Assembly (NCBI RefSeq): GCF_900129225.1
Contig: NZ_FQUG01000004.1
Location: 284,565-348,564, forward strand
DNA: 64,000 bases
Reading direction: 5' to 3'
Origin: Schwartzia succinivorans DSM 10502
Lineage (GTDB): Bacteria > Bacillota > Negativicutes > Selenomonadales > Selenomonadaceae
Both the position numbers and the translations under genes were made by a program. This document shows positions 1 to 64,000 of this stretch, one piece after another. How positions within the stretch are numbered: the stretch's first letter is position 1; each line of letters starts with the position of its first letter. The notes beneath the pieces were generated by a model that was not told where the DNA came from, did no database searches, and saw nothing but the letters and a program-made list of their open reading frames with translations.

Positions 1-2
1 AG

Positions 3-581
3 TTTGTTCTCGTTGAAGCTGACAGATGCGGCATAGATATGCCCGACTACTCAAAGGAACACATGCGGCGGCTTATAGACTTCGGTCTGAGACAGTGGCA
101 AAAGCTTGAGGACTCCGGTCTCTACGAGCATGTTGTTTTCTTCAAAAACCACGGACATTTTTCCGGTGGAACGATGCGCCATCCCCACATGCAGATTGTC
201 GGATTTCATCATATAGACTCCTCTCTCATGATTGAACCCGAAAGCTTCGAGGGAATAACTATTGCGGAAAAGGACGGCGTTCTTTTGAATGCATCAACGC
301 ATCCGCGCCTGGGCTTCGGGGAGTTTAATGTCATTTCCCCCAAAGAGCCTCCCGATACCTTCGCTGATTACATCCAGACAACGGTAGGATTCATTACCAA
401 GCGGTTCAAAAAAAGTCAGGACAGCTATAACATCTTTTTCTATCATTTCGACGACAAGGTTGCAGCAAAGCTCATGCCGCGCTACCCGACCTCTCCATTT
501 TACGTGGGCTACAACATACGGCTTATGTCGACAAACTTCGAGGATGTCTGTGAGGCTCTTCGCAAATCCATACAGGAATAA
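3..581 (+). CDS. DUF4931 / GalT-like HIT-superfamily protein, 5' end outside window
   Basis: The reading frame is open from base 3 through the first internal ATG at 39, so the gene begins upstream and only about 192 C-terminal residues are present. The protein resembles the DUF4931 family, relatives of galactose-1-phosphate uridylyltransferase in the HIT superfamily. The sequence shows a PDYSxEHM segment and a nucleotide-binding-type block ending in RHPHMQIVG, close to the HxHxQ pattern of GalT-like enzymes. The exact substrate is not known; a nucleotidyl transferase or hydrolase role is inferred from the fold. The gene ends in TAA and is followed within 6 bases by a strong hairpin. It is convergent with the gene at 670-1224. 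Confidence 0.7.
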   Translation, partial: FVLVEADRCGIDMPDYSKEHMRRLIDFGLRQWQKLEDSGLYEHVVFFKNHGHFSGGTMRHPHMQIVGFHHIDSSLMIEPESFEGITIAEKDGVLLNASTHPRLGFGEFNVISPKEPPDTFADYIQTTVGFITKRFKKSQDSYNIFFYHFDDKVAAKLMPRYPTSPFYVGYNIRLMSTNFEDVCEALRKSIQE

Positions 582-586
582 ACCAC

Positions 587-620
587 AAAACGGTCAATGC
601 AAAATGCACTGACCGTTTTT
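587..620. terminator. bidirectional intrinsic terminator
   Basis: An inverted repeat (AAACGGTCA / TGACCGTTT, with an inner TGCA/TGCA pairing) lies between the convergent genes at 3-581 and 670-1224. It has a T run on the plus side and a matching A run on the other, so it can stop transcription from both directions. Confidence 0.85.
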
Positions 621-669
621 CATTCGATTTCGGCGTGATTCAAACACCCATCATACAATAATACGGGTG

Positions 670-1224
670 TCAGCCGCCTATTTTATTGTGATACTTTATA
701 CGCTCAATCATTATACGATAGCCTGCTGTAAAAAAGTATTTGCATTCAGGATCCTCGATTGCCTCTTTGACCTGCTCACTTCCGCCGCCAAACATGCCAA
801 CACGCCTATTGAAAAAGCCTTTTGCTTCCTCAAATTTATTAAACGCATTGATCTCCGCAAAACGGTCACGAAGATTGTCACCGTTTTCGATTACACAGAA
901 GCCTTCCATTTCATCATAGCTGTTTTCATCTGCAAGAGCATTTTCAGTATCCATATCCTTCGTTCCCTTTTCTTCGCACAAGAGAGAAAGCAAATATGCA
1001 ACTTCTCCATGAAACCGCTCAGGCGGAAGAAGTGTCTCAACCAGCGCCGCCTGCTGACCAAACGTTTCCACATGGAAAACAGGATGGTCTATTGAATCGA
1101 GCTCCTCTACAAACTTTTTTTCTGCATCTCTTATAAGATTGTTTAAATCATATTGCGGCAGCGGTGCATCTGTAAGATTTGCATCCTGCTTCACAAGGTA
1201 CGTATATATCCGCACGCTGTTCAT
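670..1224 (-). CDS. hypothetical protein, last gene of the pot-prfC operon
   Basis: I recognise no family. The product is a soluble-looking protein of 184 residues with an acidic middle (Glu/Asp-rich around residues 90-120), a Gly-rich GMFGGGS segment and a C-terminal YRIMIERIKYHNK stretch. No signal peptide or membrane segment is visible. An in-frame ATG at 1272 would give 200 residues. I prefer the ATG at 1224 because it overlaps the TGA of the upstream gene (ATGA) and has GGAGG at 1234-1238, 9 bases away. This implies translational coupling to the small membrane protein at 1221-1508 and membership of the prfC transcript. Function unknown. Confidence 0.8.
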   Translation of the reverse strand: MNSVRIYTYLVKQDANLTDAPLPQYDLNNLIRDAEKKFVEELDSIDHPVFHVETFGQQAALVETLLPPERFHGEVAYLLSLLCEEKGTKDMDTENALADENSYDEMEGFCVIENGDNLRDRFAEINAFNKFEEAKGFFNRRVGMFGGGSEQVKEAIEDPECKYFFTAGYRIMIERIKYHNKIGG

Positions 1225-1508
1225 CGTAACGATCCTCCGTAACGGAACGCGTAATTCTTCGTTTTCTGCCATAGCGCATTGCGTTCCTCTTCCGTAAACT
1301 CACCTGTCGGATCCAGGCTTTTCAATGTGCTCTCAACAGCGTAACTGAGGCGTGCGTTCTTATCCGTCCCACCACTGGGATCCTGCATATAATAATAAGC
1401 CAGACAACGAAGCGATTTCTGCATCTCCCGCCGGTCTGTATATGCTATAAAGCCGGCAACGGCCAAAAGAATCATGGCCAGGACGAGAATCATCGTGCTC
1501 ATTACCAT
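1221..1508 (-). CDS. small single-pass membrane protein, unknown function
   Basis: A 95-residue protein with one N-terminal hydrophobic segment (about residues 4-22, rich in Leu, Ile, Met and Ala), then a basic TDRREMQK stretch and a polar tail of about 65 residues. By the positive-inside rule the tail is likely cytoplasmic. The RBS GAGGAGG is 6 bases before the ATG at 1508. The gene sits 62 bases after prfC and overlaps the following gene by 4 bases (ATGA), so the two unknown genes form a pair at the end of the pot-prfC operon. I recognise no family. Its location could mean a role coupled to the acidic downstream protein, but that is inference. Confidence 0.78.
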   Translation of the reverse strand: MVMSTMILVLAMILLAVAGFIAYTDRREMQKSLRCLAYYYMQDPSGGTDKNARLSYAVESTLKSLDPTGEFTEEERNALWQKTKNYAFRYGGSLR

Positions 1509-1570
1509 TTGGTTTCCTCCTCATACTTCACAAAGGGAACGAGAACCGTCCCCTGCTTACATCTTCCGCG

Positions 1571-3187
1571 TCAGACTTCTTTACGGTCAGGCGGTACCGG
1601 ATAGAGCTGAAGGTCAGGATTATTATCTGTTATCCAGCCCAAAGCCCACTCATTGCTCACCAAAAGCACAGGATATCCGTGACGGTCATATACGAACATA
1701 CCTCTATCTGCTCCCCGGAGCGACGTCGGCGTCACCTCATGTCCGTCCTCATACTGCATCCAGCGTGCAACCTCGTACGGCTGCATAGTGAGTTCTATGT
1801 CTACATTATACTCGCTCTTGAGGCGATATTGCAAAACATCAAACTGCAAGGTACCGACTGTACCGACAATATAGGATTCAGTGCCGGCTCCCGCCTGCTG
1901 GAAAAGCTGTATAGCGCCCTCCTGGGTGAGCTGCTCTATTCCTTTTACAAACTGCTTGCGCTTCATGGTATCCTTGGCCTGAACGCGGGCAAATTTTTCC
2001 GGTGGGAACACAGGGAAATCAGCAAATTTGAATTTTTTCCCTGCATCGCAAAGCGTATCCCCGATTCCGAACACGCCCGGGTCAAAGAGGCCGACAATAT
2101 CTCCGGGATATGCGGTATCTATAATCTGTCTGTCCTGAGCCAGGAACTGCTGAGGCTGAGCAAGCTTGATTGCTTTATTCTCCTGCGCGTGCCATACACT
2201 CATGTTGCGCTCAAATTTCCCCGAAACAATACGGATAAACGCAAGGCGGTCACGATGTGCAGGATTCATGTTTGCCTGAATCTTAAAGACGAATGCAGAG
2301 AATTTCTCATCCTCAGGCTCAATCACACCCTCAGAGGAGAGCCGTGGCGCAGGAGGCGGCGCAAGTCTCAGATATTCTTCAAGGAAGTTCTGCACGCCGA
2401 AGTTCGTCATTGCAGAGCCGAAGAACATCGGAGTAAGGTCACCATGCGCAACCTTTTCAAGGTCAAAGTCCTCGCCTGCTTCATCAAGGAGCGTAATATC
2501 ATCCAAAAGTGCCTGATATGTTTCTTCATCCAGCTTTTCTTTAAGCTCATCTGAATCCAGTTCATAGACGGCGGATTCACGGGCCTTCTGTCCGTGGGTT
2601 TCATCTGCCTCAAAAAGCTCTACCTTCTTGGTCTGGCGGTCGTAAACACCGCGATAGCGTCCGTCAGAACCTACAGGCCAGTTCATCGGATAGGAACGGA
2701 TTCCAAGAACATTTTCCAGCTCGTCCATAAGGTCAATCGGAGCTTTACCGAAGCGGTCAAGCTTATTTACAAACGTAAAAATAGGAATATGACGCTCGCT
2801 GCAGACCTTAAAAAGCTTTTTGGTCTGAGTCTCAACACCCTTGGCAGCATCAAGAACCATGACAGCGCTGTCAACAGCCATCAGTGTACGGTATGTGTCC
2901 TCACTGAAGTCCTGATGTCCAGGAGTATCAAGAATATTGATACGGCAGCCGTCATAATCAAACTGCAGGACAGAGGACGTAACAGAAATACCGCGCTGCT
3001 TCTCTATCTCCATCCAGTCTGAGACCGCATGGCGCTGAGTTTTTCTTGATTTGATGGAACCTGCCAGATGTATAGCTCCTCCGTACAAAAGAAGCTTCTC
3101 TGTCAGCGTTGTTTTACCGGCATCCGGATGGGAAATAATCGCGAATGTACGGCGTTTCTTTATTTCACGGGTTAATTCTTCACTCAT
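1571..3187 (-). CDS. prfC: peptide chain release factor 3 (RF3)
   Basis: A translational GTPase that recycles RF1/RF2 from the ribosome after peptide release. The N-terminal G domain shows the P-loop SHPDAGKTTLTEKLL, the switch II motif DTPGHQDFSEDTYRTL and the NKLD base-recognition motif. A GSAMTNFGVQNFL block typical of RF3 follows, then the C-terminal domains. From the ATG at 3187 the length is 538, close to the usual 525-530. A longer start at 3214 would lie inside potD and lacks an RBS. The chosen ATG shares its A with the potD stop codon (TAATG), so RF3 synthesis is probably coupled to translation of the polyamine-binding lipoprotein. That is an unusual partner. Confidence 0.95.
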   Translation of the reverse strand: MSEELTREIKKRRTFAIISHPDAGKTTLTEKLLLYGGAIHLAGSIKSRKTQRHAVSDWMEIEKQRGISVTSSVLQFDYDGCRINILDTPGHQDFSEDTYRTLMAVDSAVMVLDAAKGVETQTKKLFKVCSERHIPIFTFVNKLDRFGKAPIDLMDELENVLGIRSYPMNWPVGSDGRYRGVYDRQTKKVELFEADETHGQKARESAVYELDSDELKEKLDEETYQALLDDITLLDEAGEDFDLEKVAHGDLTPMFFGSAMTNFGVQNFLEEYLRLAPPPAPRLSSEGVIEPEDEKFSAFVFKIQANMNPAHRDRLAFIRIVSGKFERNMSVWHAQENKAIKLAQPQQFLAQDRQIIDTAYPGDIVGLFDPGVFGIGDTLCDAGKKFKFADFPVFPPEKFARVQAKDTMKRKQFVKGIEQLTQEGAIQLFQQAGAGTESYIVGTVGTLQFDVLQYRLKSEYNVDIELTMQPYEVARWMQYEDGHEVTPTSLRGADRGMFVYDRHGYPVLLVSNEWALGWITDNNPDLQLYPVPPDRKEV

Positions 3188-4245
3188 TACTGTGCTACCT
3201 TCACCTTTGTCCATGCTTTATCGTATTTAGGGAGATTGTCTCCGAGGTCATCAAATACCTCTGTGTTCTTCAAAATATCTGCCGCCGGATATGCAGCGAT
3301 ATCCTTCTGTACAGCCTCATCCAGCTGCTTCTGCACGCTCGGCAGCGGTGTCGCGTAACCAATGTACTCAACGTTTCTCTTTGCAATATCCGGGCGCGTC
3401 ATGAAATTCAGGAACTCTTCAGCCTCTGCCATATGCTTCGTGCCTTTGAGAATTACCATGGAATCAAACCAGAGATTCGTGCCTTCCTTAGGAATAGCAT
3501 ATTCAAGGTCAGGATTCTTTTCCTTCATGAACATAGCATCACCGGACCATACAAGAGCCATTGCTCCCTCTCCGGCTATCATCTTGTCCTTTACCTCGTC
3601 TACAACATAAGCAAGAACCAGCGGCTTCTGCTCGATGAGCTTGTTGGCTGCCGCATCAAGCTCCTTCTCATTTACCGTATTCATCGAATAGCCAAGATAT
3701 TTAAGAGCAATACCGATGGAATCACGCGGGCTGTCCAGCATGAAAATCTGCTTGGAATATTTCTTGTTCCAAAGCATACCCCAGCTGTCCACAGGCTCCG
3801 TCACCATCTTTTTGTTGTAAATGATTCCGAGGGTACCCCACATGTACGGAATGGAATATTCATTCTTCGGGTCATAGGGAAGATTTTTGTACTGGTCACC
3901 AATCTCCTTGTAATTGGAAAGCTTGGAGGTATCAATCTTCTCAACCAAACCCTCTTTAATCATTCGTTTAATCATATATTCTGAAGGAACAGCGACATCA
4001 TAATCGCTTCCGCCGGACTTCACTTTGACGTACATGTCCTCATTCGTTGCGAAGGTATCGTAAATGACATGAATACCTGTTTCCTTCTCAAAATCCTTCA
4101 AAACATCAGGAGCAATAAAATCACCCCAGTTATAAACCTTGAGCTCACGCTGGGCAGTTTTCTTTTCTCCTCCGCAGCCGGTCAGGAGCGCAGCCCCGAT
4201 TACGCATACCATTGCAACGCAAAGAAATTTTACAATCTTTTTCAT
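3187..4245 (-). CDS. potD: spermidine/putrescine ABC transporter, substrate-binding lipoprotein
   Basis: The extracytoplasmic binding protein of the polyamine ABC importer. The N-terminus is a lipoprotein signal (basic MKK, hydrophobic core, lipobox LLTGC with Cys about residue 24), so the mature protein is anchored to the cytoplasmic membrane. Family features include KVYNWGDFI at the mature N-terminus, a hinge containing YDVAVPSEYM, and a C-terminal block with EFLNFMTRPDIA. The 352-residue length is normal. Start at 4245 has a GGGGG-type RBS 7 bases upstream. The gene follows potC by 23 bases and overlaps prfC by one base. Whether it prefers spermidine or putrescine cannot be read from sequence. 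Confidence 0.93.
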   Translation of the reverse strand: MKKIVKFLCVAMVCVIGAALLTGCGGEKKTAQRELKVYNWGDFIAPDVLKDFEKETGIHVIYDTFATNEDMYVKVKSGGSDYDVAVPSEYMIKRMIKEGLVEKIDTSKLSNYKEIGDQYKNLPYDPKNEYSIPYMWGTLGIIYNKKMVTEPVDSWGMLWNKKYSKQIFMLDSPRDSIGIALKYLGYSMNTVNEKELDAAANKLIEQKPLVLAYVVDEVKDKMIAGEGAMALVWSGDAMFMKEKNPDLEYAIPKEGTNLWFDSMVILKGTKHMAEAEEFLNFMTRPDIAKRNVEYIGYATPLPSVQKQLDEAVQKDIAAYPAADILKNTEVFDDLGDNLPKYDKAWTKVKVAQ

Positions 4246-4268
4246 TTAAAATCCCCCTATCTGCCGTT

Positions 4269-5054
4269 TCAGGCATGTTTCTGTTTCTTTTCCCCGGTCA
4301 CCCTGCGGTTAACCGCCAGCAGCAGCACCAGCACCACAAGGAACAGCAGTGTTGACAGTGCATTAATGGTCGGGTGAATACCCCTTCGGGCCATAGAATA
4401 TATCAGGATGGACAGATTATTCACGCCCGATCCTGTCGTAAAGAAGCTGATAACAAAATCATCAATAGACAACGTAAATGCGAACAGCGCGCCTGTCACA
4501 ATGCCCGGCAAAATCTCCGGGAGAACAATTTTGCGGAACGCATAGGACGGGCTCGCTCCCAAGTCAAGTGCCGCCTCGTAAAGAGACTGGTCAAACTGCT
4601 TTAGCTTCGGCAGTACAGTCAAAATAACATACGGAACATTAAATATCGTATGTGCCAGAAGCAGGGAACCAAGCCCAAGATTCATCTTCACAAAGATGAA
4701 CAGCAGCATAAGTGAAATACCCGTCACTATGTCAGGATTCAGGATAGGAAGATATGTGAGATTCATCACAATCTTCTTTTCCCACTGCCGCATATCCTTG
4801 TGCATAGCAAAGGCTGCAAGCGTACCTATAATGGTCGCCAAAACTGCCGAAAGCACAGCTATTGTAAGCGTGTTATAAACAGCGTCAAGAATGGCGCTGT
4901 TACTGAACAGCTCCTCATACCACCGCAGAGTAAACCCGCCCCAGGCAGCACGGGATTTCGAATCGTTAAACGAAAAAACGATAAGAATAAAAATCGGCAG
5001 ATACAAAAAGGCAAATATCAAAGCCGTGTAGGAACGTCGAAGGAATCTCATCAT
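4269..5054 (-). CDS. potC: spermidine/putrescine ABC transporter permease PotC
   Basis: One of the two integral-membrane permeases of the polyamine importer. The 261-residue protein has about six hydrophobic segments, starting with one at about residues 8-28. It carries the EAA coupling loop (YEAALDLGASPSYAFRKIVLP) that contacts the PotA ATPase. The ATG at 5054 overlaps the TGA of potB by 4 bases, and GGAGG lies 9 bases upstream inside potB, indicating translational coupling. The C-terminus ends in a basic RRVTGEKKQKHA tail. It is the typical partner of PotB in a heterodimer. Confidence 0.93.
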   Translation of the reverse strand: MMRFLRRSYTALIFAFLYLPIFILIVFSFNDSKSRAAWGGFTLRWYEELFSNSAILDAVYNTLTIAVLSAVLATIIGTLAAFAMHKDMRQWEKKIVMNLTYLPILNPDIVTGISLMLLFIFVKMNLGLGSLLLAHTIFNVPYVILTVLPKLKQFDQSLYEAALDLGASPSYAFRKIVLPEILPGIVTGALFAFTLSIDDFVISFFTTGSGVNNLSILIYSMARRGIHPTINALSTLLFLVVLVLLLAVNRRVTGEKKQKHA

Positions 5055-5869
5055 AACAGCATCCCTCCGTTCCCGTTCTTATTATAGCGTGAAAGAAGTG
5101 CCATGCTTATTATAATAAGAATCATCATGAAAACCGAAAGCGCTGAGCCGAAATTCCAGTCGCCTATAGCCAGGAACTGCTGCTCAATAACATTTCCGAT
5201 AAGCATGTACTGACCGCCGCCAAGAAGCCTCGAAATAACGAAGGTCGTCACTGCCGGCATAAACACCATCAGCATACCGGCATAAACACCCGGCAGCGAT
5301 AAAGGAAATGTCACCCGCCTGAAGGAAGTCCACGCATCCGCTCCCAAATCCCCCGCCGCCTCCAGAAGGCTTCTGTCCATCTTCATCAGAACCGAATAAA
5401 TCGGGAGAATCATGAACGGCAGGAAATTATACACCATTCCCAAAAGCACCGCTCCGTCCGTATAAAGAAGCTGCAGCGGAGCTATGTTGAAAAACGACAG
5501 AACAGTGTTTATAAGACCTTTCTTTTCGAGGAGCGTCATCCACGCGTATGTCCTCAAAAGAAAGTTCATCCACATAGGAATGATAGTGATAACAACCAGC
5601 ATATTACGGTATTTCACGCGGCATGTAGCAAGAATCATCGCCATCGGATACCCGATTATAAAACAGGCGAAGGTTGAAACAGCCGCAAGCCATACAGAAT
5701 GCCACAAGACCTTCAGATATACAGGCGATGCCGCCTGCTGAATATTTTCAAGAGTAAAGGCGTATGTGCCCTTGACCGTAAAAGCAAAATAAAAAATAAG
5801 TGCCAGCGGTACCACCGTGAAAAGAAGCATCCAGATGTGGTACGGATACACCAGCCACCGTCTCTCCAT
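5051..5869 (-). CDS. potB: spermidine/putrescine ABC transporter permease PotB
   Basis: The second permease subunit of the polyamine importer: 272 residues with about six membrane segments, the first at about residues 13-32. The EAA loop reads LLEAAGDLGADAWTSFRRV and lies about 70 residues from the C-terminus, where it docks on the ATPase. The ATG at 5869 shares a base with the potA stop (TGATG), and a GAGAGGGG ribosome site lies 7 bases upstream inside potA. Order potA-potB-potC-potD matches the classical operon. Confidence 0.93.
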   Translation of the reverse strand: MERRWLVYPYHIWMLLFTVVPLALIFYFAFTVKGTYAFTLENIQQAASPVYLKVLWHSVWLAAVSTFACFIIGYPMAMILATCRVKYRNMLVVITIIPMWMNFLLRTYAWMTLLEKKGLINTVLSFFNIAPLQLLYTDGAVLLGMVYNFLPFMILPIYSVLMKMDRSLLEAAGDLGADAWTSFRRVTFPLSLPGVYAGMLMVFMPAVTTFVISRLLGGGQYMLIGNVIEQQFLAIGDWNFGSALSVFMMILIIISMALLSRYNKNGNGGMLL

Positions 5870-6933
5870 CAGACTGCCCCTCTCACATCATCCGAACGGA
5901 GCATAACATGAATCTCATTCGGACCAATATTGATTCCGACCTCCTGCCCCGCAGGAGTCATCGCCGTACTCTGCGCCAGCCATGAGAAACCGTCGGCAGT
6001 ATCAATTACCATCTCGTAATGAACACCCTTGAAGGTAACCTCACGGACAACACCTGTGAGCATCCCCTGCTCAGGAGAAACAAGAACAATATCCTCAGGT
6101 CTTACAACAATATCTACAGGCAAATCTTCGCCAATCCCACGGTCCACACATACGAACTCGCGGCCGGCAAACTCAACAAGCTCATCTCTCACCATACGTC
6201 CCGGCAAAATGTTACTCTCACCTATGAAATCCGCGACGAACGGATTTTTCGGTTCATTATAAATATCCTCAGGACGCCCGATCTGCTGAATACGTCCGCC
6301 GTTCATGACGACGATAGTATCACTCATAGTAAGAGCTTCCTCCTGGTCATGAGTGACATAAATAAATGTCGAACCTACACGCTGCTGAATACGCTTCAGC
6401 TCTACCTGCATACCCTTCCTGAGCTTCAAGTCAAGCGCAGAAAGCGGTTCGTCCAAAAGAAGAACCTCAGGCTCATTTACCAGTGCGCGTGCAATAGCGA
6501 CACGCTGCTGCTGACCACCCGAAAGAGACTCCACAGCACGCTCGCCGAAGCCTTCAAGATTCACAAGCTTCAGCATCTCTTCAACACGTCTGCGCATCTC
6601 ATCCTTCGGAGTCTTCTTTATTGTAAGCCCGAATGCAATATTCTCAAACACGTTCATGTGCGGAAACAGCGCATGCTTCTGAAAAACCGTATTTACACGC
6701 CTTTTATAAGGAGGCATTTTGCTGATATCCTCACCATCAAAAAGAACCTGCCCAGACGTCGCCTGCTCAAATCCTGCGATAATACGCAACGTAGTCGTCT
6801 TTCCGCAGCCGGACGGCCCCAAAAGCGTCAAAAACTCATTCCTTCGAATCGAAAGATTGATTTTATCTAAAACGGTATGATCCTCGAACTGCTTCGTAAG
6901 ATTTACCAGATTGATAATGCACTGATCCTGCAT
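5869..6933 (-). CDS. potA: spermidine/putrescine ABC transporter ATP-binding protein
   Basis: The ATPase that drives polyamine import. The ABC domain shows Walker [11 protein letters not shown] at about residues 39-47, a Q-loop ([13 protein letters not shown]), signature LSGGQQQR, Walker [12 protein letters not shown] and the switch His in [11 protein letters not shown]-terminal TOBE-type domain (from about residue 240) is consistent with feedback control by internal spermidine, as known for E. coli PotA. The 354-residue length is normal. It is first in a five- to seven-gene minus-strand operon running through prfC. A clear promoter and a hairpin with a U tract lie in its leader (6980-7031). 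Confidence 0.95.
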
Positions 6934-6944
6934 TGAACATTTCC

Positions 6945-6975
6945 TTCCTACCCTGTACTAGCATGCACAGACCCA
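6945..6975 (-). promoter_or_regulatory. potA: second leader hairpin just before the potA RBS
   Basis: On the minus-strand RNA a small stem (CUGUGC with GUACAG around a six-base loop) forms directly upstream of the AGGAAGGAA ribosome site. It could compete with, or follow, the terminator-like stem at 6986-7005. No known riboswitch family is recognised. Confidence 0.35.
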
Positions 6976-6979
6976 CAAC

Positions 6980-7006
6980 AAAAAAGCCCGAAAACCATCT
7001 CGAGCC
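6980..7006 (-). terminator. terminator-like hairpin in the potA leader (candidate attenuator)
   Basis: On the minus strand GCUCGA (7005-7000) pairs with UCGGGC (6991-6986) around an 8-base loop and is followed at once by a UUUUUU tract. It starts only about 12 bases after the start point predicted from the TATAAT at 7026-7031. It may therefore attenuate potA transcription, or simply be a second stop for glnA read-through. The stem is short with one G-U pair. Confidence 0.55.
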
Positions 7007-7025
7007 CATGCACCCATTCTTTACT

Positions 7026-7031
7026 ATTATA
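7026..7031 (-). promoter_or_regulatory. -10 box of the potABCD-prfC promoter
   Basis: A perfect TATAAT on the minus strand (ATTATA on plus). The -35 region is AT-rich and weak (TTTATT-like at 16 bases). The predicted start lies near 7018, about 85 bases ahead of potA. Confidence 0.55.
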
Positions 7032-7120
7032 CATGTTTTTATCGAAAAATAAAGCTATTACGCAATTCTTTTTCCTACAATAAATATAGAATGTATTGTT
7101 CCAATATTTTCTAAATACAA

Positions 7121-7153
7121 AACAGCTCCCGCACTTTTCGCACAGGAGCTGTT
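7121..7153 (-). terminator. terminator after glnA
   Basis: AACAGCTCC / GGAGCTGTT inverted repeat, 9 bp, beginning 16 bases after the glnA stop. It is followed by TTTTGTATTT on the minus strand. Confidence 0.8.
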
Positions 7154-7169
7154 AACCATCACTATTGGA

Positions 7170-9056
7170 TTAAATCATATTCTGTTTATAAGCGACATAG
7201 AGATGTTTGAGCTCTTCCATCTTGTCGTACATTTCGACCTGCAGACCGGATGCCGTTGCATAGTCACCGGACTCAAGAGCATTTACGAGCAGCGTAAAGA
7301 GGGATTTTTCATCAATGCTGTCCTTTGCGAGATATGCACGGATGCCGCTGATTTTCGTCCAGTTATAGGAATCCTGATCTGTGACAGTGTCGGCTTCAAT
7401 CTCCTTTGCCTTGCGGACGATGTCCCTGTTCTCAGGGATGATACGACTCTCAAGCTCTGTCTTCCAGCGAAGAAGTGCGCCTTCAACGAAGGAATTGACG
7501 ATTGCTTCATCCAAAGCACCGCCTGCCGTTACAATAGCACGTTTCTCTGGGAAGTTTGTCAGGTTTTCCATATTCTCCCAAACAGTTGCAGGGGGAGCAC
7601 CGAACATGCGGTCACGTTCTTCCTGCGTGTAATCCTCGAATACATCCTCCTCACTTCTGTAAGCGCGGTCTTTTTCAAGGTAGAAGCCCTCTTCACCCGG
7701 CTTTTTGGAAAGCTCCTTCAAAAGCTCTTCGGTTGTGTGCTCGGCCGCCATCTTCGCGCCGTCGAGAACTGCGGAATATATAGCGGCCAGCGCGACGTAT
7801 GTATTCGTATACGGATTGCATGCGCGGAGTTCGAAACGTGTAGCCATAGGATTGCCTACATCACGGATAAGACCTGCGAGAATCGTACGGTTACGGGACG
7901 GAACCTCAGGTGTAGTGCCAATCGACGTAACAATACATACAGGAGCTTCAAATCCCGGTTTTAAACGGTTGAATGCATCATTGGTTGCGGAAACAAACGG
8001 ATTGATAACCTCGTAGTTTTTCAGAATACCCATGATAGCACCGTAACCGATGGCACTCATGAAATCCTTCTTGAGTTCCTTGGGAGCAAAGAGATTGACG
8101 AGACTGCCGTCCTTCATGCGTGCAGCCATTCCGATGTGTGTATGCTCACCGTTGCCTGCAAGACCAATCATAGGTTTCGCCTTGAAGTTAACCTCAAGAC
8201 CGTTTTCACGGAAAACCTCTTTTACAAGTGTGCGGACGAGAAGCTCGTTATCCGCGGCCTGCAGTGCATCGGCAAATTTCCAGTCAATCTCAATCTGCTC
8301 GCATACATGGGACATGTTGCCGGATTCATCAATGTGTGCCTTGAGACCGCCAACCTCTTTATGACCCATCTCTGCGCTAAGGCCGTAATCATCAAGCATC
8401 GCTACGCTCTGCTCAAGAGCTGTGCGGACTGCACCGCGTGTGCGCTGCCAGTACTGCTCCTGCATAACCTGTGAAGCACTCATCTCAGCGATATCTGCTT
8501 CCTCCAACGGTGTCTTAACCCAGAACTCAAGCTCTGTTGCCGAGGTAAAAACGATATCCTCAACATTTTTCCCGTTAACATGCTCAAGACCTGAAACCGT
8601 CGGATGCTTTTTGAAAAGTGCAAGCATTTCATTTTTTACGAATTCAAGGGTATCTTTCAGAACAGAACGGGAATCGACATGCTTTCCTTCATGAATCAGG
8701 AATGCCGGGATACGGAGTGTACCGACCGGTTTCTCAAGCCCTTCGTCATAGTTTTCATAGTTATAATCTACGAACCAGTTAACTGACGGGTCAATCGGCA
8801 TGTCTACCTTCGCGTTATTCAGTGTAGCAATGCCCGGGAGAACAACAGAAGAACCGTCTGTCTGGACTGCAGTGCCGGCATAGAAATCATCAATATCCTT
8901 CAGGAAAATACGCATCGGAATTTTCTCATCCGTATCGTTTCCGGCAAGGTCAACACCGACGAGGGAAACGAATTTGATTTCCGGGTGTTCTCTGAGGGAT
9001 TCGAGAATTTTTTCTTTCGGAGTGTTTGCAGGGATTACATAAAGCAGATCTTCCAT
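7170..9056 (-). CDS. glnA: glutamine synthetase, long variant (about 628 aa)
   Basis: ATP-dependent synthesis of glutamine from glutamate and ammonia. Catalytic-domain signatures are present: TELEFWV and EMGHKEVGG (metal-binding Glu residues), NGEHTHIG (His of the ATP/metal site), RNRTILAGL and RFELRACNP. The protein is much longer than ordinary GSI (about 440-470), with a helical C-terminal extension of roughly 150 residues that is rich in Glu and Lys. This resembles long glutamine synthetases of anaerobic Bacillota, but I cannot place it firmly in GSI, GSIII or another class. The start is the ATG at 9056, with AAGGTG 9 bases upstream. An ORF extension to 9155 runs through the leader hairpin and is rejected. 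Transcription appears controlled by an operator-like repeat and a leader terminator. Confidence 0.88.
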   Translation of the reverse strand: MEDLLYVIPANTPKEKILESLREHPEIKFVSLVGVDLAGNDTDEKIPMRIFLKDIDDFYAGTAVQTDGSSVVLPGIATLNNAKVDMPIDPSVNWFVDYNYENYDEGLEKPVGTLRIPAFLIHEGKHVDSRSVLKDTLEFVKNEMLALFKKHPTVSGLEHVNGKNVEDIVFTSATELEFWVKTPLEEADIAEMSASQVMQEQYWQRTRGAVRTALEQSVAMLDDYGLSAEMGHKEVGGLKAHIDESGNMSHVCEQIEIDWKFADALQAADNELLVRTLVKEVFRENGLEVNFKAKPMIGLAGNGEHTHIGMAARMKDGSLVNLFAPKELKKDFMSAIGYGAIMGILKNYEVINPFVSATNDAFNRLKPGFEAPVCIVTSIGTTPEVPSRNRTILAGLIRDVGNPMATRFELRACNPYTNTYVALAAIYSAVLDGAKMAAEHTTEELLKELSKKPGEEGFYLEKDRAYRSEEDVFEDYTQEERDRMFGAPPATVWENMENLTNFPEKRAIVTAGGALDEAIVNSFVEGALLRWKTELESRIIPENRDIVRKAKEIEADTVTDQDSYNWTKISGIRAYLAKDSIDEKSLFTLLVNALESGDYATASGLQVEMYDKMEELKHLYVAYKQNMI

Positions 9057-9083
9057 TGTAATTACCACCTTTTCATTATTTTT

Positions 9084-9136
9084 GAAAAAAGAAAGAGCCT
9101 TACGACACCCGCGCACAGCACAGGCTCGTAAGGCTC
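9084..9136 (-). terminator. glnA: strong leader terminator upstream of glnA (candidate attenuator)
   Basis: On the minus strand an 11-bp stem (GAGCCUUACGA / UCGUAAGGCUC, 9136-9126 and 9105-9095) extends through a small internal loop into a second 7-bp stem with a UGU loop. It is followed by UUUCUUUUUUC. It begins about 20-25 bases after the predicted start point and ends about 30 bases before the glnA RBS. No gene lies upstream on this strand, so it is best explained as an attenuator of glnA itself. Confidence 0.75.
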
Positions 9137-9165
9137 CATTGCCTTCGTTTTTCAATTACAAGGAG

Positions 9166-9194
9166 AGTATAACACCACGATTCATGTTTGTCTA
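9166..9194 (-). promoter_or_regulatory. glnA: glnA promoter
   Basis: Minus strand: -35 TAGACA (9194-9189), exactly 17-base spacer, -10 TATACT (9171-9166). Each box matches 5 of 6 consensus positions. Confidence 0.75.
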
Positions 9195-9219
9195 TAGTTT
9201 TTTTCAAAAAAAATAGACA
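9189..9219. promoter_or_regulatory. operator-like inverted repeat over the glnA -35 box
   Basis: Perfect 7-bp inverted repeat TGTCTAT (9189-9195) and ATAGACA (9213-9219), separated by 17 A/T-rich bases. The proximal half-site covers the -35 box, as expected for a repressor or activator site. The binding protein is unknown. Confidence 0.55.
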
Positions 9220-9469
9220 CTTTAAGATTTTTATGCTTTCGGCAAAATTGAACGAGCCGGCAATTACCGACTCATTCGTAAATATAGCGTCTATGCTCTA
9301 CAGCACAACTAATATAAACAGCCTGCTGTTCTGCATATCATAAATGTGGAAAACTGTAATTCACAGCATTATAATTATCTAATAACAAATGATTTCACAA
9401 AAGCTTTCTTCTGTCCGCCATATTCATCAAGACAGATAACCCCAATCCGCCTGAAAGGAGTGCTTTGTC
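9220..9469. other. divergent intergenic region glnA / prsW
   Basis: The gap of about 410 bases between the two divergent starts holds the glnA control elements on one side. On the other it has AT-rich DNA with a plus-strand -10 TATAAT at 9370-9375 and a weak TGGAAA-type -35 at 17-base spacing, serving the PrsW-like gene. I see no further ORF, RNA gene or repeat. Confidence 0.5.
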
Positions 9470-10213
9470 ATGGGAATTATTGCTTTTTTTATTTCACTCA
9501 TTGTTTTAGGAATCCTGTATCGTAGAATGATTGCACGTGGCGTACCCGAGCCCATCGGCCGAATGCAGGCTGTCGTTCCTGTTTTACTTGGAGTTGTTTC
9601 TGCACCGCTGTCCTTCATTTTTACATTGACGTGCGGTTACTTCCTTTCGACCAATGGATATACCCCTGCTGACCATTCCCTAATCACGCAGTCCGTAGTT
9701 TCAGCCTTTTTATTTGCCGGACTTACAGAAGAACTGGCCAAATTTCTTATGATTTTGGCTTCATCTGCAATCTTCAGCCGCACCGTCAGAAACGTCTATG
9801 AATACACGCTGATAGGCGCAGCCGTCGGCATGGGATTTACCTTGCCTGAAGAAATACTTTACGGCTCTGATTTGCTGGGATTATTATTCAGAATTGATTT
9901 CATCGCCGGGCATATGATATTCGGAATTTTAATGACTTATTTCCTTGGCATGGCAAAATACAAAAAACTCACAGCTCAAGGCTCACCAACACGGGAATAC
10001 GTACTGGCGTTACTGGTGCCTATGCTGATGCACACACTTTACGATACCTTCACCGCAAACAATAAATTTCTGACCGATGCAGATGAAAACATTCAGATGA
10101 TCGGAGCCGGCATGGGAATTGTAGTGGCACTTGCCGCGTTCGTTATTCAAATCGTGATTCTTGTAAAGCACAAAAAGAACGCTGAAAAGCTATGCTCTCT
10201 GCGCCTGTCGTAA
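9470..10213 (+). CDS. PrsW-family intramembrane protease
   Basis: A polytopic membrane protein of 247 residues related to PrsW/CAAX-protease-like intramembrane peptidases. Characteristic motifs are EELAK at residues 87-91, a second Glu pair in GFTLPEE (127-128), His148 in GHMIFG and His188/Asp192 in MHTLYD. These polar residues lie in otherwise hydrophobic helices. In B. subtilis PrsW cuts an anti-sigma factor; no sigma/anti-sigma pair is visible here, so the substrate is unknown. The RBS AAAGGAG is 9 bases before the ATG. The gene is divergent from glnA and is followed by a 19-bp palindrome. Confidence 0.85.
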   Translation: MGIIAFFISLIVLGILYRRMIARGVPEPIGRMQAVVPVLLGVVSAPLSFIFTLTCGYFLSTNGYTPADHSLITQSVVSAFLFAGLTEELAKFLMILASSAIFSRTVRNVYEYTLIGAAVGMGFTLPEEILYGSDLLGLLFRIDFIAGHMIFGILMTYFLGMAKYKKLTAQGSPTREYVLALLVPMLMHTLYDTFTANNKFLTDADENIQMIGAGMGIVVALAAFVIQIVILVKHKKNAEKLCSLRLS

Positions 10214-10220
10214 CGAGGAA

Positions 10221-10239
10221 GTTTTGCCTAAGGCAAAAC
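10221..10239. promoter_or_regulatory. 19-bp palindrome, likely operator
   Basis: GTTTTGCCT-A-AGGCAAAAC is a perfect inverted repeat centred at 10230. It overlaps the -35 position (10231-10236) of the promoter whose -10 TATAAT is at 10254-10259. No T run follows, so an operator fits better than a terminator. The HTH protein encoded next door is a candidate ligand. Confidence 0.55.
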
Positions 10240-10253
10240 CGAAACCAATGTTG

Positions 10254-10259
10254 TATAAT
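10254..10259 (+). promoter_or_regulatory. -10 box for the HTH-SGNH gene pair
   Basis: Perfect TATAAT 28 bases upstream of the HTH gene start. The -35 position reads AGGCAA, part of the palindrome, suggesting an activated or repressed promoter. Confidence 0.5.
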
Positions 10260-10286
10260 GTCCTTATGAACAGGATGTGAATTCAC

Positions 10287-10526
10287 ATGAACAATGTTTC
10301 GAGATATTGCAGACAGGCAGGGCTTTCATCGCAGGATCTTATCAGTAAGCTCCGTATCCCCGCGCCTGTGGTAGATAAATGGGAAAAAGGCGAGCTGGTG
10401 CCTCCCGCATGGGTTGAACAAAAAGTCTTTGACCTGGCGCAAAAGGAGCGCACACGTCAGCTGAAACAAAGCCGCCGTCCAAGAGTACAGCCAGGAAGTG
10501 ACCCTAAGAGAAGGTGGAGACCATAG
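10287..10526 (+). CDS. small XRE-like helix-turn-helix protein
   Basis: A 79-residue basic protein. Residues 1-50 (VSRYCRQAGLSSQDLISKLR, then VVDKWEKGELVPP) have the pattern of a XRE/Cro-type HTH: a helix, a turn with Gly, a recognition helix and a conserved W-E-K-G-E. The C-terminus is strongly basic (RRPRVQPGSDPKRRWRP). It likely binds DNA and may control its own promoter through the adjoining palindrome; that is inference. The last 13 bases overlap the start of the SGNH hydrolase gene, so the two are co-transcribed. The RBS is GGATG-type, 9 bases upstream. Confidence 0.7.
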   Translation: MNNVSRYCRQAGLSSQDLISKLRIPAPVVDKWEKGELVPPAWVEQKVFDLAQKERTRQLKQSRRPRVQPGSDPKRRWRP

Positions 10527-11926
10527 GAAAGCATGAAAAGCGGCAAACACGAAAAGAAGCCGCACATATTCGAAAGATACGCCGTATAAAATCAAGAATC
10601 ATGAGCGTTCTGCTCACGGGATCTTTGCTCTTTGTCCCTGCAATGACAGTATCAGGCTCAACTCTTTCTGAGCCTGCGCCATCTGGACTTACAATGACAT
10701 CACCTCAGGAGCCGCTTTCAGATGCTCCGCTTTTGTCATGGAATAAAAATTTTGACGCTATTGCGTACGAAATCGAGATTTTCAGTGACAACATCAAAAA
10801 TTTGGATCCGCTGGATAACGATTCCCGCGCCATATACCGTACCACGGCAATTTACACAAATTTTTATGAGCTTCCGCTTTACGAAATATCGGATAAGCTT
10901 CCAAAGAATGGGCCGGTTTACTGGCGCGTCCGTGCATTAAAGCTCGGCAAACAGGCAATAAGCCCCTTTTCGGAGCTTGTACCGCTCTATACGGATGCTT
11001 CACTGCCTCACATGAACGCACCTATTCCACGTAAGACTAGCCCGATGGCGAAGGGTGCAGCCATGCTTTATCCGGTTTACGGCTGGATTCGCCCAACTAA
11101 TGCATCTTACTTTGAAGTGCAGATTTTCGCGGAGGATCCTGATAAAAATTCACTTGCAAGACCTATTTCCGTATATACAGCTCCTATTGCCGAGCTTTAC
11201 GACACAGAACCACGCATGGGCGATACAACGTATTACTGGCGTGTACGTTCTCTGGGCGAAGACGGAAAACCTCTCGGCGACTGGTCGAAGGTCTCCGGCT
11301 TTCGCACCTCTCCTTCCGACCACTGGAAGATTGCGGTTTTCGGAGACAGCATCAGCCACGGCGGCGGCCGTCTTTCCTTTGGCCCGGAGGATCTTGAATA
11401 CAGCTGGCTTCATTATTTGGACAGCAATGCCGTAAATCTTTCCCAAAGCGGCAATCTGACATCAGATATGCTGGCGCGGTTCGAGCGCGATGTTGTTCCC
11501 TTTCATCCGGAATACCTTATCATCATGGGCGGCACCAACGACCTCCGCTCTGATGAATACACGCTTGAAAGTACAATAAAGAATATGAATGCAATTGAGG
11601 AAAAATGCCGCAGGTACGGCATTAAGCCGATTTTCCTCACACTTCCGCCTATCAATCCGGCAAATATCATACGTGCCTTTGATGAACAGACTGATCCCGG
11701 GTGGAAGAATAAATTCGCCCGCTTTAACGATTTTCTGCGAACCAAGCCCCATATCGATGTGGCAAAATCCTTCGCTGCCTACAGCAGTGAAACCGGTGAA
11801 CTTCCGGAATGGCTCGGCTACGATGGACTTCACGAAGATGTAATAGGAAAGCAGCTTATTGCGGCACGCGTCAATGCTGAATGGGAAACTGCAGTACAGG
11901 CCGCAGATGAATGGTTCAAGCAATAA
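10514..11926 (+). CDS. secreted SGNH/GDSL-type hydrolase
   Basis: An exported serine esterase/lipase-fold enzyme. The four SGNH blocks are present: GDSIS with Ser279, Gly313 in QSGN, Asn342 in GGTND and Asp437/His440 in DGLH. A long, very basic N-region leads to a hydrophobic signal (about residues 30-49), so the protein is probably secreted or membrane-tethered. Two Ig/FN3-like repeats precede the catalytic domain, each ending in YWRVR (about residues 72-160 and 183-265). The substrate may be an O-acetyl or acyl group on a surface polymer, but this is not determined. The start is a GTG at 10514 overlapping the HTH gene. Confidence 0.83.
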   Translation: METIGKHEKRQTRKEAAHIRKIRRIKSRIMSVLLTGSLLFVPAMTVSGSTLSEPAPSGLTMTSPQEPLSDAPLLSWNKNFDAIAYEIEIFSDNIKNLDPLDNDSRAIYRTTAIYTNFYELPLYEISDKLPKNGPVYWRVRALKLGKQAISPFSELVPLYTDASLPHMNAPIPRKTSPMAKGAAMLYPVYGWIRPTNASYFEVQIFAEDPDKNSLARPISVYTAPIAELYDTEPRMGDTTYYWRVRSLGEDGKPLGDWSKVSGFRTSPSDHWKIAVFGDSISHGGGRLSFGPEDLEYSWLHYLDSNAVNLSQSGNLTSDMLARFERDVVPFHPEYLIIMGGTNDLRSDEYTLESTIKNMNAIEEKCRRYGIKPIFLTLPPINPANIIRAFDEQTDPGWKNKFARFNDFLRTKPHIDVAKSFAAYSSETGELPEWLGYDGLHEDVIGKQLIAARVNAEWETAVQAADEWFKQ

Positions 11927-11969
11927 TTATACATAATAAAATAATCCCGACAAAAGGAAGGTGTATCTT

Positions 11970-13133
11970 ATGCAGGCAATCGAAATCAAACCCGGAATAT
12001 ACTGGGTAGGCGCAATAGACTGGTCTCTGCGCAATTTTCACGGTTATACTACAAGCCGTGGTTCGTCATACAACGCTTATCTCATCATTGACGAGAAAAT
12101 CACTCTGATTGACACAGTCAAGGCTCCTTTCCGCGACGAGCTTATTTCACGTATTTCGTCGGTCATTCCGCCGGAAAAAATCGACTATATTGTGTCAAAC
12201 CATGTAGAACCCGACCATTCCGGCTGTCTTGATTTTCTGATCCATCACTGCTGCCCCAATGCAACGATTGTTACCAGTACTCCGCAGGGACTGAAGGGTC
12301 TTACATCCCGCTACGGCGACCTTCCATATAAGACCGTCAAAACAGGAGATTCCTTTTCCATAGGAAAACGCACCCTTCAGTTCGTAGCTACGCCTATGCT
12401 GCACTGGCCCGACAGCATGGTGACCTACTGCCCTGAGGAAAAGATTCTTTTCTCCAATGATGCCTTTGGACAGCACCTTGCATCCAATCAGCGTTTTGAC
12501 GATGAAAACGATCTTCATACAGTAATGGAGGAAGCAAAAAAATACTACGCAAATATCCTTATGCTCTACGGCAAACAGGCTCAGTCAGCACTCGCAGCCC
12601 TGAGTAAATTGGATATAGAAATTATCGCCGTCGGTCACGGTGTAATGTGGCGTTCTCATATTCTGGATATTATAGCCGCGTACGAGAAATGGAGCGAGGG
12701 TGAGTTAGAAGACAGCGCTGTTGTGGTTTTCGATACCATGTGGGAATCCACCCGAAAGATTGCTGATGCAATAGCAGATGCCTTCACGGAAAAAGGAATA
12801 CGGGTTCATTTCCATGATTTGCGTGTTGCGCCCTTCTCCGACGTAATCACGGATATTCTGACCAGCAAATATCTCGCTGTAGGTTCTCCTACGCTGAACA
12901 ATCAGATGCTGCCTCCTGTAGCCGGTTTCCTGTGCTATCTTAAGGGCTTCGTACCCAAAGGGCGCAAAGCATTTGCTTTCGGCTCATACGGCTGGGGAGG
13001 ACAGAGTATTGCACAGGTTGATGCGGAGCTTAAAGCCGCAGGCTGCGACATCATACTTGACCCCATCCGCATTGCAAATATTCCCACAGAAAAAGACCTC
13101 GCAGATATACGCGAGAAAATAAAAAATCTCTGA
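11970..13133 (+). CDS. flavodiiron protein (FprA/ROO-type A flavoprotein)
   Basis: A soluble enzyme that reduces O2 to water and/or NO to N2O, protecting anaerobes. The N-terminal metallo-beta-lactamase-like domain carries the diiron ligands H78xE80xD82-H83, H145, D164 and H223. A C-terminal flavodoxin domain (about residues 240-387) binds FMN, and the segment VVVFDTMWESTRKIA resembles its phosphate loop. There is no rubredoxin extension, so the protein is a class A enzyme and needs a separate electron donor. The start is the ATG at 11970 with AAGGAAGG 8 bases upstream. A GTG three codons earlier overlaps that site. Confidence 0.92.
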   Translation: MQAIEIKPGIYWVGAIDWSLRNFHGYTTSRGSSYNAYLIIDEKITLIDTVKAPFRDELISRISSVIPPEKIDYIVSNHVEPDHSGCLDFLIHHCCPNATIVTSTPQGLKGLTSRYGDLPYKTVKTGDSFSIGKRTLQFVATPMLHWPDSMVTYCPEEKILFSNDAFGQHLASNQRFDDENDLHTVMEEAKKYYANILMLYGKQAQSALAALSKLDIEIIAVGHGVMWRSHILDIIAAYEKWSEGELEDSAVVVFDTMWESTRKIADAIADAFTEKGIRVHFHDLRVAPFSDVITDILTSKYLAVGSPTLNNQMLPPVAGFLCYLKGFVPKGRKAFAFGSYGWGGQSIAQVDAELKAAGCDIILDPIRIANIPTEKDLADIREKIKNL

Positions 13134-13140
13134 ACCACAC

Positions 13141-13182
13141 AAAAAAGCAGAGCTTCGTGAAAAACACGAAGCCCTGCTTTTT
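13141..13182. terminator. bidirectional terminator between convergent genes
   Basis: AAAAAAGCAG-GCTTCGTG hairpin with a 5-base loop and one internal mismatch, flanked by A6 and T6 runs. It serves the flavodiiron gene and the convergent chemoreceptor gene. Confidence 0.92.
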
Positions 13183-13190
13183 TATTACGG

Positions 13191-14876
13191 TTAAATCTTG
13201 AACTGTGCCATGTGCTTCTGCAAGTCCTGGGACATTGCTTTGAGCGCCATGCTGGCTTCGGACATTTCATGCATTATGGAGGACTGTTCTTCCGTAGATG
13301 CCGATACAGACTGTGCTTCGTGGGACGTCTTTATGCTGACCTCACGAATTCTGTTCACAGACTCCACAACCGTCTGGCTGCTTGCGTTGACATTGTCAAT
13401 GTCCTTAATAGCATGCTCGATATTCAGATAGAGAACATTTACCATTTCTTCGATAGTGGTAAATGCCTGTCCTGCTTCGTTGACAAGGGTTGTATTCTTT
13501 TCAACGGACGCGTTGCCCTTCGCCATAGCCTGAACCGCTTCTTCAGTATCCTTCTGGATTGCGCTGATGAGGGCTGCGATGTTTCCTGCCGCCTCGCCGG
13601 ACTGCTCGGCAAGCTTTCTGACTTCCTCTGCGACGACTGCAAATCCGCGTCCTGCTTCGCCTGCACGTGCTGCCTCAATAGCCGCGTTAAGTGCAAGAAG
13701 GTTCGTCTGGGCAGCAATGTTGGATATGGTGTCGATAATCTGTCCGATTTCCGTAGAACGCTCACCAAGGGACTGAACGACACGGGATACATTCTGTATT
13801 TCTTCTGCCAGCTCGTTCATGGAGGTAACAGCGTTGTCTATTGCCTTGCGGCCATTGGCAGCACCTTCACGGCTTCCGTCTGCCGCGGTCTGCATTTCCT
13901 GCGAAGCATTGGAAAGCTCTGTCATCTGATCTCCCATGTTGTCCGTCTGGCGTGCGACCTCATCAAGCTCATCAGCCTGTTCGCCTGCCCCCTCTGCCAT
14001 CTTAACAACACTCTCAGCAACTGTCTGAACACTCTTGGAGGTTTCAGCTGCGTTCAGAGCAAGCGTATTGCTGGACTCCGTTACCTGCTGTGCAGACTGG
14101 GATACGTTCTTCATAAGAGCACGTATCTTCCTTTGCAGTTCATTCGTGCCTTTTGCGATATCTCCGATTTCATCATCAGTATCAATGGGAATGTCACTGC
14201 CGCGAAGGTCTCCGTCTGCAACCTTTTTAAGGGCATCGGCTACAAATTCCAGTGGCTTAATCATTTTCCCAATAAACATCCAGGACAGTCCGCCCGCGAT
14301 AATCTGCAAAATAATCGCAGCGATAACATTTACCTTTATGAAGTGATTCTGGATTCCTTCAATCTGCTCCATCGGAATACCCATGAACATCATTCCGACT
14401 ACCTGCCCACTGCTGTTTTTCAGAGGAGCATAGCTGCAAAGGTAGCGGTTTCCCAAGACCTCTGCCATGCCTGTGAAATTTTTGCCTTCCTTTATCACCT
14501 GCTGAATAACCGCTTCAGATGCCTTTGTTCCTGTTGGACGTTTTCCGCTCCCGTCCTTGAATGTCGTTGCAACACGTGTATCACCGGCAAACAGAGTCAC
14601 GTTGTTACCGCTGAGCTGTCCAAGATGGTCTACCAGGTCATTGTTGTCGTTCATTTTTGCGTCGTTCTTATAAAGAACACCGTCCTTGACGCTCCACTCG
14701 CCCTTGTGCGTCAAGTCCACTACTTCCATACACTGCGTCAGGTCTCTGGACGCCTTTGACTCAAGCGCAACCTCAAACCCATCGCTTGCATTCTGGTAGC
14801 TCAATATGCCTATCAGAATACTTACGAGGAGTAGAAATACGTTAAACCCTATTATTGCTTTCTGCCGGACCTTCAT
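13191..14876 (-). CDS. methyl-accepting chemotaxis protein
   Basis: A transmembrane chemoreceptor of 561 residues. TM1 lies at about residues 5-26. An extracytoplasmic sensor of about 150 residues follows, probably a single Cache-type domain; it includes [20 protein letters not shown], common in Cache sensors. TM2 is at about 182-203, then a HAMP domain ([20 protein letters not shown]). The cytoplasmic signalling coiled coil has the conserved hairpin tip [20 protein letters not shown]. The ligand is unknown. The start is the ATG at 14876, because the ATG at 14885 abuts the AAAGGAG site while this one is 9 bases away. It is a single gene facing the flavodiiron protein. No che genes are nearby. 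Confidence 0.93.
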
Positions 14877-14885
14877 GTCAAACAT

Positions 14886-15050
14886 CTCCTTTGTTATTCA
14901 TAATGACCCGGTATGGTAAGGCACCCCGAATACTTGCGCAGAAGCCGAAAACCACCCGTATTTACGATTCCATTTCTTATTTCTATAGTATCATGTAATT
15001 ATGTAAATGTTAATATATTTTTTGAAAATTTAATTATTTAAGGACAAAAA
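14886..15050. other. intergenic region upstream of the chemoreceptor gene
   Basis: AT-rich DNA with no ORF. The proximal part transcribes into a GC-rich leader containing GGGGTGCC and a CCGGGT end. I saw no convincing sigma-28 promoter or known riboswitch. Confidence 0.35.
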
Positions 15051-15083
15051 TAACTCCGCATAAATCGAGCTTATGCGGAGTTA
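15051..15083 (-). terminator. terminator after ddh
   Basis: 13-bp perfect stem TAACTCCGCATAA / TTATGCGGAGTTA with a 7-base loop, 22 bases after the ddh stop. A TTTTTG tract follows on the minus strand. Confidence 0.92.
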
Positions 15084-15105
15084 ATATCAAAGGTTAAATA
15101 TGTAA

Positions 15106-16092
15106 TTAGACGAGAGATGCGCGAAGCTCTTCTCCTGTTTTCGGAGAGAGGTATGCAGGCGGTACATCCAGTACAGTCATGCAGCCCTTCTTGCCGTGTT
15201 TTGCAAGGCGGACAACCGCACGTGCATAAGCGGCAAGAACGCTTGTAGTGAACTCAGGATTGGAATCAAGCTTCAGGCTGAACTCAATAACGTGCTTATG
15301 CTCTTTGTTGTTGCCGGTAGCACCTGAACGGATAACGAATCCGCCGTGTGCGAGACCGCCGTGATTCTTCAAAAGCTCCTCTTCACTAATGAAATGGACT
15401 GTCGTATCATAGTCGGCAAAATAGTTCGGCATTGTCTTGATTTCTTTTTCTACCTGTGCTGCATCAGCACCGTCCTCAAGGACCACGTAGCACTCACGGG
15501 TGTGCTTCTGGCGTGTTGTAAGCTCAGGCTGCGAGCCGCTTCTTACTGCTTCCAGCGCAGATTCTACAGGAACAGTATACTGTTTTGCGTTCTTTACACC
15601 TTTGATGCGGCGGATAGCATCGGAATGGCCCTGGCTGACGCCTTTGCCCCAGAAGGTATAATCCTTTCCTTCCGTGAGGATAACATTACCGTAAAGACGT
15701 GCGAGGGAGAACATTCCCGGATCCCAGCCTACGGAAATAATAGCTGCCTTACCGCCTTTTTTTGCAGCAGCATCAACAGCATCAAAATGCTGAGGAATGT
15801 TTGCGTGTGTATCAAAGCTGTCCACTACATTGAAAAGCTCTGCAAGCTTCGGTGTCTGCTCAGGAAGGTCGGTCGCACTGCCGCCGCAGAGAATCATAAC
15901 ATCAATTTTATCCTTCCACTGTGCGACATCAGCCGCACTGACAACCGGAACTCCCGCAAGACGAATTTTTACCTGCGACGGGTCACGACGCGTAAAAACA
16001 GCCGCAAGCTCCATGTCAGGATTTGCCTCTACTGCATATTCAACGCCACGCCCCAGATTACCATAACCAAAAATACCAATTTTGATGCTCAT
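15106..16092 (-). CDS. ddh: meso-diaminopimelate D-dehydrogenase
   Basis: An NADPH-dependent enzyme converting L-tetrahydrodipicolinate plus ammonia to meso-diaminopimelate in one step, for peptidoglycan and lysine synthesis. The N-terminal Rossmann motif is GIFGYGNLGRG. Substrate-domain blocks include SVGWDPGMFSLARLYG, WGKGVSQGHSDAIRR and HGGFVIRSG, all characteristic of the family. Length is 328, as expected. The start is the ATG at 16092 (AAAGGAG 9 bases upstream); an upstream ATG at 16113 lacks a site. It has its own promoter and terminator. The window also encodes DapF, part of the competing epimerase route. Confidence 0.95.
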   Translation of the reverse strand: MSIKIGIFGYGNLGRGVEYAVEANPDMELAAVFTRRDPSQVKIRLAGVPVVSAADVAQWKDKIDVMILCGGSATDLPEQTPKLAELFNVVDSFDTHANIPQHFDAVDAAAKKGGKAAIISVGWDPGMFSLARLYGNVILTEGKDYTFWGKGVSQGHSDAIRRIKGVKNAKQYTVPVESALEAVRSGSQPELTTRQKHTRECYVVLEDGADAAQVEKEIKTMPNYFADYDTTVHFISEEELLKNHGGLAHGGFVIRSGATGNNKEHKHVIEFSLKLDSNPEFTTSVLAAYARAVVRLAKHGKKGCMTVLDVPPAYLSPKTGEELRASLV

Positions 16093-16195
16093 TCTTTCAG
16101 TCTCCTTTATCATCGGAACATTACGTTCACTGTTTCCGGTTCAGAAAGTATGACTAATCTGTCTATTTAGCATACCTACTATACCTGCGTGGTCT

Positions 16196-16225
16196 ATTAT
16201 AATGCCTGAAATCAAAGTTTGTCAA
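16196..16225 (-). promoter_or_regulatory. ddh: ddh promoter
   Basis: Minus strand: perfect -35 TTGACA (16225-16220), 18-base spacer, perfect -10 TATAAT (16201-16196). The untranslated leader would be about 95 bases. Confidence 0.8.
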
Positions 16226-16242
16226 TGACAAATTTTCTCAAT

Positions 16243-16282
16243 AAAAAAGAGACTGAACACAAATTTATGCTCAGTCTCTATA
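16243..16282 (-). terminator. terminator after rpoC
   Basis: AGAGACTGA / TCAGTCTCT stem (16248-16256, 16271-16279), followed on the minus strand by a T6 run, 8 bases after the rpoC stop. Confidence 0.92.
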
Positions 16283-16286
16283 TTTT

Positions 16287-19200
16287 TTATTCTGCAGCAG
16301 GTTCAAGCTCTTCCGCAGGTACAGCCTCTGCCGTACCCTCCGGATGATCAGGATCTACTACGTTAATGTTACGGTAGCGGCCCATGCCTGTTCCGGCAGG
16401 AATCAGCTTACCGATGATAACATTTTCTTTAAGTCCGATGAGCGGATCTACCTTACCCTTGATTGCAGCATCTGTCAGGACACGAGTCGTTTCCTGGAAG
16501 GAAGCTGCCGACAGGAAGGAATCCGTCGCCAGAGATGCTTTCGTGATACCGAGGAGAATCGGTTTTGCCACTGCAGGCTCGCCACCCTCTTCGATGACAC
16601 GTGCATTGACTGCCTCAAAGGAGTTGATATCAATATATTCACCGGGCAGGAATCCTGTATTTCCGGACTCCTCGATTTTAACCTTGTGCAGCATCTGACG
16701 TACCATGACCTCGATGTGCTTATCGTTAATTTCAACACCCTGTCCCTTATATACCTTCTGAACCTCGTATACAAGGTAGCGCTGTGTATCCTTAAGACCG
16801 CATACACGGAGGATATCGTGCGGATTGATGGAACCTTCGGTAATTTTGTCACCTGGTTTCATATGGTCGCCGTCATGGACAGCCATACGTGCGCCATACG
16901 GAACAGCGTATTCACGCGGTTCGCCCTCTTCCGGCGTAATCGTGACCTTACGCATACCTTTGACATCAGTAACCTCTGCAACACCTTCAACTTCGGCGAT
17001 GATAGCATGGTGCTTCGGCTTACGTGCCTCGAAAAGCTCCTCGACACGCGGAAGACCCTGTGTAATATCGTCACCGGCGACACCGCCTGAGTGGAATGTA
17101 CGCATCGTGAGCTGTGTACCCGGCTCACCGATGGACTGTGCTGCGATGATACCGACAGCCTCGCCAACATCGACTTCCGTTGCGTTAGCAAGGTCGCGTC
17201 CATAGCACTTGACGCAGACGCCGTACTGAGATTTACATGTCAGCACGCTTCTGATGGATACATGGTCACGAACCTTGACGATAGCTTTTGCCATATCTTC
17301 GTCAACGGTATCATTGAGACATGCGACTGTTTCACCTGTCTCAGGATCGACGATATCCTCAGCAAGGACACGTCCAACGATACGCTCTTCCAGCGGCTCG
17401 ATGACACGGTTGCCCTCGCGGATTGCTTCGACCTCAATACCACGTACGTTATTGTTTCTGACCTTGACTTCACGTGCGTCACTTTCAAGAGCCTTGTTGA
17501 CAAGCTCCTCTGTGAGCATGGTGTCGGCAGCGATAAGTACCTCGCCGTCCTTCGTGACGACATCCTTTGTCGTTTTCTTGCCAACCATCTCGCGGATGAT
17601 GGACTTACGGATTGCAGCCTTTTCATCCTCGTCGGTTACGCCGAGAACGACAGTCTCTGAAAGCATAGCGTTGCTGATGACTGCCTCGGAAAGTGCCAAA
17701 GAGCCGCGGATAACGACCTCAGGCACACCGTTTTCACCGATTGTCGTAAGGTCATCTTCGGAAAGAACCGTGTCGCGCGGCAGAATAATCTCGCCCGTTG
17801 CCGGGTCAACAATATCTGCACCAAGAACACGACCGAAGAGCATGTCATGCAGGATAGCGACTGCTTCTTCAGAGGAATCAGCAAGTCTTGCACGGTCACG
17901 TACGAGGTTGATTCCGACAACGTCGCAGTCCTCTTCACGGACAATGACATCCTGCGCAACGTCAACGAGACGACGTGTGAGGTAACCGGAGTCAGCTGTA
18001 CGGAGAGCCGTATCAGCGAGACCTTTGCGGGCACCGTGTGAAGAAATGAAGTAATCGGAAACCGTAAGACCTTCACGGAAGTTTGCTGTAATCGGAAGGT
18101 CGATAATCTTACCTGACGGATCAGCCATAAGTCCGCGCATACCTGCCAGCTGACGCATCTGCTGAGCATTACCGCGGGCACCGGAGTCAGCCATCATGAA
18201 GATTGGGTTTGCAGCATCCATGTTATCCATCATGGCTTTACCGACATCATCCGTCGTCTTCTGCCACAGTGCGATAACCTTCTTATAGCGTTCATCCTCT
18301 GTCATAAGACCGCGGCTGAACTGACGCTCAATCTTGTTGACTTCCTTCTTCGTAGCCTCAATCATTGCCGGCTTCTCAGGCGGTACGATAACGTCTGAGA
18401 TAGCAACCGTCATACCTGCGATGCAGGCATAATGATAACCGAGGTTCTTTACATTATCAATTACGACAGCCGTCTTGCCTGCTCCGAAGTGCTTGAAGCA
18501 GTTTGCAACGAGTCTGCCCATTTCTTTCTTGTCAATACGGATACCGTAGCACCACTGACCTGTTTCTTCGTCCTTACGGAAGTAACGAATTTCAGGTGGC
18601 AGGATTTCGTTGAAAATCATGCGTCCGAGGGAGGTCTTGACTACGCCGTAGCCCTCAATCGGAGCCTGAATCTCAGCCTGCAGTGAAAGCTCATGCTGCT
18701 GATATGCAAGCAGTGCTTCCTCAATACCCGTAACATATTTGCCCTCGCCCTTTGCTCCCGGGCGAAGAATCGTCAAGTAGTAGGAGCCGAGAATCATATC
18801 CTGCGTCGGTACGATAATCGGATTACCGTCCTTCGGAGCAAGGATATGGTTGGCAGCAAGCATCAGGATACGTGCCTCTGCCTGTGCTTCCGCTGAAAGC
18901 GGAAGATGAATAGCCATCTGGTCACCGTCGAAGTCGGCGTTGTATGCCGTACAAGCCAGCGGATGAAGCTTCAATGCGCGGCCTTCTGTGAGCACAGGCT
19001 CAAAAGCCTGAATACCGAGACGGTGAAGTGTCGGTGCACGGTTCAACAGAACCGGATGCTCCTTGATGACTTCCTCAAGTACGTCCCAAACCTCAGGACG
19101 TACACGCTCAACCATACGCTTTGCAGCCTTGATGTTTCCTGCCACGCCGCTGTTGGTGAGCTTCTTCATAACGAAAGGCTTGAAGAGCTCAAGCGCCATT

Positions 19201-20279
19201 TCCTTCGGCAGACCGCACTGATGCAGCTTCAGCTCAGGACCTACGACGATAACGGAACGGCCTGAATAGTCGACACGTTTACCGAGAAGGTTCTGACGGA
19301 AGCGGCCCTGTTTACCTTTGAGCATATCGGAAAGCGATTTCAAAGGACGGTTGCCCGGTCCGGTGACAGGACGTCCACGACGGCCGTTGTCGATAAGAGC
19401 ATCGACAGCTTCCTGAAGCATGCGCTTCTCATTGCGTACGATGATATCCGGAGCACCGAGATTCAAAAGGCGCTTCAGACGGTTATTACGGTTTATTACA
19501 CGACGATAGAGGTCGTTCAGGTCAGACGTTGCGAAACGTCCGCCGTCCAACTGAACCATCGGACGAAGTTCCGGCGGAATAACCGGTACAACATCCATAA
19601 TCATCCAGGACGGATCATTTCCGGATTTGCGGAAAGCCTCGACTACCTCAAGGCGGCGGATTGCACGAACCTTACGCTGGCCGCTGACCTCTTCAAGCTC
19701 CTTGCAGAGCTCTTCGCTCATTTTGTCAAGGTCAAGGTCAAGGAGCAGCTCCTTGACTGCCTCAGCGCCCATGCCGACGCGGAAGCCTGCGCCATATTTT
19801 TCACGTGCATCATGATACTCGCTTTCCGTCAGAAGCTGCTTTCTGATAAGCGGCGAATCTGCCGGGTCAAGTACGATATACGATGCAAAATAAAGAACCT
19901 TTTCAAGAGAACGCGGAGAAATATCGAGAATCAGTCCCATACGGCTCGGGATTCCCTTGAAATACCATATATGAGATACCGGTGCAGCAAGCTCAATATG
20001 ACCCATGCGCTCGCGGCGAACCTTTGAGCGTGTTACCTCTACGCCGCAGCGGTCGCAGATGATGCCCTTATAGCGGATACGTTTATACTTACCGCAATGG
20101 CACTCCCAATCGCGTGTTGGTCCGAAGATACGCTCACAGAAAAGTCCGTCACGCTCCGGTTTGAGTGTACGATAGTTGATAGTCTCCGGCTTCTTTACCT
20201 CGCCGTAGGACCACTCGCGGATTTTGTCCGGCGAAGCCAGACCGATTCGCATAGAATCGAAATTATTTACATCCAACAA
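16287..20279 (-). CDS. rpoC: DNA-directed RNA polymerase subunit beta-prime
   Basis: The largest catalytic subunit of RNA polymerase. The sequence shows the N-terminal zinc site (CHCGKYK ... CDRCG), the absolutely conserved catalytic NADFDGDQM loop holding the active-site Mg, the bridge-helix/trigger-loop region ([18 protein letters not shown]) and a second Cys cluster ([17 protein letters not shown]). At 1330 residues it is a little longer than the B. subtilis protein, with an insert of roughly 150 residues between about 820 and 1000 rich in VVDPETGE repeats. The start codon is TTG at 20279, with GGGAG 10 bases upstream. It follows rpoB by 18 bases. Confidence 0.97.
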
Positions 20280-20297
20280 GGGGTTGTCACTCCCTTC

Positions 20298-23200
20298 TTA
20301 TTCTTCCGAGTTGTCATCAGGATCGACTTCCCCATTGTCATCCTGACCCATATTGCCCAGGTCTGCGATAATATCTGCATCATCAGCATCGTCATTTGAT
20401 TCAGCATCATCAAATGCTTCCTCAGAGGATGCCTGCGGAGCAGGTGCGCCGCTCGTCGGGTCAACGCCGTTAACGTCGATGTCGAGCTCGCGTGCCGTCT
20501 CGTTGATATCATCATCATCGTCCTGAATAACAATTTCCTGTGCATCTTCCGAAAGCACCTTGATATCAAGACCGATACTCTGGAGTTCTTTTATAAGAAC
20601 CTTGAAGGACTCAGGCACACCCGGTTCAGGGATATTTTCGCCCTTCACAATTGCTTCATAAGTCTTCACACGGCCGACGACATCATCGGACTTGACCGTG
20701 AGAATTTCCTGCAGTGTATAAGCAGCACCGTAAGCCTCGAGAGCCCAAACCTCCATCTCACCGAAGCGCTGGCCGCCGAACTGAGCTTTACCACCCAGCG
20801 GCTGCTGCGTAACGAGGGAGTACGGACCCGTGGAACGGGCATGAATCTTATCGGCAACAAGATGATGCAGTTTAAGGAAGTACGTGCATCCGACCGTTAC
20901 ACGGTTTTCGAACGGCTCACCTGTGCGTCCGTCGTAAAGAACAGTCTTTCCGTCTACAGGAAGTCCTGCAGCCTTGACCGTACCGAACACATCATCCTCG
21001 CCGGCTCCGTCAAAGACAGGAGTTGCGATATGAATACCTGCGATATCAGGCTTCGGCATACCGTATTTATCGAAATCGTATCCAGCATCTCTGAGCCGCT
21101 GCTCGACTGTAGGATCGTTTGCCTTAATCTGTTTACCCAGCTCACGAACCGCCATACCGAGATGAACTTCGAGAATCTGCCCGATGTTCATACGGGACGG
21201 AACGCCCAACGGATTCAGAACGATATCTACCGGTGTACCGTCCGGCAGGAACGGCATATCCTCCTGACGCATGATACGGGATACGACACCCTTGTTACCA
21301 TGACGGCCGGACATCTTGTCACCGACAGAAATCTTACGTTTCTGTGCGATATATACGCGGACAAGCTGATTTACGCCCGGAGCGAGCTCATCGTTGTTCT
21401 CACGTTTGAAGATTTTAACGTCAACAATCTTACCTGCCTCACCGTGCGGAACACGGAGAGAAGTATCGCGTACCTCACGTGCCTTTTCACCGAAGATAGC
21501 ACGCAGGAGACGCTCCTCAGCAGTAAGCTCCGTCTCACCCTTCGGTGTGACCTTACCTACGAGAATATCGCCGGGGCGTACATCTGCACCGATGCGGATG
21601 ATACCGTCATCATCAAGGTCGCGGAGCGCATCCTCAGCAACATTCGGAATATCACGTGTAATCTCCTCAGGTCCGAGCTTCGTATCACGGGCATCGCACT
21701 CATATTCTTCAATATGGATGGATGTATAGAGGTCACGTTTTACGAGGTTTTCACTTAGAAGCACAGCATCCTCGTAGTTATAGCCTTCCCAAGGCATGTA
21801 TGCGACGATGATGTTGAAGCCGAGAGCCAGCTCGCCGTGGTCTGTGGAAGGACCATCAGCAATAGGCTGCTTTTCAACTACCTGCTCACCCTTGTAGACG
21901 ATAGGTACCTGATTGATGCATGTTCCCTGGTTGGAACGCTGGAATTTCTGAAGCTTATAGATATCCAGGTCGCCCTTTTCCGTGCGTACCTGAATCTGGT
22001 CTGCCGTAACCTCCTCGACAGTACCCGGGCGCTTAGCAAGAACCATAACGCCGGAGTCGCAGGCAGCCTTATACTCCATGCCTGTACCGACGAGCGGTGC
22101 CTGCGTACGGAGCAGAGGAACAGCCTGACGCTGCATGTTCGCACCCATGAGGGCACGGTTAGCATCATCATTTTCGAGGAACGGAATCATTGCCGTAGCA
22201 ATGGAAACAACCTGCTTCGGCGAAACGTCCATGTAGTCAACGCGCTCACGCGCAGCGAGGATTGTATCCTCGTGACGGCGTGCCGTAACACGCTCATTTA
22301 CAAACCATCCATTTTCATCCAGCGGCTCGTTTGCCTGAGCGATTGTGATATTGTCCTCTTCATCTGCGGTCAGATAACGGACAGTATCCGTAACTATGTG
22401 ATTAACCTTGTCAACCTTGCGGTACGGTGTCTCGATGAAACCGAAACGGTTGATACGTCCATAGTTCGACAGAGAACCGATAAGACCGATGTTCGGACCT
22501 TCAGGCGTCTCAATCGGACACATACGGCCGTAGTGAGAGTTATGTACGTCACGGACTTCAAAGCCTGCACGCTCACGGGAGAGACCGCCCGGGCCAAGAG
22601 CCGAAAGACGGCGCTTATGCGTAAGCTCAGACAGCGGATTGTGCTGATCCATGAACTGCGAAAGCTGTGAAGAACCGAAGAACTCTTTTATAGCTGCCAC
22701 AACCGGGCGGATATTGATAAGCGCCTGCGGTGTGATAACATCTGTATCCTGAATCGACATACGCTCGCGGATAACACGCTCCATACGGGAAAGACCGATA
22801 CGGAACTGATTCTGCAGAAGCTCGCCTACAGAACGAACACGGCGGTTGCCGAGATGGTCAATATCATCTGTATTGCCTACCCCATCAAAAAGATCCAGCA
22901 GATAATTGATGGATGCCATTATATCATTGCGTGTAATCGTACGGTGATGATACTCAAGCGTCGGAGAACAGATAAGCTTCATACGCGGAATATCAAGCTC
23001 TTCCGTCTTTACTTTAATGTAAACGACAACAGCATCTTCCTCACCGAAGATTGCTCTCTCGCGCTCCTCATCAATCTCATCGAGCATTGACTCCTCGATG
23101 ACTGTATCAGCCGGCAGAACAATCTCACCGGTTTCTTTATCAACAATCGGCTCTGCAAGCATCTGACCGAGAACACGACGCTTCCATCCCAGCTTCTTCG

Positions 23201-24026
23201 TCAGCTTATAACGGCCGACTGTCGCGAGGTCGTAGCGTTTCGGGTCAAAGAACAGCGCATTCAGGAGCTGCTGCGCATTGTCAACCGTCGGCGGTTCGCC
23301 CGGACGGAGACGTTTATAAATTTCAACCAGAGCTTCTTCTCTGGATGTTACATTATCTTTTTCATTTTCAAGGGTCGTCTTGATAAGCGGATGATTATCA
23401 AAAAGATCCAGAATTTCCTGATTTGTGCCATAGCCCAGCGCACGAATCAGAACCGTAACAGGCATTTTACGCGTACGGTCAATACGGACTGACAGAATAT
23501 CGTTCGCATCTGTCTCAAGCTCAATCCAAGCACCGCGGTTAGGAATAACCTGTGCGTTGAAGAGCTTCTTGCCCGACGGATCTATCTCCATTCCATAATA
23601 AGCACCAGGAGAACGTACCAGCTGGCTGACAATGACACGCTCAGCACCATTGATAATAAAGGTGCCTGTATCCGTCATAAGCGGGAAGTCTCCCATGAAA
23701 ACCTCCTGCTCCTTGATTTCGCCTGTCTCTTTATTAATGAGACGGACATTTACACGAAGCGGAGCAGCAAGTGTGACATCACGTTCTTTACATTCATCGA
23801 GCCCGTATTTCGGCTCACCCAAAGAGAAGCTCTCAAAAGAGAGAACAAGATTCCCCGTAAAATCCGTTATCGGGGAAATATCCCTGAAGATTTCCTGCAT
23901 GCCCTCATCGAGAAACCACTTGTAGGAATTTCTCTGGATATCAAGCAGATGCGGCATCTCCATGACTTCTTTGATTTTCGCATAGCTATACCTGGTTCTC
24001 TTGCCTACCGGCACAGGATTAAACAT
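20298..24026 (-). CDS. rpoB: DNA-directed RNA polymerase subunit beta
   Basis: The second catalytic subunit of RNA polymerase, with about 1242 residues. The rifampicin pocket reads [20 protein letters not shown] then [10 protein letters not shown], with the sensitive-type Asp, His and Ser at the classical positions. The [12 protein letters not shown] block and the C-terminal [19 protein letters not shown] anchor are intact. The C-terminus carries an unusual acidic tail of about 70 residues (many Asp, Glu and Asn), longer than in B. subtilis. The start is the ATG at 24026; the GTG at 24038 abuts the AAGGAG site. A leader of about 370 bases with a terminator-like hairpin precedes it. Confidence 0.97.
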
Positions 24027-24038
24027 TAAATCCTTCAC

Positions 24039-24412
24039 TCCTTAGCCTAAGGACCATGAATGCAAAGACAACATTCATGTCTCCAATATTTGACAAACCC
24101 AACAGAAGCGCACAAACCCAGGGCAAACCAAACCGTTTGTCCTGTTTGTTGAACGAACTGCGCTCACCTCCCCAAAATTTGGACTGGATCACTCTATGTA
24201 AACAAAAATAAAAACACGAAAAGACAAGGCCTCCTTATGGATTTGAACCTTGTCAATAAGTATTGATTATTTTGTTTTTGTTCGTTTGTTGTTCATATTC
24301 AATTGACCTATCACGACTCCATGCGTCCGCCTTTCTCTCCCGAGAAACTTGAAGCGGTACGTTCGTCATGCGCCTGGCTGCGCAAACATTACCACGCTTT
24401 CTGTAATTAAAT
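24039..24412 (-). promoter_or_regulatory. rpoB: long structured rpoB leader
   Basis: About 370 untranslated bases between the predicted start point and rpoB. Reading the minus strand, the first part folds as a compound stem (CGU-A-CCGC / GCGG-ACG enclosing UUUCUC-GGGA-GAGAAA, about 24330-24375). It is followed by A/C-rich single-stranded DNA, the terminator-like hairpin at 24223-24254, and paired GTTTGTC / GACAAAC segments at about 24090-24146. No ORF is seen and no known riboswitch family is recognised. Confidence 0.55.
24205..24254 (-). terminator. terminator-like hairpin within the rpoB leader
   Basis: On the minus strand GACAAGG (24254-24248) pairs with CCUUGUC (24229-24223) over an 18-base loop, then UUUUCGUGUUUUUAUUUUUG. 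It stands about 200 bases ahead of rpoB and is a candidate attenuator controlling beta and beta-prime synthesis. Confidence 0.6.
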
Positions 24413-24441
24413 ATATTAGCATAAGCCATGAATTACGTCAA
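24413..24441 (-). promoter_or_regulatory. rpoBC promoter
   Basis: Minus strand -35 TTGACG (24441-24436), 17-base spacer, -10 TAATAT (24418-24413) in a TATGCTAATAT context. It lies after the rplL terminator, so rpoBC is an independent transcript. Confidence 0.65.
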
Positions 24442-24508
24442 TAGTCACCGCTAATATTTTTATCCATTATTTTTTACCAAGATACCGGAAATTTAATGCA
24501 ATATACAA

Positions 24509-24536
24509 AAAAGGCACCGCAAACGCGGTGCCTTTT
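24509..24536 (-). terminator. terminator after rplL
   Basis: GGCACCGC / GCGGTGCC 8-bp stem with a 4-base loop, extended by an A4/T4 pairing and a T6 run on the minus strand, 17 bases after rplL. Confidence 0.95.
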
Positions 24537-24552
24537 GATGTGTTGAAAGAAA

Positions 24553-24924
<372 letters not shown>

Positions 24925-24979
24925 TATAAATACCTCCAAAAATCATATAGTTATATATTCTAATTTAGGAAACCCGATG

Positions 24980-25525
24980 TTAAGCAGATGCTTTTTCTTT
25001 CTGCTGACGAACAGCGTCAAGCACATAGACAGCATTGCGGATAACGCCCTGGAGAACGTTGACCGTATTGCTGATAGGAGCCTGCATGCTGCCAAGAATC
25101 TTCGCGATGAGAACCTCGCGGGACGGCAGGGATGCAAGAGCCTTAACCTCATCTGCGTTGATAACCTTGCCCTCAACGAGACCTGCTTTGATTGTAAGAA
25201 CCTCAGCCTTTTCAAGGTTATTGTCTTTGATGAACTTGCTGATGACCTTTGCCGGAGCGATTGCATCATCGTTGGAGAATGCAAAAGCTGTCGTTCCGTT
25301 GAAGTGGTCAACGAGGGAATCAAGACCTGCCTCCTTCGCTGCGATAGCGGAGAGAGTGTTCTTTACGACATGGTAAGACACGCCTGCTTCACGGAATGCG
25401 CGGCGGAGTGCCGTATCCTGTGCAACAGTCAGTCCTTTATATCCTGTGAAGACAGCGCCTTTTGCGGACGTCATCTGTTCTTTCAGAGAAGCAACAATTG
25501 CCTGTTTTTCTGTAGTTACTGCCAT
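24980..25525 (-). CDS. rplJ: 50S ribosomal protein L10
   Basis: The stalk base protein that carries the L7/L12 dimers on its C-terminal helix and binds 23S rRNA. Typical blocks are AVFTGYKGLTV near the N-terminus and LASLPSREVLIAKILGSMQA at about two thirds of the length. The start is the ATG at 25525 with GAGGAGG 7 bases upstream, giving 181 residues; the longer frame to 25561 enters the leader RNA. It is regulated through the L10 leader just upstream. Confidence 0.96.
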   Translation of the reverse strand: MAVTTEKQAIVASLKEQMTSAKGAVFTGYKGLTVAQDTALRRAFREAGVSYHVVKNTLSAIAAKEAGLDSLVDHFNGTTAFAFSNDDAIAPAKVISKFIKDNNLEKAEVLTIKAGLVEGKVINADEVKALASLPSREVLIAKILGSMQAPISNTVNVLQGVIRNAVYVLDAVRQQKEKASA

Positions 25526-25555
25526 ATCTACACCTCCTCTCAAGGTATAATCACA

Positions 25556-25675
25556 AAACAAAATGCGGTCTCTGGCCGAAGACCCGGAGACCGCAGGATT
25601 ATCTTGCGATGTTCCGACCTCGGCGGGCGAGTTTTAAAGGATTGCTCCTGCCTGCTGTCTTCAGCCAAAAACGTA
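25556..25675 (-). ncRNA. ribosomal protein L10 leader (autoregulatory mRNA element)
   Basis: The rplA-rplJ gap transcribes into the recognisable Bacillota L10 leader: GCUGAAGACAGCAGGCAGG early, a CCGCCGAGG segment, a CAUCGCAAGAUAAUCCUG segment, then a terminator hairpin. The known mechanism is binding of L10 (with L12) to the RNA, which reduces expression of rplJ-rplL. Covariance-model confirmation was not possible here. Confidence 0.8.
25564..25595 (-). terminator. attenuator hairpin of the L10 leader
   Basis: UGCGGUCUC / GAGACCGCA 9-bp stem enclosing a UUCG-type loop, followed by AUUUUGUUUUG on the minus strand, 38 bases before rplJ. Confidence 0.75.
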
Positions 25676-25682
25676 TGTACTT

Positions 25683-26378
25683 TTAGTCAACTTTTGTGGA
25701 AAGCTGAACAGCGATACCAGGACCCATTGTGGATGCAACCGTGATGGAACGGACATACTGTCCTTTTGCTCCCGACGGTTTTGCTTTGATAAGCGTATCC
25801 ATGAGTGTAGCATAGTTCTGAGCCAGCTTGTCAGCATCGAAGGAAACCTTGCCGATCGGGCAGTGTACGTTGCCGGCTTTATCCGTACGGTACTCTACCT
25901 TACCTGCTTTGATTTCTTTGATTGCTTTCTCGATGTCCATCGTAACCGTACCGAGTTTCGGGTTCGGCATGAGTCCGCGGGGACCGAGGATTTTACCGAG
26001 GCGGCCGACCTGACCCATCATGTTCGGAGTAGCAACTGCTACATCGAAGTCAGTCCATCCACCCTGGATTTTCGTAACCAGCTCTTCAGCGCCGACAAAG
26101 TCTGCACCGGCCTTTTCAGCCTCTTCAACCTTATCGCCCTTTGCAAAAACAACAACGCGTTTCGTCTTACCTGTGCCGTTCGGAAGAACAACTGCACCGC
26201 GAACCTGCTGGTCAGCGTATTTCGGATCAACACCGAGACGTACATGAAGCTCAACTGTCTCGTCGAACTTAGCTGTTGCTGTCTTCTTTACAAGCTCCAT
26301 AGCTTCCTTGACCGGATAAATCTTATCCGCTTCAACAAGCTTCAGAGCGTCCTGATACTTCTTGCCTAATTTTGCCAT
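25683..26378 (-). CDS. rplA: 50S ribosomal protein L1
   Basis: Binds the mobile L1 stalk of 23S rRNA and helps release deacylated tRNA from the E site. The 231-residue protein has the usual two-domain arrangement with [13 protein letters not shown], the interdomain segment [17 protein letters not shown] and a C-terminal [10 protein letters not shown]-type tail. The ATG at 26378 has AAAGGAG 9 bases upstream. It is the second gene of the L11-L1 pair. A short inverted repeat (TCGTGG/CCACGA) lies in the 57-base gap after rplK. Confidence 0.97.
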
Positions 26379-26435
26379 TCAAAAATTCTCCTTTCGTGGT
26401 ACAAACGGTATTTGCCTCCCACGAGCTGAAACGTC

Positions 26436-26861
26436 TTAGTCGACAATCTCAATACCCATGCTGCGAGCCGTGCCCTCAATCATACGAGTAGCGGCTTCGA
26501 GGTCAGCTGCATTCAAATCCTGCATCTTCGACTGAGCGATTTCCTGTGCTTTAGCACGGGGAACCTTAGCAACCTTCGTCTTATTCGGTTCGCCGGAAGC
26601 CTTCTCGATTCCTGCTGCTTTCTTAAGAAGAACAGCTGCCGGAGGGGTCTTCGTAACGAATGTGAACGAGCGGTCTTCAAAGACTGTAATCTCAACCGGA
26701 ATGATGAGGCCAGCCTGTTTTGCTGTTCTTTCGTTGAACTCCTTAACAAATGCCATGATATTGACACCTGCCTGACCCAGAGCCGGGCCAACCGGAGGAG
26801 CCGGAGTAGCTTTGCCTGCGAGAACCTGTAATTTAACAAGTTTAGCGACTTTCTTTGCCAT
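26436..26861 (-). CDS. rplK: 50S ribosomal protein L11
   Basis: Forms the GTPase-associated centre with L10/L12 and is needed for RelA activation and thiopeptide binding. The N-terminal domain shows the proline-rich [15 protein letters not shown] motif; the C-terminal rRNA-binding domain ends in [14 protein letters not shown]. Length 141 is standard. It sits 28 bases after nusG and shares its transcript. Confidence 0.97.
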
Positions 26862-26889
26862 GTAGTTTTTACACCTCCTTAATAGGAAC

Positions 26890-27420
26890 TCAGATCTTTT
26901 CTACCTGGTCAAAATCCAATTCCACGACTGTCTCGCGTCCGAACATATCAACAAGCGCTTTCAGCTTGCCCTTTGTCTGATCGACTTCCGTGACTGTCGC
27001 AGGGAAATTTTCAAATGCTCCCGAATGAATGTGAACCGCCTGTCCCGGCTCAACATCGAGCACCGGACGCAGTTCTTCATCTCCTGATGTACGAAGAATA
27101 CGCTTGACTTCTGAATCCGTCAATGGAATCGGCTTTGTACCTGAACCTACAAACCCGGTCACACCCGGCGTATTCCGAACTACATACCAGGAGCGGTCAT
27201 TTACGATCATCTCCACAAGAGCATATCCCGGGAAGACTTTTTTCTTCATGACCTTTTTACGGCCGTCGCGAACCTCAACATCATCCTCCATCGGGACAAC
27301 GACGTTGAAAATCTCGTCTTCCATACCCATGGACTGCACTTTGCGTTCCAAATTCGTCTTTACTTTATTCTCGTAACCGGAATATGTATGTATTACATAC
27401 CACTTTTTCTCTGATTCCAT
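26890..27420 (-). CDS. nusG: transcription termination/antitermination factor NusG
   Basis: A paralogue of Spt5 that binds RNA polymerase and couples it to ribosomes or Rho. The NGN domain begins [16 protein letters not shown], and the C-terminal KOW domain carries [18 protein letters not shown]. Length is 176. The only reasonable start is the ATG at 27420 (a GTG lies directly before it). No Shine-Dalgarno lies at normal distance; a good GGAGG at 27446-27450 is 25 bases away. A perfect 7-bp hairpin fills the space and brings the effective spacing to 8. See the separate entry. Confidence 0.96.
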
Positions 27421-27450
27421 CACAAGGGATGCGCTGCATCCCCCACCTCC
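27421..27450 (-). promoter_or_regulatory. nusG: nusG ribosome-binding site with a hairpin in the spacer
   Basis: Minus strand: GGAGG (27450-27446), then GGGATGC-AGC-GCATCCC, a perfect 7-bp stem with a 3-base loop (27442-27426), then the ATG at 27420. If the hairpin forms, SD-to-start spacing drops from 25 to 8 bases. It may act as a fixed structural spacer or a conditional switch. Confidence 0.65.
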
Positions 27451-27456
27451 AGTCGT

Positions 27457-27684
27457 TTATCGTAGAAGAAGCTGAAAAAGCCGGGCGAATACCGTATCGC
27501 ACACCCAAATGAGCGCGCAAACGATAACAACCGCAACTCCGACAACTCCCGTGTTCACCAAAAGTTCACGTCGTGAAGACCATGAAACTTTCTTCATCTC
27601 CGCGACGACTTCCTCACAAAACCGCTTTGGATTGAACCCAGATTCAGACTGTACAGCTGATGCCTTTTCATCTGCCAAACTCAA
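27457..27684 (-). CDS. secE: preprotein translocase subunit SecE
   Basis: The small essential subunit clamping SecY in the translocon. The 75-residue single-TM form is present: an amphipathic segment (CEEVVAEMKKVSWSSRREL) followed by one hydrophobic helix (about residues 44-66). The start codon is TTG at 27684, with a GAGGAT site just upstream, 36 bases after rpmG. Partner SecY is encoded at 46952-48208. Confidence 0.94.
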   Translation of the reverse strand: MSLADEKASAVQSESGFNPKRFCEEVVAEMKKVSWSSRRELLVNTGVVGVAVVIVCALIWVCDTVFARLFQLLLR

Positions 27685-27720
27685 TTCACATCCTCACAAT
27701 CCTGCACCTTCAAAAAGCTA

Positions 27721-27870
27721 TTACTTCGTCTCTTTATGCGGCGTATGCTTTTTGCAGAATTTGCAGTACTTGTTGAATTCCAAACGATCCGGGTCGTTTT
27801 TCTTGTTCTTATTGGTCTGATAGTTGCGGTTTTTGCAAACTGTGCAGGCCAATGTAACTGCGTTACGCAT
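27721..27870 (-). CDS. rpmG: 50S ribosomal protein L33, zinc-binding form
   Basis: A 49-residue ribosomal protein. Start [19 protein letters not shown], with C9/C12 and C36/C39 forming a zinc ribbon (CKFCKKH near the end). It is the Cys-containing (C+) type rather than the zinc-independent paralogue. AAAGGAG lies 8 bases before the ATG at 27870. It opens the rpmG-secE-nusG-rplKAJL transcript. Confidence 0.95.
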
Positions 27871-27985
27871 CCTATGCACTCCTTTACTTCATTGCGAATA
27901 AGCTGCCTGGAAAGCACCGGAGCGCTGACTCTCTGCTTATTCTTACGCGCAAAATAATAGTAAACCTTCGAAACGTCACTAATAT

Positions 27986-28014
27986 AATTTATCATACTTG
28001 TCCCTGTGTGTCAA
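27986..28014 (-). promoter_or_regulatory. promoter of the rpmG-secE-nusG-rplKAJL operon
   Basis: Minus strand: perfect -35 TTGACA (28014-28009), 17-base spacer, -10 TAAATT (27991-27986). It lies between the tRNA terminator and rpmG. Confidence 0.65.
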
Positions 28015-28080
28015 CAAACCCCCGCGGTATTTTTTACCGCTCACAGGATTTTCTCATAGGACGTATCGAGCAAAACAAAA

Positions 28081-28097
28081 GCCCCAGATTCTGGGGC
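28081..28097 (-). terminator. terminator of the tRNA operon
   Basis: GCCCCAG / CTGGGGC 7-bp stem with a 3-base loop, followed by TTTTGTTTTG on the minus strand, 12 bases after tRNA-Met. Confidence 0.88.
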
Positions 28098-28108
28098 GGT
28101 CTCACAAA

Positions 28109-28185
28109 TGGTGGCGGAAGGGAGATTCGAACTCTCGACACTGCGGGTATGAACCGCATGCTCTAGCCAACTGAGCTATTCCGCC
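28109..28185 (-). tRNA. tRNA-Met (CAU), elongator
   Basis: Cloverleaf with a GGCGGAA acceptor paired to UUCCGCC, anticodon CAU, a T-arm with GUUCGAAUC, and an encoded CCA end. It has a paired G1-C72 and so is the elongator type. It could instead be an Ile tRNA whose anticodon C is modified (k2C), which the sequence alone cannot exclude. Confidence 0.88.
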
Positions 28186-28198
28186 ATGTTAAATTATA

Positions 28199-28274
28199 TG
28201 GAGCTGATGACCGGGATTGAACCGGTGACCTTATCCTTACCAAGGATACGCTCTGCCGACTGAGCTACATCAGC
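28199..28274 (-). tRNA. tRNA-Thr (GGU)
   Basis: Acceptor GCUGAUG / CAUCAGC, anticodon loop UUGGUAA giving GGU, T-loop GUUCAAUCC, CCA encoded. It is separated from tRNA-Met by 13 bases. Confidence 0.95.
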
Positions 28275-28286
28275 ACGCTGAGCATT

Positions 28287-28362
<76 letters not shown>

Positions 28363-28370
28363 ATAAAAAA

Positions 28371-28455
28371 TGGTGGGCAGGGATGGATTCGAACCATCGT
28401 AGCCTACGGCGACGGATTTACAGTCCGTTCCCTTTAACCACTCGGGCACCTACCC
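28371..28455 (-). tRNA. tRNA-Tyr (GUA)
   Basis: A class II tRNA of 85 nt with a long variable arm, anticodon GUA in a CUGUAAA loop, acceptor GGGUAGG / CCUGCCC and encoded CCA. It lies between the two initiator tRNA copies. Confidence 0.95.
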
Positions 28456-28487
28456 ATGCAACAGCACCTAAGCGCTGGAAAATGCTT

Positions 28488-28563
<76 letters not shown>

Positions 28564-28603
28564 ATGTTTGTCTGCCTTGTTAATCACTGGCTGACAAGTA
28601 AAG

Positions 28604-28632
28604 ATTATAGTATATGTCGCAGGGTTTGTAAA
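28604..28632 (-). promoter_or_regulatory. tRNA operon promoter
   Basis: Minus strand: -35 TTTACA (28632-28627), 17-base spacer, perfect -10 TATAAT (28609-28604), about 35 bases before the first tRNA. Confidence 0.8.
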
Positions 28633-28651
28633 GGGCTTTTGTAAAAGTTTT

Positions 28652-29863
28652 TTAGATTTTTTGAATCTTTTTTTCTTCTATTACCCGGTCAAGGATAATA
28701 CCCGCAAGTTCCCGCTTGGACAGAAGCGGAAATTCCTCTATGCTTCCGTCTCTTCTGATGAGCTTTATGAGGTTCGTTTCCGAATTAAATCCCGCCTGTG
28801 GCTTCGTGACATCATTTGCCACGATATAGTCAAGATTCTTCTTCTCAACCTTTGCCTTTGCGTTCTCAATAAGGTTCTGTGTCTCTGCGGCGAATCCCAC
28901 GAGAACCTGCCCCTCTTTTTTGCGTTTGCCAAGCTCAAACAGAATGTCCGGATTTTTCTCCAGCACCAGCGTAAGCTCTTTGTCATTCTTCTTGATTTTC
29001 TGGTCTGCGACTTCCTTGGCGTGATAGTCCGCCACGGCGGCCGCCTTGATTACAATGCGGCTGTCCTCTGCCTCACGCAGTACCGCGTCCATCATTTCCC
29101 TTGCTGATTCCACAGGTATAAACTCTTTGAGACCTTCCGGCGGAATGAGCGCCGACGGCCCCGACACGAGAACAACATCAGCTCCGCGGGATACCGCCTC
29201 CGCTGCAATGGCATAGCCCATTTTTCCGCTGGAACGGTTTCCTATATATCTCACCGGATCAATCGGTTCAACTGTTCCTGCCGCGGTAACAAGGACCTTT
29301 ACTCCCCTGAGGGATTCGTTTTCTTTGAAAAAATCATCCATTGCACGCACAAGCTCCACAGGCTCAGGAAGTCTTCCCGGACCTGCTGTTCCGCAGGCAA
29401 GATGTCCGCTTGCAGGATTTATAATATGTGCTCCTGCTTTTTTCAGCGTCTCAATGTTTTTTTGTACAACGGGATTCATGTACATATTAGAATTCATTGC
29501 AGGCGCAAAGAAAACAGGTGCCTTCGTTGCCAGAAGGGTTGTGGTCAGCATATCATCACCGATTCCAACGGCTGCCTTTGCAATTATGTTGGCAGTTGCC
29601 GGTGCTATAAGAAAGGCATCCGCCAGCTGCGCAAGCGCTATATGCTGCACATTAAAATGCGTTATAGGAGCCCACATATCACTTGTCACCGGCTGTCCTG
29701 TAATTTCACGGAAGGTAAGCTCCGTAACGAATTCCTTTGCTTCCTTTGTCATGATGACATGTACTTCCGCCCCTGCCTGACGAAGTTTGCTGGCAACCTC
29801 CACGGATTTGTAGGCAGCAATGCCGCCTGTCACTCCCAAAACGATTTTTTTCCCTTTTAGCAT
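28652..29863 (-). CDS. coaBC: bifunctional phosphopantothenoylcysteine synthetase/decarboxylase
   Basis: Two consecutive steps of CoA synthesis: CTP-dependent ligation of cysteine to 4'-phosphopantothenate (CoaB) and FMN-dependent decarboxylation (CoaC). The N-terminal flavoprotein half shows VTGGIAAYKSVE, the APAMNSNMY substrate motif and a GHLACGTAGPGR substrate-clamp region with Cys. The C-terminal half (from about residue 190) has the NRSSGKMGYAIA motif and an AAAVADYHAKEVADQKIKK segment with the nucleotide-binding Lys. Length 403 is normal. The start is the ATG at 29863; the ATG at 29872 abuts the AAGGA site. It follows rpoZ, the usual order in Bacillota. Confidence 0.96.
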   Translation of the reverse strand: MLKGKKIVLGVTGGIAAYKSVEVASKLRQAGAEVHVIMTKEAKEFVTELTFREITGQPVTSDMWAPITHFNVQHIALAQLADAFLIAPATANIIAKAAVGIGDDMLTTTLLATKAPVFFAPAMNSNMYMNPVVQKNIETLKKAGAHIINPASGHLACGTAGPGRLPEPVELVRAMDDFFKENESLRGVKVLVTAAGTVEPIDPVRYIGNRSSGKMGYAIAAEAVSRGADVVLVSGPSALIPPEGLKEFIPVESAREMMDAVLREAEDSRIVIKAAAVADYHAKEVADQKIKKNDKELTLVLEKNPDILFELGKRKKEGQVLVGFAAETQNLIENAKAKVEKKNLDYIVANDVTKPQAGFNSETNLIKLIRRDGSIEEFPLLSKRELAGIILDRVIEEKKIQKI

Positions 29864-29917
29864 CTTTTCCATTCCTTCGTTATCCCTGTGCTGTACACGA
29901 GGTTTGTTGTAATGCTG

Positions 29918-30130
29918 TTACTTAATGCTTGCTTTTGTACGGGAATAGCTGATACGGTCTGCAGCTACCTCCGAAAGAGCCTTTGTTACGTTTTTCGTGG
30001 TTTTTACTTCGACTTTTACCTCAGCACCGTCCAGAAGCTGACGTGCGCGTTTTGCAGCCAGTACAACCAGTGTGTAGCGGCTGTCTACTCTTTTCAAAAG
30101 TTCCTTCAGTGGTGGTGTTACGATATCCAT
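29918..30130 (-). CDS. rpoZ: RNA polymerase omega subunit
   Basis: A small subunit that chaperones beta-prime. The 70-residue protein holds the conserved LLKRVDSRYTLVVLAAKRARQL core. The start is the ATG at 30130 with AAAGGAG 10 bases upstream; the ATG at 30139 nearly touches the site and overlaps the gmk stop. It is 5 bases after gmk. Confidence 0.93.
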   Translation of the reverse strand: MDIVTPPLKELLKRVDSRYTLVVLAAKRARQLLDGAEVKVEVKTTKNVTKALSEVAADRISYSRTKASIK

Positions 30131-30135
30131 TCTAT

Positions 30136-30750
30136 TCATTCTCCTTTACTCTTTGAAATTTCATTTATAATTGCGGTGCATCTTTTGCTTTTGAAATGCT
30201 CCGCTTTCAAAATTGCAGCTACTGTCTCAACCGTTTCCTCTACGGATTCGTTGATAACGGCATACTGATATTTTTCAGCAAGCTTTATTTCTCCTGCCGC
30301 CGCATTAAGGCGTCTTTTAATGCTGTCCTCTGCATCGGTTCCGCGTCCGCGGATTCTTTTTTCCAGTTCTTCCAGTGAAGGCGGAAGTATGAATATAAAT
30401 ACTCCCTCCGGGAATTTTTCCATGACCTTCAGCGCGCCCTGGGTATCTATCTCCAAAAGGATGTCCTTACCCGCAGAAAGCTTTTCGCGAATCGGTGCCA
30501 GAGGAGTTCCGTAGTAATTTCCGTAGACCTCAGCCCACTCAAGGAGCTCACCGTTTTGAATCATTTCTTCAAATACAGTCTTTTCCTTGAAATAATAGTT
30601 GACTCCGTCCTGTTCCCCTTCACGGGGCTTGCGTGTTGTCGCTGAAATAGAATATGCGATTTCAGGATGCTTTGCAAGAAGAGCGCTGCAGACAGTTCCC
30701 TTCCCTGTACCGGAGGGACCTGATATAACAATCAGACATCCTTCACTCAT
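30136..30750 (-). CDS. gmk: guanylate kinase
   Basis: Phosphorylates GMP to GDP with ATP, essential for GTP supply. P-loop [10 protein letters not shown] at residues 11-20, the GMP-binding STTRKPR-type loop ([17 protein letters not shown]) and a lid region with [15 protein letters not shown] are present. The start is the ATG at 30750 (205 residues), 8 bases inside the end of remA; a frame extension to 30843 overlaps remA and is not likely. It lies between remA and rpoZ, a conserved Bacillota arrangement. Confidence 0.95.
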
Positions 30751-31027
30751 TCTCATCCACATCCTTTGCTTTAAAGTCCTGGTCATCAGTGCCTGAAATA
30801 CGGTGCGCGATTGTCTCCGGCTGTACAGCAGAAAGGACAACATGTCCGCAGTCGGTTATTATTACCGAGCGGGTTCTCCTTCCGTATGTGGCATCGATTA
30901 CCGAACCTTTTTCTCTGGCTTCCTGCACAATGCGTTTGATTGGCGCAGACTCAGGACTGACGATTGCAACGATGCGGTTTGCCATAACGATGTTGCCAAA
31001 CCCGATGTTGATAAGCTTTATCTCCAT
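30743..31027 (-). CDS. remA: RemA-family regulator (DUF370)
   Basis: A 94-residue DNA-binding protein. In B. subtilis RemA is needed for biofilm matrix gene expression. Conserved blocks include [20 protein letters not shown] and [14 protein letters not shown]. The acidic tail (KDVDENE) is longer than average. It lies between yicC and gmk, as in other Bacillota, and this cluster is a good marker of the phylum. Its targets here are unknown. Confidence 0.93.
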
Positions 31028-31036
31028 TATGGCACC

Positions 31037-31915
31037 TCACTCCAGATTTTGTATCTGCTCACGCAGCTTCTCAATCTCACTTTTTACGTCAACGACAATC
31101 TGGGCTGCCTCGGCATTATTCGCCTTGGAAGCAGTTGTGTTAATCTCACGGTTCATTTCCTGTATTAAGAAGTCAAGCTTGCGTCCCACAGGCTCGTCTG
31201 ACTCAAGAATTTTGCGAAACTGTGCAAAATGGCTCTTAAGCCGTACCATTTCCTCTGTAAAGTTTACTCTGTCGGAATAAATTGCCGTCTCCTGAATAAT
31301 ACGGTTCTGGTCAATCTCCTCTGCAGAGAGAAGCTCACCCAGTGTCTTTTGCAGACGTTCGCGGTATGCCGCCACAATCTGCGGTGCAAGCCCGGCAATC
31401 TTTTCAACCATATTCTCCATGCGTTCAAGGCGGTCAATGAAGTCCTGCTTAAGGTTAGCGCCCTCTTCCTCACGCATGTGCGTGAGGTTTCTCAATGCCC
31501 CGTCCATTGCTTCAGCCAAAACAGCCTCAAGTCCTTCAAAGGACTCCTCATTATCCTCTACCTTTATGATGTCAGGAAAGGCCGCCACCTGCGTGATATC
31601 ATCAGGTCTTGGCAGATGAAGAAGGTCACTGAGCTCGTTCAATGCCTTATGGTAAGCAATAGCAAGATTTTTGTCAACCCGTACACTCTGAGTCTTGTCC
31701 TTTTTCTCTGTTAAGGAGACGTTCACATCAAGCTTTCCGCGGGATACATATTCCTTTATCTTCTTTTTCATGCCCTCCGCGAAGGCATCTATCTTATGCG
31801 GCATGTGAAATCCGATTTCAAGATACCTCTGATTCACAGATTTGACTTCAATCAGAACACGGTAGCTGTCATCCTCTGCCGCACCTGCACCGAATCCGGT
31901 CATACTCTTCAGCAT
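31037..31915 (-). CDS. yicC: YicC/YloC-family endoribonuclease
   Basis: A 292-residue protein of the YicC family, shown in other bacteria to be an endoribonuclease or an RNA-degradation adaptor. N-terminal MTGFGAGAAEDDSYRVLIEVKSVN and C-terminal LDFLIQEMNREINTTASKAN are the family signatures. A long helical middle links them. It starts the remA-gmk-rpoZ-coaBC segment, 9 bases ahead of remA. Confidence 0.93.
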   Translation of the reverse strand: MLKSMTGFGAGAAEDDSYRVLIEVKSVNQRYLEIGFHMPHKIDAFAEGMKKKIKEYVSRGKLDVNVSLTEKKDKTQSVRVDKNLAIAYHKALNELSDLLHLPRPDDITQVAAFPDIIKVEDNEESFEGLEAVLAEAMDGALRNLTHMREEEGANLKQDFIDRLERMENMVEKIAGLAPQIVAAYRERLQKTLGELLSAEEIDQNRIIQETAIYSDRVNFTEEMVRLKSHFAQFRKILESDEPVGRKLDFLIQEMNREINTTASKANNAEAAQIVVDVKSEIEKLREQIQNLE

Positions 31916-31936
31916 ACGCTCGCCCCTATCCGAATT

Positions 31937-32776
31937 TTAAATATATGTTCCTTTATAAACCTCTTCCGCAGGACCTGTCATATAGATATGATTGTCCTTT
32001 TCAGACCACTCTATGAACAGCTTCCCGCCGTCCAGCTCTATCTCAGCCTGTCTTTCGGTTCTGTCATTAAGCACACATGCCGTGAGCGTCGCGCAGGCGC
32101 CCGTACCGCATGCCATAGTTACTGCGGCTCCGCGTTCCCATACGCGCATGCGCACATGGTTTTTATCACGTACGGAAACAAATTCCGTGTTTACGCGGTT
32201 TGGAAATGCAGGATGATTTTCAAATGCCGGCCCCAGTTTTTCAATGTCCAGCGTACTGAGGTCGTCCCACAAAACAACACAGTGCGGATTTCCCATTGAA
32301 ACACATGTAACATGATAGGTTTCACCAAGCACCTCTATTGTCTTGTCCACAACGCGTCCCGTACCGAACCCCTTTGTAGGTATCTTTTCGGCATCAAGCA
32401 CAGGCTGTCCCATATCTACCCGTACTCCGGTAATCCTGCCGTTTTCCTTGATAATCTTGGGCACTAAAATTCCTGCGCCGGTCTCTACCGTAAATTCTTC
32501 TACCGGCACAAGTCCAAGCTCATATACCCATCTTGCAAAGCAGCGGATTCCATTACCACACATCTCTGCCTCACTGCCGTCGGTATTATATATGCGCATA
32601 CGTGTATCCGCCTTGTCTGACGGACGTATGATAATAAGACCATCCGCACCTATGCCGTAATGACGGTCGCACATTTTTCTCGAAAGCTCTGCAGGATCCT
32701 TTATGCTTTCGCTTCTGTCATCTACAAGCACGAAATCATTTCCGCAGCCCTGCCATTTAGTAAACTCTATTCCCAT
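31937..32776 (-). CDS. dapF: diaminopimelate epimerase
   Basis: Racemises LL- to meso-diaminopimelate without cofactor. The two catalytic Cys are present: C73 in AEMCGNGIRC and a second in MACGTGACATL. Also seen are GNDFVLVD near the N-terminus and CVSMGNPHCV. Length 279 is normal. It lies 21 bases upstream of yicC on the same strand. The same window encodes ddh, which reaches meso-DAP without this epimerase. Confidence 0.96.
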   Translation of the reverse strand: MGIEFTKWQGCGNDFVLVDDRSESIKDPAELSRKMCDRHYGIGADGLIIIRPSDKADTRMRIYNTDGSEAEMCGNGIRCFARWVYELGLVPVEEFTVETGAGILVPKIIKENGRITGVRVDMGQPVLDAEKIPTKGFGTGRVVDKTIEVLGETYHVTCVSMGNPHCVVLWDDLSTLDIEKLGPAFENHPAFPNRVNTEFVSVRDKNHVRMRVWERGAAVTMACGTGACATLTACVLNDRTERQAEIELDGGKLFIEWSEKDNHIYMTGPAEEVYKGTYI

Positions 32777-32842
32777 TGAATTCCTCCGCTCGACGAAACT
32801 GCCACCAATCTCAGCGTTTCCTCAAAAAGTCTTTTTATTATT

Positions 32843-33655
32843 TTAGTCTTTTCCCTCAGACAGCGCAAGGGATTGGAGAATACCGTATTTTACCTTGCTG
32901 TATTTCCCTCCGACGGTGCTTTGAAAGCCCAGACGGTCAAATTCTGTGCTTTTGCTTGTTTCCTTTAATACAACGCGGCCTTTTGAAACACGCAGTGCTT
33001 CCCTGATGGCTTCCTCCGAAAGCGGCATAGGATCTGCAAGGCTCCGTAGAGGCGCCATGCTGCTGCTCTCCTGAAAAGGGTGACGAAACATCGGGTCGAA
33101 GTAAACTGCATCGTAGGAGTTATCCTCACATGACCGCAGAAAAGAAAGATGCTCCTCCGCCACTACCTCAATGCGTCGCATAGCCGCCGTTGTCGCAGGA
33201 TTTTCACTTTCGCAGTTGGAAAGTCCATAGCGGACTACCTCCGCCATAACAGCGTTCGCTTCAAGTGCCGTAACATGTCCTGTTTCCCCTGCCGCATAGC
33301 TTTCAACAATAGCATCCGAGCCAAGCCCCAGGGTACAGTCAAGAATACGCATCCCAGGCTCAATCGCAAGAGCCTCTACCAGATGATCGCCCTTACCCTG
33401 CCTGATGTTTTTTATACGAAGATGTGCCATGCTTGGATGAAAGAACATTTCCCCTTCCGGTGTTTCGATAAGCAGCTGACCGCTTCGGGCCACCAGTATG
33501 TTATCTGCCCCCGTCTTTTCACGAAGATCTTCCAAAGAGAGCTTGCCACGCGGTATGTACGCGATGCCGAGTTTTTCGGCAGTTTCCTTTGCCAGCCGTA
33601 TTTGGCTGTCCTTTTCCTTTCCTCCGGTCGTAACGATATATTTTTTGAAATCCAT
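32843..33655 (-). CDS. class I SAM-dependent methyltransferase, RsmJ/YpiP-like
   Basis: A soluble methyltransferase of 270 residues. SAM-binding motif I reads RILDCTLGLGSDA (about 103-115), an acidic motif II lies in TALEANAVMA and FDPMF (186-190) matches motif IV. The N-terminal VTTGGKEKDSQIRLAKETAE part and overall layout resemble RsmJ (16S rRNA m2G1516) and the uncharacterised B. subtilis YpiP. The rRNA substrate is inferred. It is translated 3 bases after mutL and likely shares its transcript. Confidence 0.82.
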   Translation of the reverse strand: MDFKKYIVTTGGKEKDSQIRLAKETAEKLGIAYIPRGKLSLEDLREKTGADNILVARSGQLLIETPEGEMFFHPSMAHLRIKNIRQGKGDHLVEALAIEPGMRILDCTLGLGSDAIVESYAAGETGHVTALEANAVMAEVVRYGLSNCESENPATTAAMRRIEVVAEEHLSFLRSCEDNSYDAVYFDPMFRHPFQESSSMAPLRSLADPMPLSEEAIREALRVSKGRVVLKETSKSTEFDRLGFQSTVGGKYSKVKYGILQSLALSEGKD

Positions 33656-33658
33656 ACC

Positions 33659-35524
33659 TTACGTCCTCTTGAACATCTTTGCCAGGTCTTTGCTTTCAAA
33701 CCGAAGAATAGTCGGACGCCCGTGAGGACATGTGTAAGGACGCTCCGTATGAGCCAGCTCGTCAAGGATAATCTGCATTTGTCTCAGATTCAGTTCCTCT
33801 CCGCGTTTTATGGCCGCGCGGCATGCAGTCGTTGCGATACAGGCATGACGTATCTCGGCGGCTGTCGGGGAGTGCATCGAGAGAAGTGCCTCTACGATTT
33901 TTCTGAGCACTGTCTCCGCTTCACTGTCAGGAATATCCGACGGAACTGCTTTAAGCCGTACCTCCTGCGGTCCGCCTGCCTCCATATCAAACCCCAGAGA
34001 ATGCAGGAGTGCCTGATGGGATTCCAAAAGCTCCATTTCCTGCCTTCCGAATGACATAATCGGATGCACAAGAAGCTGCTGTGACGGAATTCCATCAGCC
34101 ATCCTCGAAAATTTATCGTAAAGGATGCGCTCATGTGCAGCGTGCTGGTCGATAATGTAAAGACTTTCCGGATCCTGGGCGATTATGTAACAAAGAGCGA
34201 CCTGCCCGATGGGAACCATAGAAAGCTGTCTATCCATCTCCATATCAATAAGGGGCTGCTCTGCGACCTTTTCCTGATATGCCGCCTCCGTCGGAGCATA
34301 ACTGCTGTTCTCGGTTCTGCGTTCCATCTGTACAAGCTGCTGTGCTTCGGCAAAGGCTTCCATATCCGCCACCGTCCCCGACGCTACAGCCGAGGAAAAT
34401 GACTGCGCCATCCCGCTGCTTCTTTCCTCGTGAAAATTCTGTGGTACAGCCGGCGCAGTATTGAGAGTCATGCCTTCCATTGTGTAGCGGCGCTCCGGAT
34501 GCTCCACAACTGCCGCGACCTCAGTCAGCTTCTGCCCCGAAGGACGGATAGCATCAAGGACAGATTTATATACGGCCTTGAACATGCGGCCCTCATCCTC
34601 AAACTTTATTTCAATTTTTCTTGGATGAACGTTGACATCAACAGACCTCTGAGGAACCTCAATGAAAAGTACTGCCAAAGGATATCCTGCCTTCGGCAGA
34701 AGTGAATGATACGCGTTGTCCAAAGCCTTTGACATGGACTTGCTTTCCACAAGACGGTCATTGACGATAAATGTCTGCCAGTTTCTGGAGCTTCTTATCA
34801 TGGACGGCTTAGTAAGAAAGCCGGTGATTTTAACATCTGTATCCTCAAACCCGACCGTGAGAAGTGCCTCACCTGCCTGCGTTCCATATACAGCCGTTAT
34901 GGCATCCTCAAGACGCCCTGTCCCCGGTGTCGTCATTGATACTTTATTGTTTGAAATAAAACGAAACGCTATTTCAGGATGCGAAAGAGCGAGCTTCGTA
35001 AGACATTCACTTATTTTTCCGCCCTCGGTGTGGGTTGTTTTCATGAATTTCTTACGGGCTGGCGTGTTAAAGAAAAGATCCTCAACACGGATTGTTGTTC
35101 CGACACGGCAGCCTGTCTCCTCTACCTGCGGTTCTCCGTCGCCTGTTATACGTACTGATGTGCCAAGCTCGTCGCCTGCGCGTCGTGTCATCATTGAAAA
35201 TCTTGAAACCGAGGCAATAGTCGGCAGTGCTTCACCCCGAAAGCCCAGTGTACCTATCGTTACAAGATCATCAGCTTCGCGGATTTTGCTTGTGGCATGG
35301 CGTTTTACAGCCATTTGCGCGTCCTCCATGGTCATTCCGCAGCCGTCATCCGTCACGCGCATAAAGCTGGTTCCGCCCGCCATGATTTCAACCTCAATGC
35401 GTTTTGCCCCTGCGTCAATGGAGTTTTCAACCAGCTCCTTTATGACGGAGGCCGGTCTTTCTACCACCTCTCCTGCCGCAATCTTGTTGATGGTTCCATC
35501 ATCGAGTACATGGATAAGACTCAT
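33659..35524 (-). CDS. mutL: DNA mismatch repair protein MutL
   Basis: The mismatch-repair matchmaker with endonuclease activity. The N-terminal GHKL ATPase domain shows IAAGEVVERPASVIKELVEN, DDGCGM and GFRGEALPTIASV. The C-terminal dimerisation domain keeps the endonuclease motif DQHAAHERILYDKF and the metal-binding CPHGRPT, so it belongs to the nicking type found in bacteria without MutH. The linker (about 330-430) is Gln/Glu/Pro-rich. The ATG at 35524 overlaps the mutS stop by 4 bases. Length 621. Confidence 0.97.
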   Translation of the reverse strand: MSLIHVLDDGTINKIAAGEVVERPASVIKELVENSIDAGAKRIEVEIMAGGTSFMRVTDDGCGMTMEDAQMAVKRHATSKIREADDLVTIGTLGFRGEALPTIASVSRFSMMTRRAGDELGTSVRITGDGEPQVEETGCRVGTTIRVEDLFFNTPARKKFMKTTHTEGGKISECLTKLALSHPEIAFRFISNNKVSMTTPGTGRLEDAITAVYGTQAGEALLTVGFEDTDVKITGFLTKPSMIRSSRNWQTFIVNDRLVESKSMSKALDNAYHSLLPKAGYPLAVLFIEVPQRSVDVNVHPRKIEIKFEDEGRMFKAVYKSVLDAIRPSGQKLTEVAAVVEHPERRYTMEGMTLNTAPAVPQNFHEERSSGMAQSFSSAVASGTVADMEAFAEAQQLVQMERRTENSSYAPTEAAYQEKVAEQPLIDMEMDRQLSMVPIGQVALCYIIAQDPESLYIIDQHAAHERILYDKFSRMADGIPSQQLLVHPIMSFGRQEMELLESHQALLHSLGFDMEAGGPQEVRLKAVPSDIPDSEAETVLRKIVEALLSMHSPTAAEIRHACIATTACRAAIKRGEELNLRQMQIILDELAHTERPYTCPHGRPTILRFESKDLAKMFKRT

Positions 35525-38106
35525 GCTTTTCCTGCCTCCTTTTTCGCCTGCTGCTGCAGCTTATAAAGTGCATTCATCGCCTCAAGCGGAGTCATGGTCA
35601 TAACATCATAGGCCATGAGGTCCTCACGCAATGTATCCGCAAAAAGTGAACCCATGCCCATGTCAGCCTTAGGCTCCGGTACGGCCTTTGCTTTTTTCTC
35701 AGGGACAGTATTAACCGAATCAGCCTCAAGGGCCTCAAGAATTTTTTCTGCCCGCTGAGTAACACTGTTCGGCAGCCCTGCCAGCCGTGCTACGTGAATA
35801 CCGTATGACTTGTCTGCACTTCCCTCTATTATCCTGCGCAGAAACAATACCTTTCCGTTCCTCTCCCTGACAGCCACGCAGTAATTCTTTACATGACCGC
35901 CCTCAAGGTCCGTTAACTCATGATAATGGGTTGCAAACATTGTTTTCGCATGTATGTGATCCCGTATATGTTCAACCACCGCACGGGCGATGCTCATGCC
36001 GTCAAAGGTACTTGTACCGCGTCCTATTTCATCAAGGATGACCAGGCTGTTCTTTGTCGCGTATTTCAAAATCTGCGCAACCTCGTTCATTTCCACCATG
36101 AAGGTACTCTGCCCGCTTACCAGATCGTCGCTGGCACCTATGCGCGTAAATATACGGTCAACCGGTGAAACAACAGCCTCCCGTGCAGGAACAAAGCTTC
36201 CTGCCTGGGCCATCAGCGTCAAAAGTGCCGTCTGACGCATATACGTTGATTTACCTGCCATGTTCGGTCCTGTTATCAGCATTATCTCAGTATCCCCATG
36301 ATTGAGAACCGCATCATTAGGTACAAATAAATCCTGTGTAAGAATCCGCTCAACAAGCGGATGACGTCCGTCCTTTATGCGTATTTCTCCGTTATCCATC
36401 AGCCGCGGACGCACATAGTTATTCGATGCGGCAGCCTCGGCCAGTGATGCCAGGACATCAAGTACAGCTATCTCATGTGCTGTTTTCTGGATGCTCGTAA
36501 GCTCTGCCGCCACCGTTTCCCTGACCTCGGTAAAGAGCTGATATTCTATATTTACGATTTTCTCCTGTGCACCGAGAATCTTCGTTTCAAAATTTTTAAG
36601 CTCCTCGGTGATAAAGCGTTCCGCGTTTGCCAGCGTCTGTTTTCTGATATAATGCTCCGGCACCATATCCTTTCCGCTGTTTCTTACCTCAATGTAGTAT
36701 CCGAACACCTTGTTATAGCCAATTTTAAGGGTTTTTATTCCCGTTGCTTCCTTCTCCCGTTCCTCCATCTCCTGCAGCAGCTTTTTGCTGTCACGGGCTA
36801 TGGCGCGGTACTCATCAAGCTCGGAATTATATCCCTCCTTGATGATTCCGCCATCCCGCAGAGTTATTCCGGGTTCATCCACAATGGCTTTTTCAAGAAG
36901 CTCTTCAAGGTTTTTGTAAACCTCTATATTTTCATAGGCATGCCGAAGAAGCTCTGCCTTCGTATCCTTCAAAGCCTCCTTGATTTCAGGAAGTGCCCTG
37001 AAAGAGAGCTTCAGCGCCACCATATCCCGTGCGTTGGCCGTTCCTACCTCAGCACGTGTCAAAAGCCTCTCAAAATCGTAAATTCTTTTCAGGGATGAGC
37101 GTACAGACTCCCTGAGAGTGAAGCCCTCCGACAGCTCTTCCACTGCATCAAACCTTCTGTCGATTTCCGCTATAGAACGAAGCGGCGCCTCAAGCCAGCG
37201 TTTCAAAAGCCGGCTCCCCATGGCTGTCTCTGTGTAATCCAAAACATCCAAAAGCGTATTGGATTTTCCGCCGTCGCGGAGATTGCGCGTGACCTCAAGA
37301 TTTCTAAGCGTGTATGTATCAAGCACAAGATTCGAAGAAACATCAAGCTTCGTCAAACGATTGAGATTGGTCAGATCATTTTTGACTGTCTCATGAAGAT
37401 AATCAAGAAGCGATGCAAGACCTTCCTTGGCCTCATTTTCCTGCGGCCAAAGCTCACGGGGAAAATGCTGAGAAAGTCTGAGCTCCGGCTGCTCTGCAGG
37501 CTTTTCACGGTGTGTAAAGGAGCAGCGTGGAAGCCTGAGTTCAATAAATGCCAAAAGCTCCTCGTTAAAGGAAAGCTCGCCAATAACAACAAGCTCAGGC
37601 ATAGCAAGACGGTAAAGCTCATCATAAAGCATCTGCGTCCTGTCCTGTCCCGAATAAACTCCGTAGAAGCATTCACCTGTTGAAATATCCGCTCCTGCCA
37701 GAATAACATTCTCCCCGGCCTCATAGAGAAGGGCAATATAATTATTCTGCGCGGAGGTAAGTGCACTTTCAGAAAGAATCGTTCCAGGGGTTATAATCTT
37801 TATAACCTCACGCTTCGTAAGCCCAGGTGCCTTCGGGTCGCCAATCTGCTCTGCAATAGCAACCTTATAGCCTTTGTTTATCAGCTTTGTAATATAGCTT
37901 TCCGCAGCGTGGTACGGTATGCCGCACATTGGATTCTTTTCCGCGTCTCCGCTGCGGCTTGTAAGAGTAAGTCCCAGCTCCTTTGCCGCCAGCTTCGCAT
38001 CGTCAAAAAACATCTCGTAAAAATCACCGAGACGGAAAAATAATATTTCGTCGGGATGCTGTTCCTTTGCCGCCAGATATTGTCTCATCATCGGCGTAAG
38101 CTCCAT
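35521..38106 (-). CDS. mutS: DNA mismatch repair protein MutS
   Basis: Recognises mismatches and starts repair with MutL. The mismatch-binding domain has the Phe-x-Glu pair in RLGDFYEMFFDDA, where F-Y-E stacks on the base. The C-terminal ATPase has Walker A GPNMAGKSTYMRQ, Walker B LVILDEIGRGTST and the signature region. Length 861 is normal and the C-terminal tail is short. It is coupled to mutL by an ATGA overlap. A terminator of miaB lies just before its start. Confidence 0.97.
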   Translation of the reverse strand: MELTPMMRQYLAAKEQHPDEILFFRLGDFYEMFFDDAKLAAKELGLTLTSRSGDAEKNPMCGIPYHAAESYITKLINKGYKVAIAEQIGDPKAPGLTKREVIKIITPGTILSESALTSAQNNYIALLYEAGENVILAGADISTGECFYGVYSGQDRTQMLYDELYRLAMPELVVIGELSFNEELLAFIELRLPRCSFTHREKPAEQPELRLSQHFPRELWPQENEAKEGLASLLDYLHETVKNDLTNLNRLTKLDVSSNLVLDTYTLRNLEVTRNLRDGGKSNTLLDVLDYTETAMGSRLLKRWLEAPLRSIAEIDRRFDAVEELSEGFTLRESVRSSLKRIYDFERLLTRAEVGTANARDMVALKLSFRALPEIKEALKDTKAELLRHAYENIEVYKNLEELLEKAIVDEPGITLRDGGIIKEGYNSELDEYRAIARDSKKLLQEMEEREKEATGIKTLKIGYNKVFGYYIEVRNSGKDMVPEHYIRKQTLANAERFITEELKNFETKILGAQEKIVNIEYQLFTEVRETVAAELTSIQKTAHEIAVLDVLASLAEAAASNNYVRPRLMDNGEIRIKDGRHPLVERILTQDLFVPNDAVLNHGDTEIMLITGPNMAGKSTYMRQTALLTLMAQAGSFVPAREAVVSPVDRIFTRIGASDDLVSGQSTFMVEMNEVAQILKYATKNSLVILDEIGRGTSTFDGMSIARAVVEHIRDHIHAKTMFATHYHELTDLEGGHVKNYCVAVRERNGKVLFLRRIIEGSADKSYGIHVARLAGLPNSVTQRAEKILEALEADSVNTVPEKKAKAVPEPKADMGMGSLFADTLREDLMAYDVMTMTPLEAMNALYKLQQQAKKEAGKA

Positions 38107-38126
38107 CGTGTCTCCTCCAATCTATA

Positions 38127-38150
38127 CGAAAAAGGGCTGCACTGCAGCCC
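38127..38150 (-). terminator. terminator between miaB and mutS
   Basis: GGGCTGC / GCAGCCC 7-bp stem with a 3-base loop and a TTTTT run on the minus strand, 6 bases after the miaB stop and 28 bases before mutS. Confidence 0.8.
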
Positions 38151-38155
38151 CCTTG

Positions 38156-39481
38156 TCATTCTGCCAATTTTCCCTTTAAAAGCCATGTCTGTGCCTGTGT
38201 AATGTGTACGCGGCGCAGTTCTCCCGGCTGTTCATTTCCTTCGTAAGGCCAAAGCACAATTTTACTTGTGCGGGTACGGCCCGTCCAAACCGATTTATCC
38301 GTACGGCTTGGCCCCTCAACTAAAACCTCTGTATCGCTTCCCACCAGTTTTTCATTGATGGCAAGGCTGATTTCATTCTGAACGTCCATAAGCTTATGCA
38401 GACGGTCCTTTTTTACCTCCTCGGGAACCTGGTCAGGCATATCAGCCGCAGGCGTACCCGTGCGCGGCGAATAAATGAACGTATAAGCCGCATCGTATCT
38501 GATTTCACTAAGGAAATCCAGCATTCCCTTGAAATCCTCTTCCGTCTCTCCCGGAAATCCCACTATAAGGTCAGTGGTGATGGAAGCATTCGGTACAGAG
38601 CTTCTGATACGTCCAACCAGCGCCTTATACTGAGCGACCGTATACTTACGGTTCATGCGCTTCAAAAGCTTATCAGTTCCATACTGCACAGGAATATGAA
38701 AATGCTCGCAGATGTGCCTGCCGTTTTTTACAGCTTCAATTACCTCATCACTCAGATCCTTGGGATGGGATGTCATGTATCGTACGCGCTCGATGCCCTC
38801 GACCTCATCTACTGCTTTCAACAGCTCGGCAAAGCTCATGAAGCCCTCTTGGTCATTCCCATAGGAATTAACATTCTGTCCAAGAAGTGTTATTTCTTTA
38901 TATCCCTTGGCAGCGGCATCACGCACCTCAGACAGAATTTCCTCGGCGCGGCGGCTTCTCTCACGGCCGCGCACATACGGAACTATACAGTATGTGCAGA
39001 AATTATTGCAGCCGTACATTATAGGCACCCATGCGGAAAGCGTACCTTCACGCTCCACAGGCATGCGGGAGGCTGCCTCAACAGCATCATCCATTGTAGT
39101 ATCCACAAAATGCTGTATCTGCTCGTCCTCAAGTTGTCCGACAACATTTCCAAGCTCAGCTACACGGCCTGTACCCAGCACAAAATCAATATGAGGTGCC
39201 CTTTTTATGAGCGCCTCACCTTCCTTCTGTGCCATACATCCGGTGATACCGAAAATAAGCCTCGGGTTCTGCTGCTTTAAATGCTTGATTTCGCCAATCT
39301 TACCATAAACCTTATCCTCTGCTGTTTCGCGCACGCAGCAGGTGTTCAAAATAATTAAATCGGCCTCCTGCATTTCATTTACCCTGTTATATCCAAGCGT
39401 TTTCAGAACGCCTTCCATGCGCTCCGCATCCGCAATATTCATCTGGCAGCCATAAACTCCGATAAATGCCTTCTTCGACAA
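38156..39481 (-). CDS. miaB: tRNA-2-methylthio-N6-isopentenyladenosine synthase
   Basis: A radical-SAM methylthiotransferase acting on A37 of tRNAs that read UNN codons. N-terminal UPF0004 cysteines (GCQMN, NTCCVRE, GCMAQ) bind one 4Fe-4S cluster. The radical-SAM cluster is held by CNNFCTYCIVPY, followed by RGRERSR. A TRAM domain ends the protein. Annotating from ATG at 39556 would add unrelated residues from a promoter/terminator region. TTG at 39481 has GGAG 8 bases upstream and gives about 441 residues, the expected length. It lies upstream of mutS-mutL with a terminator between. Confidence 0.9.
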   Translation of the reverse strand: MSKKAFIGVYGCQMNIADAERMEGVLKTLGYNRVNEMQEADLIILNTCCVRETAEDKVYGKIGEIKHLKQQNPRLIFGITGCMAQKEGEALIKRAPHIDFVLGTGRVAELGNVVGQLEDEQIQHFVDTTMDDAVEAASRMPVEREGTLSAWVPIMYGCNNFCTYCIVPYVRGRERSRRAEEILSEVRDAAAKGYKEITLLGQNVNSYGNDQEGFMSFAELLKAVDEVEGIERVRYMTSHPKDLSDEVIEAVKNGRHICEHFHIPVQYGTDKLLKRMNRKYTVAQYKALVGRIRSSVPNASITTDLIVGFPGETEEDFKGMLDFLSEIRYDAAYTFIYSPRTGTPAADMPDQVPEEVKKDRLHKLMDVQNEISLAINEKLVGSDTEVLVEGPSRTDKSVWTGRTRTSKIVLWPYEGNEQPGELRRVHITQAQTWLLKGKLAE

Positions 39482-39511
39482 AAATTCCACTCCATTCAAA
39501 ACCGAAAAAAA

Positions 39512-39539
39512 TCTCCCACTAGTATACCATAGCGGGAGA
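39512..39539 (-). terminator. terminator after truA, containing the miaB -10 box in its loop
   Basis: TCTCCCGCTA / TAGTGGGAGA 10-bp stem (one G-U) with an 8-base loop, followed by T7 on the minus strand. It lies 37 bases after the truA stop. Confidence 0.85.
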
Positions 39540-39549
39540 CTTCTGTCAC
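39521..39549 (-). promoter_or_regulatory. miaB: miaB promoter embedded in a terminator hairpin
   Basis: Minus strand: -35 GTGACA (39549-39544, 5/6), 17-base spacer, -10 TATACT (39526-39521, 5/6). The start falls near 39514, inside the 3' arm of the hairpin, so the new transcript lacks the 5' arm and is not terminated by it. Confidence 0.6.
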
Positions 39550-39575
39550 ATATCATACAATTCTAATAAGTAATC

Positions 39576-40349
39576 CTAATATTCTACATTTTCAAGGTAA
39601 AGCCCACAGGCAGGAGCCGTCGCGCTGGCCTGCTGACGGTCAAGGGAAGCAATAATCTCGCCAAAGCGCTCCGGAGTTTTAACCCCAAGCCCCACGTCAA
39701 CAACAGTTCCAACAATATTTCTAACCATATGGTAAAGAAATCCGTCAGAGCGGAAGGTCATAGTAATAATCCTTCCCTCTTTTTCTATATCCGCCCTGTC
39801 CATGGTTCTCACCGGACTCATGGGTGCTCCTCCTGCCGCCCGAAAAGCTGAATAATCATGAGTCCCTATGAGCAGTGAAAGCGCCCTTCGCATGGCATCA
39901 ATATCAAGCCTTCTTCGAATATACCATGCTGTATTTCTTTCAAAGGGACATGGCACCTCTCCTGTTATAATCCGATAAATGTACGTTTTGCGTTTTGCGC
40001 TGTGAAGCGCACTGAAATCTCTGTCGGCCTCAGCTGCTTCCGTAACAACAATATCATCAGGCAGAATACTGTTCAGAGCACGGCAAACGCGGTCTATCGG
40101 AATTGTTCCGTCAGTAAAAAAATTGACGACCTGTCCGTGAGCATGCACCCCGGCATCAGTTCTTCCAGAAGCGGAAAGCTCTATGGTATCACCAAATACA
40201 AGCTCAAGCTTTTCCTCAAGGATATTCTGAACCACCACAACAGGAGGTGTCTGCCGCTGAAAGCCGTGATACGCCGTGCCGTCATAAGCCAAAGTCAGGC
40301 GTATATTCCTCCTGCGCGCCTTCATAAGCTCTTTATGCTCTGCTTTCAT
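39576..40349 (-). CDS. truA: tRNA pseudouridine synthase A
   Basis: Makes pseudouridine at positions 38-40 of tRNA anticodon arms. The catalytic Asp65 sits in SGRTDAGVHAHGQ, and LAYDGTAYHGFQRQ is the usual N-terminal block. Length is 257. A short basic N-terminal extension (MKAEHKELMKARRRN) suggests the true start could also be the second Met. The ATG at 40349 overlaps the ecfT stop by one base. It ends the alpha-operon/Ecf transcript. Confidence 0.95.
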   Translation of the reverse strand: MKAEHKELMKARRRNIRLTLAYDGTAYHGFQRQTPPVVVVQNILEEKLELVFGDTIELSASGRTDAGVHAHGQVVNFFTDGTIPIDRVCRALNSILPDDIVVTEAAEADRDFSALHSAKRKTYIYRIITGEVPCPFERNTAWYIRRRLDIDAMRRALSLLIGTHDYSAFRAAGGAPMSPVRTMDRADIEKEGRIITMTFRSDGFLYHMVRNIVGTVVDVGLGVKTPERFGEIIASLDRQQASATAPACGLYLENVEY

Positions 40350-41152
40350 CAGATTCCCTCAACCTTCATAACAACAAGAGCTGCCATGAGCACAACCGTA
40401 CAGGCACATGCCCCGTAATCCAGAGCACGGACCTTCAGCTCTTTCATACGGGTCCTTCCTTCTCCTCCGCGGTAACAGCGTGCCTCCATAGCCATTGCCA
40501 GTTCATCAGCTCTTCTGAATGCAGATATAAACAGCGGTACCAGGATAGGAACAAGACTCGAAAGACGCTTTATCACGTTTCCGCTTTCAAAATTCACTCC
40601 ACGTGACTGCTGCGCCTTCATTATCTTATCGGTTTCTTCGATAAGGGTCGGCACAAAACGAAGCGCAATGGACATCATCATAGCCAGTTCGTGTGCAGGA
40701 ACTCCTATGCACTTAAGTGGCGACAAAAGACTTTCCATTGCATCCGTCAGTTCAAGCGGAGATGTCGTAAATGTCAAAAGTGATGACAAAAATATGAGGA
40801 GCGCAAGTCTCAAACAAATGACAAATCCCTGCATAAAGCCCTCTTTTGTAAATTCAAAAACACTGATGTGAAACAATGCCTCTCCAGGGGTTCCGCACAT
40901 ATGAATGAGCAGGGTAAATACAAGAATCATCCAAAGAGGCTTTATTGACTTCGCAAGAGTCAGCAGCGGAACACGGGATATAATTGCCAAAAGAACCGTA
41001 GCAGCAGTGAACACACCGTATGCCTTCGGCATGTCAAAAACAAAAATTCCCACAATCCACACAAACAAAAGACTTATTTTCATTCGCGGATCCATACGGT
41101 GCAAAAAGGACGTTCCCGGAAAATATTGTCCCAAAGTAATATCAGTCAGCAT
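40349..41152 (-). CDS. ecfT: energy-coupling factor transporter transmembrane protein EcfT
   Basis: The transmembrane scaffold of the group II ECF importer, connecting the ATPases to exchangeable vitamin-binding S components. It has 267 residues with four to six hydrophobic helices. The two coupling motifs with Arg are QQSRGVNFESG and MEARCYRGG. N-terminal LTDITLGQYFPGTSFLHRMDPR is typical. The ATG at 41152 overlaps ecfA2 by one base. No S component gene lies in the window, so substrates are set by genes elsewhere. Confidence 0.94.
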   Translation of the reverse strand: MLTDITLGQYFPGTSFLHRMDPRMKISLLFVWIVGIFVFDMPKAYGVFTAATVLLAIISRVPLLTLAKSIKPLWMILVFTLLIHMCGTPGEALFHISVFEFTKEGFMQGFVICLRLALLIFLSSLLTFTTSPLELTDAMESLLSPLKCIGVPAHELAMMMSIALRFVPTLIEETDKIMKAQQSRGVNFESGNVIKRLSSLVPILVPLFISAFRRADELAMAMEARCYRGGEGRTRMKELKVRALDYGACACTVVLMAALVVMKVEGI

Positions 41153-42015
41153 CAGCGGCGCCCCCTTTCCTTTATGGCCCTTGCAATTCTCTTCGCTGTT
41201 TCATCAATTGTAAATGCATCCGTATCAACAGAAAAACCTTTTTCCTTCAGCTCGGTAAGCAGCCGCACTGTCACGGGAATATCAAGACCTGCTTCTTTGA
41301 TGGCAGCTTCCTCCAGAAAAGCCTTTCGGGGCGGAGCATCAATCACAAGCTCACCGTGATTCATGACAATAAGACGGTCTGCTATACGAGCCACATCCTC
41401 CATTTTATGGGATACAAAAATCAAAGTAACCTTTTTCTTTTTATGCAGCTCACATACCCTGGACAGCAGTTCCTCACGTCCGCGGGGATCAAGCCCGGCT
41501 GTAGGCTCGTCCAATACGAGATACTTTGGTTTTAGCGCAAGCACCCCGGCAATCGCAACACGTCTCTTCTGTCCGCCCGAAAGCTGAAACGGCGAAACAT
41601 CCTTGAATACGTCATAATCAAGGTCTACAAACTCCAATGCCTCTCTTACACGCTTTTCCGTTTCCTCTTCCGACACTCCAAGATTTTTCGGTCCAAATCC
41701 AACATCCTTTGCTACCGTTTCCTCAAACAGCTGATGCTCCGGATACTGAAACACTAGCCCTACCAGCTGACGTGCCTTCACCGCCTCATCACCTTTGGAG
41801 GCAAGATCTGTGCCATCCACAAGCACCTGCCCATCTGTCGGGTGCAGCAGGCCGTTAAGATGCTGTACAATCGTCGATTTTCCCGAGCCTGTATGTCCGG
41901 CAATCGCCGTAACCTCTCCCTCATTAAGCGTAAAGCTGACATTTTTTAATGCCTGATGCTCAAAAGCCGTTTTCGGCATATATGTATAGCTGATATTTTT
42001 TATTTCAATTGACAT
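41152..42015 (-). CDS. ecfA2: energy-coupling factor ATPase EcfA2
   Basis: The second ATPase of the ECF module, 287 residues. Walker A GHTGSGKST at 40-48, signature LSGGQKRR, Walker B YLVLDEPTAGLD and a switch His in VSHKM. A C-terminal helical domain matches the family (RLLTELKEKGFSVDTDAF). It overlaps the end of ecfA1 by 16 bases. The order A1-A2-T after rplQ is standard for Bacillota. Confidence 0.95.
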   Translation of the reverse strand: MSIEIKNISYTYMPKTAFEHQALKNVSFTLNEGEVTAIAGHTGSGKSTIVQHLNGLLHPTDGQVLVDGTDLASKGDEAVKARQLVGLVFQYPEHQLFEETVAKDVGFGPKNLGVSEEETEKRVREALEFVDLDYDVFKDVSPFQLSGGQKRRVAIAGVLALKPKYLVLDEPTAGLDPRGREELLSRVCELHKKKKVTLIFVSHKMEDVARIADRLIVMNHGELVIDAPPRKAFLEEAAIKEAGLDIPVTVRLLTELKEKGFSVDTDAFTIDETAKRIARAIKERGRR

Positions 42016-42860
42016 AATGCCTCAACCAGCTCCTCATCCTGAACAATTCCCTCAGGAAGCTCAATCCCCATTTTCCTGAGCCTCCATGCAAGTGCAGAAG
42101 CCATCGGAACATCAAGGTGCAGCTTTTTCATATCCTCAACCCGTGCAAAAATTTCCGACGGAGTTCCTTCTGCAAATATCTTCCCCTTATCCATTACAAC
42201 AACACGGTCAGCCTCAGCGGCTTCCTCCATGAAATGCGTGATGTATATTACTGTGATGCCCTGCTCCCTGTTCAGCCTTCTGACTGTCGTAAGGACTTCT
42301 TCACGCCCCTTAGGGTCAAGCATGGCAGTAGGCTCATCAAGTACAAGACATGTCGTCTGCATAGCGAGCGCTCCGGCAATCGCTATACGCTGTTTCTGTC
42401 CGCCCGACAGAAGATGCGGAGCAAAGGCACGGTACCTTTCCATGTCCACTGCCTTCAATGCCTCATCTACCCGCTTTTTTATCTCATCCCGCGGAACTCT
42501 GAGATTCTCAGGGCCAAAGGCTACATCCTCCTCAACCACAGATGCAATAATCTGATTGTCAGGATTCTGAAAAACCATTCCGACCTTTTGTCTGATATCC
42601 CAAATCTTTGTCATATCCGCAGTATCCATACCATCAACAAGACACACACCTGCACTTGGAAGCAGCAGAGCATTTATATGCTTTGCCAGGGTGGACTTTC
42701 CGCAGCCATTCTCCCCCAGCACAGCAACAAACTCTCCCTTTTCCACCGTCAGCGACACACGTGACAGCGCCTCATGAGCGTTAGCCTGTCCGGCGTGATA
42801 AACATGTGTCAGGTCTTTTATTTCAATGAAAGGCAAATCCTCATCCCCATATACAAGCAT
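42000..42860 (-). CDS. ecfA1: energy-coupling factor ATPase EcfA1
   Basis: The first ATPase of the ECF module. Walker A GENGCGKST at about residue 50, signature LSGGQKQR, Walker B CLVLDEPTAMLD and the His of ITHFMEEA. The N-terminus is ambiguous: GTG at 42866, ATG at 42860 and TTG at 42836 are all possible, with only weak ribosome sites. I annotate the ATG. It opens the ecfA1-ecfA2-ecfT-truA transcript, with its own weak promoter after the rplQ terminator. Confidence 0.92.
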   Translation of the reverse strand: MLVYGDEDLPFIEIKDLTHVYHAGQANAHEALSRVSLTVEKGEFVAVLGENGCGKSTLAKHINALLLPSAGVCLVDGMDTADMTKIWDIRQKVGMVFQNPDNQIIASVVEEDVAFGPENLRVPRDEIKKRVDEALKAVDMERYRAFAPHLLSGGQKQRIAIAGALAMQTTCLVLDEPTAMLDPKGREEVLTTVRRLNREQGITVIYITHFMEEAAEADRVVVMDKGKIFAEGTPSEIFARVEDMKKLHLDVPMASALAWRLRKMGIELPEGIVQDEELVEALCQLK

Positions 42861-42890
42861 CGTCACACAAATACCCTATGCGACGATATA

Positions 42891-42919
42891 ATTATACTCA
42901 AACACAATCGTTAACGCAA
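42891..42919 (-). promoter_or_regulatory. promoter of ecfA1-ecfA2-ecfT-truA
   Basis: Minus strand: -10 TATAAT (42896-42891) perfect; -35 TTGCGT (42919-42914) weak, 17-base spacer. Confidence 0.5.
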
Positions 42920-42958
42920 TATATTACGTACGGTAACAATAAGTATTCAGGCATAAAA

Positions 42959-42984
42959 AAACGCCGTCCCGAAGGACAGCGTTT
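42959..42984 (-). terminator. terminator after rplQ
   Basis: AAACGCTGTCC / GGACGGCGTTT stem with a UUCG tetraloop and one G-U pair, followed by a T run on the minus strand, 10 bases after rplQ. It ends the alpha operon. Confidence 0.95.
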
Positions 42985-42994
42985 TAATATTTAA

Positions 42995-43333
42995 TTACAC
43001 AAGCTCAATGACAACCATCGGAGCAGCGTCGCCGCGGCGCGTTCCGAGTTTCATGATGCGGGTGTAACCACCCTGGCGGTCGCTGTACTTAGCAGCGATT
43101 TCGCCGAACAGCTTACGAACAACTTCTTCGTCCATAAGGCTTGCAATAGCCTGACGACGTGCAGCCAGGTCGCCGCGTTTCGCCAGCGTAATGAGCTGAT
43201 CAGCCAGGCCGCGAATTTCTTTAGCCTTTGCTTCAGTCGTCTCAATACGGCCATGTTCGAAGAAGGAGGTCAAAATGCTGCGGAATAAAGCTTTACGCGC
43301 ACTGGAGTCGCGTCCTAATTTTCTGTAAGCCAT
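42995..43333 (-). CDS. rplQ: 50S ribosomal protein L17
   Basis: Binds domain III of 23S rRNA near the exit tunnel. The 112-residue short form typical of Bacillota begins [19 protein letters not shown] and ends in MVVIELV. RBS AAAGAGGG, 6-7 bases upstream of the ATG. It is the last gene of the alpha operon and is followed by a strong terminator. Confidence 0.97.
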
Positions 43334-43349
43334 TTATTTCCCTCTTTCC

Positions 43350-44312
43350 TTATTCTTCAATTTCAGCCAGCGACAGGTCAAGTTCCTGCAGCTTCTTCTT
43401 TACTTCCTCAAGCGACTTGCGCCCAAGGTTTCTGACCTTCATCATGTCATCCTCTGTCTTCTCCGTGAGATCAGCAACAGTGTTGATATTCGCACGTTTC
43501 AGGCAGTTGTATGAACGGACGGAGAGATCGAGCTCTTCAATCGTCATTTCCATGACTTTCGCAGTATCGTTCTCTTCCTCCTCAGCAAAGGTTAAATCCT
43601 GAATTTCATCCTCATCTTCAAGACCTGCCATGTTCTGGAAGAGCTTGAAGTGCTGAATCAGGATGTTAGCAGACCTGCTGACTGCTTCCTCCGGACGAAT
43701 CGAACCATCCGTCCAGATTTCAATTGTCAGTTTATCGTAGTCAGTGACGTTGCCGACACGCGTATCGGAAACCGTATAGTTGACACGGGTAACAGGGGAG
43801 AAAATCGAATCGATTGGAATAATTCCAATGACATGATCCGGTTTCTTGTTCTTTTCAGCAGGAACATATCCCTTACCGCGCTCAACCGTCATCTCCATGT
43901 GGAGCTTAGCGTCTTCGTTCAAGGTCGCGATATGAAGTTCCGGATTGAGGATCTCAATATCGGCATCCGCTGTGATATCGGCAGCCGTTACTTCCTTTTC
44001 ACCTTCGATATCAATCCGAATCACCTTCGGCTCATCTGTAAACATCTTGAGGCGAAGCTGTTTAAGATTCAGAACGATATTCGTGACGTCGTCCCGGACA
44101 CCCGGGATCGTCGAGAACTCATGCAGCACTCCGTCGATGCGGATCGATGTGATCGCAGCACCTGGAAGCGAGGAAAGCAGAATACGGCGCAGGCTGTTGC
44201 CGATTGTCGTACCGTAGCCGCGTTCCAGCGGCTCGCATACAAACTTTCCGTATCTGTTGTCTTCGCTGACTTCTACAATCTCGATTTTCGGCTTTTCCAT
44301 GTTTTCGACCAT
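43350..44312 (-). CDS. rpoA: DNA-directed RNA polymerase subunit alpha
   Basis: Assembles RNA polymerase through its N-terminal domain and contacts UP elements and activators through the C-terminal domain. The N-terminal part has the [21 protein letters not shown] dimerisation block. After an acidic linker ([14 protein letters not shown]), the CTD begins at about residue 245 and shows [15 protein letters not shown] and [10 protein letters not shown]. Length 320. Start with GGGAGGG 9 bases upstream. Confidence 0.97.
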
Positions 44313-44350
44313 CTGGAATAACCCTCCCTAAGAATACAATCCAATAGAGA

Positions 44351-44944
44351 TTATTTGGAGTACAACTCGACGATTGCCTGCTCATTGACCGGCACGTCAA
44401 TCTCTTCGCGATTCGGGAAACGTGTTACCGTACCCGTGAAATGTTCAGCATCAGCTGTCAGCCAAGCCGGAGCGGAAAGCGTGTTTCCGTTTTCAGCAAA
44501 GCCTTTGAAGATTCCGTTGGAACGGCTCTTCTCTGCAACAGCGATAACGTCGTTCTGATGAACAAGAGCGGACGGAATATCAACGCGCTTACCATTGACC
44601 GTAATGTGACCATGACGGACAATCTGACGAGCCTGACGACGCGTGGAAGCGAGACCAAGACGGAATACGACGTTGTCCAGACGGCGCTCAAGAAGACCGA
44701 GCAGGTTTTCACCCGTAACACCCTGCATCGTCTTTGCCTTCTCATAGTAACCACGGAACTGTTTCTCCAGAACGCCGTAGATGAATTTAGCTTTCTGTTT
44801 TTCTTTGAGCTGTGTGCCGTACTCACTGACCTTGCGGTTAGTGCGACGCGGCTGACGATTTGATTTCTTGCTGAGACCTACCACAGCCGGCTCAAGGCCG
44901 AGGGAGCGGCATCTCTTCAAGCTTGCAACTCTATCAATTGCCAT
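44351..44944 (-). CDS. rpsD: 30S ribosomal protein S4
   Basis: A primary 16S rRNA binder. It carries an S4 RNA-binding domain ([21 protein letters not shown]) and ends in [12 protein letters not shown]. At 197 residues it is the zinc-free type: the N-terminal region is [12 protein letters not shown], with one Cys and no CxxC pair. It lies inside the alpha operon, not as a separate gene with its own leader as in B. subtilis. RBS AGGAGG. Confidence 0.97.
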
Positions 44945-44962
44945 CTATTTCTGCACCTCCTA

Positions 44963-45355
44963 TTATACTCTTCTCCGCTTCGGCGGACGGCATCCGTTAT
45001 GCGGAATCGGTGTAACATCTTTAATCATGTTGACTTCAAGACCCGTAGCCTGGAGGGAACGGATTGCAGCCTCACGGCCGGCACCAGGACCCTTGACATA
45101 AACCTCAACCTGCTTGAGGCCATGCTCCATAGCTGCCTTTGCAGCTGTTTCAGCTGCCATCTGTGCAGCAAACGGTGTGCTCTTACGGGAGCCGCGGAAG
45201 CCGAGGCCGCCTGCGCTTGCCCAGGACAGAGCATTGCCGTTCTTATCCGTCAACGTAACAATCGTATTGTTGAATGTCGAGCTGATATGTGCTACGCCGA
45301 ATTCGACATTTTTACGGTCCTTTTTCTTAGGACGAACACTCTTCTTAACTGCCAA
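44963..45355 (-). CDS. rpsK: 30S ribosomal protein S11
   Basis: Lines the platform of the 30S subunit near the mRNA exit. 130 residues; [14 protein letters not shown] and [11 protein letters not shown] are signatures. The start codon is TTG at 45355 with GGAGG 8 bases upstream. It lies between rpsM and rpsD. Confidence 0.97.
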
Positions 45356-45369
45356 TTTCTACCCCTCCT

Positions 45370-45741
45370 TTAGTCTTTCTTTTTACCAGCAATCGTCTTA
45401 CGCGGACCCTTGCGCGTACGTGCGTTGTTCTTGGTGTTCTGACCACGCACCGGCAGGCCCATGCGATGACGACGGCCGCGATAGCAGCCAATCTCAACGA
45501 GACGTTTGATATTCAGCGAACGCTCACGACGAAGATCACCCTCGACGATGACATCTTTATCAATGAGTTCGCGAAGCTTTACAACCTCATCCTCCGTAAG
45601 ATCACGGGTACGGGTATCAGGATTGATTCCTGCCTCAGCCAGAAGTTTCTGGGAGGTCGTCAGACCAATACCATAAATATATGTTAACGAAATCTCAATT
45701 CTTTTATCACGCGGCAAATCGATACCGGCAATACGTGCCAT
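45370..45741 (-). CDS. rpsM: 30S ribosomal protein S13
   Basis: Located at the head of the 30S subunit, contacting the 50S (bridge B1) and the P-site tRNA. Begins [19 protein letters not shown], contains the H2TH-like [12 protein letters not shown] part and ends in a basic [16 protein letters not shown] tail that reaches the tRNA. 123 residues. It follows rpmJ by 20 bases. Confidence 0.97.
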
Positions 45742-45761
45742 ATATCAAGCACCTCCTTTTC

Positions 45762-45875
45762 TCAACCTTGTCTCTGTTTATGCTTCGGGTTTTCACAAAT
45801 GACCATTACGCGGCCTTTGCGTTTGATTACTTTGCACTTCTCACAAATTGGCTTGACGGAAGGTTTAACTTTCAT
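45762..45875 (-). CDS. rpmJ: 50S ribosomal protein L36, zinc-binding form
   Basis: A 37-residue protein: [20 protein letters not shown] at the start, then [12 protein letters not shown]11, C14, C27 and H32 bind zinc (the C+ form). It lies between infA and rpsM. Confidence 0.96.
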
Positions 45876-45939
45876 CGTGCTGCCTCCTTTTCCTTTCCTG
45901 TACGATTTTTTGCCGTACACTGCACCAACGCTTCATGCG

Positions 45940-46158
45940 TTATTTGAAACGATAGGTTATGCGGCCACGGGTTAAGTCGTACGGTGTAAGCTCAATCGTG
46001 ACCTTATCTCCAGGCAGAATGCGAATGAAATTCATGCGAATTTTACCTGATACATGTGCCAAGACGACATGGCCGTTTTCTAATTCGACCTGAAACATCG
46101 CATTGGGCAATGCCTCAAGTACCTTGCCTTCGACTTCAATAACATCTTGCTTGGACAT
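45940..46158 (-). CDS. infA: translation initiation factor IF-1
   Basis: A 72-residue S1/OB-fold factor occupying the A site during initiation. [20 protein letters not shown] and [16 protein letters not shown] are the usual blocks. It lies between a structured spacer (46159-46295) and rpmJ. In most Bacillota, map precedes infA; here adk does. Confidence 0.97.
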
Positions 46159-46295
46159 CAGTTCTACTCCTTACATTTGACTTTGCACAGGCGTGCCGCC
46201 AAAGACTACCTTTGGCAGGCTCCCCATGCTGACGGCTGCCCATGAGCCGCCTGTATCGATCGGTGGTACTGCCTATAGCATTCACTGGCAGACCT
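46159..46295 (-). promoter_or_regulatory. structured spacer between adk and infA
   Basis: A 137-base gap without a convincing ORF. Minus-strand RNA can form GCCAAAG-loop-CUUUGGC (46216-46198) and, upstream of it, GGCUC ... GAGCC (46248-46218). No T run follows, so these are not terminators. It could be an infA leader or the remains of a lost gene such as map. Confidence 0.45.
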
Positions 46296-48208
<1,913 letters not shown>

Positions 48209-48209
48209 C

Positions 48210-48650
48210 TCAGATCACCTCGACTTTTCCGCCTGCCGCCGTAATCTTGCTCTCTGCTGTCTTCGTGAAACCGTTTGCTTTGACTGTAAGCTTCTTCGTA
48301 AGCTCACCATCACCAAGGATACGAACACCATCAAGAACATTCTTCAGGATACCGATTTCAACGAGAGAAACCGGATCAACTGTTGCACCATCGTCGAAAC
48401 GATTCAGCATAGAAATATTAACTTCTGCATACTGCTTAGCGAAAATATTCTTGAAGCCGCGTTTCGGAAGACGACGATACAGAGGCATCTGACCGCCTTC
48501 AAAACCTGTACGGACTCCGCCGCCCGAACGGGAATTCTGTCCCTTCATACCACGGCCGGCTGTTTTGCCGAGTCCGCTTCCAAGACCACGGCCTCTGCGT
48601 GTACGAGTCTTTCTCGAACCCGGAGCCGGGGATAATTCATGTAACTTCAT
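48210..48650 (-). CDS. rplO: 50S ribosomal protein L15
   Basis: An early-assembly large-subunit protein with a long, Gly/Arg-rich N-terminus ([20 protein letters not shown]) that penetrates rRNA and a globular C-terminus. 146 residues. Last ribosomal protein gene before secY. Confidence 0.97.
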
Positions 48651-48669
48651 CTATTGCACCTCCTTGAAC

Positions 48670-48855
48670 TCAGTCTTTAACTTCTTCTACCGTCACAAGA
48701 TGCGTAACCTTGCGAATCTGTCCACGAACTGCCGGATTGTCAGGCAGAATCGAGGAGGAATTTATTTTACCAAGACCTAAAGCTTTGACCGTCAGACGCT
48801 GCGTCTGCGGATGGCCGATAACACTGCGGGTCAAGGTGACTTTCAGTTTTGCCAT
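48670..48855 (-). CDS. rpmD: 50S ribosomal protein L30
   Basis: A small 61-residue protein: [20 protein letters not shown] and LVTVEEVKD are the ends. Present in the spc operon of many but not all bacteria. It lies 15 bases downstream of rpsE. Confidence 0.95.
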
Positions 48856-48870
48856 TGAAAAATACCCTCC

Positions 48871-49374
48871 TTAACCCAAAAGTTCCTGAACTGTCTTACC
48901 ACGGAGCTCAGCAACCTTTTCAGCACGCTTGAGCTGTGAAAGACCCGTAATCGTTGCACGAACCATGTTGTTCGGGTTCGAGGAACCGAGCGATTTCGTC
49001 AGGATATCACGGATGCCGGCAAGTTCAAGGACCGCACGTGCCGGACCGCCAGCGATAACACCGGTACCTTTTGCAGCCGGTTTCATAAGCACCTGGCCAG
49101 CGCCGAAGATACCAATAATCTCATGCGGAATTGTTGTTCCGCGGAGAGAAACTTCAATCAGATTCTTTTTCGCGTCCTCAATGCCTTTACGGATTGCTTC
49201 AGGAACCTCGCTTGCTTTGCCGAGGCCTACGCCGACTTTACCTTTCTGGTTTCCGACGACGACGAGCGCACTGAACGAGAAGCGGCGGCCGCCTTTGACG
49301 ACTTTCGCTACGCGATTGATATATACAACCTTCTCCTGAAATTCCGGAGTTTCGTTGTCGATATTTCTAGCCAT
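48871..49374 (-). CDS. rpsE: 30S ribosomal protein S5
   Basis: Part of the decoding centre and helicase region of the mRNA channel. The N-terminal dsRBD-like domain has [17 protein letters not shown] and [12 protein letters not shown]; the C-terminal domain ends in [20 protein letters not shown]. 167 residues. RBS GGAGG. Confidence 0.97.
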
Positions 49375-49396
49375 TCATTTACCTCCTTCTTCAATC

Positions 49397-49756
49397 TTAG
49401 AATTTCAGACCAGCCTCGCGTGCTGCCTCTGCAAGTGCAGCGACACGACCATGATATACATAGCCTCCGCGGTCAAAAACAACTGTCTGAATGCCTTTCT
49501 CAAGAGCCTTTTTGGCAACTGCCGTTCCAACTGCTTTAGCAGCCTCAATGTTGCCGCCGTAAGACTCAAATCCTTTATCCTGGGAGCTTGCTGCTACCAG
49601 CGTAACACCATTCTTATCATCGATGACCTGTGCGTAAATGTTGCTCAGGCTGCGGAACACGTTAAGACGTGGGCGTTCCGGCGTCCCGATAATATGATTA
49701 CGGACACGCAGATGACGTTTCTGGCGCGTCTTGTTTTTATCTTCTTTCTGAAGCAC
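49397..49756 (-). CDS. rplR: 50S ribosomal protein L18
   Basis: Binds 5S rRNA with L5 and L25. Basic N-terminus ([17 protein letters not shown]), [13 protein letters not shown] and [20 protein letters not shown]. 119 residues. The start codon is GTG at 49756, with GGAGAG upstream. Confidence 0.97.
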
Positions 49757-49784
49757 TCGGATCTCTCCTTTCTGTCAAAGATGA

Positions 49785-50336
49785 TTATTTCTTACCCTTA
49801 GCGCCTGCTTTACCAACCTTGCGGCGGATATGCTCGCCCTCGTACTTGATACCCTTGCCCTTATACGGCTCCGGTCCTCTCAGGGAACGAATCTTAGCAG
49901 CAATGCCGCCAACTACTTCCTTATCTGCACCCGTGATGACAATCTTGTTTGCAGCCGGTGCATCAAGCTCAATGCCTGCAGGCGGCTCAACAATAACAGG
50001 ATGAGAGAAACCAAGGGAAAGGTTCAGGTTCTTGCCCTGACGAACTGCACGATAACCAACACCGTTGATTTCGAGGTTCTTTGTGTAACCTTCCGTTACG
50101 CCAACAACCATGTTGTTGATAAGCGTACGTGTAAGTCCATGAAGGGACTTGTGCATTTTATCTTCCGACGGACGTGTGACTGTAACGACACCATCCTCCA
50201 TCGTAATTTTCATGTCCGGATGAAGCGTGCGGGAAAGCTCGCCTTTCGGACCTTTAACCGTAACTTTATTTCCATCCTCCAGCTTAAATGTAACGCCGGC
50301 AGGAATTGTAATCGGTGCTCTACCAATTCTCGACAT
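49785..50336 (-). CDS. rplF: 50S ribosomal protein L6
   Basis: Stabilises the sarcin-ricin loop region. [15 protein letters not shown] start, [19 protein letters not shown] centre and [19 protein letters not shown] near the C-terminus. 183 residues. Confidence 0.97.
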
Positions 50337-50363
50337 CTGTACACCTCCTAGCTTATTGATTCA

Positions 50364-50762
50364 TTACCAAACGTATGCGAGAATCTCTCCGCCGAGGCCC
50401 GCTTTACGAGCCTGCTTGTCGCTCATGATTCCTTTAGATGTGGAAATGATTGCGACACCAAGTCCTCCGAGGACGCGCGGCAGCTCAGCGCTCTTCGCGT
50501 ACTGGCGAAGGCCCGGCTTGGAAATACGTTTAATACCGGAAATTACCTTTTCACGCTCCGGACCATACTTCAGGGAAAGCGTAAGCATACCCTGCTTGTT
50601 GTCCTCCGTGAAAGTGTAGTCCTTAATGAATCCTTCCTCTTTCAGAACAGCTGCGATAGCTGTTTTGACCTTGGAGCCAGGAATTTCAACTTTATCGTGT
50701 AAGACATTGTTTGCATTGCGCAAACGAGTCAACATATCAGCAATAGGATCAGTCATTACCAT
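50364..50762 (-). CDS. rpsH: 30S ribosomal protein S8
   Basis: A primary 16S rRNA binder and, in E. coli, translational repressor of the spc operon. [19 protein letters not shown] start, [18 protein letters not shown] centre and AYVW end. 132 residues. The first ATG (50762) has GGAGG 10 bases upstream. Confidence 0.97.
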
Positions 50763-50796
50763 AAATCGATATCCTCCTTTCTTTCACGTTCATTTG

Positions 50797-50982
50797 TTAC
50801 CAGCTGGCTTTTGTTACGCCAGGAATGGCACCTTTGTAGCTCTGCTCTCTGAAGCAAATACGGCACATATCAAACTTTCTCATATAGCCATGCGGACGAC
50901 CGCAGATCTTGCATCTGTTATACTTACGAACCTTGAACTTTGGTTCACGGCTCCACTTTTCAATCATAGCCTTCTTGGCCAC
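50797..50982 (-). CDS. rpsZ: 30S ribosomal protein S14, type Z (zinc)
   Basis: The 61-residue zinc-containing form, with [20 protein letters not shown] giving a CxxC-x12-CxxC site. Begins [18 protein letters not shown]. The start codon is GTG at 50982. It is the primary type in the spc operon of Bacillota. Confidence 0.97.
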
Positions 50983-51005
50983 AGTCAGTACCTCCTTTAT
51001 ATATG

Positions 51006-51545
51006 TTATGCGTTGAACGGCATACCCATCAGTTTAAGAAGCTCATGAGCTTCCTCATCCGTCTTTGCTGTCGTAACGATGACGACGTTCATGCCACGGA
51101 CCTTATCAATTTTATCATATTCAATTTCCGGGAAAATCAGCTGCTCTTTGAGACCAACGGAATAGTTGCCGCGGCCGTCAAAAGCCTTGCTGCTGACACC
51201 GTGGAAGTCACGAACACGCGGAAGCGCAACGTTCATAAACTTATCGAGGAACTGATACATACGAACTCCGCGGAGTGTAACCTTCGCGCCAATCGGCATT
51301 CCCTGACGAATCTTCCATGTAGCAATGGATTTTTTCGCACGTGTCAGGATAGGTTTCTGACCTGCAATAATCGACAAATCCGTTACAGCTGCATCAAGAG
51401 CCTTCGGATTTCCGACAGCTTCGCCGACACCCATGTTGATGATTACTTTCTCAATCTTCGGGAGCTGCATTACATTTTTATAACCGAACTTTTTCGTAAG
51501 CTCAGCACAAACTTCATTCGTGTATTTCTCCTGTAATCTGTCCAC
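51006..51545 (-). CDS. rplE: 50S ribosomal protein L5
   Basis: Binds 5S rRNA and contacts the P-site t[21 protein letters not shown] and the [19 protein letters not shown] block are typical. 179 residues. The start codon is GTG at 51545 with GGAGG 7 bases upstream. Confidence 0.97.
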
Positions 51546-51565
51546 TTATATTCCTCCTTCCTCAA

Positions 51566-51898
51566 TTATTTTTCGTCGATAACCTCGCCGCATTTTTTGC
51601 AGGCGCGGACGAATTTACCATTTACAAGCTTCTGAGCCGTACGCGTAGCCTTTTTGCAGGACGGGCAGACGACCATAACCTTGCAGGCTGCAAGCGGAGC
51701 TTCCTTCGTGAGGATACCACCCTGCGGAGCCTTCTGATTCGGTTTCGTGTGGCGTTTCACTTTGTTGACACCCTCGACGACAACCTTGCCTTTTTTAGGC
51801 AGAGCGAGCAGAATCTTTCCCTGCTGGCCTTTATCTTTACCGGACAATACGACAACCGTATCGCCTTTCTTTACATGCAGATGATTGTTGAGTGACAA
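51566..51898 (-). CDS. rplX: 50S ribosomal protein L24 with C-terminal zinc ribbon
   Basis: An assembly initiator with an N-terminal KOW motif ([19 protein letters not shown]). At 110 residues it has a C-terminal extension with CPSC and CKKC pairs, forming a likely zinc ribbon. The start codon is TTG at 51898 with a GGAGG site upstream. Confidence 0.96.
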
Positions 51899-51916
51899 AA
51901 TAGCACCTCCTCACTA

Positions 51917-52285
51917 TTAAAGTACTTCCGGCGCCAGCGAAACGATCTTCATGAAATCCTTCTCGCGGAGCTCACGAGCAACCGGCCCAAAGATACGTGT
52001 ACCACGCGGTGTGTTGTCATCTTTGATGATGACAGCTGCGTTCTCATCGAAACGGATGTAAGAACCATCCTGACGGCGAACACCTTTTACGCTGCGAACA
52101 ACGACTGCCTTAACGACATCGCCTTTCTTAACCATACCGCCCGGAGCTGCCGATTTAACGGAAGCAACGATTACATCACCGATATTGGCATATTTACGGT
52201 AGGAACCGCCCATAACGCGAATGCACATAATTTCTTTCGCGCCGGTGTTATCACCAACATTCAGCATAGTTTGCTGTTGAATCAT
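51917..52285 (-). CDS. rplN: 50S ribosomal protein L14
   Basis: Forms bridge B8 with 16S r[21 protein letters not shown] and [20 protein letters not shown] are the usual ends. 122 residues. Confidence 0.97.
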
Positions 52286-52328
52286 TTGTTTACCTCCTTT
52301 TCAGATTTATTGGGGACATTACGTCAAA

Positions 52329-52586
52329 TTATTTTGCTCTCTCGACTACCTGCACTACTCTCCAGCGCTTATCCTTCGAAAGCGGACGTGTCTCCATAAT
52401 CTGAACCGTATCACCGATATGAGCATCGTTTTCTTCATCATGAGCTTTAAATTTAACTGTCTTTTTGACAGCTTTTTTATAAATCTTATGCTGCTCGATG
52501 TCCTCTACGGCGACAACTACGGTCTTATCCATTTTATCGCTGACGACTTTACCAATACGCGTCTTACGATCATTTCTATCGCTCAT
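52329..52586 (-). CDS. rpsQ: 30S ribosomal protein S17
   Basis: A primary 16S binder with an OB fold. [20 protein letters not shown] near the start, [14 protein letters not shown] near the end. 85 residues from the ATG at 52586 (GGAGG, 7 bases upstream); the TTG directly before it is not needed. Confidence 0.97.
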
Positions 52587-52616
52587 CAAGGAGCCTCCTT
52601 CCTCTGCTTATTCGAA

Positions 52617-52811
52617 TTAAGCTTTCAGTTCCTGTTCACGCTGCACCGTCTTAATGCGGGCGATTGTCTTCTTGACTTCCTTGATACGCATCGGGTTCTC
52701 AAGCTGACCAGTAGCGAGCTGGAATCTGAGGTTGAACAATTCTTCTTTCAGGGAAGCAACTTTCTGGTTAAGTTCTCCAGCACTCATTTCACGTATTTCA
52801 TTAACCTTCAT
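52617..52811 (-). CDS. rpmC: 50S ribosomal protein L29
   Basis: A 64-residue helical hairpin at the tunnel exit, near the SRP and trigger-factor site. [20 protein letters not shown] is the hallmark. It overlaps the end of rplP by 11 bases, suggesting coupled translation. Confidence 0.97.
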
Positions 52812-53244
52812 TTACTTCACCGCCCTCTTTCTGCTCATCTTCCCGTTTCACAAACTTCGTCTTAATTGGAAGCTTATGACCAGCCAGGCGCATCGCCTCT
52901 TTTGCGACTTCTTCCGAAATACCGTCCATCTCGAAGAGGATACGGCCCGGTTTAACGACTGCTACCCAGTATTCCGGTGAACCCTTACCACTACCCATAC
53001 GAGTCTCAGCAGGTTTTGCCGTAACCGGTTTGTCCGGGAAAATCTTGATCCAGACCTGGCCGCCACGTTTGATGTAACGCGTCATAGCGATACGGGCTGC
53101 CTCAATCTGACGGTTCGTAACCCATGCCGGCTCCAGAGCCATAAGGCCGAAGGTACCGTGGGTAACCTTATTACCGCGGTGTGCCTGACCCTTCATACGG
53201 CCACGGAACTGTTTGCGGTATTTAACTCTCTTTGGTAATAACAT
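52801..53244 (-). CDS. rplP: 50S ribosomal protein L16
   Basis: Sits near the A-site tRNA acceptor arm. [19 protein letters not shown] start and [17 protein letters not shown] centre. At 147 residues it has a short extra acidic tail ([13 protein letters not shown]) absent from the E. coli protein. Its start overlaps the rpsC stop by one base. Confidence 0.97.
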
Positions 53245-53912
53245 TAAGCTTCGCTCCCTTCAGCTGCAGCAACCGGCTGCTTCTTCTCTGGAAGGACTTC
53301 GCCTTTGAAAATCCAAACTTTAACACCGATACGTCCGTACGTCGTATCAGCCTCTGCTGTACCGTAATCAATATCAGCACGCAGTGTGTGAAGAGGAATA
53401 CTTCCTTCACGATAGGACTCTGTACGAGCGATTTCAGCACCGCCGAGACGGCCGCTGACCATAATCTTGATTCCCTTTGCACCGGCACGCATCGTACGGC
53501 CAACGCAGGATTTCATTGCACGGCGGAACGCGATACGGCGCTCAAGCTGACCTGCAATGTTTTCAGCAACGAGTTTGGAATCCATATCCGGGGATTTAAC
53601 TTCAGCGATGTCAATATCAACGCGCTTGTCAGTGAATTTCTTCAGACCGGCTTTGATCTGTTCGATTCCGGAACCACCGCGGCCAATCACCATACCCGGT
53701 TTAGCCGTATGGATCGTAAGACGAAGGCGGTTCTTGGAACGCTCAGTCTCGACGCGGGCGATGCCAGCTGCTTCGAGCTCCTTCATCAAATACTCGCGGA
53801 TTTTAATATCTTCATGCAGATTTGCTGCATAATCTTTATCAGCATACCACTTGGCATCCCATGTCTTGACGATACCAAGACGCATGCCATGCGGATTTAC
53901 TTTCTGACCCAA
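53244..53912 (-). CDS. rpsC: 30S ribosomal protein S3
   Basis: Forms the mRNA entry helicase with S4 and S5. [18 protein letters not shown] start, a KH domain with [13 protein letters not shown] and the C-terminal [12 protein letters not shown] block. 222 residues. The start codon is TTG at 53912 with GGAGGG upstream. Confidence 0.97.
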
Positions 53913-53928
53913 TACATTTCCCTCCTTC

Positions 53929-54261
53929 TTATCTTTCTGAAACTACAACCGTGACGTGCGACGTCCGCTTCAAAATGCTGAACGCCTGTCCACGGGAACG
54001 CGGATGAATGCGTTTCAGTGTCGGTCCCTGATCGACATAAGCGGAAGAGATGTAGAGTTTGTCTACATTCATGTCGAAGTTGTTTTCCGCATTTGCGACT
54101 GCAGATTTCAACACTTTTTCGATAACGTCTGCACCGGCTTTCGGTGTAAACTTCAAAATCGCAAAGGCCTCAGCGACGCTCTTGCCACGAACAAGATTCA
54201 TGACAACCCGTACTTTACGCGGAGCAATGCGAACGTATTTAGCTACTGCTTTAGCTTCCAT
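53929..54261 (-). CDS. rplV: 50S ribosomal protein L22
   Basis: Its beta hairpin lines the peptide exit tunnel. [18 protein letters not shown] start; the tunnel hairpin reads [20 protein letters not shown], with unmodified macrolide-related residues as far as can be judged. 110 residues. Confidence 0.97.
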
Positions 54262-54282
54262 TCAAGCTTCTCCTTTCGTAAA

Positions 54283-54564
54283 TTATTTGAGCGACGTTTT
54301 CTTCTCTGCGCCGGCATGGCCTTTGTACGTACGTGTCGGAGCGAATTCTCCGAGCTTATGTCCAACCATGTCCTCAGTGATATAAACGGGCACATGTTTA
54401 CGGCCGTCATGAACAGCAACCGTATGGCTGACGAATTCCGGAAGAATCGTCGAGCTGCGCGACCAGGTCTTTACAACCTTTTTCTCATTGGCCTCATTGA
54501 GTGCCGTGATCTTTTTAAGCAGGCTTTCTGCACAGAAAGGTCCTTTTTTGACAGATCTTGACAA
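54283..54564 (-). CDS. rpsS: 30S ribosomal protein S19
   Basis: In the 30S head near the A-site t[21 protein letters not shown] start, [19 protein letters not shown]. 93 residues. The start codon is TTG at 54564 with GGGAGG upstream; a hairpin (54584-54601) precedes the site. Confidence 0.97.
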
Positions 54565-54583
54565 GATATATCCTCCCTTCCGT

Positions 54584-54601
54584 CAGGCGCCTGAGCGCCT
54601 G
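54584..54601 (-). promoter_or_regulatory. hairpin in the rplB-rpsS spacer
   Basis: Perfect 7-bp stem CAGGCGC / GCGCCTG with a 4-base loop in the 50-base gap. No T run; it ends 8 bases before the GGGAGG site of rpsS. It may be a processing or translation-control element. Confidence 0.5.
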
Positions 54602-54614
54602 CGAACTACATTTA

Positions 54615-55439
54615 TTACTTGCGTCTCTTAACGATGAACTTATCCGAAGGCTTCGCATGGCGTGTCTTCGCACCCATAGCGCATTTGCCCCATTTCGTAA
54701 CCGGATGTTTGCGTCCGACAGGGCTGCGGCCTTCACCACCGCCGTGCGGATGGTCATTCGGGTTCATCGCAACGCCGCGGTTCGACGGGCGGATACCCAT
54801 CCAGCGGGAGCGGCCTGCTTTACCGATTGTGATGTTCTCATGCTCAAGGTTACCAACCTCACCGATTGTTGCACGGCAGTTGATGTGAACCTTACGGAGC
54901 TCACCGGACGGCATACGAAGAAGTGCATAATCTCCGTCTTTAGCCATGAGCTGTGCGCTCGTACCTGCGGAGCGGACCATCTGTGCGCCCTTTCCGATTT
55001 TGAGCTCAACATTGTGAATCGTTGTACCAACCGGAATATTTGCAAGCGGAAGTGCGTTGCCCGGTTTGATATCAGCATCCGGACCGGAAACGACCTTATC
55101 GCCGACCTTCAGACCGTTTGGAGCGATAATGTAACGCTTCTCACCGTCTGCATAGTTCAGAAGAGCAATGCGTGCGCTGCGGTTCGGATCATACTCGATT
55201 GTAGCGACCGTAGCCGGGATTCCGTCTTTAGTACGCTTGAAATCGATGATACGATAACGGCGCTTGTGACCGCCGCCCTGATGACGGACTGTCAAGCGGC
55301 CCTGCTGATTGCGGCCGCCGTGCTGCTTGAGCGGAGCAAGCAAAGATTTTTCCGGCTTATCCGTAGTGATCTCATCAAAGGATGCGACCGTCATGAAACG
55401 TCTGCCGGCAGAATATGGTTTAAAACTCTTAATTGCCAC
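54615..55439 (-). CDS. rplB: 50S ribosomal protein L2
   Basis: Needed for subunit joining and peptidyl transfer. [20 protein letters not shown] start, [20 protein letters not shown] and the catalytic-region [20 protein letters not shown], with its conserved His. 274 residues. The start codon is GTG at 55439. Confidence 0.97.
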
Positions 55440-55464
55440 TTAATTAACCTCCTTTACTGAAATC

Positions 55465-55746
55465 TTACGCTTCGAAGAACTGGATGGACTCACCCTGAGC
55501 CAGTTTAACGATTGCTTTTTTGTAGTCTGAACGGCGTCCAACGTTGCGGCCAAGGCGTTTTACCTTACCCATAACATTGATCGTGTTGACAGCTTCAACC
55601 TTAACATTGAAGATATCAGCGACTGCTTTTGCAATCTGGGTCTTGTTCGCTTTCTTATCAACAACGAACACGTACTTGCCCTCTTCCATCAAAGCGGTAG
55701 AAGTTTCAGTAATGAGCGGGCGAATCAGGATATCGCGTGCTTCCAT
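55465..55746 (-). CDS. rplW: 50S ribosomal protein L23
   Basis: Docks trigger factor and SRP at the tunnel exit. [18 protein letters not shown] start, [19 protein letters not shown]. 93 residues. Its start shares a base with the rplD stop. Confidence 0.97.
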
Positions 55747-56369
55747 TATGCAAGCACCTCCTCAATCCGTGTAATTGCATCCTTCGTAATGAAGAGCTTA
55801 TCATGGTTCAGAATGTCATAGACATTCAGGCCCGTTGTATTGATAGCCTTAACGCCTTCAATATTGCGTGCAGACTTCTCAACATTCTCGGCTTCCTCAG
55901 CCGTAATAATCAGAGCTTTCTTGGAAACCTCGAAAGCCTCGAGCATCTTAACAACTTCCTTCGTTTTCGGAGCCTCAAAATCAAGGCTGTCAAGAACGAG
56001 GAAATCGCCGCTCTGAACTTTATCCGATAAAGCGCATTTGATTGCGAGACGACGCTGTTTGCGCGGCATGCTGAAAGCATAAGAACGCGGATGCGGTCCA
56101 AAGACCACGCCGCCGCCAACCCAAACCGGCGAAGTATTCGAGCCGCTTCTTGCATGGCCCGTGCCTTTCTGTTTCCAAGGCTTACGTCCGCCGCCGCGAA
56201 CCATTGCTCTCGTCTTCGTGGCATGTGTGCCCAGACGCTGCGAAGCAAGCTGCATCACAACTGCCTGATGAAGGAGTGCGCCGTTCACTTCAACGCCAAA
56301 AATATTATCATTTAACTCAACATCGCCAACCTGCTTGTGTGCGATATCATAAACTGCTACTGTAGGCAT
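55746..56369 (-). CDS. rplD: 50S ribosomal protein L4
   Basis: A tunnel protein that in E. coli also represses the S10 operon. The extended tunnel loop ([19 protein letters not shown]) and [16 protein letters not shown] are present. 207 residues. It overlaps rplW by one base. Confidence 0.97.
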
Positions 56370-56393
56370 AACTCAGCATATCCTCCTTCCAAA

Positions 56394-57038
56394 TTATTTC
56401 TTCTTCGGCTTAACCGTAGTTTTAACAACAACAAGGCTCTTCTTCGGACCCGGGATAGCACCCTTGATCAGAATCAGATTACGGTCTGTATCTACTTTAA
56501 CAACCGTCAGACGCTGAATCGTAACACGATCTCCGCCCATCTGGCCCGGAAGTTTCTTTCCTTTAAGCACGCGTCCACCATGACCGCTGATCATAGCACC
56601 CGTGGAACCCGGTTCACGATGTGATTTGGAACCATGGCCCATAGGACCGCGGGCAAAATGATGACGTTTAACCGTACCAGCAAAGCCTTTACCTTTGGAA
56701 GTACCCGTTACATCAACGAGATCCCCGGCTGCGAAAACATCTACACCGATGATATCGCCGACTTTATATTCAGAAGGAGCTGCAAGACGCATCTCACGGA
56801 TGAACTTGACTGCCTGAACGCCAGCCTTTTCGAACTGCCCCTTCAACGGTTTCGTTACTTTATTTTCCTTCACTTCGCCGAAGCCAACCTGAACAGCATT
56901 GTAGCCGTCAGACTCAACCGTCTTATTACGGATGACAACGTTTTTGCCGGACTCAACAACCGTGACCGGTACAACCTTGCCCTCTTCGGTAAAGATCTGG
57001 GTCATACCAAGTTTCTTACCTAAAATTGCTTTTGACAT
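56394..57038 (-). CDS. rplC: 50S ribosomal protein L3
   Basis: Reaches the peptidyl transferase centre. [20 protein letters not shown] start, [19 protein letters not shown] and the central [17 protein letters not shown] loop. The second ATG (57038) is preferred, since GAGGAGG is 7 bases upstream; the first is only 4 away. 214 residues. Confidence 0.97.
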
Positions 57039-57052
57039 CATTCCACCTCCTC

Positions 57053-57364
57053 TTACAGTTTAATTTCGATATCAACGCCAGCCGGGAGATCAAGATGCAT
57101 AAGAGCATCAACGGTCTTGGAAGACGGCTCAAGGATATCGATCAGACGTTTGTGTGTACGCATCTCGAACTGTTCACGTGAATCTTTATTAACGTGTGGG
57201 GAACGAAGAATCGTAAACACATTCTTTTCTGTCGGGAGTGGAATCGGCCCGGAAACCATAGCGCCCGTACGTTTAGCCGTATCAACAATCTTAACGGCAC
57301 TCTGATCAAGAGCTTTATGGTCGTAAGCCTTTAAACGAATTCTGATTTTCTGCTGCTTGGACAA
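57053..57364 (-). CDS. rpsJ: 30S ribosomal protein S10
   Basis: A ribosomal protein that also acts as NusE in antitermination. [20 protein letters not shown] start and [20 protein letters not shown] end. The start codon is TTG at 57364, with AAGGAGG 8 bases upstream, giving 103 residues, the normal length; an ATG extension to 57433 runs through the leader hairpin. It opens the S10 operon, after tuf. Confidence 0.96.
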
Positions 57365-57490
57365 AATATTTTCCTCCTTATCGCCCGGATTCAGGACCCA
57401 GACATTCTCCGCGCTAGTTCCCTCGTCATGCATAGCCGACGAGCAATCTACCGCGTCATCGCATGGGGGTACTTAAAAATAATCCTTATA
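57365..57490 (-). promoter_or_regulatory. rpsJ leader between tuf and rpsJ
   Basis: On the minus strand CTCGTC (57443-57438) pairs with GACGAG (57427-57422) over a 10-base loop. Runs of C and a GATGACGCGG segment lie before it. The gap follows a hairpin after tuf and could be an S10-operon control region. No known leader family is recognised. Confidence 0.4.
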
Positions 57491-57514
57491 TAAGGGAGGC
57501 TTACGCCTCCCTTA
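57491..57514 (-). terminator. hairpin after tuf
   Basis: TAAGGGAGG / CCTCCCTTA 9-bp stem with a 6-base loop, 28 bases after tuf. The T-rich tract is delayed (TTATTTTT about 12 bases later), so termination is probably partial or the stem stabilises the str mRNA. Confidence 0.6.
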
Positions 57515-57542
57515 CTAAGGAATTGTTAACTTTTCTCAGGGA

Positions 57543-58733
57543 TTAGCCTTCGATGATTTCCGTAACACGACCAGCGCCTACCGTATGGCCACCTTCACGG
57601 ATAGCGAAGCGGAGACCTTTCTCGATAGCGATCGGTGTGATGAGCTCAACATCCATCTCGATGTTATCGCCCGGCATAACCATCTCTGTGCCTTCCGGAA
57701 GACGAACAACACCCGTAACGTCAGTTGTACGGAAGTAGAACTGAGGACGATAGTTCGTGAAGAACGGAGTATGACGGCCGCCCTCTTCCTTAGTCAGAAC
57801 GTAAACCTGACCTTTGAAGTGCGTGTGCGGATGAATGGAACCCGGTTTAGCGAGAACCTGGCCGCGCTCGATTTCCGTACGGTCAACACCACGGAGAAGA
57901 GCACCGATGTTATCACCTGCAACAGCCTGATCCAGAGTCTTACGGAACATCTCGATACCAGTGATTGTCGTGGACTTCGTCTCTTCTTTGATACCGACGA
58001 TTTCAACAACGTCGCCCATGTTCAGAGCACCACGCTCAACACGGCCTGTAGCAACAGTACCACGGCCTGTGATTGTCATAACATCCTCGACCGGCATCAG
58101 GAACGGCTTATCCGTGTCACGTGTCGGAGTCGGAACGTATTCATCAACAGCATCCATGAGCTCGATGATCTTCTTCTCATACTCAGCATCGCCTTCGAGA
58201 GCCTTCAGAGCGGAGCCTGCAACAACAGGGATGTCATCACCAGGGAACTCATACTGTGTGAGGAGTTCGCGAACTTCCATCTCAACGAGCTCGAGGAGCT
58301 CAGGATCATCGACCATATCAACCTTGTTCAGGAATACTACGATAGCCGGAACGCCAACCTGACGAGCGAGCAGGATGTGCTCACGTGTCTGAGGCATCGG
58401 GCCGTCAGCAGCGCTGACAACGAGGATAGCACCATCCATCTGAGCTGCGCCTGTGATCATGTTCTTGACATAGTCAGCATGGCCCGGGCAGTCAACGTGT
58501 GCATAGTGACGTTTTTCCGTCTCATACTCAACGTGTGCTGTGTTGATCGTGATACCGCGCTCGCGTTCCTCCGGAGCTTTATCAATCATGTTGTAATCCA
58601 TGAAGTCAGCGCCGCCCTTTGCGGACAGAACCTTCGTGATTGCAGCAGTAAGAGTTGTCTTACCATGATCGACGTGACCGATCGTACCAATGTTAACATG
58701 CGGTTTTGTTCTTTCAAACTTCTGTTTTGCCAT
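57543..58733 (-). CDS. tuf: elongation factor Tu
   Basis: Delivers aminoacyl-tRNA to the ribosome. G motifs: [17 protein letters not shown] and NKVDMVDD. Domain 2 and 3 blocks include [13 protein letters not shown] and GIAIEKG-like [16 protein letters not shown] at the end. 396 residues, normal length. The only tuf copy in this window, directly after fusA. Confidence 0.98.
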
Positions 58734-58750
58734 TTTTTACTGTTCCTCCC

Positions 58751-60829
58751 TTATTCACCTTTATTTTTGGAAACAATTGCATCAGCAATATTTTTCGGAA
58801 CCTCGTCGTAGTACGCAACTTCCATGGAGTAGTTGCCACGTCCCTGCGTCTTGGAACGAAGATCCGTAGAATATCCAAACATTTCTCCGAGCGGTACATA
58901 ACCGCTGATGACCTGGACGCCGTTGCGCGGCTCCATGCCTTCGATGCGTCCACGGCGGGAATTCAAATCGCCGATGACATCACCCATGTAGTCTTCCGGA
59001 ACTGTGACCTCAACCTTGCAGTACGGCTCGAGGAGTACCGGCGTTGCTTTTTCAGCACCGTTGCGGAACGCCATGGATCCTGCAATCTTGAATGCCATTT
59101 CAGAGGAGTCGACTTCATGGAAGGAACCGTCATAGACAGTAGCCTTGATATCCACCATCGGATAGCCTGCGACGACACCATTTTCCATAGCCTCGCGAAC
59201 ACCAGCCTCGATTGGTCCGATGAATTCCTTCGGAATTGCACCGCCGACGACCTTGTTCTCGAACGAGAAGCCCTGACCCGGTTCCTGCGGCTCGAGTTCC
59301 AGCCAGCAGTGACCATACTGACCATGACCACCGGACTGACGAACGAACTTACCTTCCGCCTTAACCGTCTTGCGGATTGTCTCACGATATGCAACCTGCG
59401 GATTACCGACTGCACAGTCGACTTTGAACTCGCGGAGCATACGGTCAACGATAATCTGGAGATGAAGCTCACCCATACCGGAGATGATTGTCTGACCTGT
59501 CTCCTGATCCGTATGAACACGGAATGTCGGGTCCTCTTCAGCGAGACGCTGCAGAGCAATGCCCATCTTCTCCTGATCGTCTTTCGTCTTCGGCTCAACA
59601 GCAACGGAGATAACCGGATCCGGGAAGACCATCGACTCAAGAATGATTGGATGCTCTTCATCACAGAGTGTATCACCTGTTGTAGTGAACTTCAGACCAA
59701 CAGCTGCTGCGATATCACCGCTGTAAACCTTCTCAATTTCAGCGCGATGGTTAGCATGCATCTGAAGGATACGGCCAAGACGCTCTTTTTTGCCCTTCGT
59801 TGAGTTAAATACGTAAGAGCCTGCGTCAATCGTACCGGAGTAAACACGGAAGAATGCGAGTTTACCAACGTACGGATCAGCCATAATCTTGAATGCCAGT
59901 GCGGAGAACGGCTCACTGTCGCTAGACGGACGGCAGTCCTCTTCATCCGTATCCGGATTTACGCCTTTGATTGGCGGAATATCCGTCGGGGCCGGCATGT
60001 AATCAACAACTGCATCCAGCATCGGCTGAACGCCCTTGTTCTTGAAAGAAGAACCGCAGGTTACCGGTGTCATCTTACACTCAACCGTAGCCTTACGGAT
60101 TGCCTTCTTAAGCTCAGCTTCAGTGATTTCCTCACCGCCGAGATATTTCTCCATGAGTACATCATCCGTCTCAGCAACAGCCTCGAGCATCTTCTCGTGA
60201 TACTCTTCAGCCATTTCCTTGAGATCTTCCGGAATCTCAACCTCATCACTTACTTTGCCGAGGTCATCCTCATAGATAATTGCATCCATCTTAATCAAAT
60301 CGACAACGCCGCGGAACGTATCCTCAACGCCGATAGGAATCTGGATAGCAACCGGATTCGCATTAAGGCGTTCTTTAATCATCTTGATGACGTTAAAGAA
60401 ATCAGCTCCCGTCGAATCCATCTTATTAACGTAAGCCATACGCGGAACATTGTATTTCTCCGCCTGGCGCCAAACCGTCTCTGTCTGAGGCTCAACACCG
60501 CCGCGTGCAGTAAGAACTGCAACAGCGCCATCAAGTACACGCAGCGAACGTTCTACTTCAACCGTAAAGTCCACGTGGCCCGGCGTGTCAATAATGTTGA
60601 TACGATGACCCTTCCAATGGCACGTCGTAGCGGCGGATGTAATCGTGATACCACGTTCCTGCTCCTGTACCATCCAGTCCATCGTCGCAGCACCATCATG
60701 TACCTCGCCGATCTTGTGATTTACGCCTGTGTAGAAGAGGATACGCTCAGTGGTTGTCGTTTTGCCGGCATCAATGTGCGCCATGATACCAATATTACGA
60801 GTTTTTTCCAGCGAAAACTCTCTGCCCAC
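58751..60829 (-). CDS. fusA: elongation factor G
   Basis: Catalyses translocation. G domain [30 protein letters not shown] and NKMD; domain IV includes [13 protein letters not shown], and the C-terminal domain [15 protein letters not shown]. 692 residues. The start codon is GTG at 60829 with GGAGAG 6 bases upstream. Confidence 0.98.
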
Positions 60830-60864
60830 TATTATCTCTCCTTATTTCTTAGTTACTCAAAGGA

Positions 60865-61335
<471 letters not shown>

Positions 61336-61370
61336 CTAATTCCCTCCTTGCTCAAAATCTTCTCATGCAA

Positions 61371-61748
61371 TTACTTTTTCTTTGCACGTTTAGCACCGTA
61401 TTTAGATCTACCCTGATTGCGATCCTGGACGCCTGCAGTATCCAGCGAACCACGAATAATGTGATAGCGGACACCCGGAAGGTCCTTAACACGACCGCCA
61501 CGGATCAGAACAACGCTATGCTCCTGAAGATTATGACCAATGCCTGGGATATAAGCCGTGACCTCAATGCTATTCGTCAAGCGGACACGGGCAACCTTAC
61601 GGAGAGCCGAGTTCGGTTTCTTCGGTGTCGTCGTGTAAACACGAGTGCACACACCGCGTTTCTGCGGGCAGTTCTTGAGTGCCGGCGCAGTGGATTTCTC
61701 CATCAGGCTCTGTCTGCTCTTACGAACCAACTGATTAATTGTAGGCAT
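61371..61748 (-). CDS. rpsL: 30S ribosomal protein S12
   Basis: Lines the decoding centre. [20 protein letters not shown] start; the streptomycin-related segments [18 protein letters not shown] and [15 protein letters not shown] carry wild-type Lys residues. The ATG at 61748 (GGAGG, 6-base spacing) gives 125 residues; an upstream in-frame ATG at 61799 is not needed. Confidence 0.97.
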
Positions 61749-61824
61749 ATTGCACCTCCTTCCTTCATATTGCAGATTCATGATTTTATGAAAACCCACA
61801 GATAACTGCAGGTTTTTACCGGTA

Positions 61825-62070
61825 TTACATCAGGACTGCCGCTGCCGAAGCACCAACCTCTATAGAGCAGGCTTTTCCAAGTTCTCTCATCGTTACGTCA
61901 TTAACGACTTCGATTTTTTTCGCTTCGCAAGCTTCCTTCAATAAAGCTGTCACAGACTGGTCTGCATCTGATGCAAGGAACACGCACTTTGCTGTTCCCT
62001 TCTGCACTGCCTTAGTGACCTGTTTTACGCCGGTCACATGCCGTGTCTTCATCAAATTATCCAGTGTCAT
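61825..62070 (-). CDS. L7Ae-family ribosomal protein
   Basis: An 81-residue k-turn-binding protein related to YbxF/L7Ae-like proteins of Bacillota that associate with the 50S subunit. [20 protein letters not shown] and [22 protein letters not shown] show the family. The start is the ATG at 62070 with AGGAG 8 bases upstream; the frame extended to 62115 begins at the predicted transcription start. In many relatives it follows rpoC; here it leads the str operon alone. Confidence 0.9.
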
Positions 62071-62121
62071 TCGCGTCACTCCTATAGGACAATACCCATG
62101 CCCGTCTTTAGGCACCTCACT

Positions 62122-62150
62122 ATAATATCATCACCCAAAACCCTTGTCAA
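62122..62150 (-). promoter_or_regulatory. str-S10 operon promoter
   Basis: Minus strand: perfect -35 TTGACA (62150-62145), 17-base spacer, -10 TATTAT (62127-62122), 52 bases before the L7Ae-like gene. Confidence 0.75.
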
Positions 62151-62369
62151 CTCCTATTTATCAACATTTTTTATGTCCACTCATCCGGGTGTGTCATCAA
62201 TCATTTGTGTCCACCTCAAAGAGAAAAAATATTATTTAAAAACATATTCTTAACACTTTTGTTGTCTAAAAAATTATTTTGCGCATAAAAGTGTATCGCA
62301 TTTTTTATTTTCATTTTTTCTGTCGCTAAAAAAAAATATTTTTAATCAAAATTTTATTTTAAAAAAGAA
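62151..62369. other. AT-rich intergenic region
   Basis: Between the promoter of the str operon and the tkt terminator. It is dominated by A and T runs, which may act as an UP element for the strong ribosomal promoter. No ORF or RNA gene is seen. Confidence 0.5.
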
Positions 62370-62395
62370 ATTCCGCTGTCAAACGACAGCGGAAT
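62370..62395 (-). terminator. terminator after tkt
   Basis: ATTCCGCTGTC / GACAGCGGAAT 11-bp stem with a 4-base loop and TTCTTTTTT on the minus strand, 21 bases after the transketolase stop. Confidence 0.95.
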
Positions 62396-62416
62396 CTTTT
62401 GATTTGTCTACGTATT

Positions 62417-64000
62417 TTATTTAATTACCTGTTTCATCACATCAACAACATGCTCCGCAGTGAAGCCGAATTTCTTGAACAATGTGCCGCCCGGTGCAGA
62501 TGCGCCAAAGCTCTGCATTGTGACAGATGCTCCGTCGAGGCCAACGTATGCGCCCCATCCGAAATCCGCAGCAGCTTCGACAGCAACACGCGCACGAACA
62601 TTACCCGGAAGAACACTTTCCTGATACTCTTTGCTCTGCTGTCTGAAAATATCCATACAAGGCATGCTGACAACACGTACATTTATGCCTTCTCCTGCCA
62701 GCTTCTCCTGAGCTTCAATTGCAAGAGCAACCTCAGAACCGGATGCGATAAAAATACCGTCCATATTACCCTTTGCTTCAGAAACAACATAAGCACCTTT
62801 CAGCGCATCCTTACCTGTACCTGCAAGCTGCGGAAGATTCTGACGCGAAAGAACCAGAACTGTCGGTGTCTCTTTACTTGTTGCGGCAAGATACCATCCT
62901 GCTGCAGTCTCCTTTGCATCCGCAGGACGGAATACGTTTACATTCGGCATAGCACGGAGCATTGCCAGCTGCTCAATCGGCTCATGAGTCGGTCCATCTT
63001 CTCCGACTCCGATACTGTCATGGGTAAGTACATATGTAACAGGAAGCTTCATGAGCGCAGCAAGGCGGAGCATCGGCTTCGTGTAATCGCTGAAGACGAA
63101 GAAGGTTGCCACGTACGGACGAAGTCCTCCGTGAAGGATAATTCCGTTTGCCATTGCTGCCATTGCAAGCTCACGCACGCCGAAATGCAGATTGCGCCCT
63201 GCGTAGTTATCCTTGCTGAAATCGCCTGCATTATCCATGTATGTTTTATTTGACGGAGCAAGGTCAGCGCTTCCACCAAAGAGCTGCGGCATTATATCCT
63301 TAAGACGGTTAATCATCTTACCGGACAGGCTGCGTGTTGCTGCTGCCTTATCCTCATATGCCCAGAACTCTTCATTTTTCATCAGTGCATCTGCATCTAC
63401 GGCAGAATAATAAACATCCCACTGTTTTTTCATATCAGGATATTTTTCGGCATACGCCTCGAAAAGTGCATTCCATTTCTCTTCTGCAGCTGCACCGTCT
63501 TTAGCAAGTGCTTTATAGTTTTCATAGACCTCATCCGGAACAGCGAACGATTCCTGTGTCGGCCAACCGAGGTTTTCCTTCAGAGCCTTGACATTGTCTT
63601 CGCCAAGCGGCTCACCGTGAGCGCTTGCTTTACCCTGCTTTGCCGGGCAACCATAGCCAATCTGTGTCTTGACCGTAATGAAGGACGGACGTTTTTTATC
63701 AGCTTTTGCAACTTCAATTGCTTTGCCGATTGCGTCAAGGTCTGTTCCGTCCTCAACAGTAATAGTCTGGAAACCGAAAGCTTCCATGCGCTTCTGAACA
63801 TTTTCGGTGAACGCGATATCGGTACCGCCTTCAATAGAAATATTGTTGCTGTCGTACAAAACGATGAGTTTTGAAAGTCCGAGTGTTCCTGCAAGAGAGA
63901 ATGCTTCCGAAGAAATACCCTCCATCATGCAGCCGTCGCCGCCAAGTACAAATGTATAGTGATCCATGATTGGGAAATCCGGCTTATTGAATATAGCTGC
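62417..64000 (-). CDS. tkt: transketolase, N-terminal part outside window
   Basis: A thiamine-diphosphate enzyme of the pentose phosphate pathway. Only the last 528 residues or so are present: the frame remains open at base 64000, with [11 protein letters not shown] before the Met at 63967. The ThDP site GGDGCMMEG, the pyrimidine-binding half with [19 protein letters not shown] and a C-terminal domain are intact. The missing N-terminus (about 130 residues) includes the first substrate-binding His. It is the last gene of its transcript in this direction. Confidence 0.95.

Follow-up and report, generated by a model that had tools for sequence, protein, structure and literature searches.

A conserved RNA hexaloop over the leader terminator of glnA in Selenomonadaceae, a likely target of ANTAR antitermination

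In the 64,000-nucleotide stretch of the Schwartzia succinivorans genome analysed here (the window), a promoter for the glutamine synthetase gene glnA is followed by a leader with a strong terminator-like hairpin. What is such a hairpin doing between a promoter and its own gene, and what could allow RNA polymerase to pass it?

The hexaloop and the terminator in the glnA leader

The region comprises the following features.

7170-9056, minus strand: glnA, glutamine synthetase (open reading frame; PF00120, E = 3e-36), with its ATG at 9056-9054 and the ribosome-binding site AGGTGG at 9070-9065.
9085-9136, minus strand: intrinsic terminator, with stem 9136-9126/9105-9095, an inner stem and the U run 9094-9085 (fold z = -6.7).
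9130-9145, minus strand: predicted antiterminator hairpin AAGGC[AAUGGA]GCCUU, read from the sequence, with loop base 1 (A1) at 9140, loop base 4 (G4) at 9137 and the conserved core GGC[6]GCC at 9143-9132.
9146-9159, minus strand: predicted RNA 5' end at about 9159 (6-7 nt past the -10) and a short 5' stretch without the upstream hairpin P1.
9166-9194, minus strand: glnA promoter, with -35 TAGACA (9194-9189), a 17-base spacer and the extended -10 TGTTATACT (consensus scan, 10/12).
9189-9219, strandless: 7-bp inverted repeat overlapping the -35, earlier called an operator and probably incidental (176 comparable positions in the window; absent from the other 77 leaders).

The promoter with an exact 17-base spacer described in the first-pass annotation was readily recovered as TAGACA-17-TATACT (9194-9166, minus strand), and in the same scan the -10, TATACT (9171-9166), was preceded by TG. 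The compound leader hairpin it had reported is equally sound. On the minus strand, the hairpin at 9136-9095 runs into the U run UUUCUUUUUU (9094-9085), and the segment 9160-9080 folds at -38.6 kcal/mol, as against -18.8 (sd 3.0) for shuffled sequences (z = -6.7), none of 200 shuffles being as good; the terminator is thus far above chance. Nor can it serve as the 3' terminator of another minus-strand gene, because the gene closest upstream of the leader, at 9470, is divergent, in line with the earlier remark that no gene precedes the leader on its strand.

That divergent neighbour (9470-10213, plus strand) encodes a PrsW-family intramembrane metalloprotease. The genes 3' of glnA (3187-6933, minus strand) read like a spermidine/putrescine ABC transporter, the ATPase matching the profiles ABC_tran and TOBE_2. 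Elsewhere in the window we found a ribosomal protein L10 leader (RF00557, 25550-25682, minus strand, 47 bits) and, on the same strand, five tRNA genes (28112-28563).

The first-pass annotation had seen no ANTAR pattern in this leader. This was wrong, because the 5' arm of the terminator overlaps a hexaloop with the published ANTAR signature, A1 and G4. According to the available portion of PMC3369931, antitermination by ANTAR proteins consists in their holding such hexaloops in the RNA, and the eut box that lies across the terminator arm reads AGCAANGRRGCUY. In the window, AAGGC[AAUGGA]GCCUU (9145-9130) contains GGCAAUGGAGCCU, which equals the eut box except for one compensated base pair. It has both features of an ANTAR hairpin of the P2 type: an A1/G4 hexaloop, AAUGGA, carried by a stem of 3 bp or more (AAGGC/GCCUU), and a position over the 5' arm of the terminator. 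That arm also contains the hairpin's 3' half, the GCC being common to both structures.

Prefix folding from the inferred start gave the hexaloop hairpin first (-5.7 kcal/mol at 30 nt), which the terminator displaced once its 3' arm had been made (-30.5 kcal/mol at 65 nt). When the GGC/GCC pairs were held in the folding, the base of the terminator was lost, and only its upper part was left, parted from the U run.

We consider it very likely that the glnA leader acts as a compact antiterminator under ANTAR control, with a single hexaloop. By default, the nascent leader would fold into the terminator and transcription would end before glnA. An active receiver-ANTAR regulator, presumably the one whose gene lies beside that of a HisKA_2 kinase, would bind GGC[AAUGGA]GCC as it emerges, keep the GCC off the terminator 3' arm and let the polymerase read into glnA. 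The signal is probably nitrogen limitation, judging from the genes that carry the element in relatives. Several points weigh against a single-hexaloop switch, namely two genomes (G140 and G141) that depart from the pattern, the small number of independent losses, the need of the eut system for both hairpins, the changed EutV contact residues R168, N173 and R177, and the absence of covariation in the stem.

The element in relatives, before glnA and other genes

GlnA was found in 180 of the 189 genomes of the family (Selenomonadaceae), and 111 glnA upstream regions from the family were compared. In a search that left the loop bases unconstrained (GGC-N6-GCY, with the GCC starting a terminator helix of at least 6 bp), the element was joined to a terminator in 74 of the 111 regions, once per region. 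Loop base 4 was G in all 74; base 1 was A in 65 and G in 9, base 2 was A in 68 and G in 6, and the remaining loop bases varied. When loops of 4, 5, 7 or 8 bases were demanded in place of 6, the search returned 1, 0, 0 and 0 regions, respectively.

The pattern GGC[RRNGNN]GC, which itself demands G4 and a purine at loop base 1, matched 79/111 regions. In 75 of these 79 leaders, the GCC forms the exact start of a terminator helix of 5 bp or more, so that the P2-type position of the hexaloop over the 5' arm is kept; 33 different 6-mers follow the GCC with the pairing preserved, which supports the terminator. The plain pattern GGCRRNGNNGCC alone was not discriminating (138 matches vs 120 for the reversed pattern), and the glnA region of Pelosinus (L250) held no match to the hexaloop pattern.

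The first-pass annotation had proposed a covariance search for an antiterminator stem in relatives. The hexaloop hairpin is kept with its terminator in 74/111 regions; the 3-bp GGC/GCC stem is invariant among glnA leaders and therefore gives no evidence of covariation. Below these 3 bp, pairing among 69 distinct glnA leaders was at chance, and the AA/UU extension of the stem in the window is consequently not a family feature. An extended -10 (TGnTAnnnT) was found in 71/78 leaders, in 67 of these 71 at 21-31 nt before the hexaloop stem; RNA synthesis therefore probably starts 15-25 nt before the hexaloop.

The same leaders bear on the proposal of two levels of control, by DNA binding and by conditional termination. 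The latter is strongly supported by the joint conservation of terminator and hexaloop hairpin in 74/111 regions; DNA binding through the inverted repeat is not. The repeat, TGTCTAT (9189-9195)/ATAGACA (9213-9219) with a spacer of 17, is indeed present and perfect, as the first-pass annotation had stated when describing it as operator-like. The window, however, holds 176 start positions of similar repeats (arms of 7, spacer of up to 20, overlapping ones counted), or 2.75 per kb, and among the 78 leaders with enough upstream sequence this particular repeat occurs in one, the window's own. Some 7-bp repeat lies in the promoter region of 23/78 leaders vs 8.7 expected from shuffles within 10-base blocks, which is above chance, many of them being A/T tracts. 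We rejected the operator reading, as the repeat is at chance level and not common to relatives.

Relatives may have a further control at the level of DNA, because the palindrome GTATAC stands just upstream of the -35 in 33/78 of their leaders (1.8 expected). It occurs as (T)GTATAC(A), for example in L022, L021 and L057, about 70-75 nt before the hexaloop; it looks like the operator of a DNA-binding regulator, and it is absent from the window.

The element is not confined to glnA. The one amt match of the window's genome carries GAC[AACGAC]GUC over a terminator. In a set of 31 amt regions (this one and 30 loci of the 54 matches listed), the element was present in 27/28 regions from genomes with an ANTAR gene and in 0/3 from genomes without an ANTAR match above cut-off, whereas shuffling predicted 1.6/31. 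Left blind to the loop bases, the search gave 38 hexaloop-terminator sites in 26/28 regions from ANTAR genomes, with G4 in 33 and A1 in 31. Two complete hexaloop-terminator modules stand in tandem in 11/31 amt regions (e.g., L357, L362, L364 and L379). The stem varies between GGC/GCC and GAC/GUC, with longer flanks such as UGGAC/GUCCA, CAGAC/GUCUG and AAUAAGAC/GUCUUGUU.

Run over other loci of the window's genome, the amt detector yielded 15 matches in 172,650 bases (both strands), a count that includes glnA and some sites seen twice in overlapping loci. A separate match in this genome, L329, reads by eye as coding sequence (dxs) and was dropped. Within the window, 9 hexaloop-terminator sites matched mechanically; by helix, U run and position, only that of glnA was convincing.

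The pattern GGCAANGNNGCC with a downstream T run gave 103 matches in 97 genomes, vs 26 for the reversed control. The helix from loop to T run reached at least 6 bp in 66 of the 103 and at least 7 bp in 60. The 65 ANTAR genomes account for 58 of these 60, some of which may be chance matches in coding sequence; among the 32 other genomes, G129 alone has any, namely two. Among the elements examined in relatives, some precede genes for ammonium transporters, one of them fused to a PII domain. Others stand before family 3 binding proteins, a xanthine/uracil permease, serine dehydratase, a class III aminotransferase, and sodium:solute, alanine and dicarboxylate symporters. The list further includes a PLP enzyme, which we take to be diaminopropionate ammonia-lyase, a LamB/YcsF gene, presumably for oxoprolinase, and an amino-acid permease, assumed to transport ethanolamine, which in G049 lies directly behind a second ANTAR gene. 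In genus g9, an element precedes a histidine kinase gene. Genes with no nitrogen link also appear behind elements (a TonB receptor, L311, and PGA_cap, L313), and a class-wide pattern search turned up terminators with a single hexaloop outside the family as well; by eye, these precede ABC-transporter ATPase genes, among others.

One hairpin or two, and the ANTAR proteins

The ANTAR targets described in the available portion of PMC3369931 have two hairpins, P1 and P2. The eut leaders carry two hexaloops 5-12 nt apart, and induction is lost when P1 is altered (PMC3369931, PMC8934654). The glnA leader could thus be a canonical dual-hexaloop target whose P1 is degenerate or unusual enough to have been missed. 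Following the published definition, we searched for P1 as a hairpin of 3 bp or more that bears an A1/G4 hexaloop, the linkers in eut being 5-12 nt. Such a hairpin stood upstream of the glnA hexaloop in 3/78 leaders (8.3 expected), in 17/78 (21.3 expected) when only G4 was demanded, and in 5/73 (10.1 expected) in an earlier version of the search; in the window, the 40 nt upstream of the hexaloop contain no A1/G4 hexaloop hairpin. Before the first amt hexaloop, P1 was found in 1/27 cases (2.2 expected). For the other regulon genes, we kept 31 of 38 elements, those with terminators judged real, leaving out among others L316, a near twin of L308; P1 preceded 4/31 (2.8 expected), or 5/32 with L316 included. 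A class-wide set of 14 out of 30 loci, picked for apparent terminators, gave a single P1 (1/14), weak and from inside the family. Furthermore, the folding energy of the 26 nt that precede the glnA hexaloop is barely lower than that of shuffled sequences (-1.35 vs -1.12 kcal/mol).

The pxpA (LamB/YcsF) leaders L308 and L316 do have a good P1-like hairpin upstream of the hexaloop, CCAGT[AAAGGT or ACAGGT]ACTGG, that is, CCAGU[ANAGGU]ACUGG in the RNA, and the P1 finder was run without a known eut leader as positive control. Both facts leave some room for a second hairpin, but with P1 at or near chance before glnA, amt and the other genes alike, and nothing much folded ahead of the glnA hexaloop, we regard a hidden dual target as unlikely. 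Because P1 was sought and not found, the glnA element is not a member of the class by the strict dual-hairpin definition. A new point is that the glnA leaders show no excess over chance of P1, the hairpin on which the Enterococcus eut system depends.

The candidate regulator can be named. PF03861 matches a single protein of the window's genome, above cut-off (E 7.9e-19): a receiver-ANTAR regulator adjoining a HisKA_2 histidine kinase, which is the two-component arrangement of EutVW and PdtaSR. In 14 control genomes, Bacillus subtilis among them, the profile had no match. Among the best-scoring ANTAR loci of the family, a kinase homologue was present at this locus and at 19/19 others outside genus g4, with a weaker one (E 1e-31) beside the second ANTAR gene of G049. 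At three g4 ANTAR loci, representing two genes, none was found. In L154 (3351-3938) and L144 (1492-2121), the ANTAR gene lies 3' of glnA with no kinase homologue in the locus; the receiver domains of these two proteins score weakly, that of L154 falling below the Pfam cut-off.

We aligned 24 family ANTARs to EutV, mostly from best-scoring loci and with one gene entered twice (L107 and L143). R142, K143, K149, E160, Y164, M172 and R175, whose contacts with loop or stem are reported in the available portion of PMC8934654, are conserved in 23 or all 24 of them. K147 is R in 23/24 and R168 is Q in 23/24, and N173 and R177 are not kept. The receiver-ANTAR protein of the window's genome matches 1s8n (E 2.5e-57), which is Rv1626 (PMC8934654, available portion), better than EutV itself (6wsh, E 5.5e-45).

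PF03861 exceeded the cut-off in 101/189 family genomes. In the 104 of these 189 for which a usable glnA upstream region was retrieved (L005 and L028 being too short), 70 had both the element and an ANTAR gene, 24 had neither, 6 had the ANTAR gene only and 4 the element only, giving a Fisher p = 4e-14 that ignores relatedness. Of the 10 discordant genomes, four in the 'ANTAR only' cell (G039, G040, G170 and G182) have the loop and failed the strict terminator rule; in the other two (G124 and G185), the regions seen held no loop. The element-only G129 and G139 are fragmented assemblies from a genus in which others have ANTAR. G140 and G141, which belong to one genus, are single-contig genomes with no PF03861 match and constitute a true exception; their glnA leaders (L050 and L049, respectively) keep an intact hexaloop, as a relic or as the site of another factor.

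A tree of 44 GlnA sequences, picked by genus, and one outgroup places the element in the deepest branches. Its topology suggests two or three ANTAR losses only, in g6 and g11 (weakly joined) and in the g20/g24 clade, and the weight of the association is limited accordingly. In the 14 genomes of genus g6, there is no ANTAR match and the loop is gone, with the promoter-like region of glnA kept by eye. The loop is likewise gone in the g11 regions fetched and in G177, and kept in g20. In genus g4, the ANTAR gene follows glnA in both genomes (G021 and G022), and both leaders have the loop.

Could the hexaloop be bound by some other RNA-binding factor, with ANTAR presence merely correlated? The glnA elements of G140 and G141 and the scarcity of independent losses would fit this idea, which we nonetheless find improbable in view of the A1/G4 rule, the eut box, the linkage of ANTAR gene and glnA in g4 and the EutV contact residues that are kept. 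Moreover, the narrow regulon pattern has a single match in G140 and G141, with a helix of less than 6 bp, and hence the glnA copy there may be a leftover; the class-wide pattern adds two matches in G141. It is still harder to believe in a constitutive attenuating terminator that needs no regulator: the terminator alone is very stable, yet it would then have no need of a hexaloop with invariant G4 on its 5' arm, and in g6 the loop has gone together with ANTAR. As for a small-molecule riboswitch, T-box or leader peptide, which a terminator ahead of an amino-acid biosynthesis gene might bring to mind, we can practically dismiss them, since the Rfam covariance models gave no match in the leader at the gathering threshold or up to E = 5 (as the first-pass annotation had anticipated for T-boxes and known glutamine riboswitches), the 15-25 nt or so between inferred start and hexaloop are too short for a known aptamer, and the conserved part ahead of the terminator is 12 nt.

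Relation to known ANTAR systems

The closest parallel to the proposed single-hexaloop antiterminator is EutV/EutW of Enterococcus faecalis. The two systems share an A1/G4 hexaloop and a eut box over the terminator 5' arm, a receiver-ANTAR protein with a partner histidine kinase, a nitrogen theme and most of the loop-contact residues; they differ in that eut uses two hexaloops, whereas the glnA leaders have one, 21-31 nt behind the -10. NasR and AmiR, whose sensor domains are other than that of the receiver-ANTAR protein considered here, offer two further comparisons. As presented in the available portion of PMC3369931, they act on the nasF and amiE leaders, respectively, where a hexaloop again lies over a leader terminator before nitrogen genes, with the difference that their targets are dual hairpins. 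The same source predicted ANTAR regulons that include glutamine and glutamate synthases and ammonium transporters; these gene classes agree with ours, although the search behind them required two hairpins.

Single hexaloops have been noted elsewhere. PMC8934654, in its available portion, mentions stem-loops in Mycobacterium that 'do not always obey' the dual motif, as well as an additional hexaloop in EutX; a one-loop site is proposed there, as it is here, but in that portion these loops, which lie outside terminators, are not presented as antiterminators of natural leaders. For the LOV-ANTAR light receptor NmPAL, the RNA ligands are single small hairpins (PMC11381354; for its ANTAR nature, PMC8934654), and one hairpin is thus enough for binding; in the portion of PMC11381354 available, the receptor serves, together with aptamers, to control translation by design and not as a switch at a natural terminator. 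The EutV-RNA structure paper takes one hexaloop as the minimal ANTAR motif, while eut antitermination uses both, and states that the role of single hexaloops needs further work (PMC8934654, available portion). The glnA element agrees with this minimal site and extends the view to leader terminators.

In the open-access literature, to which our survey was confined, we met nothing on ANTAR together with Selenomonas or Mitsuokella, and no title on the topic for Negativicutes or Veillonella. Judged by the listings, no description of a single-hexaloop glnA switch was encountered there.

On a broader scale, and with correspondingly less confidence, it seems probable that the ANTAR proteins of Negativicutes govern an entire nitrogen regulon by means of single hexaloops situated close behind the promoters, that one hexaloop suffices for natural antitermination, and that the tandem amt modules make for a steeper or graded response. 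If so, the two-hairpin requirement of EutV would not be a general rule. These genomes hold many natural, conserved single-hexaloop terminators, and the role of single hexaloops becomes directly testable, because the likely regulator of these leaders can be named. For the organisms themselves, the leaders hint at a circuit that controls ammonia assimilation in the rumen and gut relatives of the family.
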